From Hyphomicrobiales bacterium (lineage in GTDB: Bacteria > Pseudomonadota > Alphaproteobacteria > Rhizobiales > Beijerinckiaceae), in assembly GCA_019075905.1 (NCBI GenBank), contig JAGXAM010000002.1:124001-188000 (forward strand): a stretch of DNA of 64,000 nucleotides, given 5' to 3'. The translations under genes were made by a program, and so were the position numbers. Positions 1 through 64,000 of this stretch are shown one piece after another; the stretch's first letter is position 1, and every line of letters starts with the position of its first letter. Under the pieces are notes generated by a model. The model worked only from the letters and a program-made list of their open reading frames with translations, was not told the origin of the DNA and made no database searches.

Positions 1-278
1 CCCGCGATCCGGCGCGGCCGCTGATTGACACATTGCTCGAAGCCGGGGCCATCAGGTTCAAGCCGATCCTGCTGACCGCCCTTGCCGCCATGATCGGCGC
101 CGTGATGATCCTCACGGACCCGATCTTCCAGGGCCTTGCGATTTCGCTGCTGTTTGGTCTGACCTCGTCAACTGCGCTCACGGTGCTGGTCATTCCGGCG
201 ATCTATATCGTGCTGCGTGGTGACAAGGCGAAACCCGCGCCGGAACCGCAAGCCCCCTCTGAACATGCAGGTGCCTGA
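1..278 (+). CDS. RND-family efflux permease, C-terminal end (partial)
   Basis: The open frame enters from the left edge (frame beginning at base 3) and stops at 276-278. The visible residues hold the last two membrane segments of an AcrB-like inner-membrane proton/drug antiporter: a helix after the basic IRFKP segment, a short GLTSSTALT turn, and a final helix ending in IYIVLR followed by a charged, proline-rich tail. The pattern RPLIDTLLEAGAIRFKPIL then helix pair is typical of the conserved C-terminus of RND pumps. Its periplasmic adaptor and outer-membrane partner would lie outside the window. Substrate cannot be inferred. Confidence 0.85.
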   Translation, partial: RDPARPLIDTLLEAGAIRFKPILLTALAAMIGAVMILTDPIFQGLAISLLFGLTSSTALTVLVIPAIYIVLRGDKAKPAPEPQAPSEHAGA

Positions 279-376
279 GGGTCTTTGATGCGGTGGCGCG
301 CAGGGAAACCATGCCAGCGCCACCTCAAAATGCGTAATGCCGCCGGCACCAAGCCGTGATCAAGCGGCAATTTGCC

Positions 377-415
377 TTGACATCGCCGCTCTGGACTGGT
401 TCCAGATGGTATAAT
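377..415 (+). promoter_or_regulatory. Putative promoter region with inverted repeat before the phosphomannomutase gene
   Basis: A perfect TATAAT at 410-415 lies 40 bp before the GTG start at 455. Just upstream, CTGGA-CTGGT-TCCAG (391-405) is a 5-5-5 inverted repeat that would overlap the spacer/-35 zone and could be an operator. The TTGACA at 377-382 is 27 bp from TATAAT, too far to pair with it for a standard sigma-70 promoter, so the -35 element is unclear. Confidence 0.35.
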
Positions 416-454
416 TTATTGATGATTCGCTATTTTTCTTACTGAGGGTCGACG

Positions 455-1990
455 GTGTTTCCCATTCCCGTTCCGAGGCTCGTGGCCAATACCGCTGAAT
501 TTGAATTGCAACCCATGGTCAAACCGACCGGGTTTCGCGAATATGATGCGCGCTGGTTGTTTGGCGAGGAAATCAACCTGATGGGCGTGCAAGCGCTGGG
601 CATGGGCCTCGGCACGCTGCTCCACGAGATGGGCGTGCGCCCGGAACTGGTGACCGGCCACGATTTTCGCGCCTATTCATCCTCGATCAAGCTGGCATTG
701 GTCACCGGCTTGATGGCGAGCGGCGTCAAGGTTCATGACATCGGCCTCGCGCTCTCGCCCATGGCCTATTTCGCGCAATTTGCGCTCGATGTCCCGGCCG
801 TGGCGATGGTGACGGCCTCGCATAATGACAATGGCTGGACCGGCGTCAAAATGGGTGCGAACCGCCCCGTGACCTTCGGGCCTGATGAAATGGCGCGCCT
901 ACGCGATATCGTGCTGGCCGGCAAGTTTCGCATGGCCCCCAGCGGCAGCTATCATTTCGTGCCGGATTTCTTCAGGCTCTATGCCAAAGAGCTGACCAGC
1001 CGCCCGAAAATCTCGCGCAAGCTCAAGGTGGTGGCGGCATGTGGCAATGGCACGGCTGGCGCCTTTGCGCCGCAGGTGCTTGAGGCGCTCGGCTGCGAGG
1101 TCGTGCCGCTCGACACCCGGCTCGACTATACATTCCCGCACTACAACCCCAACCCCGAAGACATGCAGATGCTGCATGCCATGGCCGCCTGCGTGCGCCA
1201 GCATGGCGCCGATGTCGGCCTGGGCTTTGACGGCGATGGCGACCGCTGCGGCGTGGTGGACGAAACCGGCAACGAGATTTTTGCCGACAAGATCGGCGTC
1301 ATGCTGGCGCGCGATCTCGGCCGTCGCCACAAGGGCGCGACCTTTGTCGTCGATGTCAAATCCACCGGCCTCTATGCCACCGACCCGGAATTGCGCGCCC
1401 TGGGCGTCAAGACCGATTACTGGAAGACCGGCCATTCGCATATCAAGCGTCGGGTCGCCGATTTGCAGGCGCTCGCCGGCTTTGAGAAATCAGGGCATTT
1501 CTTTTTCAACGCCCCGCTCGGGCGCGGCTATGATGATGGCCTCGTGACTGCCATTCAGGTCATCGACATGCTGGATCGCAACCCCGGCCGCAGCCTGTCG
1601 CAGCTTTATGCCGCGCTGCCGCATACTTGGGGCTCACCGACCATGTCGCCGCATTGCGCCGACGAGGTCAAATATGGCGTGGTCGAGCGCTTTTCCGCAC
1701 GCATCAAGGCCCTGCAGGCGCAGGGGCTGCCGCTCGCCGGGCAACAGATCCGCGATATCGTCACCGTCAACGGCATGCGCGTCACCCTCGCCGATGGCAC
1801 CTGGGGTCTGGTGCGGGCATCCTCCAACAAGCCGGAACTAGTGGTGGTGGTGGAAAGCCCGGTATCGGAAGCAGGGCTTCATGCCATGTTCACCGCGCTT
1901 GACGTCATATTGCGCGAGAGCCCGGAGGTGGGCGCCTATAACCAGACGCTGAAACCGCTTGCCGGGGCAGCAGGCGCGGCTCACCTCTGA
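455..1990 (+). CDS. manB: Phosphomannomutase/phosphoglucomutase
   Basis: Alpha-D-phosphohexomutase that interconverts hexose 6-phosphate and hexose 1-phosphate, supplying mannose 1-phosphate (or glucose 1-phosphate) for sugar nucleotides. Seen: the active-site serine loop TASHNDNGWTG near residue 120, the metal loop GFDGDGDRCG near residue 258, and the C-terminal phosphate-binding loop RASSNKPELVV near residue 454. At 511 residues it has the full four-domain length. The start is a GTG with GAGGG 6 bases before it; an ATG at 515 (MVKPTGFREYD) is a credible alternative because homology probably begins there. The next gene, 41 bp on, uses mannose 1-phosphate, so the pair makes GDP-mannose for the nearby exopolysaccharide genes. 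Whether it prefers mannose or glucose cannot be read from sequence. Confidence 0.9.
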   Translation: MFPIPVPRLVANTAEFELQPMVKPTGFREYDARWLFGEEINLMGVQALGMGLGTLLHEMGVRPELVTGHDFRAYSSSIKLALVTGLMASGVKVHDIGLALSPMAYFAQFALDVPAVAMVTASHNDNGWTGVKMGANRPVTFGPDEMARLRDIVLAGKFRMAPSGSYHFVPDFFRLYAKELTSRPKISRKLKVVAACGNGTAGAFAPQVLEALGCEVVPLDTRLDYTFPHYNPNPEDMQMLHAMAACVRQHGADVGLGFDGDGDRCGVVDETGNEIFADKIGVMLARDLGRRHKGATFVVDVKSTGLYATDPELRALGVKTDYWKTGHSHIKRRVADLQALAGFEKSGHFFFNAPLGRGYDDGLVTAIQVIDMLDRNPGRSLSQLYAALPHTWGSPTMSPHCADEVKYGVVERFSARIKALQAQGLPLAGQQIRDIVTVNGMRVTLADGTWGLVRASSNKPELVVVVESPVSEAGLHAMFTALDVILRESPEVGAYNQTLKPLAGAAGAAHL

Positions 1991-2031
1991 GCCTCGAATA
2001 ACCCGATTCAGCCAAAGTGCAGGAGATAGTG

Positions 2032-3444
2032 ATGCAGATTGTGCCAGTCATCATGTGCGGCGGCGGCGGCACCCGCTTGTGGCCGGCATCCCGCACCAGC
2101 TATCCCAAGCCCTTTGTGCCGCTGATGGGGGCGCAATCAACCTTCACGCAAACGCTGGAGCGCGTCGGCAACCGCGCCCTGTTCAGCGCGCCGATGATTC
2201 TGGCGAGCGAGGCCCATCGTTTCCTTGTGGCCGGCGCCTGCGCCGAGGCCGATGTCACCGACGCCCGGCTGGTGCTGGAACCCGAAGCGCGCGACACCGC
2301 TGCGGCCATCACCGCTGCCGCGCTTCTGGCGCAGCGCCAGAACCCGCAGGCGCTGTTGCTGGTGCTGGCGGCCGATCACCTCATCCGCGATATCGCGGCT
2401 TTCCAGCAAACCTGCGAAATCGGCCTCAAGGCGGCTGAGGCAGGCGCAATTGTCACCTTCGGAATCAAGCCGCAATCGGCGCATACCGGCTATGGTTATA
2501 TCCAGGCCGATGCCACCTTGCTGGCGCCGGGTGTCAACAGGGTCAAGGCCTTTCACGAAAAGCCGGATGCCGCCACCGCCAGCGCCCACGTTGCGGCCGG
2601 GCTTCTGTGGAATTCCGGCAATTTCCTGATGCGCGCCGACAGTTTTCTTGCAGAAATCGCCGCCTTTGAACCCGAATTGCTCGAGGCTGTCACCGCCTCC
2701 GTCGATCAGGCAGGCGAACTGTGGGGCGCGGTGCGGCTGGAGCCTGACGCCTTCCGGCGCGCACGCAAGGTCTCGGTGGATTATGCGGTGCTTGAGCGCT
2801 CCGGCAAGGTCGGCGTGGTTGCCGCCAGTTACGACTGGTCGGATCTCGGCACCTGGGAATCGATCTGGGAACTCGCCGGCAAGGACGAAGCCGGCAATGC
2901 TCTGATCGGCGAGATCGAGACCCTCGATGCCAGCCGCAATTATGTGCATTCCCCGAGGCTTCTGACCACGCTGATGGGCGTCAATGACCTTGCCGTTGTG
3001 GTGACCGACGATGCGGTGCTGATTTCCGACCGCAACCGCAGCGCCGAGGTTAAGCAACTGGTGGCGCGGCTGGAGCAGCGCCGCCCGAAAATCGTCGCCG
3101 AGCCCAAGCGCGGTTACCGCCCCTGGGGCCATTATGAGACGCTCGATCTCGGGCCCCGCTATCAGGTCAAGCGCATTGTCGTTCATCAGGGCGGCAAATT
3201 ATCGCTGCAAAAGCACTTTCACCGCGCCGAAACCTGGACGGTGGTGGCCGGCTCCGCCATGGTCGAGATTGATGGCACCCGCAAGCTGGTCAGCGAAAAT
3301 GAATCGGTTTACCTGCCGCTGGGCTGCGTCCACCGGCTGGAAAACCCCGGCAAGGTGCCGCTCGTGCTGATCGAAGTGCAATGCGGCGCCTATCTTGGCG
3401 AGGATGACATCATTCGCATCGAAGATGTTTACGCCCGCGTTTAG
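2032..3444 (+). CDS. manC: Mannose-1-phosphate guanylyltransferase / mannose-6-phosphate isomerase (bifunctional)
   Basis: Type II bifunctional enzyme making GDP-mannose. The N-terminal nucleotidyltransferase carries the pyrophosphorylase signature GGGGTRLWPASR near residue 10, FHEKPD near 180, NSGNFLM near 200 and WSDLGTW near 275. The C-terminal cupin isomerase begins at RGYRPWGHYE (about residue 365) with the QKHFHRAE metal site and LENPGKVPLVLIEVQ. Length, 470 residues, is normal. ATG at 2032 is chosen over an in-frame GTG at 2017 because AGGAG (2021-2025) is correctly spaced for it. It follows the phosphomannomutase in a two-gene unit; no flanking dehydratase or epimerase is visible, so mannose itself is the likely incorporated sugar. 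Confidence 0.94.
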   Translation: MQIVPVIMCGGGGTRLWPASRTSYPKPFVPLMGAQSTFTQTLERVGNRALFSAPMILASEAHRFLVAGACAEADVTDARLVLEPEARDTAAAITAAALLAQRQNPQALLLVLAADHLIRDIAAFQQTCEIGLKAAEAGAIVTFGIKPQSAHTGYGYIQADATLLAPGVNRVKAFHEKPDAATASAHVAAGLLWNSGNFLMRADSFLAEIAAFEPELLEAVTASVDQAGELWGAVRLEPDAFRRARKVSVDYAVLERSGKVGVVAASYDWSDLGTWESIWELAGKDEAGNALIGEIETLDASRNYVHSPRLLTTLMGVNDLAVVVTDDAVLISDRNRSAEVKQLVARLEQRRPKIVAEPKRGYRPWGHYETLDLGPRYQVKRIVVHQGGKLSLQKHFHRAETWTVVAGSAMVEIDGTRKLVSENESVYLPLGCVHRLENPGKVPLVLIEVQCGAYLGEDDIIRIEDVYARV

Positions 3445-3530
3445 GGCGAGGCACCGGACCCCGGCAATCCCGCCCGTCGCGCTATCGCATCAGGGGTGAG
3501 GCGCGTTTCGGGTGCGGCTGGTGGCAGGAT

Positions 3531-3577
3531 GGGCGCTCATGGCGATGGGCGCTCACGGCCGTAGGGCGCTCACGGCC
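3531..3577. repeat. Three-copy GGGCGCTCAY repeat and small hairpin in a convergent intergenic gap
   Basis: GGGCGCTCAT/C occurs at 3531-3540, 3547-3556 and 3564-3573, spaced 16 and 17 bases. The segment 3557-3577 can also fold (GGCCGT, 9-base loop, ACGGCC). It sits between two convergent genes and could be a weak terminator or slippage product; there is no T-run. Confidence 0.45.
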
Positions 3578-3630
3578 GAAAATTCATCCGGCCGCACAAC
3601 CTCCCGGCCTGCATGGCCGGCAGCTTGATA

Positions 3631-4920
3631 TTAGGGCTTCAACACGCTTGCTGCTATGCCCGCGTCCTTGGCGGCGATGAACTTTGGCGCGGGTGCCGGG
3701 GCCGTCACCGGTGCGGCATAGCGCACCAGCGAATCTTTCATGATCGCCTCGACCAGCGCCGGAATGAGCACATTTCGCGCTGAAGCCGTCTCGAACCCGC
3801 CGCAGAATTGCGAGGTTGACTTCAAATAATTGACAAAGCAGGCAACGTCCGCCGCTGCCGCGGGCGCACCCTTTGTCCAGAACGCATCGAGCGGTTCCTG
3901 AAAGGTCAGGCCCTCGAAATCATAAATCGCATCGCCCATACATTTGACGGCCTTATTGGCCATGAGGCAGGCCAGCCCGGCCGTGCTGTTGATGGTCACC
4001 GCCGAGGCAATCAGCGGCATGACCGCTTCAATGCTGATATTGCGGATAAACGTAATCCGCTCGGAAATGCCAAGCTCGCTGCCGAGCCGCTGCACGAAGG
4101 ATTCCGAGTTTTCCTTGCCGTAATCGAGCGGGTGCTGCTTGACGATCAGGCGATCTTCCGCGGGCGCAGATGTGGCAAATGACTGAAGGACAGCGCCAAG
4201 ATAGGCAAGATTGCCCCCGAACCGCGAATGTTTCAGCAATTGCACATCGCCGGGCTTCTGCAACAGGCAGAGATGAATTTTGCCCGGACCATTCTTGAGC
4301 GCCGCCAAGGCTGCCGCCTCGCCCGAGCCCGGACGCGCCAGACGTCGCACGATTTCAGAGGCGTAGCCCCAGGCTTGTTGGCCGACGGGATCACCGTAAT
4401 ATCTGGAATCGTAACGCAAGAACGGTGCGCCGGCGATCGCCAGCGCATAATGCCCGATGGTGTTCAGCACGACACCGCGCAATTTGAACGGAAACACCTC
4501 GCTGTCATGCGCCACGGCGTTCTGATTGCGGTAATATTCGATATCGCGCGGCAGGCGCGAATGAGCATTGACACCATCGCGCTCGAAGGTGATCCAATGC
4601 GGCCGCAGGTAGCCATGTTCGAGCACATAGCTCTTGATGCCGAGTCGTCTGGCAGCCGCAAGCGCCCCGGCCTCACGATAATGCGCATCGTTGAAGGTGA
4701 TGACGCCGTCGATCTTGAAGCGACGCAGCATGGTGTCGACGAACCGCGGCCATTCCTCGGGCTTGCCCTTGAAAACAATACGGTTTCTGGCACGTGTGGC
4801 TGCAAAATCTCCGGCATCAAAAACCACTCGGTGCACCTTGCACCCGGCTTTTTCCAATGCCAATGAAAAATCTCTAAAAAATAAGCCAAACGGCGATCCA
4901 ACGCAAAATACGCGTCGCAT
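3631..4920 (-). CDS. Capsule polysaccharide KpsS/KpsC-like protein
   Basis: Member of the capsule polysaccharide synthesis/modification family (KpsS/KpsC/LipB type), enzymes related to the beta-Kdo transferases that build the lipid-linked anchor of exported capsules. Seen: an N-terminal Rossmann-like segment (RRVFCVGSPFGLFFRD), the strongly characteristic VLEHGYLRPHWITFERDGVN around residue 125, and the central IVKQHPLDYGK block near residue 265 followed by SAVTINSTAGL near 310, which are conserved in this family. 429 residues is near normal for a single-domain KpsS-like member. Start is ATG at 4920. It runs opposite to its neighbours and has its own upstream region shared with the GT4 gene. 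No other kps genes are visible, so it may act on the polymer of the surrounding EPS genes. Confidence 0.8.
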   Translation of the reverse strand: MRRVFCVGSPFGLFFRDFSLALEKAGCKVHRVVFDAGDFAATRARNRIVFKGKPEEWPRFVDTMLRRFKIDGVITFNDAHYREAGALAAARRLGIKSYVLEHGYLRPHWITFERDGVNAHSRLPRDIEYYRNQNAVAHDSEVFPFKLRGVVLNTIGHYALAIAGAPFLRYDSRYYGDPVGQQAWGYASEIVRRLARPGSGEAAALAALKNGPGKIHLCLLQKPGDVQLLKHSRFGGNLAYLGAVLQSFATSAPAEDRLIVKQHPLDYGKENSESFVQRLGSELGISERITFIRNISIEAVMPLIASAVTINSTAGLACLMANKAVKCMGDAIYDFEGLTFQEPLDAFWTKGAPAAAADVACFVNYLKSTSQFCGGFETASARNVLIPALVEAIMKDSLVRYAAPVTAPAPAPKFIAAKDAGIAASVLKP

Positions 4921-5056
4921 ACCTAGCCCCTCTCACCCAGAAAAGGTAAAACCGGGTTTAGCACGTTTTCAGGGAAAATACAACCGCTTAGGCTACCTTT
5001 ATTGCGCTGCTTGATATAAACAAAGTCATGATACTGCAGAATATTGCATGACAGAC

Positions 5057-5062
5057 TATAAT
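5057..5062 (+). promoter_or_regulatory. Putative -10 element upstream of a GT4 gene
   Basis: TATAAT at 5057-5062 would start transcription near 5069, only about 8 bases before the ATG at 5077. The surrounding 100 bp are AT-rich against the local background. No good -35 is seen. Confidence 0.3.
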
Positions 5063-5076
5063 CGAGTGCTATTCAT

Positions 5077-6369
5077 ATGAAATATAATTTAGATATTACA
5101 AGGATTTACGCCAGGTCTTGGCGATCTGCCCCTACCGGCATCGACCGGGTTGAATGGGCTTATGCACAGTTTTTGTCGCAAGATGACGACACCGCTTATA
5201 TTGCAACGCTGCCCGGCTTTTCCGGCATGTTGCCGCCAGACCGCGCGCAAGCCCTGTTCGCGCGAATTCGTGCCAATTGGAACCTCTCCAAACCCGCGAC
5301 CGAAGACGCAGTGCTCAAGGAGGTCGGCCTCTGGCTCGGGCGTGAGCCTGACCCCGCGCGACGGCGCCCGCACCGGGCGCAAGGCCTGCAGGCTCACCAT
5401 TTGGGGGCGCCGGCGGCGGGTGCAGCATTGGCCGATGTCGCGCGCGCGCCGCTCATGTTGCGCCGTGATCTCACAAAATCCGTCGCCGGGCGCCACTATC
5501 TCAATGTCTCCCACTTGCAGATCGACCATCCGCAGCGTTTTGCCTGGGCTTTGCGGAACCAGATTCCGGTGACGTTGCTCCTGCATGATGTGATCCCGAT
5601 TGATCACCCCGAATTTTGCCGCCCCGGTGCCGCGCGCCAGCATGAAGCGCGGCTGCGCGGCGCGGCGGCGCTTGGCGCGCGGCTGATCGTCAATTCTGAA
5701 TTTACCCGGGCCCGGGTCGCGCATCATTGGGACGCGCTGAGGCTTGGCTCCCCGCCGGTTCTGGTGGCGCCGCTCGGCATCGAGGCGGTCTTCGCCGCGG
5801 CCGCGGCCAGGGATGCCCCGCCAGATGCAGCGCCATATTTTCTGTGCGTTGGCACCATCGAGCCTCGCAAGAACCTGGCTTTTCTGCTGGAAGTCTGGCG
5901 CAGGCTTGTCGAGCGCCACGGCATGGCGGCACCGCGGCTGGTGCTCGCCGGACATCGCGGGTGGGAAAATCAGAACATCATCGCCCTGCTTGAGCGCTCC
6001 GCGCAACTGGCTTCGCATGTCATGGAAGTCTCGGGCCTGTCGGATTCAGGCCTCGCGGCGCTCATGGCAGGAGCCCGTGGTGTGCTGGCGCCCTCGCTGG
6101 TGGAAGGCTATTCGCTGCCGGTGCTGGAGGCTCAGGCCTGCGGTGCCGCTGTCGTTGCCTCCGATATTGCCGTTCACCGCGAGGTCGCAGGTTCTGCGGC
6201 GCTGCTGTTGCATCCGCTCGACGGGCCCGGCTGGATCGACGCCATCACCCGCCTCCACGAGACGCAAGACCCGCTCGGGCCGCAGCTGCGCGGCAAATCT
6301 GCCGGGGTCACGCCAGTGCGCTGGGACGACCACATGCGCAAGGTCATGGCCTTTGTCGCCGAGGCCTGA
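5077..6369 (+). CDS. Glycosyltransferase, GT4 family
   Basis: GT-B-fold retaining glycosyltransferase, probably cytoplasmic, adding a sugar to a lipid-linked repeat unit. Seen: an N-terminal domain starting LDITRIYARSWRSAPTGIDRVE, a pattern of EPS glycosyltransferases, the linker VGTIEPRKNLAFLLE near residue 255, the ALMAGARGVLAPSLVEGYSLPVLEAQACG block near 330 with the catalytic E-x7-E motif (EGYSLPVLE), and the nucleotide-binding C-terminal fold. 430 residues. The first codons are AT-rich compared with the rest of the gene. Convergent with the OPX gene, which ends 8 bp away. Donor and acceptor are unknown. Confidence 0.88.
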   Translation: MKYNLDITRIYARSWRSAPTGIDRVEWAYAQFLSQDDDTAYIATLPGFSGMLPPDRAQALFARIRANWNLSKPATEDAVLKEVGLWLGREPDPARRRPHRAQGLQAHHLGAPAAGAALADVARAPLMLRRDLTKSVAGRHYLNVSHLQIDHPQRFAWALRNQIPVTLLLHDVIPIDHPEFCRPGAARQHEARLRGAAALGARLIVNSEFTRARVAHHWDALRLGSPPVLVAPLGIEAVFAAAAARDAPPDAAPYFLCVGTIEPRKNLAFLLEVWRRLVERHGMAAPRLVLAGHRGWENQNIIALLERSAQLASHVMEVSGLSDSGLAALMAGARGVLAPSLVEGYSLPVLEAQACGAAVVASDIAVHREVAGSAALLLHPLDGPGWIDAITRLHETQDPLGPQLRGKSAGVTPVRWDDHMRKVMAFVAEA

Positions 6370-6377
6370 GCTCGGCG

Positions 6378-7556
6378 CTATTTGAGGGCGGTCTTGAGCC
6401 CGGCGGTGGTCGCAACCGGCGATGACAGCGAATTGAACACCCCGACGACCTTCTGCACATCGACGAACGGTGCGTTCGACACATAGAGCACATCGTGATT
6501 GAAGACCGGGAAGTTCTGCGCCACGAACAGGCTGTCGGGCTTGTCCATGTTCAGCCGGAAGACGATCGGCGTCAAACGCCCGGGCGCCACCAGCGGGCTG
6601 CCGGGAAGCAGCACACGGGCGACGCTGTAGGGCACGCGCCGGAACAGGAACACCCCGCGCGCATCCGAGCGTTGATCCTGCAATCCGTAAATCTTGCCGA
6701 GCGCATCGCTGAGCGACAGGCTGTCGGCATCGAACGGCACCTGGGCATTGGCACCGGTCGCCCCGAGCGCAATGAACACCCGCGGGTCGCGGTTGACGGT
6801 GACGATGTCATTGGGACGCACATAGACATTCTGGTGCGGGTCGTTGACGATATGGTTGAAGCGGACTTTCTCGGTATGGCCGCCGCGTGACAATTTCACC
6901 ATGGCATCGGCGGCTATGCCCCTGATGCCGCCGGCCTGGGCAATGACGTCGAGCAGACGCTGGCCTTTGGGCGACAAGGGCAGAACGGCATTGCCGACTG
7001 CATCACCGGTGATGGTGACCGTGCTGCTGGCCTGAACCGGGCGCGTTACCAGCGCTTGCGGCTGGATCGCCTTGCCGCGCAGGGCCCCGACGATTTCCCC
7101 CTGGATTTGCAGGGGTGTGCGCCCGAGCACCGGGATTGTCCCGGCATAGGGCACGCTGATGCGCCCGTCGCGCCCCACGACCTGCGGCGGCAGCGTCACG
7201 CTGCTCGCGCCAGAGCTGGGCACGCCCGGCAAGACCGGCGACGAAAACAGGCCACCCGGCCCCGACTCCCAAATGGTGACGACCAGCTGATCGCCAACGC
7301 CAATCCTGGGATCGACCGAACCGCGATGATCGGTGAAGGTCCGGAACAAGGTGGGCGGCAGATGCTGGCTGGCCAGCCGCGCAACGTCGCCATTTATGTT
7401 GATCATCGCAAAGGTCGCGTTTTGCGAAGCCGGATCCCCTGCAGCCGCCGTCACCGCTGAGGTGCTGGGTCCAGATTCGGGGAGAGCGGAACAGCCGGAA
7501 AGGCCAAGGGCAAAAGCAGCGCAACCGGCCAGAACACCGGCTTTCGGCATTTTCAT
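6378..7556 (-). CDS. Polysaccharide export outer-membrane lipoprotein (Wza/OPX family)
   Basis: OPX translocon that carries the finished polymer through the outer membrane. Seen: a type II signal peptide with lipobox LSGC (Cys about residue 22), the Poly_export domain from about 75 (RIGVGDQLVVTIWE, then GRISVPYAGTIPVLGRTPLQIQ), and SLBB-type repeats (LLDVIAQAGGIRG; VYVRPNDIVTVNRDPRVFIALG; LSLSDALGKIYGL). 392 residues is typical. ATG at 7556 is preferred over an upstream TTG at 7574 because AGGA lies 8 bases before it and the signal peptide then has normal length. It is the only OPX gene in the window; its co-polymerase partner is 35 kb away at 42870. Confidence 0.93.
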   Translation of the reverse strand: MKMPKAGVLAGCAAFALGLSGCSALPESGPSTSAVTAAAGDPASQNATFAMININGDVARLASQHLPPTLFRTFTDHRGSVDPRIGVGDQLVVTIWESGPGGLFSSPVLPGVPSSGASSVTLPPQVVGRDGRISVPYAGTIPVLGRTPLQIQGEIVGALRGKAIQPQALVTRPVQASSTVTITGDAVGNAVLPLSPKGQRLLDVIAQAGGIRGIAADAMVKLSRGGHTEKVRFNHIVNDPHQNVYVRPNDIVTVNRDPRVFIALGATGANAQVPFDADSLSLSDALGKIYGLQDQRSDARGVFLFRRVPYSVARVLLPGSPLVAPGRLTPIVFRLNMDKPDSLFVAQNFPVFNHDVLYVSNAPFVDVQKVVGVFNSLSSPVATTAGLKTALK

Positions 7557-7649
7557 TCCGTCAATCCTGATCAATACCCCAAAAGGACTTTAGCACAAAC
7601 GCTTGCATTTTCAACGGGCGCCGCGGCTTCGGGCCGCCAATGCAACTAT

Positions 7650-7669
7650 ATGTGGCACAAATGCCACAT
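7650..7669. promoter_or_regulatory. Perfect inverted repeat upstream of the OPX gene (candidate operator)
   Basis: ATGTGGCA-CAAA-TGCCACAT is a perfect 8-bp inverted repeat with a 4-base spacer, about 95-115 bp upstream of the OPX start. The size and symmetry fit a homodimeric regulator. The half-site is not the TTGAT of FixK/FNR boxes found elsewhere in this window, so a different regulator is likely. Confidence 0.4.
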
Positions 7670-7760
7670 GGCACGAGGTTGCAATCGCGCAGCTTTTGCC
7701 GGTTACCGGCAACAATTCGGCGTGTGATTTGCGGCGCTTGCGGCACTGCCGGGAGCGCGT

Positions 7761-7796
7761 GAAAAAGCGTGGGCAGCCATTTGGGCTGTCCACGCT
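7761..7796 (-). terminator. Intrinsic terminator after the cytochrome-porin operon
   Basis: A 13-bp stem (arms 7766-7778 and 7784-7796, one G-T pair) with a 5-base loop is followed, reading leftward, by TTTT. It lies 46 bp past the stop at 7842 and should end the HiPIP/cytochrome-porin transcript. Confidence 0.75.
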
Positions 7797-7841
7797 GATG
7801 TTTTCTGACGAGGCCTTCTGGCCCCGGATATGTCACAAGCC

Positions 7842-9221
7842 TCAGAAAGCGATCCAGCTATAGAGGAAGGTGACATCATTGCCCTTGGCGCTGTGGCCAT
7901 TGCCGTCAAAGTTGGTGGTGCCGCCATAGACCTGCAGGAAGTGCGTATAGCTGATACCGATGCGGGCATTGGCCCACGGCCACAATTTCGGTCCACCATG
8001 GCTGAAGGGCAGATAGGCCGCATCAAGGATCATGCCGCGTCCGTTGGGCGAATTGACCAGCGAATTGCCGCTGTAGAGGCCCGCGTCTGAACTGCCTGCC
8101 ACGTCAAAATATTCGGCCGAGAGGCTGTAGGTGTGGTCATACACCCATGAGCCGACGAGTTTGAAGCTGCGCAGCGTATTGTTCAGATTGGACGAGCCAC
8201 CCTGACCGAATGTCGAGGCCAGATGCTGGCGCTCGAAAATATCCGAGGCACGCACCGTGAACGAGTTCTTGTCGCCATTATACTGATACTGGGTATCGAA
8301 GCCGATATCGGTGTAATGGTCGGAACCAAAGGTCGAAACACGCATGGGGTGGATGCGGGCATCCATGCCGAAGGTGCCGATTTCCCATGAATTGGGGCCC
8401 CAATCCGGCTCGAAAGCAATTCGCCAATAGGGCGAAACACCCTTCATACCGTCTGACGTTGCCGAATCCGGCTCGCCAAGCAGGCGCTCCTGGCCCTTGC
8501 TGAGCATCTGGTAACCAGAGAGCTCGAAATAGGCCATATCATTCCAGAAGGTATAGAAGCCCACACTCGCAACCTTGCCTGACAGGCCCCCCTCGATCAG
8601 GGTGCCAGGAGGTGCAAATTGCGGGGCCAGCGTCGGCGCGGCTTCAGGGAAACCCCAGGCCGGCGTCGTGGTCCAGACGTCCTGAACCGTCGGCGAGTTG
8701 TTGAAGTCGAAGCCGTAGAGCAGATCCTGCCCGAAAAGCTTGGTATTATCGGCATAACGAATATCGGTATTGTCGAGCAGGGTACGACCGGTCGCGCGGT
8801 CATAGGTCGCCTGCACGAAGGCGCCGAGCTTGCCAAAAATCTGGCCGCCGTAGAACAGGCTGGCCTGTTGCAGAATGATGTTGTCATTGGTCTTTGTATG
8901 CGGAGCCGGAGGCGCATCCTGCGCAACACCCGTATGGGTGAAGGTGGGCATCAGCATCATCGCCACATGCGGCGCCGAGGCGGACTTGTCAGTCCCGAAC
9001 AGCGTGTAGCCATTCAGCTTGAAGCGGCGACCAAAGGGCGTCAGTTCTGGAAAGGCCGTATGACAGGCAGCGCAAGGCTGGCCGGTCTGGCGCGCGAAGC
9101 TCGGCAGTGCCGCAGCCGGCATTGACGAACTGACCAGCGCAGCGGCCGCAAGCGCAAAGGTGCCGATCCACACCTTCCGCAGCGCAGCCAGACGCTGGAT
9201 TTTGTCTCTAAAAAGCCCCAT
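7842..9221 (-). CDS. Fused monohaem cytochrome c-porin, Cyc2-like (candidate outer-membrane Fe(II)/extracellular electron oxidase)
   Basis: Predicted outer-membrane protein with one N-terminal c-type haem and a C-terminal beta-barrel. Seen: signal peptide ending near residue 38 (SMPAAA), then mature PSFARQTGQPCAACH, haem motif CAACH at 50-54, followed by PELTPFGRRFKLNGY; the rest is barrel-like, with alternating aromatic strands and Gly/Asn/Asp turns, and the protein ends in Phe as many BAM substrates do. This N-terminal pattern and the 459-residue length match the Cyc2 family, which oxidises Fe(II) in Acidithiobacillus and neutrophilic iron oxidisers; related proteins also occur where iron oxidation is unproven. 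ATG at 9221 has GGAGGGG 4-5 bases upstream; the longer frame to 9323 is rejected. Last gene of an operon behind two HiPIP genes, which supports an electron-transfer role. Direction and donor are inference. Confidence 0.8.
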   Translation of the reverse strand: MGLFRDKIQRLAALRKVWIGTFALAAAALVSSSMPAAALPSFARQTGQPCAACHTAFPELTPFGRRFKLNGYTLFGTDKSASAPHVAMMLMPTFTHTGVAQDAPPAPHTKTNDNIILQQASLFYGGQIFGKLGAFVQATYDRATGRTLLDNTDIRYADNTKLFGQDLLYGFDFNNSPTVQDVWTTTPAWGFPEAAPTLAPQFAPPGTLIEGGLSGKVASVGFYTFWNDMAYFELSGYQMLSKGQERLLGEPDSATSDGMKGVSPYWRIAFEPDWGPNSWEIGTFGMDARIHPMRVSTFGSDHYTDIGFDTQYQYNGDKNSFTVRASDIFERQHLASTFGQGGSSNLNNTLRSFKLVGSWVYDHTYSLSAEYFDVAGSSDAGLYSGNSLVNSPNGRGMILDAAYLPFSHGGPKLWPWANARIGISYTHFLQVYGGTTNFDGNGHSAKGNDVTFLYSWIAF

Positions 9222-9279
9222 TCTACCCCTCCAAAATATGCATGTGCCACAGGGCGATTCAGCCCTGCCCGCATACCCG

Positions 9280-9552
9280 TCAATTTGTTCCAGGCCTGTC
9301 ATTCCAAAGCTCGCACCAGCCACCCGGGCTCACCGTGCCGGCAACGATCTTGCAGGACGACGGTGGCGCGAAGAGCTTGCAGTTTGAGCAGGAATGGCCA
9401 TCCTTCGCTGAAGTCTGGTACTTGACCGAGACTTGCGAAACTTGCGCCGCCCTGGCCCCAAGGCCAGCCAGCGCCGCACCCGGAACTGCTATTGCAGCCG
9501 TCATCAAGAGCTTGCGACGGCTGATGTTGTTGATATCAAGAATCCTGGTCAT
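9280..9552 (-). CDS. High-potential iron-sulfur protein (HiPIP) 1, Tat-exported
   Basis: Small periplasmic one-electron carrier with a [4Fe-4S] cluster. Seen: a twin-arginine signal (ISRRKLLMTAAIAV) from about residue 9, cleavage near ARAA, then cluster ligands CSNC, Cys after 8 residues, and Cys after 12 more (C-x2-C-x8-C-x12-C). As far as I recall this spacing equals that of the Iro-type HiPIP of Acidithiobacillus. 90 residues from ATG 9552, chosen because GGAGG lies 5 bases before it; an ATG 12 bases upstream overlaps that ribosome site. It sits between a paralogue and the cytochrome-porin gene (58-bp gap), in the same direction. Confidence 0.9.
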   Translation of the reverse strand: MTRILDINNISRRKLLMTAAIAVPGAALAGLGARAAQVSQVSVKYQTSAKDGHSCSNCKLFAPPSSCKIVAGTVSPGGWCELWNDRPGTN

Positions 9553-9635
9553 GAATGCCTCCATGCATTCAGTCCCCCGACGCCATCGGGCGTTGCAAGG
9601 CCGCTCATGGCCCGCCCTGCAACGCTGAAAACGGC

Positions 9636-9896
9636 TCAGGCCTTAGGCGACCACAGCATGCACCAGCCATTCGGGCTGATCGAGCCGGAAACCTGCTTGC
9701 AAGACCCGGGGGCCTCGAACAGCTTGCAGGCCTTGCAGTCATGCCCGTCTTTCGGCTTGGCCTGATACATCACCGAACCCTGGGCGACCTTGGCTTCAGC
9801 GGAGAGCGATGCGAGGGCGGTGACCGGCACAGCCACGGCCGCGGTCAGCAACAATTTGCGACGGCTGATGTTATTGATATTCAAAATTCTGGTCAT
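9636..9896 (-). CDS. High-potential iron-sulfur protein (HiPIP) 2, Tat-exported
   Basis: Paralogue of the neighbouring HiPIP and first gene of the operon. Seen: nearly identical signal region (MTRILNINNISRRKLLLTA) with the twin arginines, then CKAC, Cys after 8, Cys after 12, and the NGWCMLW C-terminal core. 86 residues. ATG at 9896 has AGGAG 7 bases upstream. Mature parts differ in charge and surface residues from HiPIP 1, so the two may face different partners. A FixK/FNR-type box lies 76.5 bp upstream (centre to start), so transcription is probably raised at low oxygen. Confidence 0.9.
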   Translation of the reverse strand: MTRILNINNISRRKLLLTAAVAVPVTALASLSAEAKVAQGSVMYQAKPKDGHDCKACKLFEAPGSCKQVSGSISPNGWCMLWSPKA

Positions 9897-9936
9897 GGTT
9901 ATCTCCTGTCATGCGGAAGCGCTGGATACAGGGCAC

Positions 9937-9979
9937 ATAATCGCAAATATGCCCCTGGATTGTCATTGATCGAAGTCAA
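9937..9979 (-). promoter_or_regulatory. FixK/FNR-type box and promoter of the HiPIP/cytochrome-porin operon
   Basis: TTGATCGAAGTCAA at 9966-9979 matches TTGAT-N4-ATCAA at 9 of 10 positions. A GATTAT -10-like hexamer (9937-9942, leftward) puts the start near 9930, about 41.5 bp from the box centre, the class II geometry. Centre-to-ATG distance is 76.5 bp, identical to the fixN promoter. Confidence 0.7.
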
Positions 9980-10113
9980 ACCATCACAAGACGCCCAATG
10001 ATTCGCCACGATTCTGGACTTTTCCACCGGGATACCGCGCCTTTGCCTCCGGCTGTGTCCCATTTCGTGGAATACCTTCTTTCATTCTACTATAGTTTCA
10101 TTGGATTTCGACA

Positions 10114-10129
10114 CATTATTTTAATAATG
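10114..10129. promoter_or_regulatory. AT-rich palindrome CATTATT-TT-AATAATG
   Basis: A perfect 7-bp inverted repeat with a 2-base centre in an AT-rich patch. It resembles the general form of metal-regulator operators (Fur/Mur type) but does not match a consensus closely enough to name one. It lies about 220 bp upstream of the HiPIP operon and 180 bp before the DUF167 gene. Confidence 0.25.
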
Positions 10130-10309
10130 GCGCTGATTGGTCGCAGTTCGCGTTGTTGTCTTATAAAGCAACCGAAGATGACGAATATGACAAGACACCG
10201 AATCTATCGCCTGCTGTCATCACAGATTGCCCCGGCAGCGAACGATGCGCAAGCGCTGATCGTCGCCTGATCCAGGGAAATGATGCCGGCGCGGCGCAAG
10301 GGAATGTCG

Positions 10310-10675
10310 ATGAAAAACCAGCCTGCCCGGCAAACTGCCGAAACCGGCCCGCAACCTGTCACCGCCTGGCGCAAGACCGCCACCGGGCTGGAGCTGCACG
10401 TGCGCCTGACACCGCGCAGTTCCGGCGACAGGATCGAGGGCCTGGCCTTGCTGGCCGATGGCCGGCAGATTCTCAAGGCGCGGGTGCGGGCATTGCCGGA
10501 GGATGGGCGGGCTAATGTCGCCCTGCAGCGCCTGCTGGCCGCATTTTTCGGGCGGCCCGTCGCCGCCGTCACACTCATCGCCGGTGCGACCACCCGTATC
10601 AAGACCCTTGCCGTGACAGGCGACCCGGAAGGTCTCGCGCGCAAGCTTTCAGATCTGGCACCCCCGGCACCCTGA
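10310..10675 (+). CDS. DUF167 (YggU) family protein
   Basis: Small conserved protein of unknown biochemical role. Seen: the family core LHVRLTPRSSGDRIEG, then LKARVRALPEDGRAN and a C-terminal IAGATTRIKTLAVTGDP segment, the standard DUF167 sequence landmarks. 121 residues. ATG at 10310 is preferred since AGGGA is 6 bases before it; starts at 10304 or 10280 are possible. It converges with the fixK-like gene and has no obvious operon partner. Confidence 0.85.
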   Translation: MKNQPARQTAETGPQPVTAWRKTATGLELHVRLTPRSSGDRIEGLALLADGRQILKARVRALPEDGRANVALQRLLAAFFGRPVAAVTLIAGATTRIKTLAVTGDPEGLARKLSDLAPPAP

Positions 10676-10787
10676 AATTTCGCGCAGCAAATCCGCGAGG
10701 CGCCGGGGCAGAGGATCGATGCAATGACCGTGAGGCCCAGACCGCATCATGCATGGCTGCACAGCAGCAGCCAACGATTGCGGATAA

Positions 10788-11417
10788 TTACTGCAACAGC
10801 CGTTCGAGCGTGGCGCGCGTCGGAATTTCGATACCGCGAAGGCCATGCAGGCGAATAAGGCCGCGTTGCTGCAGGCTCGACAGGCAGCGCGAGATGGTCT
10901 CGATTTTCATGCCGACGAAAGCAGCAAAATCGGCACGGCTCATCGGCAGCGAAAAAATCCGTGTTGAACCCATGCGCCGCTGCATATCGAGAAGAAAGCT
11001 TGCCACGCGCTCATCGGAGCTGCGCTGGCTCAGCAGCAAGACATGCTTCTGGGCTTCGACCATTTGTTGCAGGGCTGCCTGATGCATTTCTTCCTTGCTG
11101 ATGCCGTCGGCACAAATCAGCAGGGTTTCTTCAATGGCTTCGGCGTAAATCGCCAGCGAGGCGCTGCGCATGCACCAGACATAATCGCCCTTGCCTTGAA
11201 ACGAGACGATCTGGCGGCGCCCGTCAGCCAGATCCTGCACCAGCCGCACCCAACCCGACAGGATCTTGAACACCTGCGGTGCATCGGTGGGCAGGCAGAT
11301 CACCTGCTCGCGCTCGAAGCGCAGCGTCGTGTTGGCGTGGCGGAGAGGGGCCCGCAGAAAGGGATAGGATGAGCGCGCCCGCGGGTCGACGTTTCCCTGG
11401 CTTGAAAGATAAGACAT
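10788..11417 (-). CDS. fixK: Crp/Fnr-family regulator, FixK-like
   Basis: Transcription factor of the CRP/FNR superfamily expected to bind TTGAT-N4-ATCAA boxes. Seen: N-terminal cyclic-nucleotide-like beta-roll (about residues 25-110), a long dimer helix, and a C-terminal winged helix with SRADFAAFVGMKIETISRCL; the recognition helix has E-x-x-S-R, the residues that read TTGAT half-sites. There is no N-terminal four-cysteine cluster, so it is FixK-like and not an FNR oxygen sensor. ATG at 11417 is used; an upstream GTG at 11435 is possible. It lies downstream of fixL, fixJ and a receiver-like gene, the order known for fixK2 loci of Bradyrhizobium. Probable targets in this window: fixN, hemN, the HiPIP operon and its own unit. 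Confidence 0.85.
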   Translation of the reverse strand: MSYLSSQGNVDPRARSSYPFLRAPLRHANTTLRFEREQVICLPTDAPQVFKILSGWVRLVQDLADGRRQIVSFQGKGDYVWCMRSASLAIYAEAIEETLLICADGISKEEMHQAALQQMVEAQKHVLLLSQRSSDERVASFLLDMQRRMGSTRIFSLPMSRADFAAFVGMKIETISRCLSSLQQRGLIRLHGLRGIEIPTRATLERLLQ

Positions 11418-11484
11418 GACCGCTTCATTCCCCACAAAGGCCGCAACGAGGGCAAAATAAATGCCGCCGCCGTTGCTGCCTATT

Positions 11485-11509
11485 CGTAGGGTCCCTCAGG
11501 GATATTACG
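11485..11509 (-). promoter_or_regulatory. 25-bp dyad upstream of fixK (candidate FixJ or other operator)
   Basis: CGTA-N3-TCCCT-C-AGGGA-N3-TACG is fully symmetrical about 11497. It lies in the 102-bp gap between the receiver-like gene and fixK, 80 bp before the fixK ATG. FixJ is the known activator of fixK genes, but I cannot match this dyad securely to a FixJ consensus. Confidence 0.35.
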
Positions 11510-11519
11510 GAGGGGAGAT

Positions 11520-11900
11520 TTACGGTTCAGCTTTGCAGGCGTGCACCGCGTCCAGAAGGCTGCCGCCCAGCAGCGGCATGGTCAGCCGGGCGCTGGCGTG
11601 CCGCAGCAGGCAGCATGTCAATTGCGGCGGCGACGGATCGTCAAGAATGGCGATCAACGGCACCGCCAGTCCGCGCTGCATGGCGCAGCAGGGGCAAAGG
11701 CGATCCAGCGCGCAAGCCACCGGCAAATGCGCCACGAGGCAGAGGGCTGCGGCATCGTGCGGCGCCGCGCAGGCCGCCTCCACAGTCGAAAAAGCCGCAA
11801 CCTTGTAGCCATCGGTTTCGAGCATGAACCGCAGCGAGGAGGCGAGCTCATCCTGCCCGCAAGCCAGTTGCACCAGTGATTCGCTGGATCGAGCAGCCAT
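11520..11900 (-). CDS. Degenerate receiver-domain protein
   Basis: About 126 residues with the shape of a single CheY-like receiver: first strand SLVQLACGQDE, helix SSLRFMLETDGYKVAAFST, third strand CLVAHLPV, later strand VPLIAILDD and a C-terminal LTMPLLGGSLLDAV that mirrors the K-P-F..L segment. The acidic pair is reduced to QDE, the phosphoacceptor Asp position reads LVAHL with no Asp, and the conserved Lys is replaced, so phosphorylation looks impossible. It is rich in Cys, including CPCC near residue 70. ATG at 11900 has GGAAAGA upstream; the frame to 12002 has no support. A single-domain receiver gene sits in the same place between fixJ and fixK2 in Bradyrhizobium, as I recall, so it is likely an accessory to that circuit. 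Confidence 0.7.
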   Translation of the reverse strand: MAARSSESLVQLACGQDELASSLRFMLETDGYKVAAFSTVEAACAAPHDAAALCLVAHLPVACALDRLCPCCAMQRGLAVPLIAILDDPSPPQLTCCLLRHASARLTMPLLGGSLLDAVHACKAEP

Positions 11901-11947
11901 TGGTCTTTCCGCAAATGTCCCGGTTCGGCATAGATACGAAGGCGGGC

Positions 11948-11989
11948 AATTTAGGCGGAGCGCTGCTGAGGGCGAATGACTTAAGTCAT
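11948..11989 (-). promoter_or_regulatory. FNR/FixK-like palindrome and promoter before the receiver-fixK pair
   Basis: ATGACTTAAGTCAT (11976-11989) is a perfect 14-bp palindrome with the TGA-N6-TCA core of FNR-family sites. A TAAATT -10-like hexamer (11948-11953) places the start near 11941, 41.5 bp from the centre. This suggests FixK-type autoregulation of the unit, separate from fixLJ. Confidence 0.5.
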
Positions 11990-12017
11990 GCCCGGCACGC
12001 ATTATTGTCCCGGCGCT

Positions 12018-12617
12018 TCAGCCAATGCAGGCGCGTACCAGTTCGGGCAGGCTCTTGACCGCCATTTTCATCATGATGCTGGCACGATGGGTCTCCACCG
12101 TCCGCGGGCTGATGCCGAGCGACAGGGCAATGGTCTTGTTGGAATGGCCGTCGAGCAGCCCGTCGAGAACCTCGTTCTCGCGCTGGGTCAGCCGTTCGCG
12201 CCGCGCCGCATCCGGGCGCTCGGTCACGGGCTGCTCGCCTTTGCTGCCGGCCTTGCTGATCGCCTCGGCGATGGCGGTGCGCAGCGTCGCATCGTCAAAC
12301 GGCTTTTCGATGAAATCGCTGGCCCCTGCCTTCATGGCCGCCACGGCCAGCCGCACGTCGCCGTGGCCGGTCATCATGATCGCCGGAAATTCCGCATCAA
12401 GTTCACGCAGGTGCCGGATCAGCTCCAGCCCATCCATGCCGGGCATGCGCAGGTCCGCGACGAGGCAACCGGCCTGCGTGCCGGGCCAGGTCGCCAGAAA
12501 CGCCTCCGCGCTGGCATAGACCCGCACGGCCCAGCCCGAGGTCGTCAGGGCAAAGGCCAGCGCGTGACGGACATCGGCATCATCATCCACCAGATGAATG
12601 ACGGGATCATGGATCAT
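12018..12617 (-). CDS. fixJ: Response regulator FixJ
   Basis: Transcriptional activator phosphorylated by FixL at low oxygen. Seen: receiver domain with acidic cluster LVDDDADV, phosphoacceptor in VADLRMPGMDG, T in MMTGHGDV, K in IEKPF; then a LuxR-type helix-turn-helix LTQRENEVLDGLLDGHSNKTIALSLGISPRTVETHR. About 199 residues, normal for FixJ. ATG at 12617 is chosen because CAGGG lies 7 bases before it; it overlaps the end of fixL by 11 bp, indicating coupled translation. An ATG at 12641 is the alternative. Confidence 0.93.
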   Translation of the reverse strand: MIHDPVIHLVDDDADVRHALAFALTTSGWAVRVYASAEAFLATWPGTQAGCLVADLRMPGMDGLELIRHLRELDAEFPAIMMTGHGDVRLAVAAMKAGASDFIEKPFDDATLRTAIAEAISKAGSKGEQPVTERPDAARRERLTQRENEVLDGLLDGHSNKTIALSLGISPRTVETHRASIMMKMAVKSLPELVRACIG

Positions 12618-14112
12618 GACGCGCCCTGGCTGCGGTTTCATCGCCCTTGGAGGGGAGCGGCAGTGTGAAGCTGAATTTCGTGCCCTGCGGCGTCAGCGGC
12701 GTGAAGAAAATCCGCCCGCCATGGGCCTCGACAATAGTGCGCGAAATCGATAGGCCGACGCCGAGCCCACCGGGTTTGGTGGTAAAAAACGACTGGAACA
12801 AATGGTCCGAGGCTTCAGGATCGAGACCCGGGCCGGTATCGCTGACGCTGATGATCACCCGGTCGGGTGAAAGCAATTGCGCCGCGACATTCATCTGCTT
12901 CGGGCTGGTCACCTCCATCGCGTCCATGGCATTGCGCACCAAATTCAGCAGCACCTGCTGGATTTGAATGGCGTTAGCGTGCACCGGCGGCAAATCGGCA
13001 GCAATATCAAAGCTCACACGCACACTTTGCGAGGCCGCGCCAACCAGCGCAAGCGCGCAGGCTTCCTCGATCATCGAGGCAACTTCGACATTCTGGCGCC
13101 CGACATCGCCACGCGCTGCCACCCCGCGCATGTTGCGGATGATCTCGCCAAGCCGCAGCGTCTGCCGGGTGGCCCGCGCCAGCGCGTCCGCCGCCCGCGG
13201 CAGGGCCTCGCTGTCGCCGTCAGCGAGCAGCTTCTGTGCGCCCTGCAGATAATTGGCTATGGCCGACAGCGGCTGGTTGATCTCATGGGCAAGGGTTGAA
13301 GCCATTTCCCCGAGCGTGGTGATGCGTGACATATGAATGAGCTCGGATTGCAACTCCTGCAACCTTTTGCGAACTTCCTGACGCTCGGTAATGTCGCGCA
13401 CGAAGCCAATGAAAAAATGCCTTGAGCCGGTGCGCACCTCTCCGACCGTCAGCTCCATCGGAAATGTCGAAAGATCAGCCCGCTGGCCGACGACCACACG
13501 GCCAATGCCGATGATACGCCGCTCGCCGGTCGCGAGGTAAGTTTCAAGATAGCGGTCGTGCTGCGTGCGGTAGGGCTCCGGCATCAGCCTGGAAATGTTT
13601 TGTCCCATGATCTCGGCGCGCTTGAAACCAAAAAGCCGCTCTGCTGCCGGGCTGAATTCCTGAATGACCCCGACCGTGTCGATTTCGATCATGGCGTCGG
13701 GCACGGTCGCCAGCACGGAATTGATATGCGCCTCGCGCTCCTCGATTCCCTGATTTTGGCTTGAGGCCGGGCCGGGCGAGAAACACAGCATGGCCTCGCC
13801 GCCAGCCAGCTGCGCAAGGCGCACCGGCACATCCTGCACCTTGTCGCCTTCAGCGCGGCATGTGTGCATCGACGGCCCGCTCGCAGCGTCGCCCGCCACC
13901 AGCCGCACGAGCGAGGGCGTGGCATTTGTACCGTCCGGCTGCAGCCATGCGAGGTCCTGGCCAAGCGCCTCGCTGGCAGCAGCACCAAACAATCTTTCTG
14001 CCGCCCGGTTGAAGGCACTGATTTTATGTTCGGCATTCACGCCGACAAATGCCTCCGAGGCCAGGTCAAGGCAGGCTGACAGCCTGTCAGTGGAGGAGTT
14101 TTGCCCGGACAT
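12607..14112 (-). CDS. fixL: Oxygen-sensing histidine kinase FixL
   Basis: Cytosolic haem-based oxygen sensor kinase controlling FixJ. Seen: two PAS domains (about 15-115 and 125-245) and no membrane segment; the second has the haem signature YRTQHDRYLETY with proximal His185 and IIGIGR with Arg205, which corresponds to the distal Arg220 of Bradyrhizobium FixL. The position matching Arg206 there is Thr191 here. Kinase core: H-box AHEINQPLSAIANY with His276, N-box LLNLVRNAMDAM, G1 SDTGPGLD, F-box FFTTKPGGLGVGLSIS. 501 residues, normal length. ATG at 14112. Confidence 0.95.
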   Translation of the reverse strand: MSGQNSSTDRLSACLDLASEAFVGVNAEHKISAFNRAAERLFGAAASEALGQDLAWLQPDGTNATPSLVRLVAGDAASGPSMHTCRAEGDKVQDVPVRLAQLAGGEAMLCFSPGPASSQNQGIEEREAHINSVLATVPDAMIEIDTVGVIQEFSPAAERLFGFKRAEIMGQNISRLMPEPYRTQHDRYLETYLATGERRIIGIGRVVVGQRADLSTFPMELTVGEVRTGSRHFFIGFVRDITERQEVRKRLQELQSELIHMSRITTLGEMASTLAHEINQPLSAIANYLQGAQKLLADGDSEALPRAADALARATRQTLRLGEIIRNMRGVAARGDVGRQNVEVASMIEEACALALVGAASQSVRVSFDIAADLPPVHANAIQIQQVLLNLVRNAMDAMEVTSPKQMNVAAQLLSPDRVIISVSDTGPGLDPEASDHLFQSFFTTKPGGLGVGLSISRTIVEAHGGRIFFTPLTPQGTKFSFTLPLPSKGDETAARARHDP

Positions 14113-14384
14113 GAATCAAAGTCTCGCGAAGCCTAAGATAAGGTCATAACGCGGCAAAACCCGTCTGTCACTTGCGCGGCCCCTGCAACCGCGCACTTCG
14201 ACCCTGAAGCGTCCGCCAGCACTGGCATAAGTCTTTTGCGGGCGATCAGCCAGCCGGCTGCAACGGGCGGCGGCGCGCAAAGTGACGCATGTCGCCGCAA
14301 GGCGGTTATGAGCCGGTCACGACCATGTCGACGGGAGACACCATGCCGGCATGGCCGGGGCTGGCGCCGTCCCGTCAGACCGGA

Positions 14385-15098
14385 TCAGAACTTGTAGATC
14401 AAGGCCGCGCGCACCTGATCGTCACGGAGCCGCGCCGTGCGGTTGGTATAGGCCGGATTGAGCGCGCCATAATCGAAGAACCGCGACCCGAATTCATCGT
14501 GGATATATTCCAGCCGCCCGATCCAGTGCGGCGTGAAAGAATATTCCGCCCCGGCCCCGAGGCTGTAGCCAAGCATCGTCTTGGTAATCGTCAAAGTCGG
14601 CACACCAACGCCGGTCAGACTCAATTTCTCATCGGCAAGGCTCATACCGGCCGCCGCATAAACCAGCGTCGAACCAAAGGCATAGCCAAAGCGCGCGCGA
14701 ATATGTCCCGAGGCATCTTCGCGCGAATGCAAGGTGATGGTCCCGACCGGGTTGGCGGGAAATTTGGAGCCGAGCCCCGACATCAGGGCGCCATCGCCTT
14801 CGAGGCCTAAAACCAGATTGCCAGCTTCAAAATTATAGCCGGCCAGCAAGCCGAGTGTCGCACCATTGGCGTTTGTCGAATAGAACGGATTGCCGGCATT
14901 CAGAAACACCGTATGCGCGAAGCTGTTGACATAGCCGGCATCCGCGCCGGCGTAAAACCCGGCCCAGCTGAAAGCCGGAGCGACTGCGCTTGGTCCCTTC
15001 AGAACCGGCGCGTGGTCCCGGGTCGGCAAATCTGCCGCATAGGCGCTGCCAAGCCCGATGAACGCGAAAACTGCAGCCGCAAGGTGAACGGGCTTCAT
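14385..15098 (-). CDS. Outer-membrane beta-barrel protein, Omp25/31-like
   Basis: Small eight-stranded outer-membrane barrel of the porin-like Omp25/Omp31 family common in Rhizobiales. Seen: signal peptide MKPVHLAAAVFAFIGLGSAYA, then the family lead AADLPTRD..P..KGP and FSWAGFYAGADAGYV, glycine-rich strands, and a C-terminal RDDQVRAALIYKF ending in Phe. 237 residues. ATG at 15098 has AGGAG 5 bases upstream. It is separated from the fix genes by non-coding sequence on both sides and is probably an independent structural gene. Confidence 0.88.
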   Translation of the reverse strand: MKPVHLAAAVFAFIGLGSAYAADLPTRDHAPVLKGPSAVAPAFSWAGFYAGADAGYVNSFAHTVFLNAGNPFYSTNANGATLGLLAGYNFEAGNLVLGLEGDGALMSGLGSKFPANPVGTITLHSREDASGHIRARFGYAFGSTLVYAAAGMSLADEKLSLTGVGVPTLTITKTMLGYSLGAGAEYSFTPHWIGRLEYIHDEFGSRFFDYGALNPAYTNRTARLRDDQVRAALIYKF

Positions 15099-15338
15099 GG
15101 AAACTCCTGAAAGTTCTGGGGGAAAGGTTGATGGCTTGATCGTTGATTCTTCGAGCAATCTCAAGCATGCCCGGCCATGCCCTACAAGCCGCCTCGCGCT
15201 TTCGTGATCGAGTTTGCAACGATCAGGGGCGGGGTGTTGCACGAACGCAACAGTTAATCTCTCAACATTGCATGGCTGCATTGCTGAGCATCGGTCACGT
15301 CACCCGCTTTCTCGAAACGACTGAAATCCTGGCTTGCC

Positions 15339-15488
15339 TCAGGTCTCGATATCATCATCGGTGAGAATGCGCAGGGCTGCGCCTTCCGGATCCTCGAACT
15401 GGCGATGCTTCAGGCTCCAGATGAAACCTCCCAGCCCCGTCAAGCCCAAAGCCAGCGCGACCGGCACCATCATCAGCAGAATCGACAT
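15339..15488 (-). CDS. fixS: cbb3 oxidase maturation protein FixS/CcoS
   Basis: 49-residue single-span membrane protein needed for assembly of cofactor-containing cbb3 oxidase. Seen: MSILLMMVPVALALGL helix, then the family motif FIWSLKHRQFEDPEGAALR and an acidic tail. It starts 12 bp after the fixI stop, with AGGT upstream, and is the last gene of the eight-gene cbb3 run. Confidence 0.93.
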   Translation of the reverse strand: MSILLMMVPVALALGLTGLGGFIWSLKHRQFEDPEGAALRILTDDDIET

Positions 15489-15500
15489 GGCAGATGACCT

Positions 15501-17738
15501 TCAACAGCACGTCAGCCCGGTGAGCGGCAGCTCGTGGGCGCTTGTATCATCCTTCTCGTCGGGCAGGAAGGCGCTCAACAGGCTGCCCTTGGCCCGCAAC
15601 GAATTGACCGTCACCAGAATCGACGATATCGACATGGCAATGGCGGCCATCAGCGGCGACACGTGACCTATCACCGCCAGCGGCACCGCAATCGCATTAT
15701 AGACAGCGGCAAGCCCGAGGTTCTGATGGATGAGGCGGGCGCCGCGCCGCGAAACCCGCAAGGCCTCGCTGACCGGTGCCAGCCTGTCTCCCGTGAAAAT
15801 TGCATCGGCGACCGCCTGGGTAATGTCGGAGGCACTCACAGGGGACAAGGAGGCCTGCGCACTGGCCAGAGCCGCGGCGTCATTGAGCCCGTCGCCGACC
15901 ATCAGCACCTTGCGGCCCTTGCCGGCAAGCTCCTCGAGCAGCGCCACCTTGTCGGCCGGCCGCACCCCGGCCCGCCAATCGGAAATTTCCAGAATGTCCG
16001 CCACGGCCTTGACCGGTCCTTCCCGGTCCCCTGACACGATCATCAGATCGAGACCCATGTCCCGCAAGGCTTGCACCACCTGCGGCACATCGGCCCGCAG
16101 CGCCTGGCGAATCGGAATCTGCACGGTTTCATCGCCCCAGCGGAACGCCAGCACGGAAGTCCGGGCATCGTCCGCCATGGGTGCCGTCGTCGCCAGGCCG
16201 CAGAAGGCGGGGCTGCCGAGCCAGGCACGCTTGCCATCGATGGTGCCGCTGACCCCCTGCCCGACGGTCTCCGCCGCATCGGCGCAGGGCGCGCGCTCCA
16301 CGCTGAGGCGCGCCAGGGCACGCGCCAGCGGATGATGGCTGGAAAGGGCCAGCTGTGCCGCTGCCTGCACCATACCGGCGGGAATCTCGGCCGGCATAAC
16401 TTGCGGTTCCGGCAAGGTCAGGGTGCCGGTCTTGTCAAACACCACCATGTCAACCGCCGCCAGCCGCTCGATGGCATCGCCATGGCGCAGGATGATTCCG
16501 GCGCGAAACAGGGCGCCGGAGGCCACCACCTGAACCGCCGGAACCGCAAGGGCCAGCGCACAGGGGCAGGTGATGATCAGCACTGAAATGGCTGCAACCA
16601 GCGCATCATGAAGGCTCATATGGCCCAGAAAATACCAGCCAAGGCCGGTCAGCAGCGCCGCAAGATGCACCACTGGCGCATAAAGCGCCGCCGCCCGGTC
16701 CGCGAGATGGCGATAGCCGGAGCGCGCCGTCTCGGCTGCCGCGATCAGCTTTTCGATCTCGTCCATCAGGCTGTCGCCGGTCGCCGCCCGCACGCGCAGG
16801 GTCAGCTGGCCCTCGCCATTGAGCGTGCCGGCATAGACGGGCGTGCCGGCTGCAGCTTCCTGGGGCAGGGTTTCGCCAGTGACCAGACTGGCATCGATGC
16901 TGGATTGTCCCAGCGTTACCACACCATCGGCGGGAATGCGGTTGCCGGGCCGCACGATCACACAATCGCCCGGCTGCAGCACCTCGACCGGCACCGTGGT
17001 CACCTCGCCATTGGCCTCGATGCGCTCGGCACTAAGCGCCCGCAGGGCGGCAAGATTGACCGCGGCGCTGCGCATCTTGCGCCGCATCGCCTGGTCCAGA
17101 ACCCGCCCGGCAAGCAGAAACATCAGCAGCATCAGCACGGAATCGAAATAGACCTCGCGGGCATGAAGCAAGGTCTCGACGACTGAAAGGCCGGTGGCCA
17201 GCAACACCCCGACCGAGATCGGCACGTCCATGTTCAGGCCACCATGGCGCAGCACCCTGGCCGCCGAGACAAAGTACAGCCGCCCGGAATAGGCCACCGC
17301 AGGAATGGCAATCACCGCGGAAATCGCGTGGAACAGGTTGCGCGTGTCATCGGACATGCCCCCGGCCCAGATCGAAATCGACAGCAACAGCACATTCATC
17401 ATTGCGAAGGCCGCCACTGCCAGCGACCGCGCCAGCATGTCGCCGCGCGCCTTTTCGTCCGCCTCGACGGCGGCAGGTGCAAAGGCATGGCCGCGATAGC
17501 CGAGTTGGTCGAGCTTGCCGAGCACCGCGCCGGGGTCGGCACTGCCTTCCCCCCATTCCACACTCAGACGCTTCTGGGTGAAATTGACCCGTGCCGAAGT
17601 GACCCCCGGCAAAGCCCCGATGCCTTTTTCGATGCGCGACAGGCAGCCGGCGCAATGAATGCCCTCGACCGCCGCATCCATCTGGTCGCGGCCCGCCCGC
17701 GACCTGACAAAATGCGACATGTCGGCCCTGTCAGCCAT
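15501..17738 (-). CDS. fixI: Copper-translocating P-type ATPase FixI/CcoI
   Basis: P1B-ATPase delivering copper for cbb3 oxidase assembly. Seen: N-terminal heavy-metal domain with GIHCAGC (Cys29, Cys32), transmembrane CPC in IITCPCALAL, phosphorylation site DKTGTLT, TGE actuator motif (SLVTGETLP), and hinge GDGLNDAAALA. About 745 residues. The C-terminus ends LTGLTCC, a possible extra metal site. ATG at 17738 overlaps the fixH stop by 8 bp; ATG at 17720 is an alternative with AGGG before it. Confidence 0.94.
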   Translation of the reverse strand: MADRADMSHFVRSRAGRDQMDAAVEGIHCAGCLSRIEKGIGALPGVTSARVNFTQKRLSVEWGEGSADPGAVLGKLDQLGYRGHAFAPAAVEADEKARGDMLARSLAVAAFAMMNVLLLSISIWAGGMSDDTRNLFHAISAVIAIPAVAYSGRLYFVSAARVLRHGGLNMDVPISVGVLLATGLSVVETLLHAREVYFDSVLMLLMFLLAGRVLDQAMRRKMRSAAVNLAALRALSAERIEANGEVTTVPVEVLQPGDCVIVRPGNRIPADGVVTLGQSSIDASLVTGETLPQEAAAGTPVYAGTLNGEGQLTLRVRAATGDSLMDEIEKLIAAAETARSGYRHLADRAAALYAPVVHLAALLTGLGWYFLGHMSLHDALVAAISVLIITCPCALALAVPAVQVVASGALFRAGIILRHGDAIERLAAVDMVVFDKTGTLTLPEPQVMPAEIPAGMVQAAAQLALSSHHPLARALARLSVERAPCADAAETVGQGVSGTIDGKRAWLGSPAFCGLATTAPMADDARTSVLAFRWGDETVQIPIRQALRADVPQVVQALRDMGLDLMIVSGDREGPVKAVADILEISDWRAGVRPADKVALLEELAGKGRKVLMVGDGLNDAAALASAQASLSPVSASDITQAVADAIFTGDRLAPVSEALRVSRRGARLIHQNLGLAAVYNAIAVPLAVIGHVSPLMAAIAMSISSILVTVNSLRAKGSLLSAFLPDEKDDTSAHELPLTGLTCC

Positions 17739-18270
17739 GGTTGGGCACCACCCCCGGCAGGGCAACGTGATTGACCGAGCGGAACATGCGCTGGCCGCCA
17801 CGACTGAGATTGAGGATCACCCGCGCCCGGGACATATGCGGCGTGAATTCAGCCTGATAAACGCCCGGCGCCACCGCCGCCAGCGCCAGTCTGGCATCGA
17901 ATTGCATGTTTGAGGGATGATTGAGCGCGATCTCGCCGGTGAGCCCTTCAATGACCTTGCCGGACGCATCGCGGGCCGTCACGTCAACCCGATCCTTGCC
18001 ATGGCTTCCGGGTGCAAACGTCATGGTCACTTTCCAGTTCAGCGCCTGCTGGGCGCGTGCCGCCGCCAGTTCCTTGTCATAATCCAGCCCGCGCTTGTAA
18101 GGGTCGCTTGCCACTTCGCCACTGAAGGTCTTGATCGCTGCCGTCGCCATATAGACATTGATGGCAATATCCGTGCCGAAGAATGCCACGAACATCAGCA
18201 ACACGGTCCACCCTGTCAACCTGAATCCACGATCAGCGCTTTTGGGGGCATCGGACGACTTCTGGCTCAT
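17731..18270 (-). CDS. fixH: cbb3 oxidase assembly protein FixH/CcoH
   Basis: Membrane-anchored protein needed for stable cbb3 oxidase. Seen: one N-terminal helix (GWTVLLMFVAFFGTDIAINVYMA) followed by the FixH periplasmic domain with SDPYKRGLDYDKELAAARAQ, WKV, and VYQAEFTPHMSRARVILNLS. 179 residues, slightly longer than many. Begins 14 bp after fixG and overlaps fixI. Confidence 0.93.
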   Translation of the reverse strand: MSQKSSDAPKSADRGFRLTGWTVLLMFVAFFGTDIAINVYMATAAIKTFSGEVASDPYKRGLDYDKELAAARAQQALNWKVTMTFAPGSHGKDRVDVTARDASGKVIEGLTGEIALNHPSNMQFDARLALAAVAPGVYQAEFTPHMSRARVILNLSRGGQRMFRSVNHVALPGVVPNHG

Positions 18271-18284
18271 GGGATGCCCCTCCT

Positions 18285-19760
18285 TCAGGGTGTCTTGAAA
18301 TTGTCGGTGGCCGACATGGTGGTTTTCCGCAGCGGGTCAGTGACGCTGAAGGTGACCTTGATGCTGGCATGTTTCGGCGTGGACATCGGCCCGGTAATGA
18401 TGACGCGAAGATCGCGCGTGTCATCACCATTGACCTCGATCGGGAACAAGGGCCCCTGGCCCGCCACCCCGATCACCTGCACCTGCGCACCCTTGAGGCC
18501 CTCGACCGAGAAATTCAGCTCGCGCGGCTGATCCTGCTCATTGACGATCTGCACCGTATAGGCATTGCGCACCGAGCCATTGGCATCCACGACATAAAGC
18601 GGGTTGCGGTCATGGGCGATGGTAATGCCGTCGGTTGGCCGCGTGACCAGCCGCGCAAGCATCACCGATCCGATCAGGACAATGGCGACGCTGTAGAGAA
18701 TGGTGCGGGGCCGGACGATGCGATAGATCGCCGGCTCGCCGGCCATGCGTCGCTTGATATTATTCTCGTTGTCATAGGCGATCAGGCCATGCGGCCGGTT
18801 GATCTTGGCCATGACATTGTCGCAGGCATCGATGCACAGGCCGCACTGCACGCAGCCGAGTTGCGAGCCATGGCGAATGTCCACGCCGGTCGGGCAAACG
18901 GCGACGCATTGATTGCAATCGATGCAGTCCCCGGCTGCCTGGCCGTGGCTGCGCGCCGCAAGCCCGGTCTTGAGCGACATGCGCGGTTCGCCGCGATCAT
19001 AGCGATAGGTGACATTCAAGGCATCTTCGTCGGTCAGCGCCGCCTGGATACGCGGCCACGGGCACATGTAGATGCAGACCTGCTCGCGCATGAAGCCGCC
19101 CAGAAGATAGGTCAGCACCGCAAGAATGGCGATGGAAAACCAGGCGACTGCAGGCGCCTGAAATGTTGCCAGCTCGCGCACCAGTGTCGGCGCATCGGCA
19201 AAATACAGCACCCAGGCACCACCGGTCCACCAGGCGATCATCAGCCACAGGATGTGCTTGTAGCCGGTATGCAGGATGTTGCTGAAGGTCCAGCCCTCGG
19301 CCTGGCGCTGGTGCTGCCGGCGGGCATCGCCCTCGACCAGCCGCTCGACGGCATAAAACAGATCCGTCCACACGGTCTGCGGGCAAAGATAACCGCACCA
19401 GACCCGGCCGGCGACGGCATTCATCAAAAACAGGATCATCGCTGCCAAAATCAGCAGGCCGGCGACGTAATAGAGTTCCTGCGGCCAGATTTCGATGAAG
19501 AAGAAGTAAAACCGCCGGTTCGCCAGATCAACCAGCACGGCCTGGCTTGGCTCGCCCGGCCCACGGTTCCAGCGCAAAAAAGGCAGGCCGTAATAAATGC
19601 CCAGCGTGATGACAAGAATCGTCCATTTGATATTGCGGAAGCGTCCATGTGCCGCCTGCGGAAACAACCGCTTGCCGGGGGCATAAAGCGGCCCCTCGAT
19701 CACATCGTCGTCTCCACCCGTTTCAAGGACGGGCTGCCCGTGGGCATTGGGGAGTGTCAT
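18285..19760 (-). CDS. fixG: cbb3 oxidase accessory ferredoxin-like protein FixG/CcoG
   Basis: Membrane protein with two [4Fe-4S] motifs, described in the family as a Cu(II) reductase for cbb3 copper loading. Seen: five or so membrane segments, RVWCGYLCPQTVW near residue 120, YMCPWPRIQ near 230, then cluster motifs CIDCNQCVAVCP and CVQCGLCIDACD around 275-315, and a C-terminal immunoglobulin-like domain. 491 residues from ATG 19760; the frame to 19889 overlaps fixP and is rejected. Confidence 0.94.
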   Translation of the reverse strand: MTLPNAHGQPVLETGGDDDVIEGPLYAPGKRLFPQAAHGRFRNIKWTILVITLGIYYGLPFLRWNRGPGEPSQAVLVDLANRRFYFFFIEIWPQELYYVAGLLILAAMILFLMNAVAGRVWCGYLCPQTVWTDLFYAVERLVEGDARRQHQRQAEGWTFSNILHTGYKHILWLMIAWWTGGAWVLYFADAPTLVRELATFQAPAVAWFSIAILAVLTYLLGGFMREQVCIYMCPWPRIQAALTDEDALNVTYRYDRGEPRMSLKTGLAARSHGQAAGDCIDCNQCVAVCPTGVDIRHGSQLGCVQCGLCIDACDNVMAKINRPHGLIAYDNENNIKRRMAGEPAIYRIVRPRTILYSVAIVLIGSVMLARLVTRPTDGITIAHDRNPLYVVDANGSVRNAYTVQIVNEQDQPRELNFSVEGLKGAQVQVIGVAGQGPLFPIEVNGDDTRDLRVIITGPMSTPKHASIKVTFSVTDPLRKTTMSATDNFKTP

Positions 19761-19788
19761 ACTGCTGATATCCTGTTTGACGCCGTGT

Positions 19789-20679
19789 TTATTGCCCGCC
19801 ACCCAGTGTGTGGACGAACACAGCCAGAGCCTTGATCGTCGTATTATCGAGACGCCCGCCCCAATAGGGCATGACACCGCCATGACCATTGGTGACGCCC
19901 GCCTCTATGGTCTTGAGCGAAGAGCCGTAAAGCCAGACCTTGGTGGTGAGATTGGCCGAGCCGATCTTGATGTTGCCCTTGGCATCCTTGCCGTGGCAGG
20001 GGGCGCAATTATCCGCGAAAATCTTGGCCCCGGCGCCAAGGTCGGCACCCGCCTCGGTCTTGAGGCCGGACAGCGAGCGCACGTAATTGGCAACCTGCTC
20101 GATTTGCGGCGGGGTCAGGATCCCGGCCTTGCCGAAATCCGGCATGGAACCCTGGTGGCCCTTGGGATCGCCCGAGCGTGCACCATGCAGGATGGTCTGA
20201 TAGATCTGGTCAAGCTTGCCGCCCCACAGCCAGCGGTTGGCATTGAGATTGGGATAGCCCGGCGAGCCCTGGCCGCCCGCGCCATGGCAAGGGGCGCAAT
20301 TATTGGCGAAAGCCGCGGCACCTGCGGCGCGCGCAAAGGCCAGCAGTTCCGGCTGCTGCTCGATCTGGTCGAGCGGCGTGCTCGCCAGCTTCTGCATCAG
20401 GGCGCCACGTGACTTTTGCAGGTCCGTCAGGCTCTGCACTACGGCCGAGCGCGAGTGCCAGCCCAGAAATCCGGTCGTCGCGCCATTGATCAGCGGGATC
20501 GAAGGATAGGCAAAGCAATAGCCCACGGCCCAGACGATCGTGATATAAAACGTCCACAGCCACCAGCGCGGCAGTGGGTTGTTCAATTCCTTGATACCGT
20601 CCCAGGAGTGGCCGGTTGTTGAAACGCCTGTATAGCTGTCGACCTCATGGTCGGCATGAGGCGTGTTGTTCGTCGACAT
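19789..20679 (-). CDS. fixP: cbb3 cytochrome oxidase subunit III (dihaem cytochrome c) FixP/CcoP
   Basis: Periplasm-facing dihaem subunit feeding electrons to FixN. Seen: N-terminal CcoP domain (STTGHSWDGIKELNNPLPRWW), one membrane helix, and two CAPCH haem sites around residues 120 and 210 with downstream Met ligands (GSMPDF; GVMPYW). 296 residues. ATG at 20679 lies 6 bp after fixQ with a GGAG/GAGGG stretch upstream. Confidence 0.95.
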   Translation of the reverse strand: MSTNNTPHADHEVDSYTGVSTTGHSWDGIKELNNPLPRWWLWTFYITIVWAVGYCFAYPSIPLINGATTGFLGWHSRSAVVQSLTDLQKSRGALMQKLASTPLDQIEQQPELLAFARAAGAAAFANNCAPCHGAGGQGSPGYPNLNANRWLWGGKLDQIYQTILHGARSGDPKGHQGSMPDFGKAGILTPPQIEQVANYVRSLSGLKTEAGADLGAGAKIFADNCAPCHGKDAKGNIKIGSANLTTKVWLYGSSLKTIEAGVTNGHGGVMPYWGGRLDNTTIKALAVFVHTLGGGQ

Positions 20680-20685
20680 GGGCCC

Positions 20686-20847
20686 TCACTCCTCATCCAG
20701 CGGCGAACGTCCAATCGCCTCATATTCAGCTTTTCGCGACGGCCACATCGCAAACGCGACGGCAACAGTGAACACCAAAATGGCGTAAATCATGCCGACA
20801 GTCCGGGCGATACTGCCTATATGCTCAAGGGTTGCGTTTGGAGTCAT
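20686..20847 (-). CDS. fixQ: cbb3 cytochrome oxidase small subunit FixQ/CcoQ
   Basis: 53-residue single-helix subunit stabilising the FixN-FixP interaction. Seen by translation: MTPNATLEHIGSIARTV, helix MIYAILVFTVAVAFAMWPS, and tail RKAEYEAIGRSPLDEE, the CcoQ form. It lies between fixO (9 bp) and fixP (6 bp). Confidence 0.93.
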   Translation of the reverse strand: MTPNATLEHIGSIARTVGMIYAILVFTVAVAFAMWPSRKAEYEAIGRSPLDEE

Positions 20848-20856
20848 GGCACGATC

Positions 20857-21591
20857 TCATCGAATGTTGGCTTTGTCGTCATAAGTCTTGAAATTCACTT
20901 CGGTGCCGAGCATCTGCAGATAGGCGATGAGCGCATCTGCCTCGGTCACGTGGCGGGGAAGGCCCGCGTAATCACGTGATTTCGCGCCCGGATAACGCTT
21001 GGCGAGATCAGCAGCACCGTCGCTGTTGTCGGTATCCTGGGTGACGATGTCTTTCTTGGCGTCATCGATATCGGCCTGCGTATAGGGTGTCCCGAGCAGC
21101 CGCTGCACCTTCATCTTGGCGACAATATCGCTGGTGTCGAGGTCGGTGTGGAACAGGAAGCCAAACCGCGGCATGATCGATTCCGGCACCACAGAACGCG
21201 GATCCTTCAGATGCTGGCGGTGCCAGTCATCAGAATATTTGCCGCCAATGCGGGCCAGATCCGGGCCAATGCGCTTGGAGCCCCACTGGAACGGATGATC
21301 ATACATGCTCTCGGCGGCCAGCGAATAATGGCCGTAACGCTCGACTTCGTCACGCAGCGGCCGGATCATCTGCGAATGACACAGGTAGCAGCCCTCGCGC
21401 ACGTAAATGTCGCGGCCCTCGAGTTCCAGCGGTGTGTAAGGCCGGATCGAGCCAACCTTTTCAATGGTGCCCTTTACATAAAACAGCGGCACGATTTCGA
21501 CCAGCCCGCCAATGGCCACAGCCAGAACCGCAGCAACCGCGAGGAGGATGACATTCTTTTCCAGAATATAGTGTTTGGACATCAAGGACAT
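20857..21591 (-). CDS. fixO: cbb3 cytochrome oxidase subunit II (monohaem) FixO/CcoO
   Basis: Membrane-anchored monohaem cytochrome c subunit. Seen: N-terminal helix ([24 protein letters not shown]), [16 protein letters not shown] haem site near residue 70, [22 protein letters not shown], and a distal Met in SIMPRFGFL. 244 residues. ATG at 21591 overlaps the fixN end by no more than intergenic spacing (12 bp apart). Confidence 0.95.
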
Positions 21592-21603
21592 GTGTTGAAT
21601 TCC

Positions 21604-23262
21604 TCACTCAGCGGGGACGAGTGCCGGAGCACCCGGACGACCGGCTTGGGTTAAGCTGAGTTCATCCACCGTGATCGTCATCCACAAATTGTAGACCATG
21701 ATCAGAACGCCGGTGAGGAACATGGCACCGCCAAGCGCGCGCAGGACATAGAGCGGATGCACCGCCTGAACCGTATCCACGAAGGAATATTGCAGAAAGC
21801 CCAGCTTGTTGTAGGAGCGCCACATCAGGCCTTCCATGATACCCGCGACCCACATCGACGAGATGTAAAGCACAATGCCCATGGTCGAGATCCAGAAGTG
21901 CCAGTTAACCAGCTTGAGCGAGTAGAGCTCGCGCCGGTTCCACAGCCAGGGCACCATGCAGTAGATCGCCCCGAAGGAAATATAGGCGACCCAGCCAAGA
22001 CTGCCCGAATGCACATGGCCAATGACCCAGTCGGTATAATGGGTGAGGGCATTGACTTCCTTGATGGCCATGACCGGCCCCTCGAAAGTCGCCATGCCAT
22101 AGAAGGCCAGCGCCACGACCATCATGCGCAGCACCGGATCGGTGCGCAGCTTGTCCCAGGCCCCTGACAGCGTCATCAGGCCGTTGATCATGCCACCCCA
22201 CGACGGCATCCACAGCACGATCGAGAACACCATGCCGAGAGTCTGGACCCAGTCCGGCAAGGCCGTATAGATCAGATGATGCGGGCCGGCCCAGATATAG
22301 ATGAAGATCAGCGCCCAGAAATGCACGATCGACAGCCGGTAGGAATAAATCGGCCGGTTGGCGCGTTTCGGCACGAAATAATACATCATCGCCAGGAACG
22401 GCACCGTCAGGAAGAAGGCCACGGCATTGTGGCCATACCACCACTCGAACATGGCATCCTGCACGCCGCTCCACACGATGTAGGATTTCGACGAAAACAG
22501 CGAGATCGGCACGGTCGGGCTGTTAAACAAGTGAAGAACGGCGATGGTCAGGATAAACGACAGGTAGAACCAGTTGGCCACATAGATATGCGGCTCGGCA
22601 CGACGCATCAGCGTGCCGACAAACACGACGAGATAGGTGACCCAGACCACCGTCAGCAGCAATTTCTGGTACCATTCCGGCTCGGCATATTCCTTGGAAG
22701 CGGTAATCCCGAGCGGATAGCCGGAGATGGCCAGCACCAGAAACAGATTATAGCCGATGGCAACGAACCACGGCGCCAGATAGCCGGCAAGCCGCGCCCG
22801 TGACGTGCGCTGCACGACATAAAACGACGTTCCGATCAGGATATTGCCACCAAAACCGAAGATCACCGAATTGGTATGCGAGGGCCGCAGGCGCCCGAAA
22901 TTGACATATTGCACGAAATTGAGGTGCGGATAGGCGAGTTCCAGCGCGATATAAAGGCCGACCGTCATGCCGATCAGCCCCCAGACGATGGACGCCACGG
23001 TCAGGAACCTTACTGGCGACATATAATAATTTGGCTTGCCGTCGATCTCGCGCGGCGGCAGTTGCGCCGGGCGATTATAGTAATTCCGGATCACCAGAAA
23101 CGCACACACGGCCGCAGTCCAGGCCATGATGCTGGTCTGGAACGCATAGGCCGGCGTCCACGCCTTGGCAGACACAAAGGTTGCAAAAACCGCGAATGCC
23201 GCCAGCAGCACGAAGCCGATGAGCTCGCCGGTTGTTATTTTCTTCGTGACACTCTGCTGCAT
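21604..23262 (-). CDS. fixN: cbb3 cytochrome oxidase catalytic subunit FixN/CcoN
   Basis: Catalytic haem-copper subunit of the high-affinity C-type oxidase. Seen: about 12 membrane segments, low-spin haem His in LRPSHTNSV, CuB/active-site region [28 protein letters not shown], and the haem ligands in [18 protein letters not shown]. About 552 residues. ATG at 23262 ([13 protein letters not shown]) is chosen because GGAGAAGG lies 8 bases before it; the frame upstream to 23358 runs through the promoter. First gene of the fixNOQPGHIS run. Confidence 0.96.
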
Positions 23263-23303
23263 TTTGCCCACCTTCTCCGAACCCCAGCGGAAATATCCGC
23301 CCG

Positions 23304-23345
23304 GTTTTAGAATGCGGGTAAAGTGTCGTCTTTGATCAAGATCAA
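23304..23345 (-). promoter_or_regulatory. FixK/FNR box and promoter of fixNOQPGHIS
   Basis: TTGATCAAGATCAA at 23332-23345 is a perfect TTGAT-N4-ATCAA box. Its centre is 76.5 bp from the fixN ATG, and TAAAAC (23304-23309, leftward) is correctly placed for a -10 with a class II start near 23297. Confidence 0.85.
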
Positions 23346-23480
23346 GCGGGCTCGCCATCCTCGCCGCGAAATTGCCGCATCCTTGTCGCAGCCGGGCCGC
23401 GCAAGCCTGTCATTTCAGCCGATTGGTTGATGAGCGCCAAGCCTTGCGACAGTTTGACACCTGTGCCGTTGCGACCGCTT

Positions 23481-23522
23481 TTGATCCGCGTCAAAGCCAT
23501 TTGCCGGGCCCGGGGGTTAAAT
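23481..23522 (+). promoter_or_regulatory. FixK/FNR box and promoter of hemN
   Basis: TTGATCCGCGTCAA at 23481-23494 matches the box at 9 of 10 positions. TTAAAT at 23517-23522 is a good -10. Class II spacing gives a start at about 23529, one base before the ATG, so the message may be leaderless. Confidence 0.75.
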
Positions 23523-23529
23523 TCTCCCC

Positions 23530-24909
23530 ATGTCCCATGATGCATCCACCAATATTCCTGCGCTGATTGCCCGTTATGACGGCAATATTCCGCGCTATAC
23601 CAGCTACCCGACCGCGCCGAACTTCAGCGCGAAAGTTGGCGCGGACGTCTATGCGCAATGGCTGCAGGCGCTGCCGCTGGACCAGCCATTGTCGCTTTAC
23701 CTGCATGTGCCGTTCTGCGACCGGCTTTGCTATTATTGCGGATGCAACACTGGCGTCGTGCGCCTCGCCTCATCCCGGCTCGCCTATGCGAGGGTGCTGA
23801 TGCGCGAGATCGCCATGGTCGCCGCCGCCTTGCCGGGCCGCGCCCGCATAGCCCAGATTCATTGGGGCGGCGGCACGCCGACCAGCCTTTCGGCCGAATC
23901 CCTGGTAGAGATCATGGCGACCATCCGCCAGCATTTTGATCTTGAGGCCGATGCCGAAATCGCCATCGAGATTGATCCGGTCAATCTGCCGGAAGATCGC
24001 CTGCCGGCCCTCAAGGCCATGGGCATCACCCGTGCCAGCCTTGGTGTTCAGGACTTCAACATCAATGTCCAGCAGGCCATCGGCCGCGCCCAGAGCTTCG
24101 AGGAAACCCGCAGCTGCCTCAACAAGCTGCGCGCCATCGGCATTGCCTCGATCAATATCGACCTGATGTACGGCCTGCCGCATCAGACGGTGGAGAGCGT
24201 TTGTGCCACGGCCCGTTCCGTGCTGGAACTGGCCCCCGAGCGCATCGCCGTCTTTGGCTATGCCCATGTGCCGTGGATGAAAAAGCACCAGCTGCTGATC
24301 CCCCGCAGTGCCTTGCCCGACGCTTTGGGGCGCTTTGCCCAGCAGGAGGCGATCAGGGAAACGCTGCGCCGTGAAGGCGGCTATATTGCCGTCGGGCTCG
24401 ACCATTTCGCCTTGCCCGGCGATGCCCTGACCATGGCCGCCGAGGCCGGCGCGCTGCATCGTAATTTCCAGGGCTATACGACCGATGCCGCCCCGGCCCT
24501 GATCGGCATGGGCGCCAGCGCCATCGGCAGCCTGCACCAGGGATATGCCCAGAATGCAACGCGCGTGCCCGATTATACCGCAGCTATCGAGGCAGACCAT
24601 TTTGCTGTCGCTCGCGGCATTGCGCTCAGCGCCGACGACCGGTTGCGCCGGTCCGTGATCGAACAGGTCATGTGCGGCGACGAGGTCGATCTCGAAGCCA
24701 GTTCCCGGCATTATCTCGGCCGTGCCGATGCGCTTGATGGCGTCTTGCCGACGCTGCAGGCGCTGGAAGCCGATGGCTTCGTCGCGCATCACGGCAGCAT
24801 CTGGCAAATCACCGAGCAAGGTCGCCCGTTCATGCGTCAGGTGGCGGCATGTTTTGATGCCTATCTGGGCCAGGCGGCAACCGCCGAACGCTTCGCGCGG
24901 GCCGTCTAG
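23530..24909 (+). CDS. hemN: Oxygen-independent coproporphyrinogen III oxidase HemN
   Basis: Radical SAM enzyme converting coproporphyrinogen III to protoporphyrinogen IX without oxygen. Seen: PRYTSYPTAPNF, the radical SAM cluster site VPFCDRLCYYCGCNTG near residue 65, GGGTPT, NIDLMYGLPHQT, and a HemN C-terminal domain. 459 residues. ATG at 23530 is the only suitable start, yet no ribosome site stands at normal distance; the GGGGG at 23512-23516 is too far. The promoter geometry predicts a leaderless mRNA. Divergent from fixN, both under FixK-type boxes, so haem supply and oxidase synthesis are co-induced. Confidence 0.95.
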   Translation: MSHDASTNIPALIARYDGNIPRYTSYPTAPNFSAKVGADVYAQWLQALPLDQPLSLYLHVPFCDRLCYYCGCNTGVVRLASSRLAYARVLMREIAMVAAALPGRARIAQIHWGGGTPTSLSAESLVEIMATIRQHFDLEADAEIAIEIDPVNLPEDRLPALKAMGITRASLGVQDFNINVQQAIGRAQSFEETRSCLNKLRAIGIASINIDLMYGLPHQTVESVCATARSVLELAPERIAVFGYAHVPWMKKHQLLIPRSALPDALGRFAQQEAIRETLRREGGYIAVGLDHFALPGDALTMAAEAGALHRNFQGYTTDAAPALIGMGASAIGSLHQGYAQNATRVPDYTAAIEADHFAVARGIALSADDRLRRSVIEQVMCGDEVDLEASSRHYLGRADALDGVLPTLQALEADGFVAHHGSIWQITEQGRPFMRQVAACFDAYLGQAATAERFARAV

Positions 24910-24933
24910 CGCACCAGGGCCCAACCGGGTTGA

Positions 24934-24980
24934 TTGTCATCGGCGCATCATTATCGTTATATCTATGAAAATATAACGAT
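24934..24980 (+). promoter_or_regulatory. Putative promoter overlapped by a perfect 10-bp inverted repeat
   Basis: ATCGTTATAT (24953-24962), 8-base spacer, ATATAACGAT (24971-24980) is perfect. TTGTCA at 24934-24939 and TATATC at 24958-24963 form a plausible promoter (18-bp spacer) whose -10 is inside the left arm, so a bound dimer would block it. The regulator is unknown; no regulator gene adjoins it. Confidence 0.45.
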
Positions 24981-24997
24981 GCCGGGAGCGCGGATCC

Positions 24998-25027
24998 ATG
25001 TGGAACCTCTGGCGCTTTGCTGCCTGA
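24998..25027 (+). CDS. Nine-codon putative leader peptide MWNLWRFAA
   Basis: ATG at 24998 with GGGAG 8-9 bases upstream, two Trp codons in nine, and a TGA that overlaps the start of a hairpin. Such layout recalls ribosome-stalling leader peptides, but no biosynthetic gene follows on the same strand. It may be a chance frame. Confidence 0.25.
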   Translation: MWNLWRFAA

Positions 25028-25207
25028 TGCCCGGGGGCATCATACTATCGCAAACGCCTCAAATGCCTTGGTTTTTCCGGGCAGAACCATGCCCGGGCCT
25101 GCGCAAGTCCGTCCGTTGCAGACTGAATGACTCGGAAGTGATCCTGCAAATCGGCCACGCGCGAAAAGCCACCATCAGCCGCGCCGTGGCAGGCCCGCGG
25201 CCATGAT

Positions 25208-25240
25208 CAGCGCGGCAGCCTTCGCCGCCGCGCTGTTGTT
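25208..25240 (+). terminator. Terminator-like hairpin between hemN and ilvC
   Basis: CAGCGCGGC (25208-25216), 10-base loop, GCCGCGCTG (25227-25235), then TTGTT and further T-rich sequence rightward. It could end the candidate small RNA or readthrough from hemN; in the ilvC direction there is no T-run. Confidence 0.4.
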
Positions 25241-25245
25241 TTGGC

Positions 25246-26358
<1,113 letters not shown>

Positions 26359-26416
26359 TCAAGGGGCTGCACACAATCATCCGGCCGTCGCGGCCAAAAC
26401 CGGGCCCGCGCGCGGA

Positions 26417-29400
26417 TTATTCTGCCGCCGCTGCCCGCAGCGGCACGCCGCCACCGCGCCATTGCTCCAGCAACCGCGCGCGCTCGCCGGCCACGCTGGC
26501 CATGCTTTTGGCCTTGACATGGCCATAGCCGCGGATTTTTTCCGGCAAGCTCGCCAAAGCCACGCCAAGAGCATGGTTTTCTGCGCTGAGATTGGAGATG
26601 ATCTCGTCAAGCAGGGTCTCATATTCGGCCAGCAGCGCCCGCTCCGCCCGCCGCTCGGGCGAGCGGCCGAAGAGATCGAACGGCGTGCCACGCAGCACCT
26701 TGGCTGAGGCCAGCAGGCCAAACACCGGCATCATCCACCCGCCGAGCGAGACCTTGCGCGGACGCTGGTCTGCACCCACACGCGCGAGCAAAGGCGGCGC
26801 GAGATGGAAAGTCAGCTTCACATCGCCGTCGAATGTATCGGCGAGCTGGCGCGCGAATGCGCCATTGCTGTAGAGCCGCCCGACTTCATATTCGTCCTTG
26901 ATCGCCATGAGCTTGAACAAATACCGCGCCACCGCTTCGCTCAATGCGGTTGAATGGGGCAGGATATGCTGTTCGGTAGCCCGCACCATCGCCACCCGCG
27001 CTGCATAATGCGCGCCATAGGCGGCATTTTGATAGGCGGTGAGAAATGCCGTGCGCCGCGCGATCATCTCATCGAGGCTCGTGGACATCTGGCGCGCCGG
27101 CGTAGGCGGCATGGCTTTGGCGGCTTCCGCCGCCACCGCCTGCGGATCATGCGCAGCCCGCCGTCCCCAGGCAAAGGCCGCAAGATTCATCGCCACCGCT
27201 TCGCCATTCAGCGTGATCGCCCGCTCCAGCGACTCTGCCGCCAGCGGCACATAGCCCTGCTGCCAGGCAAAGCCGAGCATGAACATATTGGCGGCAATCG
27301 ACGTGCCGAGCAGCGCCGTCGCCATGGTTCCGGCATCGATGAGATGCAGCGCACCGGCGCCCGAAGCCTCCAGCGCCTGCTTGATGCGCCGGCCCGGCAG
27401 CGCATAATCGGCATTGCGCGCGAAATCGCCCGGATAGACCTCCGCCGTATTGATCACCAGCGCTGTCTCGCCATGGCGCACGCTCGCCAGCACCTTCTTG
27501 GAGCCGGACACCACCAGATCGCAGCCCAACACCAGATCGGCCTCGCCGGCCGCCACCCTGATGGCATGGATGCCTTCGGGCGTGGTCGCCAGTTTGACAT
27601 GGCTGTAGACCGCGCCGCCCTTCTGGGCGAGGCCGGCCATATCGATCATGCCGCAACCGAGGCCCTCGATATGCGCGGCCATGCCGAGAATGGCGCCAAT
27701 CGTCACCACACCCGTGCCACCGACACCATTGACCAGAATGCCGAAAGGCCGATCCGCGGCGATCTGGCGACGTTGCGGTTCCGGCAGTTCCGCACCTTTG
27801 GCCGCCAGCATCGGCCGCGCCTCGGCTTTCTTGATACGCGCGCCCGTCACCGTCACGAACGACGGACAAAAGCCGTTGACGCAGGAAAAATCCTTGTTGC
27901 AGCTCGATTGGTCGATTTTGCGCTTGCGGCCGAATTCTGTGTCGAGCGGCTGCACCGAAACACAATTGGAGGCGACGCCGCAATCACCGCAACCCTCGCA
28001 GACCAGCTCATTGATGATTACCCGCTTGTCGGGATCGATCATCTCGCCACGTTTGCGGCGACGACGCTTCTCGGCAGCGCAGGTCTGGTCATAAATCATC
28101 ACGCTGACGCCGGGCACATCGGCCAGCTGGCGCTGCACATCCATCAGATCATCGCGGTGAAACACGCTTGTGCCGCCGGGCAGGCCGCCGCCACCGGCAT
28201 ATTTATCCGGCTCGTCGGTCACAACCACGAGACGTTTGGCGCCCTCGGCCACGACCTGCGCCGCCACTTTGGCAACCGTCAGGCCGCCCTCATGGTGCTG
28301 GCCGCCGGTCATCGCCACCGCATCATTGAACAGGATCTTGTAGGTAATATGGGTGCCCGCCGCCACGGCAAAGCGCAGCGCCAGAATGCCGGAATGATTG
28401 TAGGTGCCATCGCCAAGGTTCTGGAATACATGGCCGCGCTTTGAGAACGGCGCCTCGCCGATCCAGTTGGCGCCCTCGCCGCCCATCTGCGTATAGCCAT
28501 CGGTGGAGCGATCCATCCATTGCGCCATGTAATGGCAGCCGATGCCGGCATAGGCGCGCGCGCCCTCCGGCACCTTGGTGGAGGAATTATGCGGGCAGCC
28601 TGAGCAGAAATACGGAATGCGCACCCCGGCATCGCGCGTTTCCGCCAGCGCCACCTGCGCCACCTTCAGGCGTGCCACCGCTGCCGCAACCTCGGCATCG
28701 GGCGTGCGCGCCAGAATCCTGCTGCCGATGGCAATGGCAATGTCATTGGCATCGAGCGCACCCTTCACCGGGAACAGCCAGGCGCCTTGCTCATCATGCT
28801 TGCCGATGACAACGGGCTGGCAGGCGGAGCCATAAAGCTCTTCTCGAACCTGCACCTCGATCAGCGAGCGCTTTTCCTCGACGACGATGATGAGTTCCAG
28901 CCCCTGGGCAAAGCTCATCAGCTCATCAGGCACCACCGGCCACGGGCAGCCGAGCTTCATCACCCGCAGCCCCAGCGCATTGGCGCGCACTTCATCGATG
29001 CCAAGATCGTCGAGCGCCTGCCGGACATCGAGATAGGATTTGCCGGCGGTCAGAATGCCGATGCGCGCCTGTGGCCCGCCCGACATGACGAGATGGTTGA
29101 GGCGGTTGACCTTCAGCCAGGCCACGACCGCCTGGCGCTTGTATTCCTGCAGCCGTTCTTCCTGTTCGAGGATGCCGTCGTGAGGGCGAATGTTGAGCCC
29201 GCCCGGCGGCATGACGAAATCTTCCGGCACGCGGGTGACGATCCGCCCCAGCGCGCCCGACACCGAGGCGGTTGATTCGATCGTGTCCTTCATCGCCTTC
29301 AGGCCCACCCAGACCCCGGCAAAGCGGCTGAGGGCAAAGCCGAGGAGCCCGAAATCCAGCAATTCCTGCACACCGGCCGGCGACAGGATCGGCATCATCT

Positions 29401-29923
29401 TGTCGAGCAGGTCAAATTCGGATTGATGCGCCGTGGTCGATGATTCGGCAGTATGATCATCGCCCATCAGCGCCAGCACACCGCCGTAGCGCGAGGTGCC
29501 GGCGAGATTGGCATGGCGGAAGGCATCGCCCGAGCGATCAACGCCCGGCCCTTTGCCGTACCAGATGGAAAACACCCCGTCGAAGCGGCCCTCGCCGCGC
29601 ATTTCTGCCTGTTGCGCGCCCCAGATCGCCGTTGCCGCCAAATCCTCGTTGAGCCCGGGCGTAAAGACGATATGCGCCTTTTCAAACGCCGCCTTGGCGC
29701 GCTGCAACTGATGATCCAGACCGCCGAGCGGGGAACCGCGATAGCCCGACACGAACCCCGCCGTGTTCAACCCGGCAGCGCTGTCAATCGCCTTTTGCAT
29801 CAACAGCAGGCGCACGATCGCCTGCGTGCCCGACAGAAAAACCCGATCCTGCGTCAGGTCGTATTTGTCGGCCAGCGACACATTGTGGGATTGCGGAGCA
29901 TCATCAACATGATCGGATGCCAT
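26417..29923 (-). CDS. Indolepyruvate:ferredoxin oxidoreductase family protein (fused)
   Basis: Large thiamine-pyrophosphate oxidoreductase that oxidatively decarboxylates aryl- or branched-chain 2-oxo acids to acyl-CoA with ferredoxin. Seen in order: pyrimidine-binding domain (SGTQAIVRLLLMQ, GYRGSPLGGLD), TPP pyrophosphate domain (GCHYMAQWMDR, QNLGDGTYNHSG), iron-sulfur segment (CEGCGDCGVASNC, then CNKDFSCVNGFCP), and a C-terminal gamma-type domain (GVGGTGVVTIGAILG). 1168 residues, the usual length of this fused bacterial form. ATG at 29923 with GGGAGG upstream. Probably used in degradation of aromatic or branched amino acids; exact substrate unknown. Confidence 0.93.
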   Translation of the reverse strand: MASDHVDDAPQSHNVSLADKYDLTQDRVFLSGTQAIVRLLLMQKAIDSAAGLNTAGFVSGYRGSPLGGLDHQLQRAKAAFEKAHIVFTPGLNEDLAATAIWGAQQAEMRGEGRFDGVFSIWYGKGPGVDRSGDAFRHANLAGTSRYGGVLALMGDDHTAESSTTAHQSEFDLLDKMMPILSPAGVQELLDFGLLGFALSRFAGVWVGLKAMKDTIESTASVSGALGRIVTRVPEDFVMPPGGLNIRPHDGILEQEERLQEYKRQAVVAWLKVNRLNHLVMSGGPQARIGILTAGKSYLDVRQALDDLGIDEVRANALGLRVMKLGCPWPVVPDELMSFAQGLELIIVVEEKRSLIEVQVREELYGSACQPVVIGKHDEQGAWLFPVKGALDANDIAIAIGSRILARTPDAEVAAAVARLKVAQVALAETRDAGVRIPYFCSGCPHNSSTKVPEGARAYAGIGCHYMAQWMDRSTDGYTQMGGEGANWIGEAPFSKRGHVFQNLGDGTYNHSGILALRFAVAAGTHITYKILFNDAVAMTGGQHHEGGLTVAKVAAQVVAEGAKRLVVVTDEPDKYAGGGGLPGGTSVFHRDDLMDVQRQLADVPGVSVMIYDQTCAAEKRRRRKRGEMIDPDKRVIINELVCEGCGDCGVASNCVSVQPLDTEFGRKRKIDQSSCNKDFSCVNGFCPSFVTVTGARIKKAEARPMLAAKGAELPEPQRRQIAADRPFGILVNGVGGTGVVTIGAILGMAAHIEGLGCGMIDMAGLAQKGGAVYSHVKLATTPEGIHAIRVAAGEADLVLGCDLVVSGSKKVLASVRHGETALVINTAEVYPGDFARNADYALPGRRIKQALEASGAGALHLIDAGTMATALLGTSIAANMFMLGFAWQQGYVPLAAESLERAITLNGEAVAMNLAAFAWGRRAAHDPQAVAAEAAKAMPPTPARQMSTSLDEMIARRTAFLTAYQNAAYGAHYAARVAMVRATEQHILPHSTALSEAVARYLFKLMAIKDEYEVGRLYSNGAFARQLADTFDGDVKLTFHLAPPLLARVGADQRPRKVSLGGWMMPVFGLLASAKVLRGTPFDLFGRSPERRAERALLAEYETLLDEIISNLSAENHALGVALASLPEKIRGYGHVKAKSMASVAGERARLLEQWRGGGVPLRAAAAE

Positions 29924-29959
29924 GGCGGCCTCCCTGAGGCTGCAGTTAATCTCTGTCTT

Positions 29960-29988
29960 CCTATATGGGTATCATTGCCCGCACGCAA
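29960..29988 (-). promoter_or_regulatory. Putative sigma-70 promoter of the indolepyruvate oxidoreductase gene
   Basis: Leftward TTGCGT (29983-29988), 17-bp spacer, TATAGG (29960-29965), predicting a start near 29953 and a 30-base leader. Confidence 0.45.
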
Positions 29989-30035
29989 AAGGCAACCGAC
30001 GCGGCGCGGCGTGAATTATGAGATCCCTGCGCGGC

Positions 30036-30827
30036 TCACCTGGCGGCGCCGGGGCGGAAGCGCTTGACGAACAGGCTGGCGACCACGGCATGCGCGACCT
30101 GCTCGGCCATGCATTCATAGCCAAGGTCGTTGAGATGAAAATGATCCGGGCTCAGCAGCCGCACCTTGGCGCGGGTGCGTGCAATGAATTTCATCGCCGC
30201 ATAGCGCCGGATATAAAGAATATGCCGCTCATTGGCGATTTTGAACAAAACGTCGCGAATGGCGATGTAATTGGCATCGCGCGCCAGCTTCGAAGTATAT
30301 TGCAGCCCGATCAGCGCCACTTCGATCTTGTTTTCCTTCAGCCAGTCGAGCGTTGTGTTGACCGTCTCGGCGAACTGGTCGGGTGGCACCCGGCTCAGGG
30401 CATCATTGGTGCCAAGCTGCCACAACAGCAAATCCGGCCGTTCGACATCGACCTCGTCGCGGATGCGCTGTGCAGTCGTCGCCGCCACTTCGCCCGACAC
30501 GCCGCGATTGATGATCTCGATATGCGACCCCTTCAGCGCCTTGGCGAGAATGCCGCTGAGATCGCTGGGATAGGCATGATTGCGGCTGGATGCGCCAATG
30601 CCGACGGTCGAGGACGAACCTATCGCCATGATCTTGACCGGATCACCGGCCTTGAGTTTGGCGCCAAGACTGGCCAGCGATCCCGATGTCGCCACATCCG
30701 CGTCAGGAACGGCGCAGGAGGCGGAAAATGCCGCAGCCGCGACCACCGGCGCCTGCGCGCGTGCTGCCGGTGCTAGCGCGAAGGCCAGCGCAAGGACCAG
30801 CGCGGTGATAGATCCTCTGTGTACCAT
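30036..30827 (-). CDS. SGNH/GDSL-family hydrolase, secreted
   Basis: Exported esterase/lipase-fold enzyme. Seen: signal peptide ending ARAQA, block I IMAIGSSSTVGIG with nucleophile Ser (about residue 70), block II Gly in NRGVSGE, block III GTND, and block V DHFHLND with catalytic Asp and His. 263 residues from ATG 30827, which gives a normal signal peptide; an ATG at 30857 is possible. It overlaps the upstream OpgC-like gene by 55 bp and runs in the same direction, so the two probably act together, for instance adding and removing acyl groups on a periplasmic or surface glycan. Confidence 0.85.
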   Translation of the reverse strand: MVHRGSITALVLALAFALAPAARAQAPVVAAAAFSASCAVPDADVATSGSLASLGAKLKAGDPVKIMAIGSSSTVGIGASSRNHAYPSDLSGILAKALKGSHIEIINRGVSGEVAATTAQRIRDEVDVERPDLLLWQLGTNDALSRVPPDQFAETVNTTLDWLKENKIEVALIGLQYTSKLARDANYIAIRDVLFKIANERHILYIRRYAAMKFIARTRAKVRLLSPDHFHLNDLGYECMAEQVAHAVVASLFVKRFRPGAAR

Positions 30828-31873
30828 GCGGTAATCCACAAAACGAGAAAAGTGCATACAAGGATGAGCGTATCATTAAGCGCGCCGCCGCCAACCACAT
30901 AGCGATAGATTTGGCCAACGAGGCTGGCAAGCGAGCCGACACAAAAAACACTGAGGGAATTGCGCCCCAGTTTGGCAAAAGCGCTGGTGACGGGTGCGAT
31001 CACCCGGTGCAGCACCTCAAATATGCCGGGCACGACCGCCGCCAGCGCCAGCATATTGATCAGCCGCGCCGGTGATTCGTAGGTTTTGTTGAAGGCAACA
31101 AACAGGCGAATCCATGGCGTTTGCGGTGATATTGGCGCGAAATGCGTCTGCGAGGCCAGCAATCCCAGCGCAAGAATCGGCAGGCTGACTACAAACAGCG
31201 GCCAGCGGAAGCGGCGCGCGAAGGCCCCGATCCCGGTCTTGCCGGCAATGCTGAACCCCAGAACGAAATTCAGCTGCCAGGCGAAAGGGTTGAGGAACCA
31301 TGATCCCGGTGCCGGCCAGTTTGGCAAATTGAACCGCGAGGCCAGCACCACCGCGTAAAGCGCCAATGAGGCCGGCAACAGCAGCATGGGCCAGCGCCGG
31401 TAGATGGTGATCATCACGGGCGCCATCAGCATCAAGATCACATAGAGCGGCAGGATATTGAAATAGCCAAGCTGCGTCAGCAAGGTAGCAAGGCCGATGA
31501 GCCCACGGACCGGATCGGCAAATACCGTCCCTGCGGCGTTCCAGTCGTAGAGAAACGGCGCGTTCAGCACAACGGCACCAAGCACCAGGATCGCCAGCGC
31601 CAGCAGGCTGAACACGATCTGCGAGACGTAAAGCCTGCCGGATCGCCGCACCAGCCGCCAGTTGGCTGCCCCCGGATTGCTTCTGGCAGCGCTGCCATCG
31701 GCGACGAGGCGCATGGCCCATCCGGCGAGGAACACGAACACTTCGGAGGCATCCGAAAGCGCAAAATTATGCAGCGTATAATTGACGTAGAGATTGCCGG
31801 GTACGTGATCGATCGAAATCGTCACAAGCGCGCATCCGCGCCAGAAGTCTATGGCATTGGCAGGACGGGGCAT
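30773..31873 (-). CDS. OpgC-family membrane acyltransferase-like protein
   Basis: Multi-spanning inner-membrane protein of the OpgC family, whose founding member succinylates periplasmic glucans. Seen: the family start RPANAIDFWRGCALVTISIDHVPGN, then LHNFALSDASEVFVFLAGW, about ten hydrophobic helices, and FNLPNWPAPGSWFLNPFAWQLNFVLGF near residue 185. 366 residues from ATG 31873; the frame upstream to 31972 runs toward the tRNA-Leu and has no support. No opgG/opgH is visible. Acceptor is unknown. Confidence 0.85.
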   Translation of the reverse strand: MPRPANAIDFWRGCALVTISIDHVPGNLYVNYTLHNFALSDASEVFVFLAGWAMRLVADGSAARSNPGAANWRLVRRSGRLYVSQIVFSLLALAILVLGAVVLNAPFLYDWNAAGTVFADPVRGLIGLATLLTQLGYFNILPLYVILMLMAPVMITIYRRWPMLLLPASLALYAVVLASRFNLPNWPAPGSWFLNPFAWQLNFVLGFSIAGKTGIGAFARRFRWPLFVVSLPILALGLLASQTHFAPISPQTPWIRLFVAFNKTYESPARLINMLALAAVVPGIFEVLHRVIAPVTSAFAKLGRNSLSVFCVGSLASLVGQIYRYVVGGGALNDTLILVCTFLVLWITAWYTEDLSPRWSLRWPSR

Positions 31874-31993
31874 GAATCTCGGGCGACAGGGAGGATCAGG
31901 CGAGACTCTTACCGTGTTCGCGCTTGAACGCAAGCGCCCGCTCGCGCGCCATGCGCCTGCGCTTCGCATCATGATTCAAAATATGCGGGAATT

Positions 31994-32078
31994 TGGTGCC
32001 CTGGAGAGGACTCGAACCTCCACCTCTTGCAAGACTGGTACCTGAAACCAGCGCGTCTACCAATTCCGCCACCAGGGC
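31994..32078 (-). tRNA. tRNA-Leu (CAG)
   Basis: 85-base tRNA with class II variable arm. The acceptor arms GCCCTGG and CCAGGGC pair fully, the anticodon loop TTCAGGT gives CAG, the T-arm reads GGTTCGAGTCC, and CCA is encoded. Confidence 0.97.
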
Positions 32079-32211
32079 GACAAGGCTCACCTAAAGGCGC
32101 CGTCAAAGCTTGTCAATCTGCTTCATTGCACCTTCATCCGGCTATACAGGCCGCTTGTCAGGGGCTAAAGCGGTCATACCTCGGATTTGGGCAAAACAAG
32201 GCGATCAGGGC

Positions 32212-33201
32212 ATGAATACGACGCGGCTTATCACGGTTTTTGGTGGCTCGGGCTTTGTCGGGCGTCATGTGGTGCGGGCGCTGGCTTTGGATGGCTGGCG
32301 CATCAGGGTCGCCTCGCGTCGCCCGGAACTGGCGTTTTTCTTGCCCACGCTCGGCACAGCGGGGCAAATCTGCACCGTGCAGGCCAATATGCGCTACCCT
32401 GATTCCGTCGCGGCAGCGATGCGCGGCGCCACAGCCGTGGTCAATCTCTCCGGTATTCTCGCACCATCGGGCCGCCAGACCTTCGATGGCATTCACCGCT
32501 TTGGCGCTGCGGCGCTGGCCGATGCCGCCAAGGCCGAGGGTATCACCAACCTCGTGCATGTCTCGGCCATAGGTGCCGATGTCAATGCCGCCTCGGCCTA
32601 TGCCCGAAGCAAGGCTGAGGGCGAAGCCGCCGTGCGGGAAACCGTTCCCGACGCGGTGATCGCCCGGCCCTCGCTGGTGTTCGGGCCGGAGGATGATTTC
32701 TTCAATCGCTTTGCCGCCATGGCGCGGCTGTTTCCGGGCCTGCCGCTGATCGGCGGCGGCCACACGAAATTCCAGCCGGTCTATGTCGGCGATGTGGCGA
32801 AATTCATTGCGAAGGCGGCCGCTGGCGAGGTTAAATCCGGCACGGTCCATGAGCTTGGCGGGCCCGAGATCAAGACCTTCCATGAATTGCTCGCCTATAT
32901 TTGCGAGGTCACGGGCCGCCGCCGCCTGCTGATGCCGCTGCCTTTCGGCCTCGCCTCGCTGATGGCGCGCAGCACCGAAATCGCCAGTTCGGTGTCGCTG
33001 GGCCTCTACCCGCCCCTGCTGGCCATGACCCGCGACCAGGTGACCCTGCTGAAATCCGACAATATCGTCTCGGCCGCGGCCATGGCCGAGAAACGCACCC
33101 TGCAGGGTGCCGGAATCGAGCCGGAAACCATCGCCGCCATTGTCCCGACCTATCTGGCGCGCTTCCGCCGCACCGGCCAGTTCGCTGTCAGGGGAGCCTG
33201 A
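32212..33201 (+). CDS. NDUFA9-like complex I-associated NAD(P)-binding protein
   Basis: Atypical short-chain dehydrogenase fold related to the complex I accessory subunit NDUFA9. Seen: dinucleotide motif TVFGGSGFVGRHVVRAL at residue 8, NLSGILAPSGRQTFDGIH, HVSAIGADVNAASAYARSKAEGE with Y-x3-K near 125, and RPSLVFGPEDDFFNR. 329 residues. ATG at 32212 is used because homology starts there. It is followed after 5 bp by matB, an apparent two-gene unit, though the roles are not obviously linked. Confidence 0.87.
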   Translation: MNTTRLITVFGGSGFVGRHVVRALALDGWRIRVASRRPELAFFLPTLGTAGQICTVQANMRYPDSVAAAMRGATAVVNLSGILAPSGRQTFDGIHRFGAAALADAAKAEGITNLVHVSAIGADVNAASAYARSKAEGEAAVRETVPDAVIARPSLVFGPEDDFFNRFAAMARLFPGLPLIGGGHTKFQPVYVGDVAKFIAKAAAGEVKSGTVHELGGPEIKTFHELLAYICEVTGRRRLLMPLPFGLASLMARSTEIASSVSLGLYPPLLAMTRDQVTLLKSDNIVSAAAMAEKRTLQGAGIEPETIAAIVPTYLARFRRTGQFAVRGA

Positions 33202-33206
33202 AGGCC

Positions 33207-34724
33207 GTGAGCAATCATCTGTTCGACCAACTGTTGCCGCAGGGCCTCGACGAATCGAGGGTCTTTATCACCGCCGGGCAGGGCCGCGACCTCACCTTCG
33301 GCGCCCTTGAGGCCAGAAGCGCACAAATGGCACACGCGCTTGTGGCCGCCGGCGTCGGTCCGGGCGCCGTTGTGGCCGCCCAGGTAGAAAAATCCCCGCA
33401 GGCCGTGCTGCTCATGCTCGCCTGCCTGCGCTCCGGGGCGGTATTCCTGCCGCTCAACACCGCCTATACCGCGCCGGAAATCGCCTATTTCCTCGGCGAT
33501 GCGCGCCCGCAGGTGTTCGTCTGCGATCCCGCCCGCCTCGATGAACTGAAACCGGCCGCCACCGGCGCCGGCGTTGCCCATTGCTGGACCCTCGATGCCG
33601 CCGGCGAGGGCAGCCTGACCCAGCATGCCGCCCGCCACAGCCCGGTTTTTGCCAATGTTGGCCGCGGACCCGACGATCTGGCCGCCCTGCTCTATACATC
33701 CGGCACCACCGGGCGCTCGAAAGGCGCCATGCTGACCCATGCCAATCTCGCCAGCAACGCCGCCGCGCTGTGCGGCCTGTGGCGCTTCACCCGCGATGAT
33801 GTGCTGATCCACGCCCTGCCGATCTATCATACCCACGGCCTGTTTGTGGCGATCAATGTCGCCCTGCTCGCCCAGGCGCGCTTGCTGTTTTTACCGCGTT
33901 TTGACGTCAATGAGGTGCTGGCGCTGATGCCTGGCGCCACCAGCCTCATGGGCGTGCCGACCTTTTACACGCGGCTGATCGCCCATCCCGGCCTCGACCG
34001 CGCCGTCAGTGCCCGCATGCGGCTGTTCATTTCCGGCTCGGCGCCGCTTCTGGCTGAAACCCATCGCGAATTTTCCGCCAAGACCGGTCACGCCATTCTT
34101 GAGCGTTACGGCATGACTGAGACCGGCATGATCACCTCGAACCCCTATGACGGCGAGCGCCGCCCGGGCACGGTGGGCTTTCCGCTGCCGGACGTCACAA
34201 TTCGCATTACCGAACCGGCCACCGGAGCCCTGCTGGCACCAGGCGAGATTGGCGTTGTCGAGGTGCGCGGCCCCAATGTGTTCTGCGGCTACCTGAACAT
34301 GCCGGAAAAGACTCACGAGGAATTCCGCGCCGATGGCTATTTCATCACCGGCGATCTCGGCTTCATCGATGCGCAGGATTACCTGCACATTATCGGCCGC
34401 GGCAAGGATCTGGTGATTTCGGGCGGCTTCAATGTCTATCCCAAGGAAGTCGAAAGCGAGATCGACCTGCTCGATGGCGTGCTGGAAAGCGCCGTCATCG
34501 GCCTCGCGCACCCCGATCTTGGCGAAGGCGTGACGGCCATTGTCGTCGGCAAGCCTGGCGCCGCGCTGAAACCCGAGGCCATGCTGGCTGCCCTCAAGGC
34601 CCGCCTGGCAGCCTATAAATGCCCCAAACGCATCATTCTGGTCGATGATTTGCCGCGTAACAGTATGGGCAAGGTGCAAAAAAATCTGCTGCGCCAGACC
34701 TATGCCGGGCTCTATTCGGCCTGA
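33207..34724 (+). CDS. matB: Malonate-CoA ligase MatB
   Basis: Adenylate-forming enzyme activating malonate (or methylmalonate) to the CoA ester. Seen: phosphate loop LLYTSGTTGRSKGAMLTH near residue 160, A5 motif ERYGMTETGM, A7 YFITGDLG, A8 GRGKDLVISGGFNVYPKEVE, and C-terminal Lys in PRNSMGKVQKN. 505 residues. The start is GTG at 33207 (VSNHLFDQLLP as in MatB proteins); the longer frame to 32901 only overlaps the previous gene. No matA decarboxylase is nearby. Confidence 0.9.
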   Translation: MSNHLFDQLLPQGLDESRVFITAGQGRDLTFGALEARSAQMAHALVAAGVGPGAVVAAQVEKSPQAVLLMLACLRSGAVFLPLNTAYTAPEIAYFLGDARPQVFVCDPARLDELKPAATGAGVAHCWTLDAAGEGSLTQHAARHSPVFANVGRGPDDLAALLYTSGTTGRSKGAMLTHANLASNAAALCGLWRFTRDDVLIHALPIYHTHGLFVAINVALLAQARLLFLPRFDVNEVLALMPGATSLMGVPTFYTRLIAHPGLDRAVSARMRLFISGSAPLLAETHREFSAKTGHAILERYGMTETGMITSNPYDGERRPGTVGFPLPDVTIRITEPATGALLAPGEIGVVEVRGPNVFCGYLNMPEKTHEEFRADGYFITGDLGFIDAQDYLHIIGRGKDLVISGGFNVYPKEVESEIDLLDGVLESAVIGLAHPDLGEGVTAIVVGKPGAALKPEAMLAALKARLAAYKCPKRIILVDDLPRNSMGKVQKNLLRQTYAGLYSA

Positions 34725-34833
34725 GGGCATCAGCCGCGCTGGCAAGAATTGTCGCAATTATTCGGCAATTCACCCAATTCCGGCTTTGCAAAGTCTGAGG
34801 GCCTTGCTATAGACCCTCGCGACCATGGTCTGA

Positions 34834-34909
34834 TCCCCGATAGCTCAGCTGGTAGAGCATTCGACTGTTAATCGAATTGTCGCAGGTTCGAGCCCTGCTC
34901 GGGGAGCCA
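34834..34909 (+). tRNA. tRNA-Asn (GTT)
   Basis: 76-base cloverleaf: acceptor TCCCCGA/TCGGGGA, D-arm GCTCAGCTGGTAGAGC, anticodon loop CTGTTAA giving GTT, T-arm AGGTTCGAGCCCT, encoded CCA. Confidence 0.98.
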
Positions 34910-35036
34910 AGCAATCTCTGCCCAATATCGCCCGGAACTGTCTGCACAAGCCCGGCGCGCCCGCGGGCCTGGCATGTTGGCCAGCGGCCAGCTTCTCGTG
35001 TAGGACAAGGGCTTCGATGCAGGGGACGGCGCGGCA

Positions 35037-36263
35037 TTGCAGGACATAATCCAGCAGCAGGGAGACCAGGGGCTTGCGGCAACCCGGTCGCGCGAGGCGG
35101 GCAAGGCGGCATCACACGGCACCTGCCCGGCCTGCAGCCAACCCCTCGGCACCGACAGCCATGATCTGCCACCCCTGTGGCCACGCCTGCTAGGCGGCGA
35201 ATATGCGCCGGCGCTGTTTCGCAGCAATGCCTTTTGCGCTACCTGCGCCCGGCTTGGTGATGATTCGATCGACAATAACTTCCTAAAAAACTGGTCGATG
35301 CAAGGCCAGCAGGTGCGCTCGGCCCTGTCGTTCCTTGACCGCGACAAGCCCTTGCCAGGACCTCTGACCTATCTTGGCATCGCCGCCGATTATCAGAGCG
35401 ACGACGACACCTTCTGCGAGCGCTGGGCCGGCCTTGCCGGTGAACAGATTTTCCATATTCATCGCAACCGTGAAGTGGCCTGGGCGGGGCGCGTTGGTGC
35501 CGAGGCTTCGCCCGGCGCCATCGATGCCGGGTCTGTCACCCTGCGCCTCGCCGATTCCAGCGCCTATTGGTCGCAAGTCGCCAATCTCTCGGTCGCAGCC
35601 TACTTTCCGCACGCCAGACGCTTCATCATCAACCCCCATCACCATGGCACTTCCGCCCAGCCCGGCGCCATTGCCTTCGATGCCCTGTTTGCGCCGCGCC
35701 AGCAGGAATGGTTCCGCGCCGCCCATCATGGCCGCTTGACGCTGCACCCCGATCTGGCCCAGCGCGGACCACAACGCTTCCTGAACAAGCTGGCCCTGTC
35801 ACTGGGGCGACGCCTGTTCGGCCCCTCCTTCATTCGCACGTCCCAGGCCCGGCAATTGCGCCGCAATTTCTGGAGCGCCAGTCCGCAGGTGCACAGCGGC
35901 CAGCTGGCGGAAGGTCTTGAGCGCGCCAGCGCCGCCTTCGGCTGCCCGCCGGGCAGATTGGGCGTTTGCGGCGCCTGGACCCTGATTCTGGGTCCGCTCG
36001 GCCAGGAATATGGCCTTTGCCTCATCACCCCGGCCGGACAGGCGATGTATGTCGTCATCGCTGATGACCCGGGCGAGGCGGCCCATGGCCATGCGGTGGC
36101 AGCCTGCGTCGCCGTGCCAAACCGCCAGATATTTCTCGGCCCTCTCCCGTTGCAGAAACTGGCGCGCCATCAGGCCGGGCTCGAATCCGCGCCCGAACTG
36201 GCACGCCTTGATGCCATGCGGTTGGCGCCGTCTCAATTGCCGCCCCGGCGCGGGTTGATGTAG
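35037..36263 (+). CDS. Unrecognised protein with HNH_5-like zinc-finger N-terminus
   Basis: About 408 residues from a TTG with no clear ribosome site, so the start is uncertain. Seen: a CPAC pair near residue 31, then SHDLPPLWPRLLGGEYAP and FCATCARLGDDSIDNNFLKNW; this C-x2-C...H...P..LGG...C-x2-C...G..ID layout resembles HNH_5-type nuclease domains, though the usual E-H-I-I-P is altered. The remaining 300 residues include HHHG and several His-rich spots and match no family I know. It begins 130 bp after tRNA-Asn and ends 3 bp before xseA, suggesting translational coupling to exonuclease VII. A DNA-processing role is inference only. Confidence 0.6.
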   Translation: MQDIIQQQGDQGLAATRSREAGKAASHGTCPACSQPLGTDSHDLPPLWPRLLGGEYAPALFRSNAFCATCARLGDDSIDNNFLKNWSMQGQQVRSALSFLDRDKPLPGPLTYLGIAADYQSDDDTFCERWAGLAGEQIFHIHRNREVAWAGRVGAEASPGAIDAGSVTLRLADSSAYWSQVANLSVAAYFPHARRFIINPHHHGTSAQPGAIAFDALFAPRQQEWFRAAHHGRLTLHPDLAQRGPQRFLNKLALSLGRRLFGPSFIRTSQARQLRRNFWSASPQVHSGQLAEGLERASAAFGCPPGRLGVCGAWTLILGPLGQEYGLCLITPAGQAMYVVIADDPGEAAHGHAVAACVAVPNRQIFLGPLPLQKLARHQAGLESAPELARLDAMRLAPSQLPPRRGLM

Positions 36264-36266
36264 CCC

Positions 36267-37835
36267 GTGGCCGACCTTCTCGCCAATATCGAGGAACTGA
36301 GCGTCACCGGCCTCTCCGGCGCGCTCAAGCGCACGGTTGAGGAGCGTTTCGGCCATGTGCGCGTGCGCGGTGAAATCACCGGCTACCGCGGGCCCCATTC
36401 CTCTGGCCATGCCTATTTTTCGCTGAAGGATGAGGGCGCCAAGATTGATGCCGTCATCTGGAAGGGCGTGTTTGCGCGGCTGAAATTCAAGCCGCAGGAG
36501 GGTTTGCAGGTGGTCGCCACCGGCAAGGTGACGACCTATGCCGGAAAATCTTCCTATCAATTGATCATCGAGGCGCTGGAGCCGCAAGGCGAAGGGGCGC
36601 TGATGCTGGTGCTGGAAGAGCGGCGCCGTCGCCTCGCCGCCGAAGGCCTGTTTGATACCGCCCGCAAGCGCCCATTGCCGTTCCTGCCGCAGGTCATTGG
36701 CGTCATCACCTCGCCGACCGGCGCGGTCATTCGCGACATCATCCATCGTCTCGGCGAGCGCTTTGCCCGCCATGTGCTGGTCTGGCCGGTGCGCGTCCAA
36801 GGCGAGACATGCGCCGCCGAGGTCGCCGCCGCCATTGAAGGATTCAACGCGCTGCCGCACGGTGGCCCCGTGCCCCGGCCCGATGTGCTCATTGTCGCGC
36901 GCGGCGGCGGCTCGCTTGAGGATCTGGCCGGCTTCAGCGAGGAGTCCGTGGTGCGCGCCGCCGCCGCCAGCCAGATTCCGCTGATTTCCGCCGTCGGCCA
37001 TGAGACCGACACCACCCTCATTGATTTTGCTGCCGATTTGCGGGCACCGACGCCCACAGCAGCGGCGGAAAAAGTCGTGCCGGTGCGGCTTGACCAGCTG
37101 GCGCTGCTGCGCGGGCTGGATCAGCGCCGCCTCCATGGCATGACCCGCTTTCGCCAGCAGGCACGCGTCGCCTTGCGGGCGCTGGTCCGGGCCATGCCGG
37201 ATGCCGACCGCATGATGGCCGAGCGGCGCCAGAGGCTTGACCGCAATGGCGAGCGCCTGCGCGCCGGCCTCAAGGACAAGGCCTCGCGGCTGCGCGTCGG
37301 GCTTGGGCGTCTTTCGCCGAGGCTGGCAGGCCAGTCACCGCGCGTACGTCTGGCGCTGGCCAAGGCCAGGGTCGATGCCATCCGCCAGCGCAGCGCCCGG
37401 GCCTTCGGCGAGGCGCAGATGCGGCGGCGCACCAAAATCGACGGGCTCGAAAAATCTCTCGCCAAGGCCCTTGCCGCACGCCTCGCGCTGGAGCGCGAAC
37501 GCCAGCTCGCCGCCCGCCGCCGCTGGTTGCAGCAGGCCGGGCGCCTGCCGCGCGCCTTCAGCGAGCGCCAGCTTGTCCACAAGCGCAAGCTGCAGGGCCT
37601 GGCGGCACTGCTGAATTCGCTGGATCACCGCAATGTCCTTGGCCGTGGCTTTGCGCTGGTGCGCCGCGCCGATGGCACGCTTGTCAGCAAGATCGCCGCC
37701 GCGCCGCCCGGCACCTTGCTCAGCATCGAGATGGCTGACGGGCAGATCGCCGCGCGCGTCGAGCGCGAAGCCGGCAAGGCCGGAGCGACACCGGCGCCCG
37801 AGGCCGCAGCCAAACCGCAAGGCCAGCTGTTTTGA
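36267..37835 (+). CDS. xseA: Exodeoxyribonuclease VII large subunit XseA
   Basis: Large subunit of the single-strand exonuclease active in mismatch and recombination repair. Seen: N-terminal OB-fold (VRVRGEITGYRGPHSSGHAYFSLKDE), nuclease core GVITSPTGAVIRDIIHRLGERF and ARGGGSLEDLAGFSEESVVRAA, GHETDTTLIDFAADLRAPTPT, and a long basic coiled coil before the C-terminal GRGFALVRRADG. 522 residues. GTG start at 36267 is 3 bp after the upstream stop. xseB is not adjacent. Confidence 0.95.
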   Translation: MADLLANIEELSVTGLSGALKRTVEERFGHVRVRGEITGYRGPHSSGHAYFSLKDEGAKIDAVIWKGVFARLKFKPQEGLQVVATGKVTTYAGKSSYQLIIEALEPQGEGALMLVLEERRRRLAAEGLFDTARKRPLPFLPQVIGVITSPTGAVIRDIIHRLGERFARHVLVWPVRVQGETCAAEVAAAIEGFNALPHGGPVPRPDVLIVARGGGSLEDLAGFSEESVVRAAAASQIPLISAVGHETDTTLIDFAADLRAPTPTAAAEKVVPVRLDQLALLRGLDQRRLHGMTRFRQQARVALRALVRAMPDADRMMAERRQRLDRNGERLRAGLKDKASRLRVGLGRLSPRLAGQSPRVRLALAKARVDAIRQRSARAFGEAQMRRRTKIDGLEKSLAKALAARLALERERQLAARRRWLQQAGRLPRAFSERQLVHKRKLQGLAALLNSLDHRNVLGRGFALVRRADGTLVSKIAAAPPGTLLSIEMADGQIAARVEREAGKAGATPAPEAAAKPQGQLF

Positions 37836-37878
37836 GCCTGGTTGTTCCCCAAGTCATTCTGTGCTTTTGACCTGAACC

Positions 37879-38478
37879 ATGCGCAACCCTTTCGGATCAT
37901 CGGCATCGCGACCCTATCACCATGGCAACCTGCGTCAGGCGCTGGTCGACGCCGCCGATCAGCTCGTGGCCGAGCGCGGCCTTGGCGGCCTGACCTTTGC
38001 AGAAGCGGCCAAGCGTGTCGGCGTCACCGGCGCCGCGCCCTATCGGCATTTCTCCGACCGCCAGGCGCTGGTTGACGAACTGGCCCGTCAGGGCTTCAGC
38101 CGTTTCACCAATGATCTTGCCGCTGCCGCTGCCTCGACGCCGCAACCCATTGACGCCTTTGCCGCCATGGGCCGCGCCTATCTCGATTTTGCCCGGCAGG
38201 CCCCCGGCCTCTATCAGGCGATGTTTTCGGCGCGCCCTGCCGCAGCGCTGGGCGATAATGCCCATTCCGCCTTCAGCGCCGGCGTCGCCGCCATGCTGGC
38301 CGGTGCCAGGCTGACGCCGCGGCAGGAAGAGGCCCTCGGCCTGAAAATCTGGGCGCTGGCCCATGGCATCGCCAGTCTTGAGGCCGCCGGTTTCATCGCC
38401 AGCCCGGATCTTGCCACCACCGCCCTGCTTGACGGCGCCGCCGCCATCATCAAGGACGTGATCACGACAGGCACCTGA
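37879..38478 (+). CDS. TetR/AcrR-family transcriptional regulator
   Basis: Ligand-responsive repressor type. Seen: helix-turn-helix YHHGNLRQALVDAADQLVAERGLGGLTFAEAAKRVGVTGAAPYRHFSDRQAL in shape, residues 13-64, and a C-terminal WHG-like domain (LKIWALAHGIASLEAAG). 199 residues. It starts 43 bp after xseA. The target is unknown; the WD40 gene follows 49 bp downstream on the same strand. Confidence 0.9.
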   Translation: MRNPFGSSASRPYHHGNLRQALVDAADQLVAERGLGGLTFAEAAKRVGVTGAAPYRHFSDRQALVDELARQGFSRFTNDLAAAAASTPQPIDAFAAMGRAYLDFARQAPGLYQAMFSARPAAALGDNAHSAFSAGVAAMLAGARLTPRQEEALGLKIWALAHGIASLEAAGFIASPDLATTALLDGAAAIIKDVITTGT

Positions 38479-38527
38479 GATATCGCCGCCCGAAGTCCAC
38501 CCCGTCACCAGAAAGCTCACAGCAACC

Positions 38528-39550
38528 ATGGCGCTCAATTCCTCGCTCACCGATTTCGTCACGGCGCTCGATCTGGAAGCCGATGCCGGCGCGCATGTCG
38601 TGGGCGCCGCCTTTCTCGACGGCGCACCAACCCTGGCGCTGGGCAATGGCCGCGTCCGCATCTGGCATGAGGGCGGCAGCCGCGCGGTCGATGCCCATCC
38701 CGAAGGCAGCGTGCTTTGCCATGCGCTCATGCCCGGCAAGCTGGTGACCGGCGGCGATGATGGCCGCATCGTCACCATAGCTGCTGATGGCACAATTCAG
38801 GGCCTTGCCGATGAAAACGGCACATGGATCGACGCTGTGGCCGCGCGCGCCGATGGCGCCATCGCCTGGTCATGCGGGCGCAACCTGCGGGCCCGCGACC
38901 GCGACGGCGTCGTCAAGAGCACCGCGCTGGCTTCGGTGGCGCGCGGTGTGGCCTTCATGCCGAAGGGCTATCGCATTGCCGCGGCCCAATATAATGGCGC
39001 CGCGCTCTGGTTCCCCAATACCGCCGCCGCCCCGGACATCCTGACCTGGAAAGGCGCGCATATTGACGTCACCCTGTCGCCCGATGGCCGCTTCGTGGTG
39101 ACCTCGATGCAGGAAAACGCCTTGCACGGCTGGCGCATCGATGATCGCAAGGACATGCGCATGTCGGGCTATCCGGCCAAGACCCGCTCGCTGTCATGGT
39201 CGGGTGACGGGCAATGGCTGGCGACCTCGGGCGCGGAAGCCTGCATCGTCTGGCCGTTTCAGGGTCGCGATGGCCCGATGGGCAAGGCCCCGCGCGAATG
39301 TGGCGTGCGCCCGGCCAAGGTCACCTGCGTCGCCTTCCATCCCAAGGCGCTGGTGGTGGCCATTGGCTACGAGGATGGCTGGATCTTGATGTGCCGCCTC
39401 ACCGACGCCGCAGAATTGCTGGTGCGTGCCCGCCACAGCGGCGCTGCCGAAGGCGCCATCACCGCGCTCGCCTGGGAATCGACCGGCAGCCGCCTTGTCT
39501 ATGGCACGGCGCTGGGAGAGGCCGGCGTGCTGGTTTTGCCCAAAGCCTGA
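38528..39550 (+). CDS. WD40-repeat beta-propeller protein
   Basis: 340 residues made of about seven propeller blades with repeated G-x-x-D/WxV/IW elements, for example VRIWHEGGSR, LVTGGDDGRIVTI, ALWFPNTAA, WLATSGAEACIVWPF and VVAIGYEDGWILMCRL. No signal peptide, so a cytoplasmic scaffold is expected. Similar WD40 genes are common in Rhizobiales, often near metal-handling GTPases, but none lies here. Biochemical role is unknown. Confidence 0.85.
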   Translation: MALNSSLTDFVTALDLEADAGAHVVGAAFLDGAPTLALGNGRVRIWHEGGSRAVDAHPEGSVLCHALMPGKLVTGGDDGRIVTIAADGTIQGLADENGTWIDAVAARADGAIAWSCGRNLRARDRDGVVKSTALASVARGVAFMPKGYRIAAAQYNGAALWFPNTAAAPDILTWKGAHIDVTLSPDGRFVVTSMQENALHGWRIDDRKDMRMSGYPAKTRSLSWSGDGQWLATSGAEACIVWPFQGRDGPMGKAPRECGVRPAKVTCVAFHPKALVVAIGYEDGWILMCRLTDAAELLVRARHSGAAEGAITALAWESTGSRLVYGTALGEAGVLVLPKA

Positions 39551-39554
39551 GGCT

Positions 39555-40757
39555 TTACGCCGCGGCGGCGTAAAGCCAGTCAAGCCCGCGTGCCATGCCC
39601 ATGGGCCCGAGCGTCTGGATCGCCAAATCGCGGGCATGGGCAGGAAAGCCGGACAGGTGATAAATCGTCGCCTGGCGACGGGACGCAGCCTGCACCCGCG
39701 ATGCCCGCGCCAGCCGCATGGCGCTATAGGCCACGAGCGCCTCGCGCGGCTGCTGCGGATGGCGCGCGAAACCCGCCGCCAGCGCCCCGGCATCCTCGAT
39801 CGCCTGACACGCGCCCTGCGCCAGAAACGGCACCATCGGATGGGCGGCATCGCCGGCAAGGCCAATATGACCTTGCGCCAGGCTGGACAAAGGCGCGGCA
39901 TCAAACAGCGGCCACATCCGAAAGCTCGTCACCGACGCCAGCAATTGCCTGGCTTCCCTGGAGAAATTTTCAAAGGATTGCGCCAGATGCTGTTGCGATT
40001 CGGCATCATCGCTGGCCGCGTCATAATCACCGGGAACAAGCCGCCTTTTCATGGCGGAGGTGGTTGCCACCACATTGATCAGCGTGCCGCCACTCAGCGG
40101 GTAATGCACCAAATGCGCTGCCGGGCCGAGCCACAGATGCGTCGAGGCGCTGCGGGCAAAGGCCGGGGCATCGCCCGCCGGCACCACGGCCCGCCAGGCG
40201 ATTCGCTGCGTATCGCGCAGGCCGCGTCCGCCATCAAAACGGCCCCGCAATTGCGAGCCGACGCCATCGGCCGCCACCAGCGCATCATGATGACGGATTT
40301 CCGCCGCGCCGTGCATATCGAGGTGCAGGTCAATGCCGGTGCCCGGCTCATGCGCCTCCACCACGCGCGCGCCATTGCTGATGCTGATCCGGGGATGGGC
40401 ACGCGCCGCCTCAAGCAGGGCGCTGTGCAGGTCGCCCCGGTGAATCACCAGACTCTGCGAGTTCCAGCGTTGCGCCGCCAGCACCTGCAAGGGCAGATCC
40501 ACTAGCACGGTCCCGTCAGAGCCTCGATGAATGAACAGATGTTTGGGGCTGATAGCAAGTTTGCTGACCTGATCGAGCAGGCCGAACTGCGCCAATATGC
40601 GGCAGGCATTGGGGCCCAGCTGCACCCCGGCGCCGAGCGAGGACAACTGCGGCGCGCGCTCATAGACCGCCACATCATGCCCGGTTTGCGCCAGCGCCAG
40701 CGCCGCACTCAACCCGGCAATGCCGCCGCCAGCAATGCCGAGTGACAATTTACTCAA
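39555..40757 (-). CDS. FAD-dependent monooxygenase, salicylate hydroxylase-like
   Basis: Class A flavoprotein hydroxylase. Seen: GIAGGGIAGLSAALALAQTGHDVAVYERA dinucleotide site at the N-terminus in outline (GxGxxG at 10-15), the ADGVGSQLR DG-type motif near residue 160, and the GLAGDAAHPMVPFLAQGACQAIEDA FAD ribose site near 290. 400 residues. It begins at TTG 40757, which overlaps the stop of the zinc-finger gene (TTGA), so its translation is probably coupled. Substrate unknown; some relatives act on aromatic acids or quinone precursors. Confidence 0.85.
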   Translation of the reverse strand: MSKLSLGIAGGGIAGLSAALALAQTGHDVAVYERAPQLSSLGAGVQLGPNACRILAQFGLLDQVSKLAISPKHLFIHRGSDGTVLVDLPLQVLAAQRWNSQSLVIHRGDLHSALLEAARAHPRISISNGARVVEAHEPGTGIDLHLDMHGAAEIRHHDALVAADGVGSQLRGRFDGGRGLRDTQRIAWRAVVPAGDAPAFARSASTHLWLGPAAHLVHYPLSGGTLINVVATTSAMKRRLVPGDYDAASDDAESQQHLAQSFENFSREARQLLASVTSFRMWPLFDAAPLSSLAQGHIGLAGDAAHPMVPFLAQGACQAIEDAGALAAGFARHPQQPREALVAYSAMRLARASRVQAASRRQATIYHLSGFPAHARDLAIQTLGPMGMARGLDWLYAAAA

Positions 40758-40999
40758 GGGAATACCCCACCGGGTACCTCGCAGCTTTGCGGGTCTGCAT
40801 GATCCCCGAGCGTGCCATCAAACACATAATGCGTCGAGCAATAGGGGCAGATGGCATCATGGCCGCTGCCCATGTCGATGAAAATATGCGGGTGATCGAA
40901 CGGCGGCAACGCCCCGATGCACATGAATTCATGGGCGCCGACCCTGACTTTAGCCAGCCCCGGCTGGTTGTGAAAATGCGGCGTTACACCGTGCGCCAT
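40754..40999 (-). CDS. CHCC zinc-finger protein (NDUFS6-like)
   Basis: 81-residue protein of the zf-CHCC family related to complex I accessory subunit NDUFS6. Seen: EFMCIGALPPFDHPHIFIDM followed by CPYCSTHYVFD, giving the Cys, His, Cys, Cys zinc ligands. ATG at 40999 has AAGGACGGA just upstream. Its stop overlaps the start of the monooxygenase gene, and it diverges from the hydrolase gene at 41106. Confidence 0.88.
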   Translation of the reverse strand: MAHGVTPHFHNQPGLAKVRVGAHEFMCIGALPPFDHPHIFIDMGSGHDAICPYCSTHYVFDGTLGDHADPQSCEVPGGVFP

Positions 41000-41105
41000 G
41001 GTTCCGTCCTTGATGTGTTCAACCCGCGACCCCGCGTTCTCTATAGAGAAAGCCTGCAAGTTTGTGTAGGGGTTCAGGCAATTCAATCACTGTGGATTTC
41101 GGATC

Positions 41106-41876
41106 ATGCCGACTTTTATGTCCGACGGGCTCGAACTTGCCTATACCGACACGCCCGCCGCAACGGATATGACCGGCCCGCCGGTCATTCTGGTGCATGG
41201 TTTTGCCTCCAGCGCCCTCGTCAACTGGAAGCAACCCGGCTGGGTGAGCCTGCTCAGCCAGAGTGGACGACGGGTCATCACCCTCGACAATCGCGGCCAT
41301 GGCGCCAGCGCCAAACCCGCGACACCCGAAGCCTATGCAACCTCGCGCATGGCCGGGGATGCCCTGCGGCTTCTGGCGCATCTCGATATTCCGGTCGCCG
41401 ATGTGGTAGGCTATTCCATGGGCGCCCGCATTGCGTCCTTCATGGCGCTGCAGGCGCCGGGCACGGTGCGCCGGCTGGTTCTGGGCGGGCTTGGCATTCA
41501 TCTGGTCGAAGGTGTTGGCCTGCCCATGGGCATTGCCGATGCCATGGAAGCGGCAAGGCTCGATGATCTGACGGATCCGATGCAGCGCATGTTCCGCGCC
41601 TTTGCCGAGCGCACCGGCGCCGACCGCGCCGCCCTCGCCGCCTGCATTCGCGGCTCGCGCCAGGAGATGACCCCGGCCGAAGTCGCGTCAATCACCTGCC
41701 CGGTACTCATTGCCGTTGGCACGCTCGACAAGGTTGCCGGCGATGCCCATGCCCTCGCAAAACTGTTTATCCACGGTCAGGCACTGGATATTTTGGGCCG
41801 CGATCACAATCTTGCAGTGGGCGACAAGAATTTCAAAGCGGTTGTTGTCGAATTTTTGAACAGCCAAGTGTCATAA
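41106..41876 (+). CDS. Alpha/beta-fold hydrolase
   Basis: Serine hydrolase of the alpha/beta superfamily. Seen: oxyanion segment VILVHGFASSALVNW, DNRGHGAS, nucleophile elbow VVGYSMGAR near residue 104, acid in GTLDKVAG and catalytic His in GRDHNLA. 256 residues, cytoplasmic. Followed by cysE after 42 bp. Substrate cannot be told. Confidence 0.87.
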   Translation: MPTFMSDGLELAYTDTPAATDMTGPPVILVHGFASSALVNWKQPGWVSLLSQSGRRVITLDNRGHGASAKPATPEAYATSRMAGDALRLLAHLDIPVADVVGYSMGARIASFMALQAPGTVRRLVLGGLGIHLVEGVGLPMGIADAMEAARLDDLTDPMQRMFRAFAERTGADRAALAACIRGSRQEMTPAEVASITCPVLIAVGTLDKVAGDAHALAKLFIHGQALDILGRDHNLAVGDKNFKAVVVEFLNSQVS

Positions 41877-41918
41877 TCCGGGTCTATAAGGCCCCGTGAA
41901 ACTGCCTGAGGAGCGACC

Positions 41919-42755
41919 ATGAGCGTAAAGACCACTCTGCCGGGCGCAGATAATGTCGTCGGCCTGGGCCGGGTTGATCCGATTTTCGCGCGGATGCGGC
42001 GCGAGGCCGAGGACGTGCTGCGGCGCGAACCTGATCTCTCTGGCTTTATTCTCGCCAGCATCCTGCATCATGAAACCCTCGAAGCGGCGATCATTCACCG
42101 GGTTGCGGCGCGGCTGCACCACGCCGACATGCCCGGCGACACCATCCGCCACGCCTATCTGGATCTTCTGGCCCGCGATCCCGGCCTCAGCGCTGCCTTC
42201 CGGGCTGATCTTGTTGCGGTTGTCGATCGCGATCCGGCCTGCACCCGCGCTCTGGAGCCGGTCTTGTATTTCAAGGGCTTCCACGCCCTGCAAACCTACC
42301 GGCTGGCCCATGACCTGCTGAAATCCGGGCGCCGTGACCTGGCGCTCTGGCTGCAAAGCCGCAGTTCGGAAGTGTTTCAATGCGACATCAACCCCGCCGC
42401 CGTCATTGGCAAGGGCGTGTTCATGGATCACGCCACCGGCATTGTGGTCGGCCAGACCTGTGTGATCGAGGATGATGTCTCGATCCTGCAGAATGTCACG
42501 CTTGGCGGCACCGGCAAGGAAACCGGCGATCGCCATCCGAAGATCCGCCACGGGGTGCTGATTGGCGCCGGTGCCAAGGTGCTCGGCAACATCGAAATCG
42601 GCCATTGTGCACGTATTGCCTCCGGCTCGGTCGTGCTGGCGGCCGTGCCTGCCAACACGACTGTTGCCGGTGTTCCGGCGCGGGTCGTTGGCACGGCCGG
42701 CTGTGCGGAACCGGCACGCAGCATGGATCAAATATTGGCCGACAAGCTTGTTTGA
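41919..42755 (+). CDS. cysE: Serine O-acetyltransferase CysE
   Basis: Acetyl-CoA:L-serine acetyltransferase, first step of cysteine synthesis. Seen: N-terminal helical SATase domain (ILHHETLEAAIIHRVAARL) and a left-handed beta-helix with GVFMDHATGIVVGQTCVIEDDVSILQNVTLGGTGKETGDRHPKI in outline, then IGAGAKVLGNIEIG. 278 residues. ATG at 41919 with GAGGAG upstream. Confidence 0.95.
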   Translation: MSVKTTLPGADNVVGLGRVDPIFARMRREAEDVLRREPDLSGFILASILHHETLEAAIIHRVAARLHHADMPGDTIRHAYLDLLARDPGLSAAFRADLVAVVDRDPACTRALEPVLYFKGFHALQTYRLAHDLLKSGRRDLALWLQSRSSEVFQCDINPAAVIGKGVFMDHATGIVVGQTCVIEDDVSILQNVTLGGTGKETGDRHPKIRHGVLIGAGAKVLGNIEIGHCARIASGSVVLAAVPANTTVAGVPARVVGTAGCAEPARSMDQILADKLV

Positions 42756-42869
42756 TAAGGCAAAACTGAAATTCGCGATTTATAGTAAATGATTGGTTAG
42801 GAGTTTCGATAGTACACAAGGCATCGGTTCCCCGAGGTCGCGCCATGCGGCTGCTGACGGAAAAGAGCG

Positions 42870-44942
42870 ATGCACGTGACCCCCGAGGCAAGTGAGGCAA
42901 AATCGTCCGCCTTGGCGGCAGGATCGGACGAAGGGCTCGATCTCGTCGACATGGCGCGGGTTCTGCGTGCCCGCGCCCGCACAATCCTTGCCAGCGTGCT
43001 GGCCACCACGGCCCTCGGGCTGGCGGTCATCGCCATGACCCCGACCACCTACAGGGCGACGACATCGCTGCTGATCGACCCGACCATCCGCGCCCCCCTC
43101 GGCGCCGAGCCAGGTGTGGTGGCGCAGGGCGGGCCTGATACGACGCTAATCAACAGTCAGGTGCGCATTCTGACCTCGACATCGGTGCTGGCCCGTGTCG
43201 TCAAAAGCCAGCACCTCGCCGATGACCCGGCATTCAACGCCCCGACCGGCCTGTTCGGCCGCCTGAAAGCCATGATATCGAGATCAACGGCCGCGCCCGG
43301 CAAGGCCGGGAGAACCACGGCACTGGCTGGCGCCCTCGCCAAGGATATTGCTGTCGGCCATCAGGACCAGAGCAATGTCATCGACATCAGCGTCGCTGCA
43401 CGCAGCCCCGACGGGGCAGCGAATCTGGCCAATGCACTGGTTGCCGCCTATTTTGCTGACCAGCAGCAAGCCCGTGACGCCCGCGCGGCCGCCGATGCCG
43501 TCGCCATGGACACCCGCATTCGCCGCCTGCGCCAGCAATTTCTCCAGTCCGATGCGGCCTATGAGGCCTGGCGGGCGAGCCACCAGCTTTATGACGCCGA
43601 CGGCAAGCCGCTGGGCGAGGTTGATTTGGGCAATGCTGCCAAAATCCTCAGCGATGCCCGCGCCAAAACTGCGGCCGCCAAGGCCAGGTTCCAGCAGGTT
43701 GAGGCCGTCGTCGCCTCCGGGCGCGGCGTGAGCACCCTGAGTGCTGCGCTGAAATCGCCCCTGGTTGACAAATTGCGCAGCCAATATGCGGATGTGGCGC
43801 GCCAGGAGGCGATGTACCGGGCGACATTGGGGCCGCGCAATCCCGCCTATATCCAGTCGCAAAGCCAGCTGCGCACCATTTCCGGCCTGATCAGCAACGA
43901 GCTGAAGCGCATCGCCGCCAATGCCGCCAGCCAATATCAGGAAGCACAAGCCAGCGAGGCCGCCGCCAAAGCCCAGGTTGCGGCCCTCAAAGCCGACAGC
44001 GCCAAATCTTCGGCCAATTCGGTGCAGGCGCTGCAGCTCAAGAATGACGTCGATGCGCGCCGCGCCGTCTATCAGCGCTTCCTGCGCGCCCGCGATTCAG
44101 TGGCCGACGCGCCGGTTCAGGGCCAGCTCGCGCGTGTTATCAGCCCGGCGACGCCGCCGCTTTACCCCGCAGCACCGGCCAAAAAGCTGATTCTCGGTCT
44201 GGCAATAGTCATAGGCCTGTTTCTTGGCGCTGCCTTGGCCTTGCTCGGGCACATGCTGGCCACCAGCACCCGCCCCGAGGCGGAACGGCCAGCTCCCGCG
44301 CCCGGCGACGCAGATGCACCCGCAGCGCACCCGTCCAAAGCGAGCCTGCAGGAGCGCAGCCTGGCACAGATGCTGGATGACATTCTCGTCGAGCAAGCGG
44401 CATCCGAACCGTCTTCCCGCCCCTTGTCGCTAATGGTGGCGGCGCTGTCGCCGGAGGCGGCGCAAAGTCTCGCGGCGCTGGAGCTTGCCGAGGCCGGCGC
44501 CGCCCGCGGCCTGCGCGTGCTGGTCATCGAGGCAGACAGGGCGACATCGGCCTATACGGCAAGATTGAGCCGGGCCAGCGGCGCGCCGCTGGTGCTGGCC
44601 GGCCGAAAGCGCCCTTGCTATGCACTCAAATCAACACCTCTGGTGCGGATCGTGCCGATGCTGCGCGCGGAAAGCGCCGCACTGGCGGCCATGAACCAGC
44701 GACAGGCAACCATCGATGGCTTCGGCGGCAATTTCGATCTTGTCATTTTCGAAACCGGACAACTTGCCAGAGACGACCGTCACGCCGATCTTGCCGCCCA
44801 TATCGACCGGGTGATTTTCATCGCCGCCCCGGATCAGGGCGGCCCGGCCAATGTATCACGGGCCCTGCGCCATCTCGATGTTTCGCCCGACCGGCTGGGT
44901 GGCATATGGACCATTGATCCAGCCGAGAAGCTGGCGGCATGA
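42870..44942 (+). CDS. Wzc/GumC-like polysaccharide co-polymerase with degenerate kinase domain
   Basis: Inner-membrane chain-length/export protein. Seen: Wzz domain with first helix (ILASVLATTALGLAVIAM) near residue 45, a long coiled-coil periplasmic region, GNVRVISPATPPLYPAAP-type proline segment and second helix (LILGLAIVIGLFLGAALALL) near 440, then a cytoplasmic nucleotide-binding-like domain from about 515. In that domain the P-loop is lost: the usual GEGKS/T region reads ALSPEAAQSLA, while later strands (VLVIEAD, FDLVIFETG) remain. There is no C-terminal tyrosine cluster. So it looks like a BY-kinase relative without ATPase or kinase activity. GGAAAAGAG precedes the ATG. First gene of the second polysaccharide operon. 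Confidence 0.88.
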   Translation: MHVTPEASEAKSSALAAGSDEGLDLVDMARVLRARARTILASVLATTALGLAVIAMTPTTYRATTSLLIDPTIRAPLGAEPGVVAQGGPDTTLINSQVRILTSTSVLARVVKSQHLADDPAFNAPTGLFGRLKAMISRSTAAPGKAGRTTALAGALAKDIAVGHQDQSNVIDISVAARSPDGAANLANALVAAYFADQQQARDARAAADAVAMDTRIRRLRQQFLQSDAAYEAWRASHQLYDADGKPLGEVDLGNAAKILSDARAKTAAAKARFQQVEAVVASGRGVSTLSAALKSPLVDKLRSQYADVARQEAMYRATLGPRNPAYIQSQSQLRTISGLISNELKRIAANAASQYQEAQASEAAAKAQVAALKADSAKSSANSVQALQLKNDVDARRAVYQRFLRARDSVADAPVQGQLARVISPATPPLYPAAPAKKLILGLAIVIGLFLGAALALLGHMLATSTRPEAERPAPAPGDADAPAAHPSKASLQERSLAQMLDDILVEQAASEPSSRPLSLMVAALSPEAAQSLAALELAEAGAARGLRVLVIEADRATSAYTARLSRASGAPLVLAGRKRPCYALKSTPLVRIVPMLRAESAALAAMNQRQATIDGFGGNFDLVIFETGQLARDDRHADLAAHIDRVIFIAAPDQGGPANVSRALRHLDVSPDRLGGIWTIDPAEKLAA

Positions 44943-46276
44943 GCATGGACGCCTTTCCGGTCAGGCTCTCCTCGCCATTTTCAACGCCGGGCCCGCGCGG
45001 CCGCCTGCGCCTGCCATCCCTGCCGCGAGACGACGCCGCCACCACAATCGTCAATACCCTGGTGTTCATCGGCATGTTGTTGCTGCTCGGCGTGTCCGCC
45101 ATGGCGCTTGATGCCCTCGGTCTGCATTACGAGCGCCCCGGCGGGTCGCTGCTCGGCAAAATCCACCCCGCGACCTACGTCATCCTGCTCGCCCTGCTGG
45201 TGCGGCTGGCTGCAAGCCCGGCCCCCTGGCGGCACCTCAACGCCATCATCGCCCGCCAGAACGGCACCTTCTGGTTTTGCCTCACCGGCGGCCTGCTGCT
45301 GGCGCAGATCGTGCTCGTGCAACACCTGCCCTTCAGCCCGGTGATCGACACGTTTCTGCTGCCGGTCGTGCTCAGCATTCTCTTGCTGGATGCCGATCCC
45401 GACCACTTGCGGCGTCTGGCGCCGCTGCTGCATGTCATGTTTGCTGCCAACGCCCTGCTGGCCCTGTTTGAAAATATCACCGGCCATCGCCTGACGCCCT
45501 ATGTGGCCGGCTCATATGTCGTCACCAATGACTGGCGCGCCACCGCGCTCTTCGGCCATCCGCTGGTCAATGGCATGCTGACCGGCACCTATATCATCAT
45601 CATGAGCTTTGGCGGGCTTGGCGCCATGAAGCCGATGCTGCGGCCCTTCGCCATGGCCTTGCAGATGGCTGCGTTGGTCGCCTTTGGCGCGCGCGCCGCA
45701 ACCACCCTTCTGCTGCCCTTCCTGCTGATCGCGGCCTGGGGCGGCGGACGCTCGCTGTTGCGGGGCCGCCGCTTTCCCGCCAGCGTCTGGCTGGCGACGC
45801 TGTTGCTGGCCCTCCTCGCGGCGGCAGCCATCGGCCTCGTCGGCTACCTCGGTTATTTCGACCGGTTTGCTGAACGCTTCGTTAATGACAATGGCAGCGC
45901 CAGCGCCCGCCTGTCGCTGTTCCACATCATGGCCGCGGTGCCCTGGTCGCAGCTCTGGCTGGGGCCCGACCAGCGCATTGTCACGGCGCTGGAAGTGCTT
46001 GATGGCAGCCGCTATGGTCTCGAAAGTCTGTGGATTTCATTCTTTCTGACCTATGGCATTCTTGTGAGCCTGGTTTTTTTCGCCGGTCTGGCGGCATTTT
46101 GTCTTGATATCATCCACCATGCCAGCAAGGCGAGCTGGATGGTATTTATCTATTTTTTCCTCGTTGCCACCACCTCGGTCAGCCTCTCGGCCAAGACCAC
46201 CGAATTTGCCCTTGTCGTGGCAATGGTGCTGGTATTTCAAAGGCCGCGTTACCAAGCATCAACTTCATTGGCGTAG
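44939..46276 (+). CDS. Polysaccharide polymerase-like membrane protein (Wzy/VpsF-like)
   Basis: Predicted inner-membrane polymerase joining repeat units. Seen: about ten hydrophobic helices across 445 residues, a periplasmic-loop region with YVVTNDWRATALFGHPLVNGMLTG near 190, arginine in FGARAATT near 245, and SARLSLFHIM near 320, the pattern of Wzy/O-antigen-ligase-type enzymes. Start ATG overlaps the previous stop (ATGA). Polymerase assignment rests on topology and context. Confidence 0.75.
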   Translation: MSMDAFPVRLSSPFSTPGPRGRLRLPSLPRDDAATTIVNTLVFIGMLLLLGVSAMALDALGLHYERPGGSLLGKIHPATYVILLALLVRLAASPAPWRHLNAIIARQNGTFWFCLTGGLLLAQIVLVQHLPFSPVIDTFLLPVVLSILLLDADPDHLRRLAPLLHVMFAANALLALFENITGHRLTPYVAGSYVVTNDWRATALFGHPLVNGMLTGTYIIIMSFGGLGAMKPMLRPFAMALQMAALVAFGARAATTLLLPFLLIAAWGGGRSLLRGRRFPASVWLATLLLALLAAAAIGLVGYLGYFDRFAERFVNDNGSASARLSLFHIMAAVPWSQLWLGPDQRIVTALEVLDGSRYGLESLWISFFLTYGILVSLVFFAGLAAFCLDIIHHASKASWMVFIYFFLVATTSVSLSAKTTEFALVVAMVLVFQRPRYQASTSLA

Positions 46277-46312
46277 CACAGGGGCGACCGACGAGCAGCG
46301 TCAGGATGCCAT

Positions 46313-47386
46313 GTGACCGCGCGAAGTGCCATTTACATCGATCACACGCATTGCGGGCGCCATGTCACGGGGCTCGAACGCATCACGCTTGAGCTGTTCT
46401 CGCCGCAGGCTTTGGCACCTTTGGAGGTGCAGGCCGTCACCGCCAGCACGCGCCTTGGCATGATGGCCCGCCAGAACCTCGATCTGCCGGCGCGCCTTGC
46501 CCTGAACCCGTCAGCCTTGCTGATCTGCCCGGGCTTTCCGCCCGCGCCGCTCGCCAGCCTGTTCGGCGCGCGGGTCTTGCCCTATATCCATGACCTGTTC
46601 CTGCTGACCCGCCCGCAGGATCTCAATATCCGCGCCAGGCTGGCGATGCGGCCGCCATTCGCGCTCGCCGTGCGCCATTTGCCGCGGTTTCTGGTCAATT
46701 CCGAGACCACCGCCGGGGCGCTGCGCGGTTTCTGCCGGCCGGACGCCGCAATTCACCTCTATCGCCCGCAGGTGCGCGACGTCTTTGACCTCGCCGGGGC
46801 GCCGCGCCCGCCTCGTTCAGGCGGCGGATTGCGGCTGATCGCGCTCGGCACGCTGGAACCACGCAAGAATCTCGATGCCGCTGTCGCCATCCTCGCCGCC
46901 CTGCACCGGCAGGGACATGCGGACGCCTGTCTGGACATTGTCGGACGGCCCGGCTGGGGCGTCGATATGGCGGCCCTCGCCAGCGTTCCGGGCGTCACCC
47001 TGCACGGCTATCAGCCCTTGCAGCGGGTGCGCGAACTGATCGGCGACGCCGATGCCTTGATCTCGACCGCCCACGACGAGGGTCTAGGCCTGCCGTTGCT
47101 GGAAGCCCAATATGCCGGGCTGCAGGTGATCGCGCCCGACAAGCCGGTATTTCGTGAGGTTTTGGCGACAAGCGGCCTGTTCATCGATCCGGCCGCCAGC
47201 GATATCGCCGCCGCCGCCATAGCCCGCGGCCTTGCTGCCCCGCCCGCCGAACGTGCCGCTGCCGCCAGCGCCAACCTGCAACGCTGGAGCCATCAGGCCG
47301 CCGCCGACAGCGCTGCGGTCATCGCCCTCATCGCCCGCCTCACCGGCCAGACCGCCATGACCAGCGCCAGGGTCGCGCCATGCTGA
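46313..47386 (+). CDS. Glycosyltransferase, GT4 family
   Basis: GT-B glycosyltransferase of the EPS operon. Seen: YIDHTHCGRHVTGLERITLEL near the N-terminus, VLPYIHDLFLLTRP, VNSETT, linker ALGTLEPRKNLDAAVAIL near 180, and E-x7-E block STAHDEGLGLPLLEAQYAG near 260. 357 residues. GTG start at 46313 with AGGA 6 bases before it. Overlaps the flippase gene by 7 bp. Resembles the GT4 at 5077 in layout. Confidence 0.87.
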   Translation: MTARSAIYIDHTHCGRHVTGLERITLELFSPQALAPLEVQAVTASTRLGMMARQNLDLPARLALNPSALLICPGFPPAPLASLFGARVLPYIHDLFLLTRPQDLNIRARLAMRPPFALAVRHLPRFLVNSETTAGALRGFCRPDAAIHLYRPQVRDVFDLAGAPRPPRSGGGLRLIALGTLEPRKNLDAAVAILAALHRQGHADACLDIVGRPGWGVDMAALASVPGVTLHGYQPLQRVRELIGDADALISTAHDEGLGLPLLEAQYAGLQVIAPDKPVFREVLATSGLFIDPAASDIAAAAIARGLAAPPAERAAAASANLQRWSHQAAADSAAVIALIARLTGQTAMTSARVAPC

Positions 47387-48843
47387 TCCGCCAGACCTTG
47401 CGCTATCTGCCGGCGCAGATCATCGGCCCGCTCAGCCTGTTTATCGCTGCCGTCGTCTGGACGCACTGGCTGTCGCCGCGCGACTATGGCATCTTCACCT
47501 TCATCGTCGCCGGTCAGGATTTCGCCTTTCTGGTGGCGCTGAGCTGGTGGTCGCAATATATGATGCGCCACCTTGGCGAGCTGAAGGACGAGGCCGCCCG
47601 GCAAGCCTATCAGGCGACCGAAAATGCCGTATTGCTGCTCTCCGCACTGATCCAGGGCATCATCGCGCTGCTGGCCCTGCATCTCTTGCACCTGCCGCTG
47701 TCGCCAGCCTTGGTGATCATTGCCATCGCCTATTATCTCACCCGCAACATCACCCACCATCTCACCGATCGCGCCCGCAATATCGGCTCGGCCAAGGCCT
47801 ATACTTTCGGGCAATCGGTAGCGCCCGTCGCCGGATTTCTGATGGCGCTGGCGCTGGTGGCGGGCGTGGCCGCAACCCCGCTGGCAGCGCTCACCGGCTT
47901 CACGCTGGCGCAGGCCTTGGGGATCATCGGCCTGTGGTGGATGCTCGATCTGCCGCTGGCGCGCCCGGCGCTCGACAGGAACCTGCTGCTCAAGGCCGCG
48001 CTTTACGGATTGCCGCTGGTGCCGGCCGGTGCCCTCGGCTGGCTCGGCATCAACGCCATCCGTCTGGTGGTGGAGCATGCGCGCGGCACTGCCGCCGTCG
48101 GCCTGATTGCCGTCGGCTGGGGGCTCGGCCAGCGCGTCGCCTCCATTGTCGCCATGCTGGTGACCGCCGCCGCCTATCCGCTGGCGGTGTCGCGGCTGCA
48201 ACAGGGCGGGCGCCGCGACGGTCTCGAACAGACGGCGCGCAACGGCCTGCTGCTCATCGGCCTGGTGTTTCCTGCGATGGCCGGCATCATCATGCTGGAC
48301 CACGAACTGGTCGCCTTGCTGATTGCCCCGCCCTACCAGCCCATGACCCTTGCCATCCTGCCGATGGCAGCTCTGGCCGGCGGCATCACCAACATCCGTA
48401 TTCACGTCGCCAACCAGGCCTATTTGCTGTGCCAGCGCACCGATGTGGTGGTGATGGTCAATGCCCTGGAAGCGGCACTGGCGTTGCTGTTCTGCGCCAT
48501 CGGCCTCAGCTGGGGTGGCCTGCAGGCGGCGGTGGCGGGCTGCGCCCTCAGCGCCTTCGTCACGCTCGCCATCGGCTTTGCCATCAGCCAGGAGCGCTTC
48601 GGCCTGTTCATGGACTGGAGCGCCATTGGCCGCTTTGGGCTGGCGACAGCCTTCATGGCCCTGCTGCTGACTCCGGCGCTGTGGGCCAGCGTTCCCGGCG
48701 GCAATGCCCTGCATCTCATGGGCAAAATTCTTGTCGGCATGCTCGCTTACGGATTGGCCAGCGCCGCCCTGTTTCCAGCCGAGCGCCGCCTTGCCGCTGG
48801 CGAAATACGCGCCCTGCTGCACCTCAAGCCGCAGCCGCGCTGA
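47380..48843 (+). CDS. Wzx-like oligosaccharide flippase
   Basis: Polytopic membrane protein of the MOP exporter superfamily, expected to flip the lipid-linked repeat unit. Seen: 487 residues with about 14 helices, N-terminal RYLPAQIIGPLSLFIAAVVWTHWLSPRDYGIFTF and a central LPLVPAGALGWLGINAIRLVVEHARG typical of Wzx/RfbX. Lies between two glycosyltransferase genes of the same operon. Confidence 0.87.
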   Translation: MLIRQTLRYLPAQIIGPLSLFIAAVVWTHWLSPRDYGIFTFIVAGQDFAFLVALSWWSQYMMRHLGELKDEAARQAYQATENAVLLLSALIQGIIALLALHLLHLPLSPALVIIAIAYYLTRNITHHLTDRARNIGSAKAYTFGQSVAPVAGFLMALALVAGVAATPLAALTGFTLAQALGIIGLWWMLDLPLARPALDRNLLLKAALYGLPLVPAGALGWLGINAIRLVVEHARGTAAVGLIAVGWGLGQRVASIVAMLVTAAAYPLAVSRLQQGGRRDGLEQTARNGLLLIGLVFPAMAGIIMLDHELVALLIAPPYQPMTLAILPMAALAGGITNIRIHVANQAYLLCQRTDVVVMVNALEAALALLFCAIGLSWGGLQAAVAGCALSAFVTLAIGFAISQERFGLFMDWSAIGRFGLATAFMALLLTPALWASVPGGNALHLMGKILVGMLAYGLASAALFPAERRLAAGEIRALLHLKPQPR

Positions 48844-48934
48844 TGCCGGCCAGCATTAAGGTTAGCACCACGATCAACGTGCATGCGGGCACGAAATTTG
48901 TCATGATCAATCCCAGCACCTTGAGTATGCCTGA

Positions 48935-49711
48935 ATGATCCCCGCAATATCCTCCCTCGCCACCATTGACGGCCAGCCGGTCAATATTGCCAGCATGGCG
49001 GATCTTGTAGCCGGCATGCGCCGCTTCATTGACGCCCGGCAGGGCTTCTGCCTTTTCACTCTCAATCTTGACCATCTGGTCAAGCGCCGCGACCATGCCG
49101 CCTTCCGCGAAGCCTACGCCCGGGCCACGCTTGTCACCGCCGATGGCGCGCCGATCGTCCGGCTGGCCCGGCGCCAAGGCGCGCGTCTGCAACGCACCAC
49201 CGGCGCGGACCTCATTCATCCGCTCTGCGCCCTTGCCGTCGAAACCCGGACACCGCTGTATTTCTTCGGCTCGACCACAGCGCAGTTTGCCGCCGCCGCC
49301 ACAGCGCTGACCGCGGCCCACCCCGGCCTCGTCATCGCCGGTTATGAATCTCCGCCCTTCGGCTTTGACCCGCAAGCGCCGGACGCCGATGCAGCCGGGG
49401 ACAGGATGGCTAAAGCCGGCACCGGCCTGTGCCTGATCGCCCTTGGCGCCCCCAGGCAGGAATTGCTCGCCGACCGCTGGCTGAAGGCCCATGGCGACAT
49501 CGGCTATTGCTGCATCGGTGCGGCGCTGGATTTCATCGCTGGCGGCCAGAAACGTGCGCCCATGGCCTTGCAGCGCCTTGGCCTCGAATGGCTGTGGCGA
49601 CTGGCGCAGCAGCCGCGCCGCCTCGCCCTGCGCTATGGCCGCTGCGCCCTGCTGCTGGCACGCATCGAGGTGGCGACGCGCCTTGCGCCCAAGCCGCGTG
49701 TGTCGGCGTGA
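48935..49711 (+). CDS. WecG/TagA/CpsF-family glycosyltransferase (GT26)
   Basis: Membrane-associated glycosyltransferase, usually adding the second sugar to an undecaprenyl-linked primer. Seen: DLVAGMRRFIDARQGFCLFTLNLDHLVKRR, VTADGAPIVRLAR near residue 70, RTTGADLIHPLC, YFFGSTT, CLIALGAPRQELLADRW near 165, and GALDFIAGGQKRAPMALQRLGLEWLWRL in outline near the end. 258 residues, normal. It begins 91 bp after the flippase. Confidence 0.92.
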   Translation: MIPAISSLATIDGQPVNIASMADLVAGMRRFIDARQGFCLFTLNLDHLVKRRDHAAFREAYARATLVTADGAPIVRLARRQGARLQRTTGADLIHPLCALAVETRTPLYFFGSTTAQFAAAATALTAAHPGLVIAGYESPPFGFDPQAPDADAAGDRMAKAGTGLCLIALGAPRQELLADRWLKAHGDIGYCCIGAALDFIAGGQKRAPMALQRLGLEWLWRLAQQPRRLALRYGRCALLLARIEVATRLAPKPRVSA

Positions 49712-50955
49712 AAAGGCCCTTCACCGTCTGCCTGATGCATCCCATGGACCCGCGCGGGCGCAAGCTCGGCGGCATCGAGACCCATGTGCGCCTGATTCTG
49801 GCGCATCACCCCGCAGATTTCCGCATTATTTTCGTGGGCGTCGACGAAATCGGCGATCTTGTCCCTGGCCAACTACAACAAGTCGATTACGCCGGGCGGC
49901 AGATCGATTTCCTGCCGGTCGCCCGCATTGGCAGCGACGCTATCAATCTGGCGGGAAAATCGCTGCTGGGCTCCACCACCTTCCGCTTTGCCACCGGCGC
50001 GCTGCGCCATAGTCTGGCCCTTCGTCGCGCTCTTGCCGGAACAGGCGCCACCGCCGATTTGCAGCGCTTTGAATTTTCCCTCATCGCTGGCCTGCTGGGG
50101 CTCAAAACCGTGCAGATGGTGCATGGCGAGGGCCGCAAAGACCAGAAAATGGATAGTCTCATCCGCAAATTATGGTTTTTGCACCGTTTCAATGAAACCA
50201 TCGCCCTCAGCCGCGCCAGCGCGATTTTTTGCGTCAATGCCACCATCATCGAGCGCTTGAAGGTGATTTTGCCGAGGGCCGCAAAAAAAGCAGCGGTCAT
50301 GAGCGTTTCGGTCGAAACCGACCGTTTCGTCGCCAGCGCCTTTGCCGACCCGCAGGGCCCTTATCGTCTGGTCTTTGCCGGCCGTCTCGATGAATTCAAG
50401 GACCCACCGCTGATGTTCAAGGTTGTGGCGGCGCTGCATGCCCGCCTCAACGGCGCGCTTGAGTTCCATTATGCTGGCACCACCGACCCGGCCCGCTACC
50501 CGGAATTTGCCGCCATTGCAGCCTTCACCACCCGCCACGGCTTTCTCGATGCGCCCGCCCTGGCGGCCTTGTACCATCGCTGCCATGCTGGGATTCTGAC
50601 CTCATTTTTCGAGGGTATGCCCTGTTATTTGCTTGAACTTCTGGCTGCGGGACGGCCCTTCGCTGCCATCCGCCTGCCGCAATATGATCCGTTGATCGTC
50701 GCCGGGATCAGCGGCACGCTGGTCGAACGCAATGCTGCCGAAGCTGCAACCGTAGCCGCTCTGTGCGCGGCTTTCGTCGATCTGCGTCAGGCCATGCAGG
50801 ACGGCGGGCTGGCACCGGACGCCATTCACGCGCTGGTCGAACCCTATTCGGTGACAAGGCAGATGGGCCGCCTGTTCGAGCGCCATCGCGCCCTGCAACG
50901 GCCCGCATCGCGCGACGCCAGGCTGGTTTCGGACCAGGGCGCTTTGTCCCGCTAG
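49708..50955 (+). CDS. Glycosyltransferase, GT4-like
   Basis: 415-residue GT-B protein. Seen: N-terminal GGIETHVRLILAHH, MVHGEGRKDQKMDSLIRK near 135, linker LVFAGRLDEFKDPPLMFKVV near 220, and GILTSFFEGMPCYLLELLAAGRP near 295 carrying the E-x7-E-like motif. Start is GTG at 49708 overlapping the previous stop (GTGA), so the longer frame beginning inside the wecG-like gene is rejected. Last rightward gene before a convergent glycosyltransferase. Confidence 0.85.
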   Translation: MKRPFTVCLMHPMDPRGRKLGGIETHVRLILAHHPADFRIIFVGVDEIGDLVPGQLQQVDYAGRQIDFLPVARIGSDAINLAGKSLLGSTTFRFATGALRHSLALRRALAGTGATADLQRFEFSLIAGLLGLKTVQMVHGEGRKDQKMDSLIRKLWFLHRFNETIALSRASAIFCVNATIIERLKVILPRAAKKAAVMSVSVETDRFVASAFADPQGPYRLVFAGRLDEFKDPPLMFKVVAALHARLNGALEFHYAGTTDPARYPEFAAIAAFTTRHGFLDAPALAALYHRCHAGILTSFFEGMPCYLLELLAAGRPFAAIRLPQYDPLIVAGISGTLVERNAAEAATVAALCAAFVDLRQAMQDGGLAPDAIHALVEPYSVTRQMGRLFERHRALQRPASRDARLVSDQGALSR

Positions 50956-50960
50956 TGACG

Positions 50961-52052
50961 TCAACCCACCCCGGCCGCAGCCATGACCTCGCGAATGAGC
51001 TTCTCATAGGCGCCAAGCGCTGGCTCCAGCCCGAAGTCGCGCGCCCGCGCCCGGCGCCTGTCGGCTTCAGCCGGTGACGGCTGAAAATTTGCCAGCGCCC
51101 TCGCCATGGCGGCCTCATCGCCGCGGGGCACGATGGTGCCAAACCGCCCGAAATCCAGAATTTCACATGGCCCGTCGCAATCCGTGGCGATCACCGGCAA
51201 CCCGCAGGCCAGCGCCTCGACCACGACCAGCCCGAAGGATTCCTGGTCGGAATTCAGCACAAAGCCATCAGCGCGGGCAAATTCGGCGCCGACATCTGCC
51301 GCATAGCCGGGCAAATCCACCCGGTCAGCGACCTTGAGGCGCCGCGCCTCGGCCAAGATCGCCGCGCGCTCGCTGCCCTCGCCAAGAATACGCAATCTGG
51401 CACCAGAAGGTGCGCCGGCCGCAAAGGCCCGCACCAGCCCGGTAAAATTCTTGGCACCATTCAGCCGCCCGCAGGCAATGAACAATGGCGCTCCGGCATA
51501 CGGCTGCGGCAGAATTGCCGGAGCCCAGGAGGCTGTCAGCGCCGCCGGATTATAAATACGCAAGGTCCGGGCCACATCAGCGCGCCATACCTTCCGCAGA
51601 TAATTCAGCAAGCCATCGGAAACGCAGATGGTGCGAGCGCAGAGCCGCGTCAGCAGCGGCGTCAGGCGATAGGAAATTTGGCTGAGGCGCTGCGGTTCAT
51701 TGACACTATAGCCATGATAGCTGAGCACACAGTGCGAAAGGGCCGATGCCATAAGGCCGGCCATGGCCAGTTTCAGATTGGCGACGCAAAGCGCCGACAA
51801 GGTCACATCCGGCTTATGCTGGCGCAGCAGCCTGGCCAGTTCGAGCACGGCATGTCCATGTCCACTTGCCAACACCCGATATTTCACCGCAGGATGCAGG
51901 AAGTCACGATTTTCCGTGGCATCATGGTCGACCACAAACAGCACATCATGCCCGCGCGCCGCAAAGCCCGAGGCGAGCAAGGCCCAGACCCGCTCCGCAC
52001 CGCCCCCGGCGAGCGCATGTGTGTAAAAGATCAAACGTAAAGGCTGATTCAT
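50961..52052 (-). CDS. Glycosyltransferase, GT4 family
   Basis: GT-B glycosyltransferase, 363 residues from ATG 52052. Seen: LIFYTHALAGGGAERVWALLASG at the N-terminus, CVSDGLLNYL near 150, FIACGRLNGAKNFTGLVRAF near 195, and FVLNSDQESFGLVVVEALACGLPVIATDCDGPCEIL near 265 in outline with E-x7-E. It runs opposite to the rest of the EPS cluster, converging on the previous gene with a 5-bp gap. A longer frame to 52145 lacks support. Confidence 0.88.
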   Translation of the reverse strand: MNQPLRLIFYTHALAGGGAERVWALLASGFAARGHDVLFVVDHDATENRDFLHPAVKYRVLASGHGHAVLELARLLRQHKPDVTLSALCVANLKLAMAGLMASALSHCVLSYHGYSVNEPQRLSQISYRLTPLLTRLCARTICVSDGLLNYLRKVWRADVARTLRIYNPAALTASWAPAILPQPYAGAPLFIACGRLNGAKNFTGLVRAFAAGAPSGARLRILGEGSERAAILAEARRLKVADRVDLPGYAADVGAEFARADGFVLNSDQESFGLVVVEALACGLPVIATDCDGPCEILDFGRFGTIVPRGDEAAMARALANFQPSPAEADRRRARARDFGLEPALGAYEKLIREVMAAAGVG

Positions 52053-52176
52053 CGGCTTGACGGAAATTCCACCCTGGCACGAGCCTTTTACCATTCTCAG
52101 GCAAGGTTCAGCACACAAATGCTCAACACAGTGAACAAGGCGCACCTATGAAAGGCCCCAAGCAACGAGCTTGCCG

Positions 52177-53625
52177 ATGAAGCTGCGCTTTGCCTATGAC
52201 CAGGGCCGTGCCCGCCGCTGGCACCAGCAATTGGGGGCGGCGCTACGGGCGCAGGGTCATGAAATCCACTATCAGGCCGTGCCATTGCAGGATCGCGGCC
52301 TGTTGAAGCAATTGCATCGACTTGACCAGCTTCTGGCGCTTGAGGCTCGTATTTACTGCATTCCAAGTGATAATGCATTTGCAAAAATTGATCCGCCACA
52401 AACGCCGGATTCCCAAGCGGACGGGCCCTGCATCGACCTCACAAGCGCCGGTTGCGGGCCGGGCGCCGGCCTGTTCCCGTTGTTTCAGGGTCAGCGTGGT
52501 GAAGCGGGCATGTTCGCGGCCCTGACCGATCCGGCCGCGCCAGGACTCGCCATCATGTCATCTGACGGCACCACGCCGGTTCTCGCCGGCCATCCCGCCA
52601 TAGAAAATCGTGAAATCGCCAGCTATGGCCTCGGCCACCTCGCCATGGCGGCCGCCGCCCTGCTGGCCAAGGCCCTTGGCCGCACGAGCCGCGCGGCCGA
52701 TCTGCCTGCTTTGCCGCTCCCGCAAAGGCCCTCCGGCCCGTCGCCGCTGGTCTATGGCGCCAGCATGCTGGCGACCAAGGTCATGCGCAACCTGCGCAAG
52801 CGCGCCGGCAAGGCACCAGAATGGCGCATCGCCTGGCGGCGCCTCCATGATGACGCCATGCAGGATACCGGCCTGTGGCCGCAGGCCGACTTCACCACGC
52901 TCGCCGACGACGGCCAGCGCTATTTTGCCGACCCCTTCATTTTCGTGAATGCCGGCACCACCCATGTCTTTTGCGAGGAATATCCCTTCTCGACCGGCAA
53001 GGGCATCATCAGCCATTTCACGCTGGATGCGCAGGGCGACGCCGGCGTCGTGCGCCCGGTGCTGGAACTGCCGTTCCACATTTCCTACCCGCAGGTTTTT
53101 GCCCTCGACGGCGACATCTACATGCTGCCCGAGGCCAGTGCCAGCGGCCGCCTCGAACTCTACCGCGCCCGTCACTTCCCGGAAGATTGGGTGGCAGAGA
53201 AGGTTTTGATCGACAATGTCGATCTCGCCGATGCCACTTTCATGACGCACGGCGGGCGTTGCTGGCTTTTCGGCACCCGCCAGCTGCCTTTTGGTTCAAG
53301 CTGGGATCAGCTGGTGATTTACAGCGCGCCGCATGTGCTGGGGCCGTGGACGCCACATCGCGACAACCCTGCCTGCCTTGACGCCACAGCCGCACGCCCG
53401 GCCGGCAACATGTGGGTGAAAGACGACGCGCTTTACCGCATGGCCCAGGATTGCACCGGCGATTATGGCCGCGCCTTGAGCCTGCTTCGTGTTGATCGCC
53501 TTGACGATGACGCCTTCCACCAGACCCTTGTCGCGCGTTTGACGCCGCCGCCCGCGACCGGCTGGCGCAATATCCACACGCTCAACAGCGGCGGCGGTTT
53601 CGAGATCATAGATTACATCGCCTGA
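52177..53625 (+). CDS. Putative glycan transferase with formyltransferase-like N-terminus and five-bladed propeller
   Basis: About 483 residues. The N-terminal third has weak sugar-formyltransferase-like features; the C-terminal part from about residue 245 has repeated F-x-DPF-I, ISYPQVFALDGDIYMLPE, LELYRA, DATFMTHGGRCWLFGT and LGPWTPH elements, the five-bladed propeller seen in EPS-cluster proteins related to the GINT1 inositolphosphorylceramide glucosaminyltransferase N-domain. ATG at 52177; a TTG at 52171 is in frame. Divergent from the GT4 gene at 52052 and followed by a hairpin. It probably modifies the polysaccharide; reaction unknown. Confidence 0.6.
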   Translation: MKLRFAYDQGRARRWHQQLGAALRAQGHEIHYQAVPLQDRGLLKQLHRLDQLLALEARIYCIPSDNAFAKIDPPQTPDSQADGPCIDLTSAGCGPGAGLFPLFQGQRGEAGMFAALTDPAAPGLAIMSSDGTTPVLAGHPAIENREIASYGLGHLAMAAAALLAKALGRTSRAADLPALPLPQRPSGPSPLVYGASMLATKVMRNLRKRAGKAPEWRIAWRRLHDDAMQDTGLWPQADFTTLADDGQRYFADPFIFVNAGTTHVFCEEYPFSTGKGIISHFTLDAQGDAGVVRPVLELPFHISYPQVFALDGDIYMLPEASASGRLELYRARHFPEDWVAEKVLIDNVDLADATFMTHGGRCWLFGTRQLPFGSSWDQLVIYSAPHVLGPWTPHRDNPACLDATAARPAGNMWVKDDALYRMAQDCTGDYGRALSLLRVDRLDDDAFHQTLVARLTPPPATGWRNIHTLNSGGGFEIIDYIA

Positions 53626-53628
53626 TAA

Positions 53629-53646
53629 CGTGCCGCCTTTGGCACG
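53629..53646. terminator. Hairpin between convergent EPS and murA genes
   Basis: CGTGCC, loop GCCTTT, GGCACG directly after the propeller-protein stop. No T-run follows on either strand, so termination strength is uncertain. Confidence 0.35.
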
Positions 53647-53673
53647 CCCCCGGCGACAGTCCCGGCGCCAGCC

Positions 53674-54969
53674 TCAGCCGGCCTGCGCCAACCGCGTGAC
53701 ATCGGCCCCGCAGGCCGAGAGCTTGGCTTCCAGATGCTCGAAGCCCCGGTCAAGGTGATAGACCCGGTTGACCGTGGTTTCACCCTTGGCGGCCAGCGCC
53801 GCAATCACCAGTGACACCGAAGCGCGCAAATCAGTCGCCATCACCGGCGCGCCCTGCAAATCATCGACGCCATCGACAATCGCCGTATCGCCATCGAGCC
53901 GGATTTTCGCGCCCAAACGCGCCAGTTCCTGCACATGCATGAAGCGGTTTTCAAAAATGGTCTCGGTGATGCGTGACGAGCCCTTGGCCCGCGTCATCAG
54001 GGCCATAAACTGCGCTTGCAGATCGGTCGGAAAGCCCGGAAACGGCGCAGTCTCGACATCGACCGCCTGAAGCCCGGCGCCATTGCGGCTGACGCGGATG
54101 CCCTCATTGGTCGTCGAAATATGCGCGCCGACCTGTGTCAGCACATCGAGCGCCGATTGCAGCAATTCCGGCCGCGCGCCTTCGAGCAGTATATCGCCCC
54201 CGGTCATGGCCACTGCCATCGCATAGGTGCCCGTCTCGATGCGGTCGGGCATGACATGATGCTCCGCACCCTTGAGCCCGGCCACGCCTTCAATCTCGAT
54301 CCTCGAGGTGCCGGCGCCATGAATGCGCGCTCCCATTTTCACAAGGCAATCAGCCAGATCGACTATTTCGGGCTCGCGCGCCGCATTCTCGATCAGCGTG
54401 TGCCCCAGCGCCAGGCTGGCAGCCATCAGCGCCATATGCGTGCCGCCGACCGTCACCTTGTCAAAATTGATATGGCCGCCGCGCAGGCCGTCAGGCGCCT
54501 TGGCAATCACATAGCCAGCCTCGATGGAAATTTGCGCCCCAAGCTTTTCCATCGCCATCAGCAGCAGATCCACCGGCCTCGTGCCAATGGCGCAACCACC
54601 CGGCAGCGACACCTTGGCATGGCCCATGCGCGCCAGCAACGGCGCCAGAACCCAGAAACTGGCCCGCATTTTCGCCACCAGCTCGTAGGGCGCGAAAGTA
54701 TCGACGATATGTTCGGCGCTGAGCCGCACGGTCTGGCCGGAGGTCACGGTCTGGCCGGGCTTCTTGCCGTTGATCATGTAGTCAACGCCATGATTGCCGA
54801 GGATGCGCACCAAAAGGCTCACGTCGGCAAGGCGCGGCAAATTATGCAGCGTCAGGGTCTCCGGCGTCAGCAGCGAGGCAATCATCAGCGGCAGCGCCGC
54901 ATTTTTGGCGCCGGAAACAGGAATTACGCCATTAAGCGGACGGCCCCCGACAATACGAATTTTGTCCAT
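53674..54969 (-). CDS. murA: UDP-N-acetylglucosamine 1-carboxyvinyltransferase MurA
   Basis: First committed enzyme of peptidoglycan synthesis, transferring enolpyruvate from PEP to UDP-GlcNAc. Seen: [19 protein letters not shown] at the N-terminus (catalytic Lys-Asn), active-site loop [15 protein letters not shown] with the PEP-binding Cys near residue 117, and late-domain [19 protein letters not shown]. 431 residues, normal. ATG at 54969 has AGGACGT upstream. Confidence 0.97.
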
Positions 54970-55092
54970 TTCGGACGTCCTTTCAGGCAAATAGCCAACG
55001 CGGCCCAAATCCGGCCGTCGACAAGTTGAATGTGCGTTTCGTGTGTTTCAAAATTGAACAAGGCCCAATGGCACCCTTGCTTTGGCCCTTAG

Positions 55093-55138
55093 CAAAAAAA
55101 CCGCCCCCGTTACACGTCATCAGCAGTGCCGATGGGCG
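55093..55138 (-). terminator. Possible terminator after the small basic-protein gene
   Basis: A TTTTTTT run (55094-55100 leftward) follows GGGGGCGG, which can pair with CGCCC at 55134-55138 across a long loop that includes the end of the gene. Confidence 0.3.
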
Positions 55139-55304
55139 ATTGTCCTGCCGCTGTGACATTTTTGTCATGACTCCCCGCATCCCGCAGCGCGCGGGCTTGC
55201 AGCTTGCGGCGTGCAAGATTGGCACGCAAAGCCCGCTCCAGCCGCCGTTTGGCTGCGGTTTTTGCAAGTTTCGCGCCAGCGGCGGCATCGGGAGTTTCAC
55301 TCAT
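55110..55304 (-). CDS. Small basic conserved protein
   Basis: 64 residues, very rich in Ala, Arg and Lys (AAKRRLERALRANLARRKLQARALRDAG), predicted mostly helical. I recall similar short proteins of unknown function with the RANLxRRKxQAR pattern near murA in Rhizobiales, which is why it is called despite a weak ribosome site. It lies just upstream of murA in the same direction, 140 bp away. Function unknown. Confidence 0.55.
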   Translation of the reverse strand: MSETPDAAAGAKLAKTAAKRRLERALRANLARRKLQARALRDAGSHDKNVTAAGQSPIGTADDV

Positions 55305-55447
55305 GGCAGGCAGTCGGTCCGGATTTCGGGGGCATGGCAAAGCACAAATTTCATGTCTAGTGCAGGGCTTGTGGCAAGGCAACGTGGCGAAGGCCCTTGA
55401 AAGCTCGGGGCTGCTGTGGCACAGAGCGCCTGCCTCGGAAACATCAT

Positions 55448-55522
55448 GCTGCGGTAGCTCAGTGGTAGAGCACTCCATTGGTAATGGAGAGGTCGACAGT
55501 TCAATCCTGTCTCGCAGCACCA
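55448..55522 (+). tRNA. tRNA-Thr (GGT)
   Basis: 75-base cloverleaf: acceptor GCTGCGG/TCGCAGC (one G-T pair), anticodon stem CTCCA/TGGAG with loop TTGGTAA giving GGT, T-arm ACAGTTCAATCCTGT, encoded CCA. Confidence 0.97.
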
Positions 55523-55748
55523 GTTCTCCACAGAACGCCGGCAGGAGTTCTAAAACCTGACGGGTCGCGGTCAAAGGCGGCCGGTGCCTTAATCCGCAAT
55601 CGGGCGGCGGGCAGTGATTCGTTTCGGAAACACAAGGCCTTTGGCAATTTTGCCACGGCTGTTTTGCCGCAAGCTGCAGCGCGCCCGCTGTTTGCGGCGG
55701 CGGAAAAATTGCGCTAGAGGCAGGAGACATCCACCAACGGGGGCTTTT

Positions 55749-55892
55749 ATGTCTGACAGCATCGATCTTGTCCATTCCGACATGGACTATGCCGACCACG
55801 AGGAAACCTATGCCCGATTCACCCGGCTGGTGAAATACGGCGCCATCACGATCGTGACGATTCTCGTCATTCTCGCCTTTATCACGCTCTGA
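55749..55892 (+). CDS. aa3-type cytochrome c oxidase subunit IV
   Basis: 47-residue single-span protein of the bacterial aa3 subunit IV family. Seen: acidic MDYADHEETYARFTRLVKYG then one helix (AITIVTILVILAFITL). ATG at 55749 with GGGGG upstream. Placed 98 bp before pntAA, an arrangement common in Rhizobiales though the main aa3 genes are elsewhere. It implies that the organism also has an aa3 oxidase besides cbb3. Confidence 0.87.
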   Translation: MSDSIDLVHSDMDYADHEETYARFTRLVKYGAITIVTILVILAFITL

Positions 55893-55990
55893 CATCGCAA
55901 CATGGGCGGCAAACAAAACGTTTGACTTCCTGCCACCCTTGTCATTTTCTGTGACATGCCGTCCCCATCGACGTTGCTGCGGAGCTCTTC

Positions 55991-57127
55991 ATGCGTGTCG
56001 CCATTGCCACTGAAACCGATAATGGCGAAACCCGCATCGCGGCCACACCGGAAACCGTCCGCAAGCTCGTCGGCCTCGGCGCCATCGTTGCCGTTCAGGC
56101 AGGTGCCGGGCAGCGCGCAGGGCTTCCTGATGCCGATTTTGCCAAGGCTGGCGCAGAAATAGCTGCCGATGCAGCCGCTACCCTGCAGGGCGCCGATATC
56201 GTGCTCGCCGTGCGCCGCCCCGCCGCCGCCAAACTGAAGCGGGTGACGCCCGGGGCGCTGGTGATCGCCATCATGGATCCCTACGGCCATGATGCCGAGC
56301 TGGCAGCGCTCGCCAAGGCGCAGGTTCAGGCTTTCGCCATGGAGCTGATGCCGCGCATCACCCGCGCCCAATCTATGGATGTGCTGTCGAGCCAGGCCAA
56401 TCTCGCAGGCTATCGCGCCGTGCTCGATGGTGCCGCCGCCTATGGCCGCGCCTTGCCGATGATGATGACCGCGGCCGGCACCGTGCCGGCAGCACGCGTG
56501 TTCGTGATGGGTGTCGGCGTCGCCGGCCTGCAGGCCATCGCCACAGCCCGTCGCCTCGGCGCCATCGTCACCGCCACCGACGTGCGCCCGGCCACCAAGG
56601 AACAGGTCGAATCTCTCGGTGCCAAATTCATTGCCGTCGAGGATGAGGAATTCCGGCAGGCCGAGACCGCCGGTGGCTATGCCAAGGAAATGTCAGCAGA
56701 ATACCGGGCCAAGCAGGCGGCGCTGGTCGCCAGCCATATTGCCCGGCAGGATATTGTCATCACCACAGCCCTGATCCCGGGTCGCCCGGCCCCGAAACTG
56801 GTCGACGCTGCCATGGTCGCCTCGATGCGTCCGGGCTCGGTGCTGGTTGATCTCGCCGTCGAGCGCGGCGGCAATGTCGAGGGCGCCGAGGCCGGCAAGA
56901 GCGTCGATCACGGTGGCATCACCATTGTCGGCGATTCGAGCGCGCTGCGTCTCGCCTCCAGCGCCTCGCAGCTCTACGCCAAGAACCTGCTCACCTTTGT
57001 TGAGACCCTGATCGACAAGGACGCCAAAAAAGTCAGCGTCAATTACGATGACGAACTGGTGAAAGCGACCTTGCTGACCCGCGATGGTGCGGTGGTGCAT
57101 CCCAATTTCCAGCCAAAGTCTGCCTGA
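55991..57127 (+). CDS. pntAA: NAD(P) transhydrogenase subunit alpha part 1 (PntAA)
   Basis: NAD(H)-binding domain I of the proton-pumping transhydrogenase. Seen: [23 protein letters not shown] start pattern, [23 protein letters not shown] near 120, dinucleotide site [22 protein letters not shown] near 170, and RPAPKLV. 378 residues. ATG at 55991 with GGAG 6 bases upstream. First of three pnt genes. Confidence 0.96.
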
Positions 57128-57140
57128 AGGTTATTCGATC

Positions 57141-57566
57141 ATGGCCGCGCAATCTGCCCAGCAAATCCTCGAAACCGCGCAAAAAGCCGCCGCACTGGCA
57201 CAGCAGGCCCTCACCGCCGCGCAGGCCAATGCCGACCACGCCGCCCTCGCGGCCGGCGGCATCGCCCACGCGGCCACTGGCGGCGCGGTTGACCCTTTCG
57301 TCTTTCGCCTGGCGATCTTCGTGTTGGCGATCTTCGTCGGCTATTATGTGGTCTGGTCGGTCACACCGGCGCTGCACACGCCGCTGATGTCGGTCACCAA
57401 TGCCATTTCCTCGGTGATCATCGTCGGCGCCCTGCTGTCGGTCGGAGTCGGCACCGGCATTGCCCAGGCCTTTGGCTTCATCGCGCTGGTGCTGGCCAGC
57501 GTCAACATTTTCGGCGGCTTTCTCGTCACCGAGCGGATGTTGGCCATGTACAAGAAGAAAGGCTGA
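57141..57566 (+). CDS. pntAB: NAD(P) transhydrogenase subunit alpha part 2 (PntAB)
   Basis: Small membrane subunit of split transhydrogenase. Seen: an Ala/Gln-rich N-terminal extension (about residues 1-50), then four helices with [34 protein letters not shown] in outline and [17 protein letters not shown]. 141 residues. ATG at 57141, 13 bp after pntAA; the upstream extension in frame is rejected. Confidence 0.94.
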
Positions 57567-57572
57567 GCCGCC

Positions 57573-58973
57573 GTGCTGAACGCTAATTTCGCAGCCTTTT
57601 TCTATCTCGTCGCCGGCGTGCTGTTTGTGCTCGCGCTGCGTGGCCTGTCGTCACCCGCCTCATCGCGCCAGGGCAACCGCTTCGGCATGATTGGCATGGG
57701 AATTGCCGTGCTCACCACCCTGCTTTATGCGCCGCCTTCCGGCCTCGGCTGGCTGCTGGTGCTGCTGGGCATTGCGATCGGCGGCAGCTTCGGCGCCTGG
57801 CGGGCGCGCACCGTGCAAATGACCGCCATGCCGCAGCTGGTCGCCTCGTTCCATGCGCTGGTCGGTCTTGCCGCGGTATTTGTGGCAGGTGGCGCGCTTT
57901 ATGCCCCGCATGCCTTCGGCATCGGCGAGGTCGGCTCCATCGAGAAAGCCAGCCTGATCGAGATGTCGCTGGGCGCGGCCATAGGTGCCATCACCTTCAC
58001 CGGCTCGGTCATTGCCTTCCTGAAACTCGATGGCCGCATGTCGGGCAAGCCGATCATCCTGCCGCAGCGCCATGCCATCAACATCGCCCTCGGCGCGCTG
58101 CTCGTGGTGCTGATCGGCGTGTTTTTCGCCAGCGAAAGCCATTTCGTGTTCCTGGTGATCGCCCTCGTGGCCTTTGCGCTGGGTGGCCTGCTGATCATCC
58201 CCATCGGCGGCGCCGATATGCCCGTCGTCGTGTCGATGCTCAATTCCTATTCGGGCTGGGCCGCGGCCGGCATTGGGTTCACCCTCGGCAATCTCGCCCT
58301 GATCATCACCGGAGCGCTGGTCGGCTCATCCGGCGCGATCCTGTCCTACATCATGTGCAAGGCCATGAACCGCTCCTTCATTTCCGTCATTCTCGGCGGT
58401 TTTGGCGGCGAGACAGCCGCGGCAGGTGGTGCGGTTGAGAGCCGCCCGGTCAAGCAGGGCTCGGCCGACGATGCCGCCTACATCATGAAGAACGCCGGCT
58501 CGGTGATCATCGTGCCGGGCTATGGCATGGCCGTGGCGCAGGCCCAGCACGCCTTGCGCGAAATGGCTGATATTCTCAAAAAGGAAGGCGTCAGCGTCAA
58601 ATATGCCATTCACCCGGTCGCCGGCCGCATGCCGGGCCACATGAATGTGCTGCTGGCCGAAGCCAATGTCCCCTATGATGAAGTCTTCGAACTCGAAGAC
58701 ATCAACAGCGAATTTGCGCAGACCGATGTAGCTTTCGTGATCGGCGCCAATGACGTGACCAACCCGGCCGCCAAGACCGACAAGGCCTCGCCGATTTACG
58801 GCATGCCGATCCTCGATGTCGAAAAGGCCAAAACCGTGCTGTTCCTCAAGCGCGGCATGGGCTCGGGCTATGCCGGCGTCGAGAACGAATTGTTTTTCAA
58901 AGACAATACCATGATGCTGTTTGGCGATGCCAAGAAGATGGTCGATACCATTCTGAAGGCGCTGGCGCACTGA
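57573..58973 (+). CDS. pntB: NAD(P) transhydrogenase subunit beta (PntB)
   Basis: Membrane domain II plus NADP(H)-binding domain III. Seen: about nine helices, MLNSYSGWAAAGIGF near 225, then VIIVPGYGMAVAQAQHALREM, HPVAGRMPGHMNVLLAEANVPYD and VIGANDVTNPAAK in the soluble domain. 466 residues, start GTG at 57573. The complex makes NADPH at the expense of proton-motive force. Confidence 0.96.
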   Translation: MLNANFAAFFYLVAGVLFVLALRGLSSPASSRQGNRFGMIGMGIAVLTTLLYAPPSGLGWLLVLLGIAIGGSFGAWRARTVQMTAMPQLVASFHALVGLAAVFVAGGALYAPHAFGIGEVGSIEKASLIEMSLGAAIGAITFTGSVIAFLKLDGRMSGKPIILPQRHAINIALGALLVVLIGVFFASESHFVFLVIALVAFALGGLLIIPIGGADMPVVVSMLNSYSGWAAAGIGFTLGNLALIITGALVGSSGAILSYIMCKAMNRSFISVILGGFGGETAAAGGAVESRPVKQGSADDAAYIMKNAGSVIIVPGYGMAVAQAQHALREMADILKKEGVSVKYAIHPVAGRMPGHMNVLLAEANVPYDEVFELEDINSEFAQTDVAFVIGANDVTNPAAKTDKASPIYGMPILDVEKAKTVLFLKRGMGSGYAGVENELFFKDNTMMLFGDAKKMVDTILKALAH

Positions 58974-58974
58974 C

Positions 58975-59859
58975 ATGGACTGGCTCCGCAAACATGCGGG
59001 TCAATTGAAGCTGGCAGGTAAAATCCTGCTGGGACTGTATGTTGCGGCTTGCGCATTTCTTTATTTTGACCAGCAGCATCTCGAATATACCCCGGTCGCC
59101 TCGACCGACCAGCCGCGCGATTACGGCCTGAAGGGTTTCGAACGCCTGACGCTGACCACCTCTGATAACCAGACCCTGATCGCCTGGTATAAAAAGGCCG
59201 CACCGCTCCATCCGACCCTGCTCTACCTGCATGGCAATCTCGGCAATCTCGGCGAGTTCGCCAACCGTTACAAGATTCTCAGCGCAAATGGCGATGGGGT
59301 TCTAGCCGTGGACTATCGTGGCTTTGGCGCCTCAACCGGGTCTCCGACCGAGCCCGGGCTGATCATCGATGGCGAAACTGCCTACAATGCCTTGATCGCC
59401 CGTGAGATCGGCCTGAGCCACATCATCATCTACGGCCATTCGCTGGGCAGCGGCATCGCCGTCGCCCTCGCCGCCCGCCATCGGGTGGCCGCCCTGGTGC
59501 TGGAAGCACCTTTCTCGTCGGCCGTCGATGTCGGCGCCTATCGCTATCCTGAATTTCCCGTGCGCGACCTGATGCGCGACCAGTTCCGCTCGGATCTGCG
59601 CATCGGCAAGGTCAAATGCCCGATCCTGATCATGCACGGCACCGATGACAAAACTGTGCCCTACCAGTTCGGCAAGCGCCTGTTCGATCTCGCGCCGCAA
59701 CCAAAAGACATGTTCACATTTCCCGGCGATGGCCACGATCTGCTGCCCGCGCCCGGCGTGGCCGGCAAGCTGGAGGCCTGGCTTTCCGCGCGTGTGCCGC
59801 TGTCAGTTCCGGACCCGACCGGCACCGGCAGCACGCTCGATCCCAGTCAGGAAGAATAG
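58975..59859 (+). CDS. Membrane-anchored alpha/beta hydrolase
   Basis: Serine hydrolase with an N-terminal signal anchor (KILLGLYVAACAFLYF). Seen: LLYLHGNLGNLGEF, VDYRGFGASTGSPTEPGL, nucleophile elbow IIYGHSLGSGIAVAL near residue 160, acid MHGTDDKTVPY and His GDGHDLLP; these are marks of the BEM46/ABHD13-like group. 294 residues. Begins 1 bp after pntB; its 3' end overlaps the convergent radical SAM gene by 13 bp. Confidence 0.87.
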   Translation: MDWLRKHAGQLKLAGKILLGLYVAACAFLYFDQQHLEYTPVASTDQPRDYGLKGFERLTLTTSDNQTLIAWYKKAAPLHPTLLYLHGNLGNLGEFANRYKILSANGDGVLAVDYRGFGASTGSPTEPGLIIDGETAYNALIAREIGLSHIIIYGHSLGSGIAVALAARHRVAALVLEAPFSSAVDVGAYRYPEFPVRDLMRDQFRSDLRIGKVKCPILIMHGTDDKTVPYQFGKRLFDLAPQPKDMFTFPGDGHDLLPAPGVAGKLEAWLSARVPLSVPDPTGTGSTLDPSQEE

Positions 59860-60890
59860 GGATGTTGCCGGCCTGAGGCATCTCTGACCATCAGGTCCTC
59901 AGCACTTTCTGTCACGGCGCCCGGTGTCAGCACCACCTTGCCATAGCCCCCCGGAATATCGAGCACATAGACCGGCATGGCGAGGCCGGAAATACGGCGG
60001 CGCAGGGCCGCCATCAGGCTTTGGCCTTCGGCAACCGGCAGGCGGAAATGTCCGGTGCCTGGCGCAAGATCGGGATGATGCAGATAATAGGGCTTGATCC
60101 GCAGTTCGACAAAGCGCCGCATCAAGGCCGCCAGCACATCGACATCGTCATTCACGCCCCGCAGCAGCACGCTTTGGCTCACCAGTGGCACCCCGGCATC
60201 GGCAAGAGCCGCCACGGCGCGCTGCGCCTCCGCGCCCAGTTCGCGCGGGTGATTGGCGTGAATGGCAATATAGACGGCGACATCCTTGCGGCGCAGCGCC
60301 GTCACCATCGCCGGCGTGATCAAGCCTGGCGCAACGACCGGGACACGACTGTGCAGCCGCACCACCTTGACATGCGCCATGGCCGCCAGCCGCGTCAGAA
60401 CATCCGCCAGCCGGCGCGCCGACAGCATCAGCGGATCACCGCCGGTGAGGATCACCTCCCAAATCTCGGGATGGCCGGCAATATAGCCAAGCGCCGCATC
60501 GAGTTCGGCCGCATTGAGCGCGCCGGCCGCCTGGCCGACACTCTCGCGCCGGAAGCAAAAGCGGCAATAGACCGGGCAGGTCAGCAGCATTTTCAGCAGC
60601 ACCCGGTCAGCATGGCGATGCACCACGCCCTTCACCGGGCTGTGCGCGTCATCGCCAATGGGATCCTGTAATTCCTGCGGCACCTGCACCAGTTCGCGGC
60701 TATCGGGCAGAAATTGCCGCGCCAGCGGGTCATCCGCCGCGCCGGGCACCATCAGCCCGGCCATGGTTGCCGTCACACCAATCGCATAATGTTGCGCCAC
60801 CGGCGCAAGTCTGGCGCGCTCTTGCCCGTCAATCAGGCCGGCGCGCGCCAGATCATCGAGTGTTCGCAGTATTTTCATGGCGCGGTGCAT
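59847..60890 (-). CDS. Lysine 2,3-aminomutase-like radical SAM protein (KamA/EpmB family)
   Basis: PLP- and SAM-dependent aminomutase-type enzyme; in some bacteria relatives make beta-lysine for modifying elongation factor P. Seen: HRHADRVLLKMLLTCPVYCRFCFRRESVG with the CxxxCxxC site near residue 110 in outline, VILTGGDPLMLS, LRLHSRVPV-like RLHSRVPVVAP, and PYYLHHPDLAPGTGHFR near the PLP-lysine zone. About 347 residues from ATG 60890 (GGAT upstream); ATG 60878 is possible. No efp, genX/epmA is nearby, so substrate is unsettled. Confidence 0.85.
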   Translation of the reverse strand: MHRAMKILRTLDDLARAGLIDGQERARLAPVAQHYAIGVTATMAGLMVPGAADDPLARQFLPDSRELVQVPQELQDPIGDDAHSPVKGVVHRHADRVLLKMLLTCPVYCRFCFRRESVGQAAGALNAAELDAALGYIAGHPEIWEVILTGGDPLMLSARRLADVLTRLAAMAHVKVVRLHSRVPVVAPGLITPAMVTALRRKDVAVYIAIHANHPRELGAEAQRAVAALADAGVPLVSQSVLLRGVNDDVDVLAALMRRFVELRIKPYYLHHPDLAPGTGHFRLPVAEGQSLMAALRRRISGLAMPVYVLDIPGGYGKVVLTPGAVTESAEDLMVRDASGRQHPYSS

Positions 60891-60921
60891 GGCACAAATC
60901 CTGCGCCAGTGCACCCCCTGG

Positions 60922-61899
60922 TCATGGCATCAGAATGGTCGCGGCCGTGGTCTTGCGGGCCGCCAGCGCGGTCTGAGCTGCCGCAGCCTCCGCCAGCGGG
61001 TAGCGTGCGCCAATATCAATGGCAACGTCGCCGGACAACACCATCTTGAACAGCTCTTTGGCGCGCGTCTGGATTTCCTTGGCCGTGCGCGTATAGGTCG
61101 CCAGCGTCGGGCGCGTCACATAGAGCGAGCCCTTGGTTGCCAGAATGCCAAGATTGACGCCCTCGACCGGCCCCGAGGCATTGCCGAAGCTCACCATGGT
61201 GCCGAGCGGCTTCAGGCAATCGAGCGAACCCATGAAGGTGGTCTTGCCGACCCCGTCATAAACTACATCGCAAAGCTCGCCCTTGGTGATTTTCTTCACC
61301 TGCGCGGCAAAATCATCCTTGGTATAGTCGATCACGTGCTTGCAGCCCGCCTTGCGCGCCAGTTTGGCCTTTTCCGGCGAACTGACCGTGCCGATGACCG
61401 TCGCGCCCAGCGCATGCGCCCATTGCGACAGGATCAGCCCGAGTCCGCCCGCCGCCGCATGCAGGAGGATCACATCACCCTTTTTGACCCTGAAGGTCGA
61501 GCGCAGCAGATAATGCACCGTCAGGCCCTTCAGCATCATCGCCGCAGCGGTCTCGTAGCTGATACCCTTGGGCAGCTTCACCAGATTGACGGCCTTGGCG
61601 ACCCGCACCTGCGCATAGGCGCCAACGCCGGTGCCATAGGCAACCCTGTCACCCACCGCGAGGCCCTTGACCCCGGCTCCGACCTCAAGCACCTCGCCGG
61701 CTGCCTCGGCACCGGGAATAAACGGCAGGCTCGGCGGCGGATAAAGGCCGGTGCGCATATAAATATCGGCGAAGTTGAGGCCGATGGCGTGATGGCGCAA
61801 CAGCACTTCACCCTCGCCGGGAGCGGCGACCGTGACGGATTCATAATGCAATACGTCCGGCCCACCGGTGGCGTGCATACGAATGGCATTGGTTTTCAT
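60922..61899 (-). CDS. NADPH:quinone reductase / zinc-less alcohol dehydrogenase family
   Basis: Medium-chain reductase of the quinone oxidoreductase type. Seen: GPDVLHYESV, LNFADIYMRTGLYPPPSLPFIPGAEAAGEV in outline near residue 45, YGTGVGAYAQ, and nucleotide site VILLHAAAGGLGLILSQWAHALGA near 145. No structural zinc cysteines. 325 residues from ATG 61899. Probably in one unit with the radical SAM gene 31 bp downstream. Confidence 0.9.
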   Translation of the reverse strand: MKTNAIRMHATGGPDVLHYESVTVAAPGEGEVLLRHHAIGLNFADIYMRTGLYPPPSLPFIPGAEAAGEVLEVGAGVKGLAVGDRVAYGTGVGAYAQVRVAKAVNLVKLPKGISYETAAAMMLKGLTVHYLLRSTFRVKKGDVILLHAAAGGLGLILSQWAHALGATVIGTVSSPEKAKLARKAGCKHVIDYTKDDFAAQVKKITKGELCDVVYDGVGKTTFMGSLDCLKPLGTMVSFGNASGPVEGVNLGILATKGSLYVTRPTLATYTRTAKEIQTRAKELFKMVLSGDVAIDIGARYPLAEAAAAQTALAARKTTAATILMP

Positions 61900-62066
61900 G
61901 ATGCGTTCCAGTTCTTCGTAGTATTTGCGAGCGACATGACAACAGCCGGACCAACCGGCCAATTGATCTCGGGATAAACCCCACCCCTTCGCCGATTTGC
62001 CGCATGGTTGAACCTAATTTGTGGCATATATTTGCGTAAGGTTCAATTTGCGAGGAAAGCCGAATC

Positions 62067-63335
62067 GTGCCGAGCCAGAACGTCATCATCGCCGGTGCCG
62101 GCGCGACCGGATTGACCGCCGCCCTGGCATTGGCACAGGCCGGCTGCAAGGTGACCGTGGTCGGCAGGCATATCGCCCCGCCGCCAACCCGCACCGTTGC
62201 CCTCTGGGGCGCTTCGGTAAGAATGCTGGAAAATATCGGCATCTGGCAGGAGGCTGGCGCCTTTGCCGAGCCGTTGCAGGCGATGCGCATCATTGATGCC
62301 ACCGGCTCGCTGTTCAAGCTGCCGCCGGTCGAGTTCCGCTCCGCTGAGCTTGGCCTGCCGGGCTTCGGTTTCAATATCACCAATGCCGATCTCGTGGCGG
62401 TGCTGCTGGCCAGCGTCAGGGCCGACAGCCGCATAACCCTGCATGAAGGCCTGGTGCGCGAGATCACGCTGCAAAGCGCTGCCATCGAAGTGGAATGCGA
62501 TGATGGCACGCGCCACGGAGCCGCACTTCTCATCGGTGCGGAAGGCAGCCAGTCGCCCTCGCGTCGGGCTGCCGGCATCCAGCAGCGCCAATGGCAATAT
62601 CCGCAGGTGGCGGTGACCGCCGTGCTGCATCATCGCTGCCCGCACCATCATGTCTCGACCGAATTTCATACCCGCACCGGGCCTTGCACGCTGGTGCCGA
62701 TGCTGGCCCTGCCCGATGTGCCCTATCGCTCCAGTCTCGTCTGGCTGATGGACCCGGCTGAGGCCGCCCGGCGCGTGGCCCTGCCCGCCGGGGATTTTGC
62801 CATCGAGCTTGAAAACATGACGCAATCGGTGCTCGGTGCCTTCACCATCGAGGGCCAGCTAGGCGCCTTCCCGATGCGCGGCATGTTGGTCGAGCGTTTT
62901 GGCCGCAATCGGACCATGCTGGTCGGCGAGGCTGCGCATGCCTTCCCGCCCATTGGCGCGCAGGGCCTCAATCTCGGCTTGCGCGATGTCGCAGCGCTGG
63001 TTGACATCGTCAGCAGTGCCCTGGCCGGCGCGCAGGATTGCGGCAGTGATGCCGTAATGATGAATTACCATCGCGCGCGGGTTAGCGATGTCGCCTCGCG
63101 TACGCTCGGTGTCGATGTGCTCAACCGCTCCTTGCTCGCGCCCTATCTGCCGGTCGATTTCCTGCGCGGCGCCGGTTTGATGGCGCTCGCCAGCATCGCG
63201 CCCTTGCGCCGGGCCGTCATGCGCGCTGGCCTCGCCCCACAGGCGCTGCCGCAGCTCATGCGCAGCGCCGCGAAGGCCTCCACGGTGCTCACGGCTCCGG
63301 GTGCGGCACGAAATCGCCAAACCTTCCGCCATTGA
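62067..63335 (+). CDS. UbiH/UbiF/COQ6-family FAD monooxygenase
   Basis: Flavoprotein hydroxylase likely acting in ubiquinone ring hydroxylation. Seen: VIIAGAGATGLTAALALAQAGCKVTV at the N-terminus (GxGxxG), R-T-VALWGASVRMLENIG, LLIGAEGSQSPSRR DG-type motif near 155, and MLVGEAAHAFPPIGAQGLNLGLRDV near 285. 422 residues. GTG start at 62067 with GAGGAAA 8 bases upstream. The 3' end overlaps the convergent flavin reductase gene by 47 bp. Confidence 0.88.
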   Translation: MPSQNVIIAGAGATGLTAALALAQAGCKVTVVGRHIAPPPTRTVALWGASVRMLENIGIWQEAGAFAEPLQAMRIIDATGSLFKLPPVEFRSAELGLPGFGFNITNADLVAVLLASVRADSRITLHEGLVREITLQSAAIEVECDDGTRHGAALLIGAEGSQSPSRRAAGIQQRQWQYPQVAVTAVLHHRCPHHHVSTEFHTRTGPCTLVPMLALPDVPYRSSLVWLMDPAEAARRVALPAGDFAIELENMTQSVLGAFTIEGQLGAFPMRGMLVERFGRNRTMLVGEAAHAFPPIGAQGLNLGLRDVAALVDIVSSALAGAQDCGSDAVMMNYHRARVSDVASRTLGVDVLNRSLLAPYLPVDFLRGAGLMALASIAPLRRAVMRAGLAPQALPQLMRSAAKASTVLTAPGAARNRQTFRH

Positions 63336-63795
63336 ACAGCAGCGGTTCGCCCGGGCCATGGCGATAGGCCTCAACCTCGCCAAGAAAAATCACATGATCG
63401 CCGCCGTAATAGCGCTGGGCATTGCGGCACTCAAATTGCGCCACCGCAGTCGCCAGCAGGGGTGCCCCGCCCGCGCCTTCGAGCCAGATCTCGTCGCCGG
63501 AAAATTTCTGCGCATTTGAGCGGCCAAACTGCCGGGCGAGCGCCTTGTGCGGCCGGCCGAGCACATTGACGGCAAAATGGCTCGCCGCCTGAAACGCCTC
63601 CATATTGGGCGAATGCACCAGCAGGCTCCATAGCACCAGCGGCGGGCGCAGCGACACCGACGCGAAGGAATTGACCGTCAGGCCGACCCGGTCGCCATTG
63701 GGCGCCCGTGTCGTGATCAGCACCACGCCGGTGCTGAAGGAACCGAGCGCCTTGCGCAAATCCAGCGGGTCGTGCGAGCCTTCCTGATAGCTCAT
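63289..63795 (-). CDS. Flavin reductase family protein
   Basis: NAD(P)H:flavin reductase component of a two-component monooxygenase. Seen: RKALGSFSTGVVLITTRAPNG, VGLTVNSFASVSLRPPLVLWSL near residue 45, HFAVNVLG, and DHVIFLGEVEAYRHGPGEPLLFNGGRFG in outline at the end. 168 residues. Its ATG overlaps the stop of the upstream oxygenase-like gene (ATGA), supporting a working pair. Confidence 0.92.
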   Translation of the reverse strand: MSYQEGSHDPLDLRKALGSFSTGVVLITTRAPNGDRVGLTVNSFASVSLRPPLVLWSLLVHSPNMEAFQAASHFAVNVLGRPHKALARQFGRSNAQKFSGDEIWLEGAGGAPLLATAVAQFECRNAQRYYGGDHVIFLGEVEAYRHGPGEPLLFNGGRFGDFVPHPEP

Positions 63796-64000
63796 GGCTG
63801 CAACAGCGGGTTATCGATGGGCAAGCCGAGGGCGACGCGGCCATACATGCTGCCTGCCGCATCGAAAGAAAAGGCAATATGCGCATCAATGGCCTGCGCA
63901 TCACGAAACTGCCTTTGCATGACATGCGCCGCCGCAAGGCCGGAGGCGCCATTGGCCTTGAACAGCGTCGCGACAGCCTCTGTGCAAAGATTGACGGCCA
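63792..64000 (-). CDS. Flavin-dependent monooxygenase, oxygenase component, acyl-CoA dehydrogenase fold (partial)
   Basis: C-terminal 68 residues of a gene entering from the right edge: TLFKANGASGLAAAHVMQRQFRDAQAIDAH, then AGSMYGRVALGLPIDNPLLQP and stop. This is the last helix region of HsaA/acyl-CoA-dehydrogenase-like hydroxylases that use reduced flavin. The flavin reductase next door supports this. Substrate unknown. Confidence 0.75.
   Translation of the reverse strand, partial: AVNLCTEAVATLFKANGASGLAAAHVMQRQFRDAQAIDAHIAFSFDAAGSMYGRVALGLPIDNPLLQP

Follow-up and report, generated by a model that had tools for sequence, protein, structure and literature searches.

The locus described here places two HiPIP genes directly before a gene for a Cyc2-like protein, and raises the question of which carrier takes the electron from Cyc2, in which direction the electron runs and under what conditions the genes are expressed. 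The role of a HiPIP beside Cyc2 has been called unknown in Ferrovum (PMC4725956) and unresolved for the acidithiobacilli (PMC10715153). Cyc2 homologues of Hyphomicrobiales are already on record (PMC10654088), and in the open-access literature Cyc2 and Beijerinckiaceae were found together in one community survey. No description of a HiPIP-Cyc2 operon, or of a FixK/FNR box before cyc2, was found in the open-access texts consulted, and supplements or other papers may contain one; in two papers that mention cyc2 (PMC7236192, PMC5506826), FNR appears only among the references. A recurrent HiPIP-Cyc2 operon makes the role of the HiPIP beside Cyc2 directly testable.

The operon and its products

The window, by which we mean the whole stretch of 64,000 nucleotides analysed here, contains the following operon, transcribed on the minus strand in the order HiPIP-A, HiPIP-B, Cyc2:

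9636-9896, minus strand: HiPIP-A, first gene of the operon, 86 aa, Tat-type, PioC-like
9280-9564, minus strand: HiPIP-B, 94 aa, or 90 aa if read from the second ATG, Tat-type, PioC-like
7842-9221, minus strand: Cyc2-family monohaem cytochrome-porin, predicted in the outer membrane, 459 aa, assigned by motif, homologues and profile
7766-7796: hairpin with a 13-bp stem, 3' of Cyc2, candidate terminator

The two Tat-exported HiPIPs directly upstream of the 459-residue protein had been described in an earlier note made by reading the letters, and their coordinates and features hold, as does the tight spacing, with gaps of about 71-83 bp between the HiPIP genes (depending on the start taken for HiPIP-B) and 58 bp between HiPIP-B and Cyc2. 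The shared terminator of that note is plausible: the 13-bp hairpin is there, called by the scan on the plus strand only, and on the minus strand a TTTT, seen by eye, follows it. The operon consists of HiPIP, HiPIP and Cyc2 only, with neither PioA nor PioB, so the reported lack of a decahaem cytochrome and a separate porin stands for the operon, within which it was checked. In a search of its own genome Cyc2 gives a single match, and the Pfam HIPIP model finds HiPIP-A, HiPIP-B and a third, weak candidate (14 bits), which falls within a GTP cyclohydrolase I gene.

Both HiPIPs carry an SRR twin-arginine signal and four cysteines in the spacing C-x2-C-x8-C-x12-C, just as had been read before. HiPIP-B scores 25.9 bits with Pfam HIPIP (cut-off 22) and HiPIP-A, at 20.8 bits, lies just under the cut-off. 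HiPIP-A matches PioC (6xyv) at 9.5e-8 with phmmer, and a 23-row HiPIP profile matches the same protein at 1.8e-13, the best of the 12 solved HiPIP sequences listed; by nearest solved structure, the HiPIPs can thus be described as PioC-type. The earlier note had cited Iro, the HiPIP of Acidithiobacillus that is discussed for iron oxidation and is of the Tat type like the window HiPIPs. Iro (NF041615) is indeed the best NCBIfam match of both proteins, but its 56.9 and 60.3 bits are well under the equivalog cut-off of 100, and we have dropped the label. A structure prediction of HiPIP-A, made from 4 sequences only, reached a pLDDT of 39.4, too low for a usable model.

By the definition of Keffer et al. 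2021 (PMC8406198), a Cyc2 has AxPxFAR[QK][TY] ahead of CxxCH, PxL behind it, a single haem and a porin fused to the haem part, and 365 aa is their screening length. The N-terminal region of the 459-aa protein reads ALPSFARQTGQPCAACHTAFPEL; it has ALPSFARQTGQPCAACH shortly before CxxCH and PxL shortly after it (CAACHTAFPEL), only two cysteines and one CxxCH in all its 459 residues, which exceed the screening length, and a signal peptide as judged by eye. The CxxCH and the terminal Phe pointed out in the earlier note are both present. The protein shares its N-terminal motif, its one CxxCH, the PxL and its length with the Cyc2 of Acidithiobacillus, Mariprofundus and Ferrovum. It has no Pfam or NCBIfam match, 19 aligned family members likewise lack any Pfam match and no porin match was found in the PDB. 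Homologues in nine plasmid records, some of them annotated 'cytochrome C', share 32-47% identity with it over 88-91% of the query; their hosts are Methylocystis, Caballeronia (two), Paraburkholderia, Acidiphilium (two), Polymorphobacter and Ideonella, together with a record of Acidithiobacillus ferrooxidans.

Across the phylum sample, Cyc2 matches at 1e-10 were found in 86 of 398 genomes, and the weaker matches come mostly from one family, f81, of small genomes, many of which encode Cyc2-like proteins; we infer that f81 is the Zetaproteobacteria (Cyc2 cluster 1). A profile-profile comparison of the 19-row Cyc2 alignment with ten f81 proteins gave 99.4% probability (E 1.6e-21) over 313 columns, far into the porin part, so that homology with the Cyc2 of this presumed zetaproteobacterial family extends well beyond the haem region. 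In a 70-row tree, built by a quick method and holding neither the chromosomal Cyc2 of A. ferrooxidans nor Leptospirillum Cyt572 nor references for clusters 2 and 3, the f81 rows are set apart at 100 support; the window protein groups instead with the copies of Acidiphilium, Caballeronia and Methylocystis. Motif, profile match and tree agree, and membership of the 459-aa protein in the Cyc2 family, including its phylogenetic placement among Cyc2 homologues, is supported from sequence, with a porin barrel of about 16 strands as an expected feature. The named Methylocystis plasmid Cyc2 nests among the Cyc2s of the window's own family, in line with the Rhizobiales-type genome proposed earlier. An AlphaFold2 model of Cyc2 from two sequences only had a pLDDT of 25.8, too low to be of use, and a crude strand score based on hydrophobic alternation showed 7 peaks, a number reached in 13 of 200 shuffles and not significant. 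No f81-type Cyc2 was found on the plasmids searched, where the probe matched Methylocystis only, and weakly, and no relative was found among the viral contigs (viral_contigs).

Recurrence of the pair and exchange of the Cyc2 partner

A survey of HiPIP-Cyc2 pairs in relatives, as suggested by the earlier note, shows that a HiPIP lies within 2.5 kb at 23 of 38 Cyc2 places, or in 21 of the 36 Cyc2-bearing genomes among 248 sampled from the family (E <= 0.001). In this count, split matches of one gene were merged, two short partial matches (the second places of G139 and G146) were left out, and one place (G195) is a 69-residue fragment with a stop. HiPIP profile matches occur in 47 of the 248 genomes at the same threshold. 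Both families are found in 26 genomes, HiPIP only in 21, Cyc2 only in 10 and neither in 191 (Fisher p ~1e-14); this value is uncorrected for kinship and depends on a HiPIP profile made from neighbours of Cyc2, so that the count of adjacent genes is the safer of the two. The 15 Cyc2 places with no HiPIP within 2.5 kb include some at contig ends and others with c-type cytochromes, and 5 of the 21 genomes with HiPIP matches and no Cyc2 (E <= 0.001) have them at 90 bits or more.

The adjacency recurs across diverged genera and in varied layouts, with the two genes on the same strand or divergent. When the window was compared with 19 wider loci (17-25 kb), only the Cyc2 and HiPIP families were found in more than half, the HiPIP cluster in 15 of the 20 by blastp, followed by a mixed response-regulator group in 8. 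As 18 of the 20 had been chosen as HiPIP-Cyc2 loci, with two lacking a HiPIP and L107, whose stretch ends before the HiPIPs, left out, this comparison speaks to the absence of other common neighbours and not to the rate of pairing. Cyc2 is rare in the order sample, with matches in 8 of 397 genomes at 1e-10, three of them from the window's own family. The metagenome-assembled genome LL6.bin45 has the same operon, with a Cyc2 that is 92% identical. The HiPIP-Cyc2 pairing is not a local accident.

The partner is not the same everywhere. Across 70 Cyc2 loci we labelled 21 as having a HiPIP, 26 a cytochrome c without HiPIP and 18 with neither seen, leaving 5 undecided; the labels come from motif scans and match tables rather than curated models, and loci at contig ends may be mislabelled. 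Twelve of these 18 loci belong to f81, and a few of the 21 HiPIP loci also carry a cytochrome (for example L016, Caballeronia plasmid). All but one of the 21 HiPIP-paired Cyc2s fall in a single 35-row part of the 70-row tree, alongside 11 cytochrome loci, and the one outside it is that of Caballeronia. At least eight changes between the HiPIP and cytochrome states are needed on this tree, so the Cyc2 partner, to judge by these labels, has repeatedly been switched between the two, in one direction or the other. The Methylocystis plasmid Cyc2, which is outside the 38 places, has three cytochromes nearby, no HiPIP and no FixK box nearby. In Acidithiobacillus and Ferrovum a gene for a c4-type cytochrome lies directly downstream of cyc2 (PMC10879576), whereas the operon described here has two HiPIPs upstream and no adjacent cytochrome. 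That c-type cytochromes occupy the place of the HiPIP in many relatives is a point absent from the earlier note.

FixK boxes, regulators and oxidase genes

Upstream of the operon, the window contains a FixK/FNR-type box, a set of fix-type genes and, further along, the genes of a cbb3 oxidase:

9937-9942, minus strand: GATTAT, candidate -10 element from a consensus scan
9966-9979: FixK/FNR-type box upstream of HiPIP-A, exact TTGAN6TCAA, TTGACTTCGATCAA in the operon direction
10788-11435, minus strand: FixK-type Crp/Fnr regulator, NCBIfam FixK 111 bits (equivalog cut-off 300), Pfam HTH_Crp_2 and cNMP_binding
12018-12641, minus strand: FixJ-type response regulator, NCBIfam FixJ 251.1 bits (cut-off 255)
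12607-14112, minus strand: FixL-type sensor kinase, NCBIfam FixL 480.7 bits (cut-off 850), with PAS, HisKA and HATPase_c
19789-23358, minus strand: cbb3 oxidase genes, ccoN frame 21604-23358, ccoO 20857-21591, ccoP 19789-20679
23332-23345 and 23481-23494: two FixK boxes, lying between ccoN and a divergently oriented gene at 23530

The sequence at 9966-9979, TTGATCGAAGTCAA, is an exact FixK box by the definition in PMC3050613. GATTAT lies about 33 bp from its centre (by eye), near the spacing of class II FNR/FixK promoters, and could serve as the -10 element of a promoter of that type. The window has three exact boxes against 0.55 expected, with three also reached in 1 of 100 shuffles, and the whole genome has 37 sites, compared with 8 when the control motif, reversed, is counted. 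Of the two boxes near the oxidase genes, the one at 23332-23345 falls within the opening codons of the called ccoN frame, and the true start of ccoN is probably further in. The cbb3 oxidase, already named in the earlier note, is well supported (TIGR00780 699.6 bits, TIGR00781 338.3 bits, both over cut-off), and the ccoP product has FixP_N and cytochrome domains.

The box is not peculiar to this genome. An exact box was found in the 700 bp before the approximate Cyc2 start at 22 of the 70 loci, compared with 0-2 for eleven permuted palindromes, and elsewhere at these loci the 700 bp beyond the gene gave 3 (permuted 0-1) and the coding sequence 2 (permuted 0-3). The 22 loci are related and are not 22 independent events, with six central bases that differ widely; the window locus and L003 are outside this count, their boxes being further out, before HiPIP-A. 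Counted to 1.5 kb upstream, a box is present at 15 of 21 HiPIP loci, leaving six with no exact box in that range, at 7 of 26 cytochrome loci and at 3 of 23 others. For pioABC of Rhodopseudomonas palustris direct control by FixK is established (PMC3050613); in strain TIE-1 the pio promoter has a FixK box, as the window operon does, and the control itself was shown. A FixK/FNR-type box offers a handle on the timing of Cyc2 gene expression.

The box and the adjoining FixL, FixJ and FixK genes, next to which there is also a FixT-like gene, did not feature in the earlier note. We also considered whether the operon regularly stands beside fix and cco genes and rejected this: among 20 other loci, read mostly over about 10 kb on each side, only the closest relative, L107, shares the synteny. 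L108 has a FixK-like gene of 32% identity.

The proposed electron route and its alternatives

We consider it probable, on the sequence evidence above, that the operon encodes a module for Fe(II) oxidation at low oxygen, in which electrons would pass from Cyc2 to a PioC-type HiPIP and from there to an oxidase. First, the one haem of Cyc2, in the outer membrane, would oxidise Fe(II) in solution or some comparable one-electron donor. Second, the periplasmic PioC-type HiPIPs would accept the electron from Cyc2, in place of the Cyc1-type cytochromes found at many other Cyc2 loci. Third, the electron would move from HiPIP to a terminal oxidase that respires O2, cbb3 being the most likely one, while some electrons may be driven uphill to CO2 fixation by RuBisCO. 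Finally, FixL, FixJ and FixK would turn the operon on as oxygen falls, with FixK presumably binding the box. The potential of Cyc2 from PV-1 is 208 mV (PMC8406198) and that of PioC, the shuttle from PioAB, is 450 mV (PMC10879576). On these values, which are those of relatives, the transfer from Cyc2 to HiPIP would be downhill. A PioC-like potential of 450 mV would lie above the usual potentials of the cbb3 haems, and another oxidase or a shifted HiPIP potential may thus be needed. Two COX1-family oxidases are encoded in the genome, the cbb3 in the window and another at C5:10856.

PioABC of Rhodopseudomonas palustris TIE-1 likewise has a PioC-like HiPIP with the same cysteine spacing, but a decahaem PioA and the porin PioB where the window operon has the one-gene Cyc2; the three-gene kit, if our reading is right, joins half of Pio with Cyc2. 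A broader form of the proposal, that in the window's family a PioC-type HiPIP rather than a c-type cytochrome is the acceptor of Cyc2 and that many Cyc2 genes of Pseudomonadota are under FNR/FixK-type regulation, is offered tentatively, as a real possibility that stops somewhat short of an even chance. The rusticyanin model TIGR03095 has no match in this genome, nor in 299 genomes, controls included.

The rest of the 2.88-Mb genome bears on where the electrons would go. RuBisCO large subunit (791 bits, cut-off 438) and phosphoribulokinase (503 bits, cut-off 362) are encoded in one gene run with the RuBisCO small subunit, FBPase, aldolase, ribulose-phosphate epimerase, an AAA protein resembling CbbX and a divergent LysR gene. 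There are two PQQ dehydrogenases of the methanol/ethanol family, one of them beside a methanol-related cytochrome, and we infer a methylotrophic host of the type found in Beijerinckiaceae or Methylocystaceae. Likely iron oxidation would extend to a group with methylotrophic members and, if the proposed route is correct, Fe(II) oxidation at low oxygen would be open to an alphaproteobacterium that is methylotrophic and has RuBisCO.

The main rival to uptake is the reverse direction, in which the HiPIPs would pass respiratory electrons at low oxygen to Cyc2 and from there to Fe(III) or another outside acceptor. FixK-type control is equally in keeping with an outlet when oxygen is limiting and with micro-oxic oxidation, and Fe(III) reduction has been discussed for Cyc2, Cyc2B and Hip in Acidithiobacillus (PMC8790237) and for Cyc2 in Acetobacteraceae (PMC10715153). 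A PioC-like HiPIP at 450 mV, however, would be a poor driver of Fe(III) reduction if the host grows at neutral pH, and both the nearby cbb3 oxidase and the RuBisCO operon in the genome favour uptake; we therefore regard outward flow as unlikely, if worth keeping in mind.

Slightly less likely again is that the system does not support growth and oxidises Fe(II) against toxicity or reactive oxygen, or acts on some other small donor. The two PQQ dehydrogenases of the methanol/ethanol family are likely alternative sources of energy for the host, and the patchy presence of Cyc2, in 36 of the 248 genomes sampled from the family, suits an accessory trait. Yet a PioC-type carrier together with fix-type low-oxygen control makes a respiratory pattern, and an oxidase for detoxification would have little need of a carrier of its own. 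That Cyc2 and the HiPIPs are neighbours rather than partners, with an unlinked c-type cytochrome as the acceptor of Cyc2 and a separate chain for the HiPIPs, seems very improbable: several relatives do pair Cyc2 with c4-like cytochromes, the HiPIP being distant or absent, and HiPIP matches occur without Cyc2 too, but the adjacency recurs in diverged genera, whether the genes share a strand or diverge, and few other genes around them are conserved. The four matches in the genome to PF13442, the cytochrome model searched genome-wide, lie in three places, namely that of CcoP in the window and two where the matched protein adjoins a PQQ dehydrogenase.

Exact boxes beside Cyc2 genes of other families

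Several further families of the phylum also have exact FNR/FixK-type boxes (TTGAN6TCAA) a short distance 5' of Cyc2. Pairing with a cytochrome is found in most of these box-bearing loci. The boxes are positioned as follows:

L059, box at 2980
L060, box at 1212
L061, box at 2949
L064, box at 1306
L065, box at 2925
L066, box at 3029

The HiPIP-Cyc2 locus L108 (G002:C17) is adjoined by a Crp/Fnr-type gene (828-1388), whose product shares 32% identity with the window FixK, and an exact box at 718 falls between that gene and the HiPIP-Cyc2 locus.

A FixT-like protein among the window fix genes

The FixJ and FixK genes of the window flank one further gene:

11520-12002, minus strand, FixT-like receiver-type protein, NCBIfam FixT match

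This match reaches 25 bits (E about 1e-5), far under the cut-off of 150. The protein contains a cysteine-rich stretch; Caulobacter FixT carries a four-cysteine Fe-S motif, reported as unique to that protein (PMC7078487).

Plasmid-borne copies

Six Rhizobium plasmid records (H11-H16) hold HiPIP-like matches, at sites where no gene is listed or in records that lack annotation altogether. The annotation of Acidiphilium multivorum plasmid pACMV3 splits Cyc2 (L038, 5890-7258) into two hypothetical proteins, and the gene is apparently interrupted there; on the A. cryptum plasmid, by contrast, Cyc2 forms a single frame. Finally, the A. ferrooxidans YQ-N3 plasmid record (L041) and A. cryptum pACRY03 have the same gene order around Cyc2, an agreement which suggests plasmid exchange or a mixed culture.
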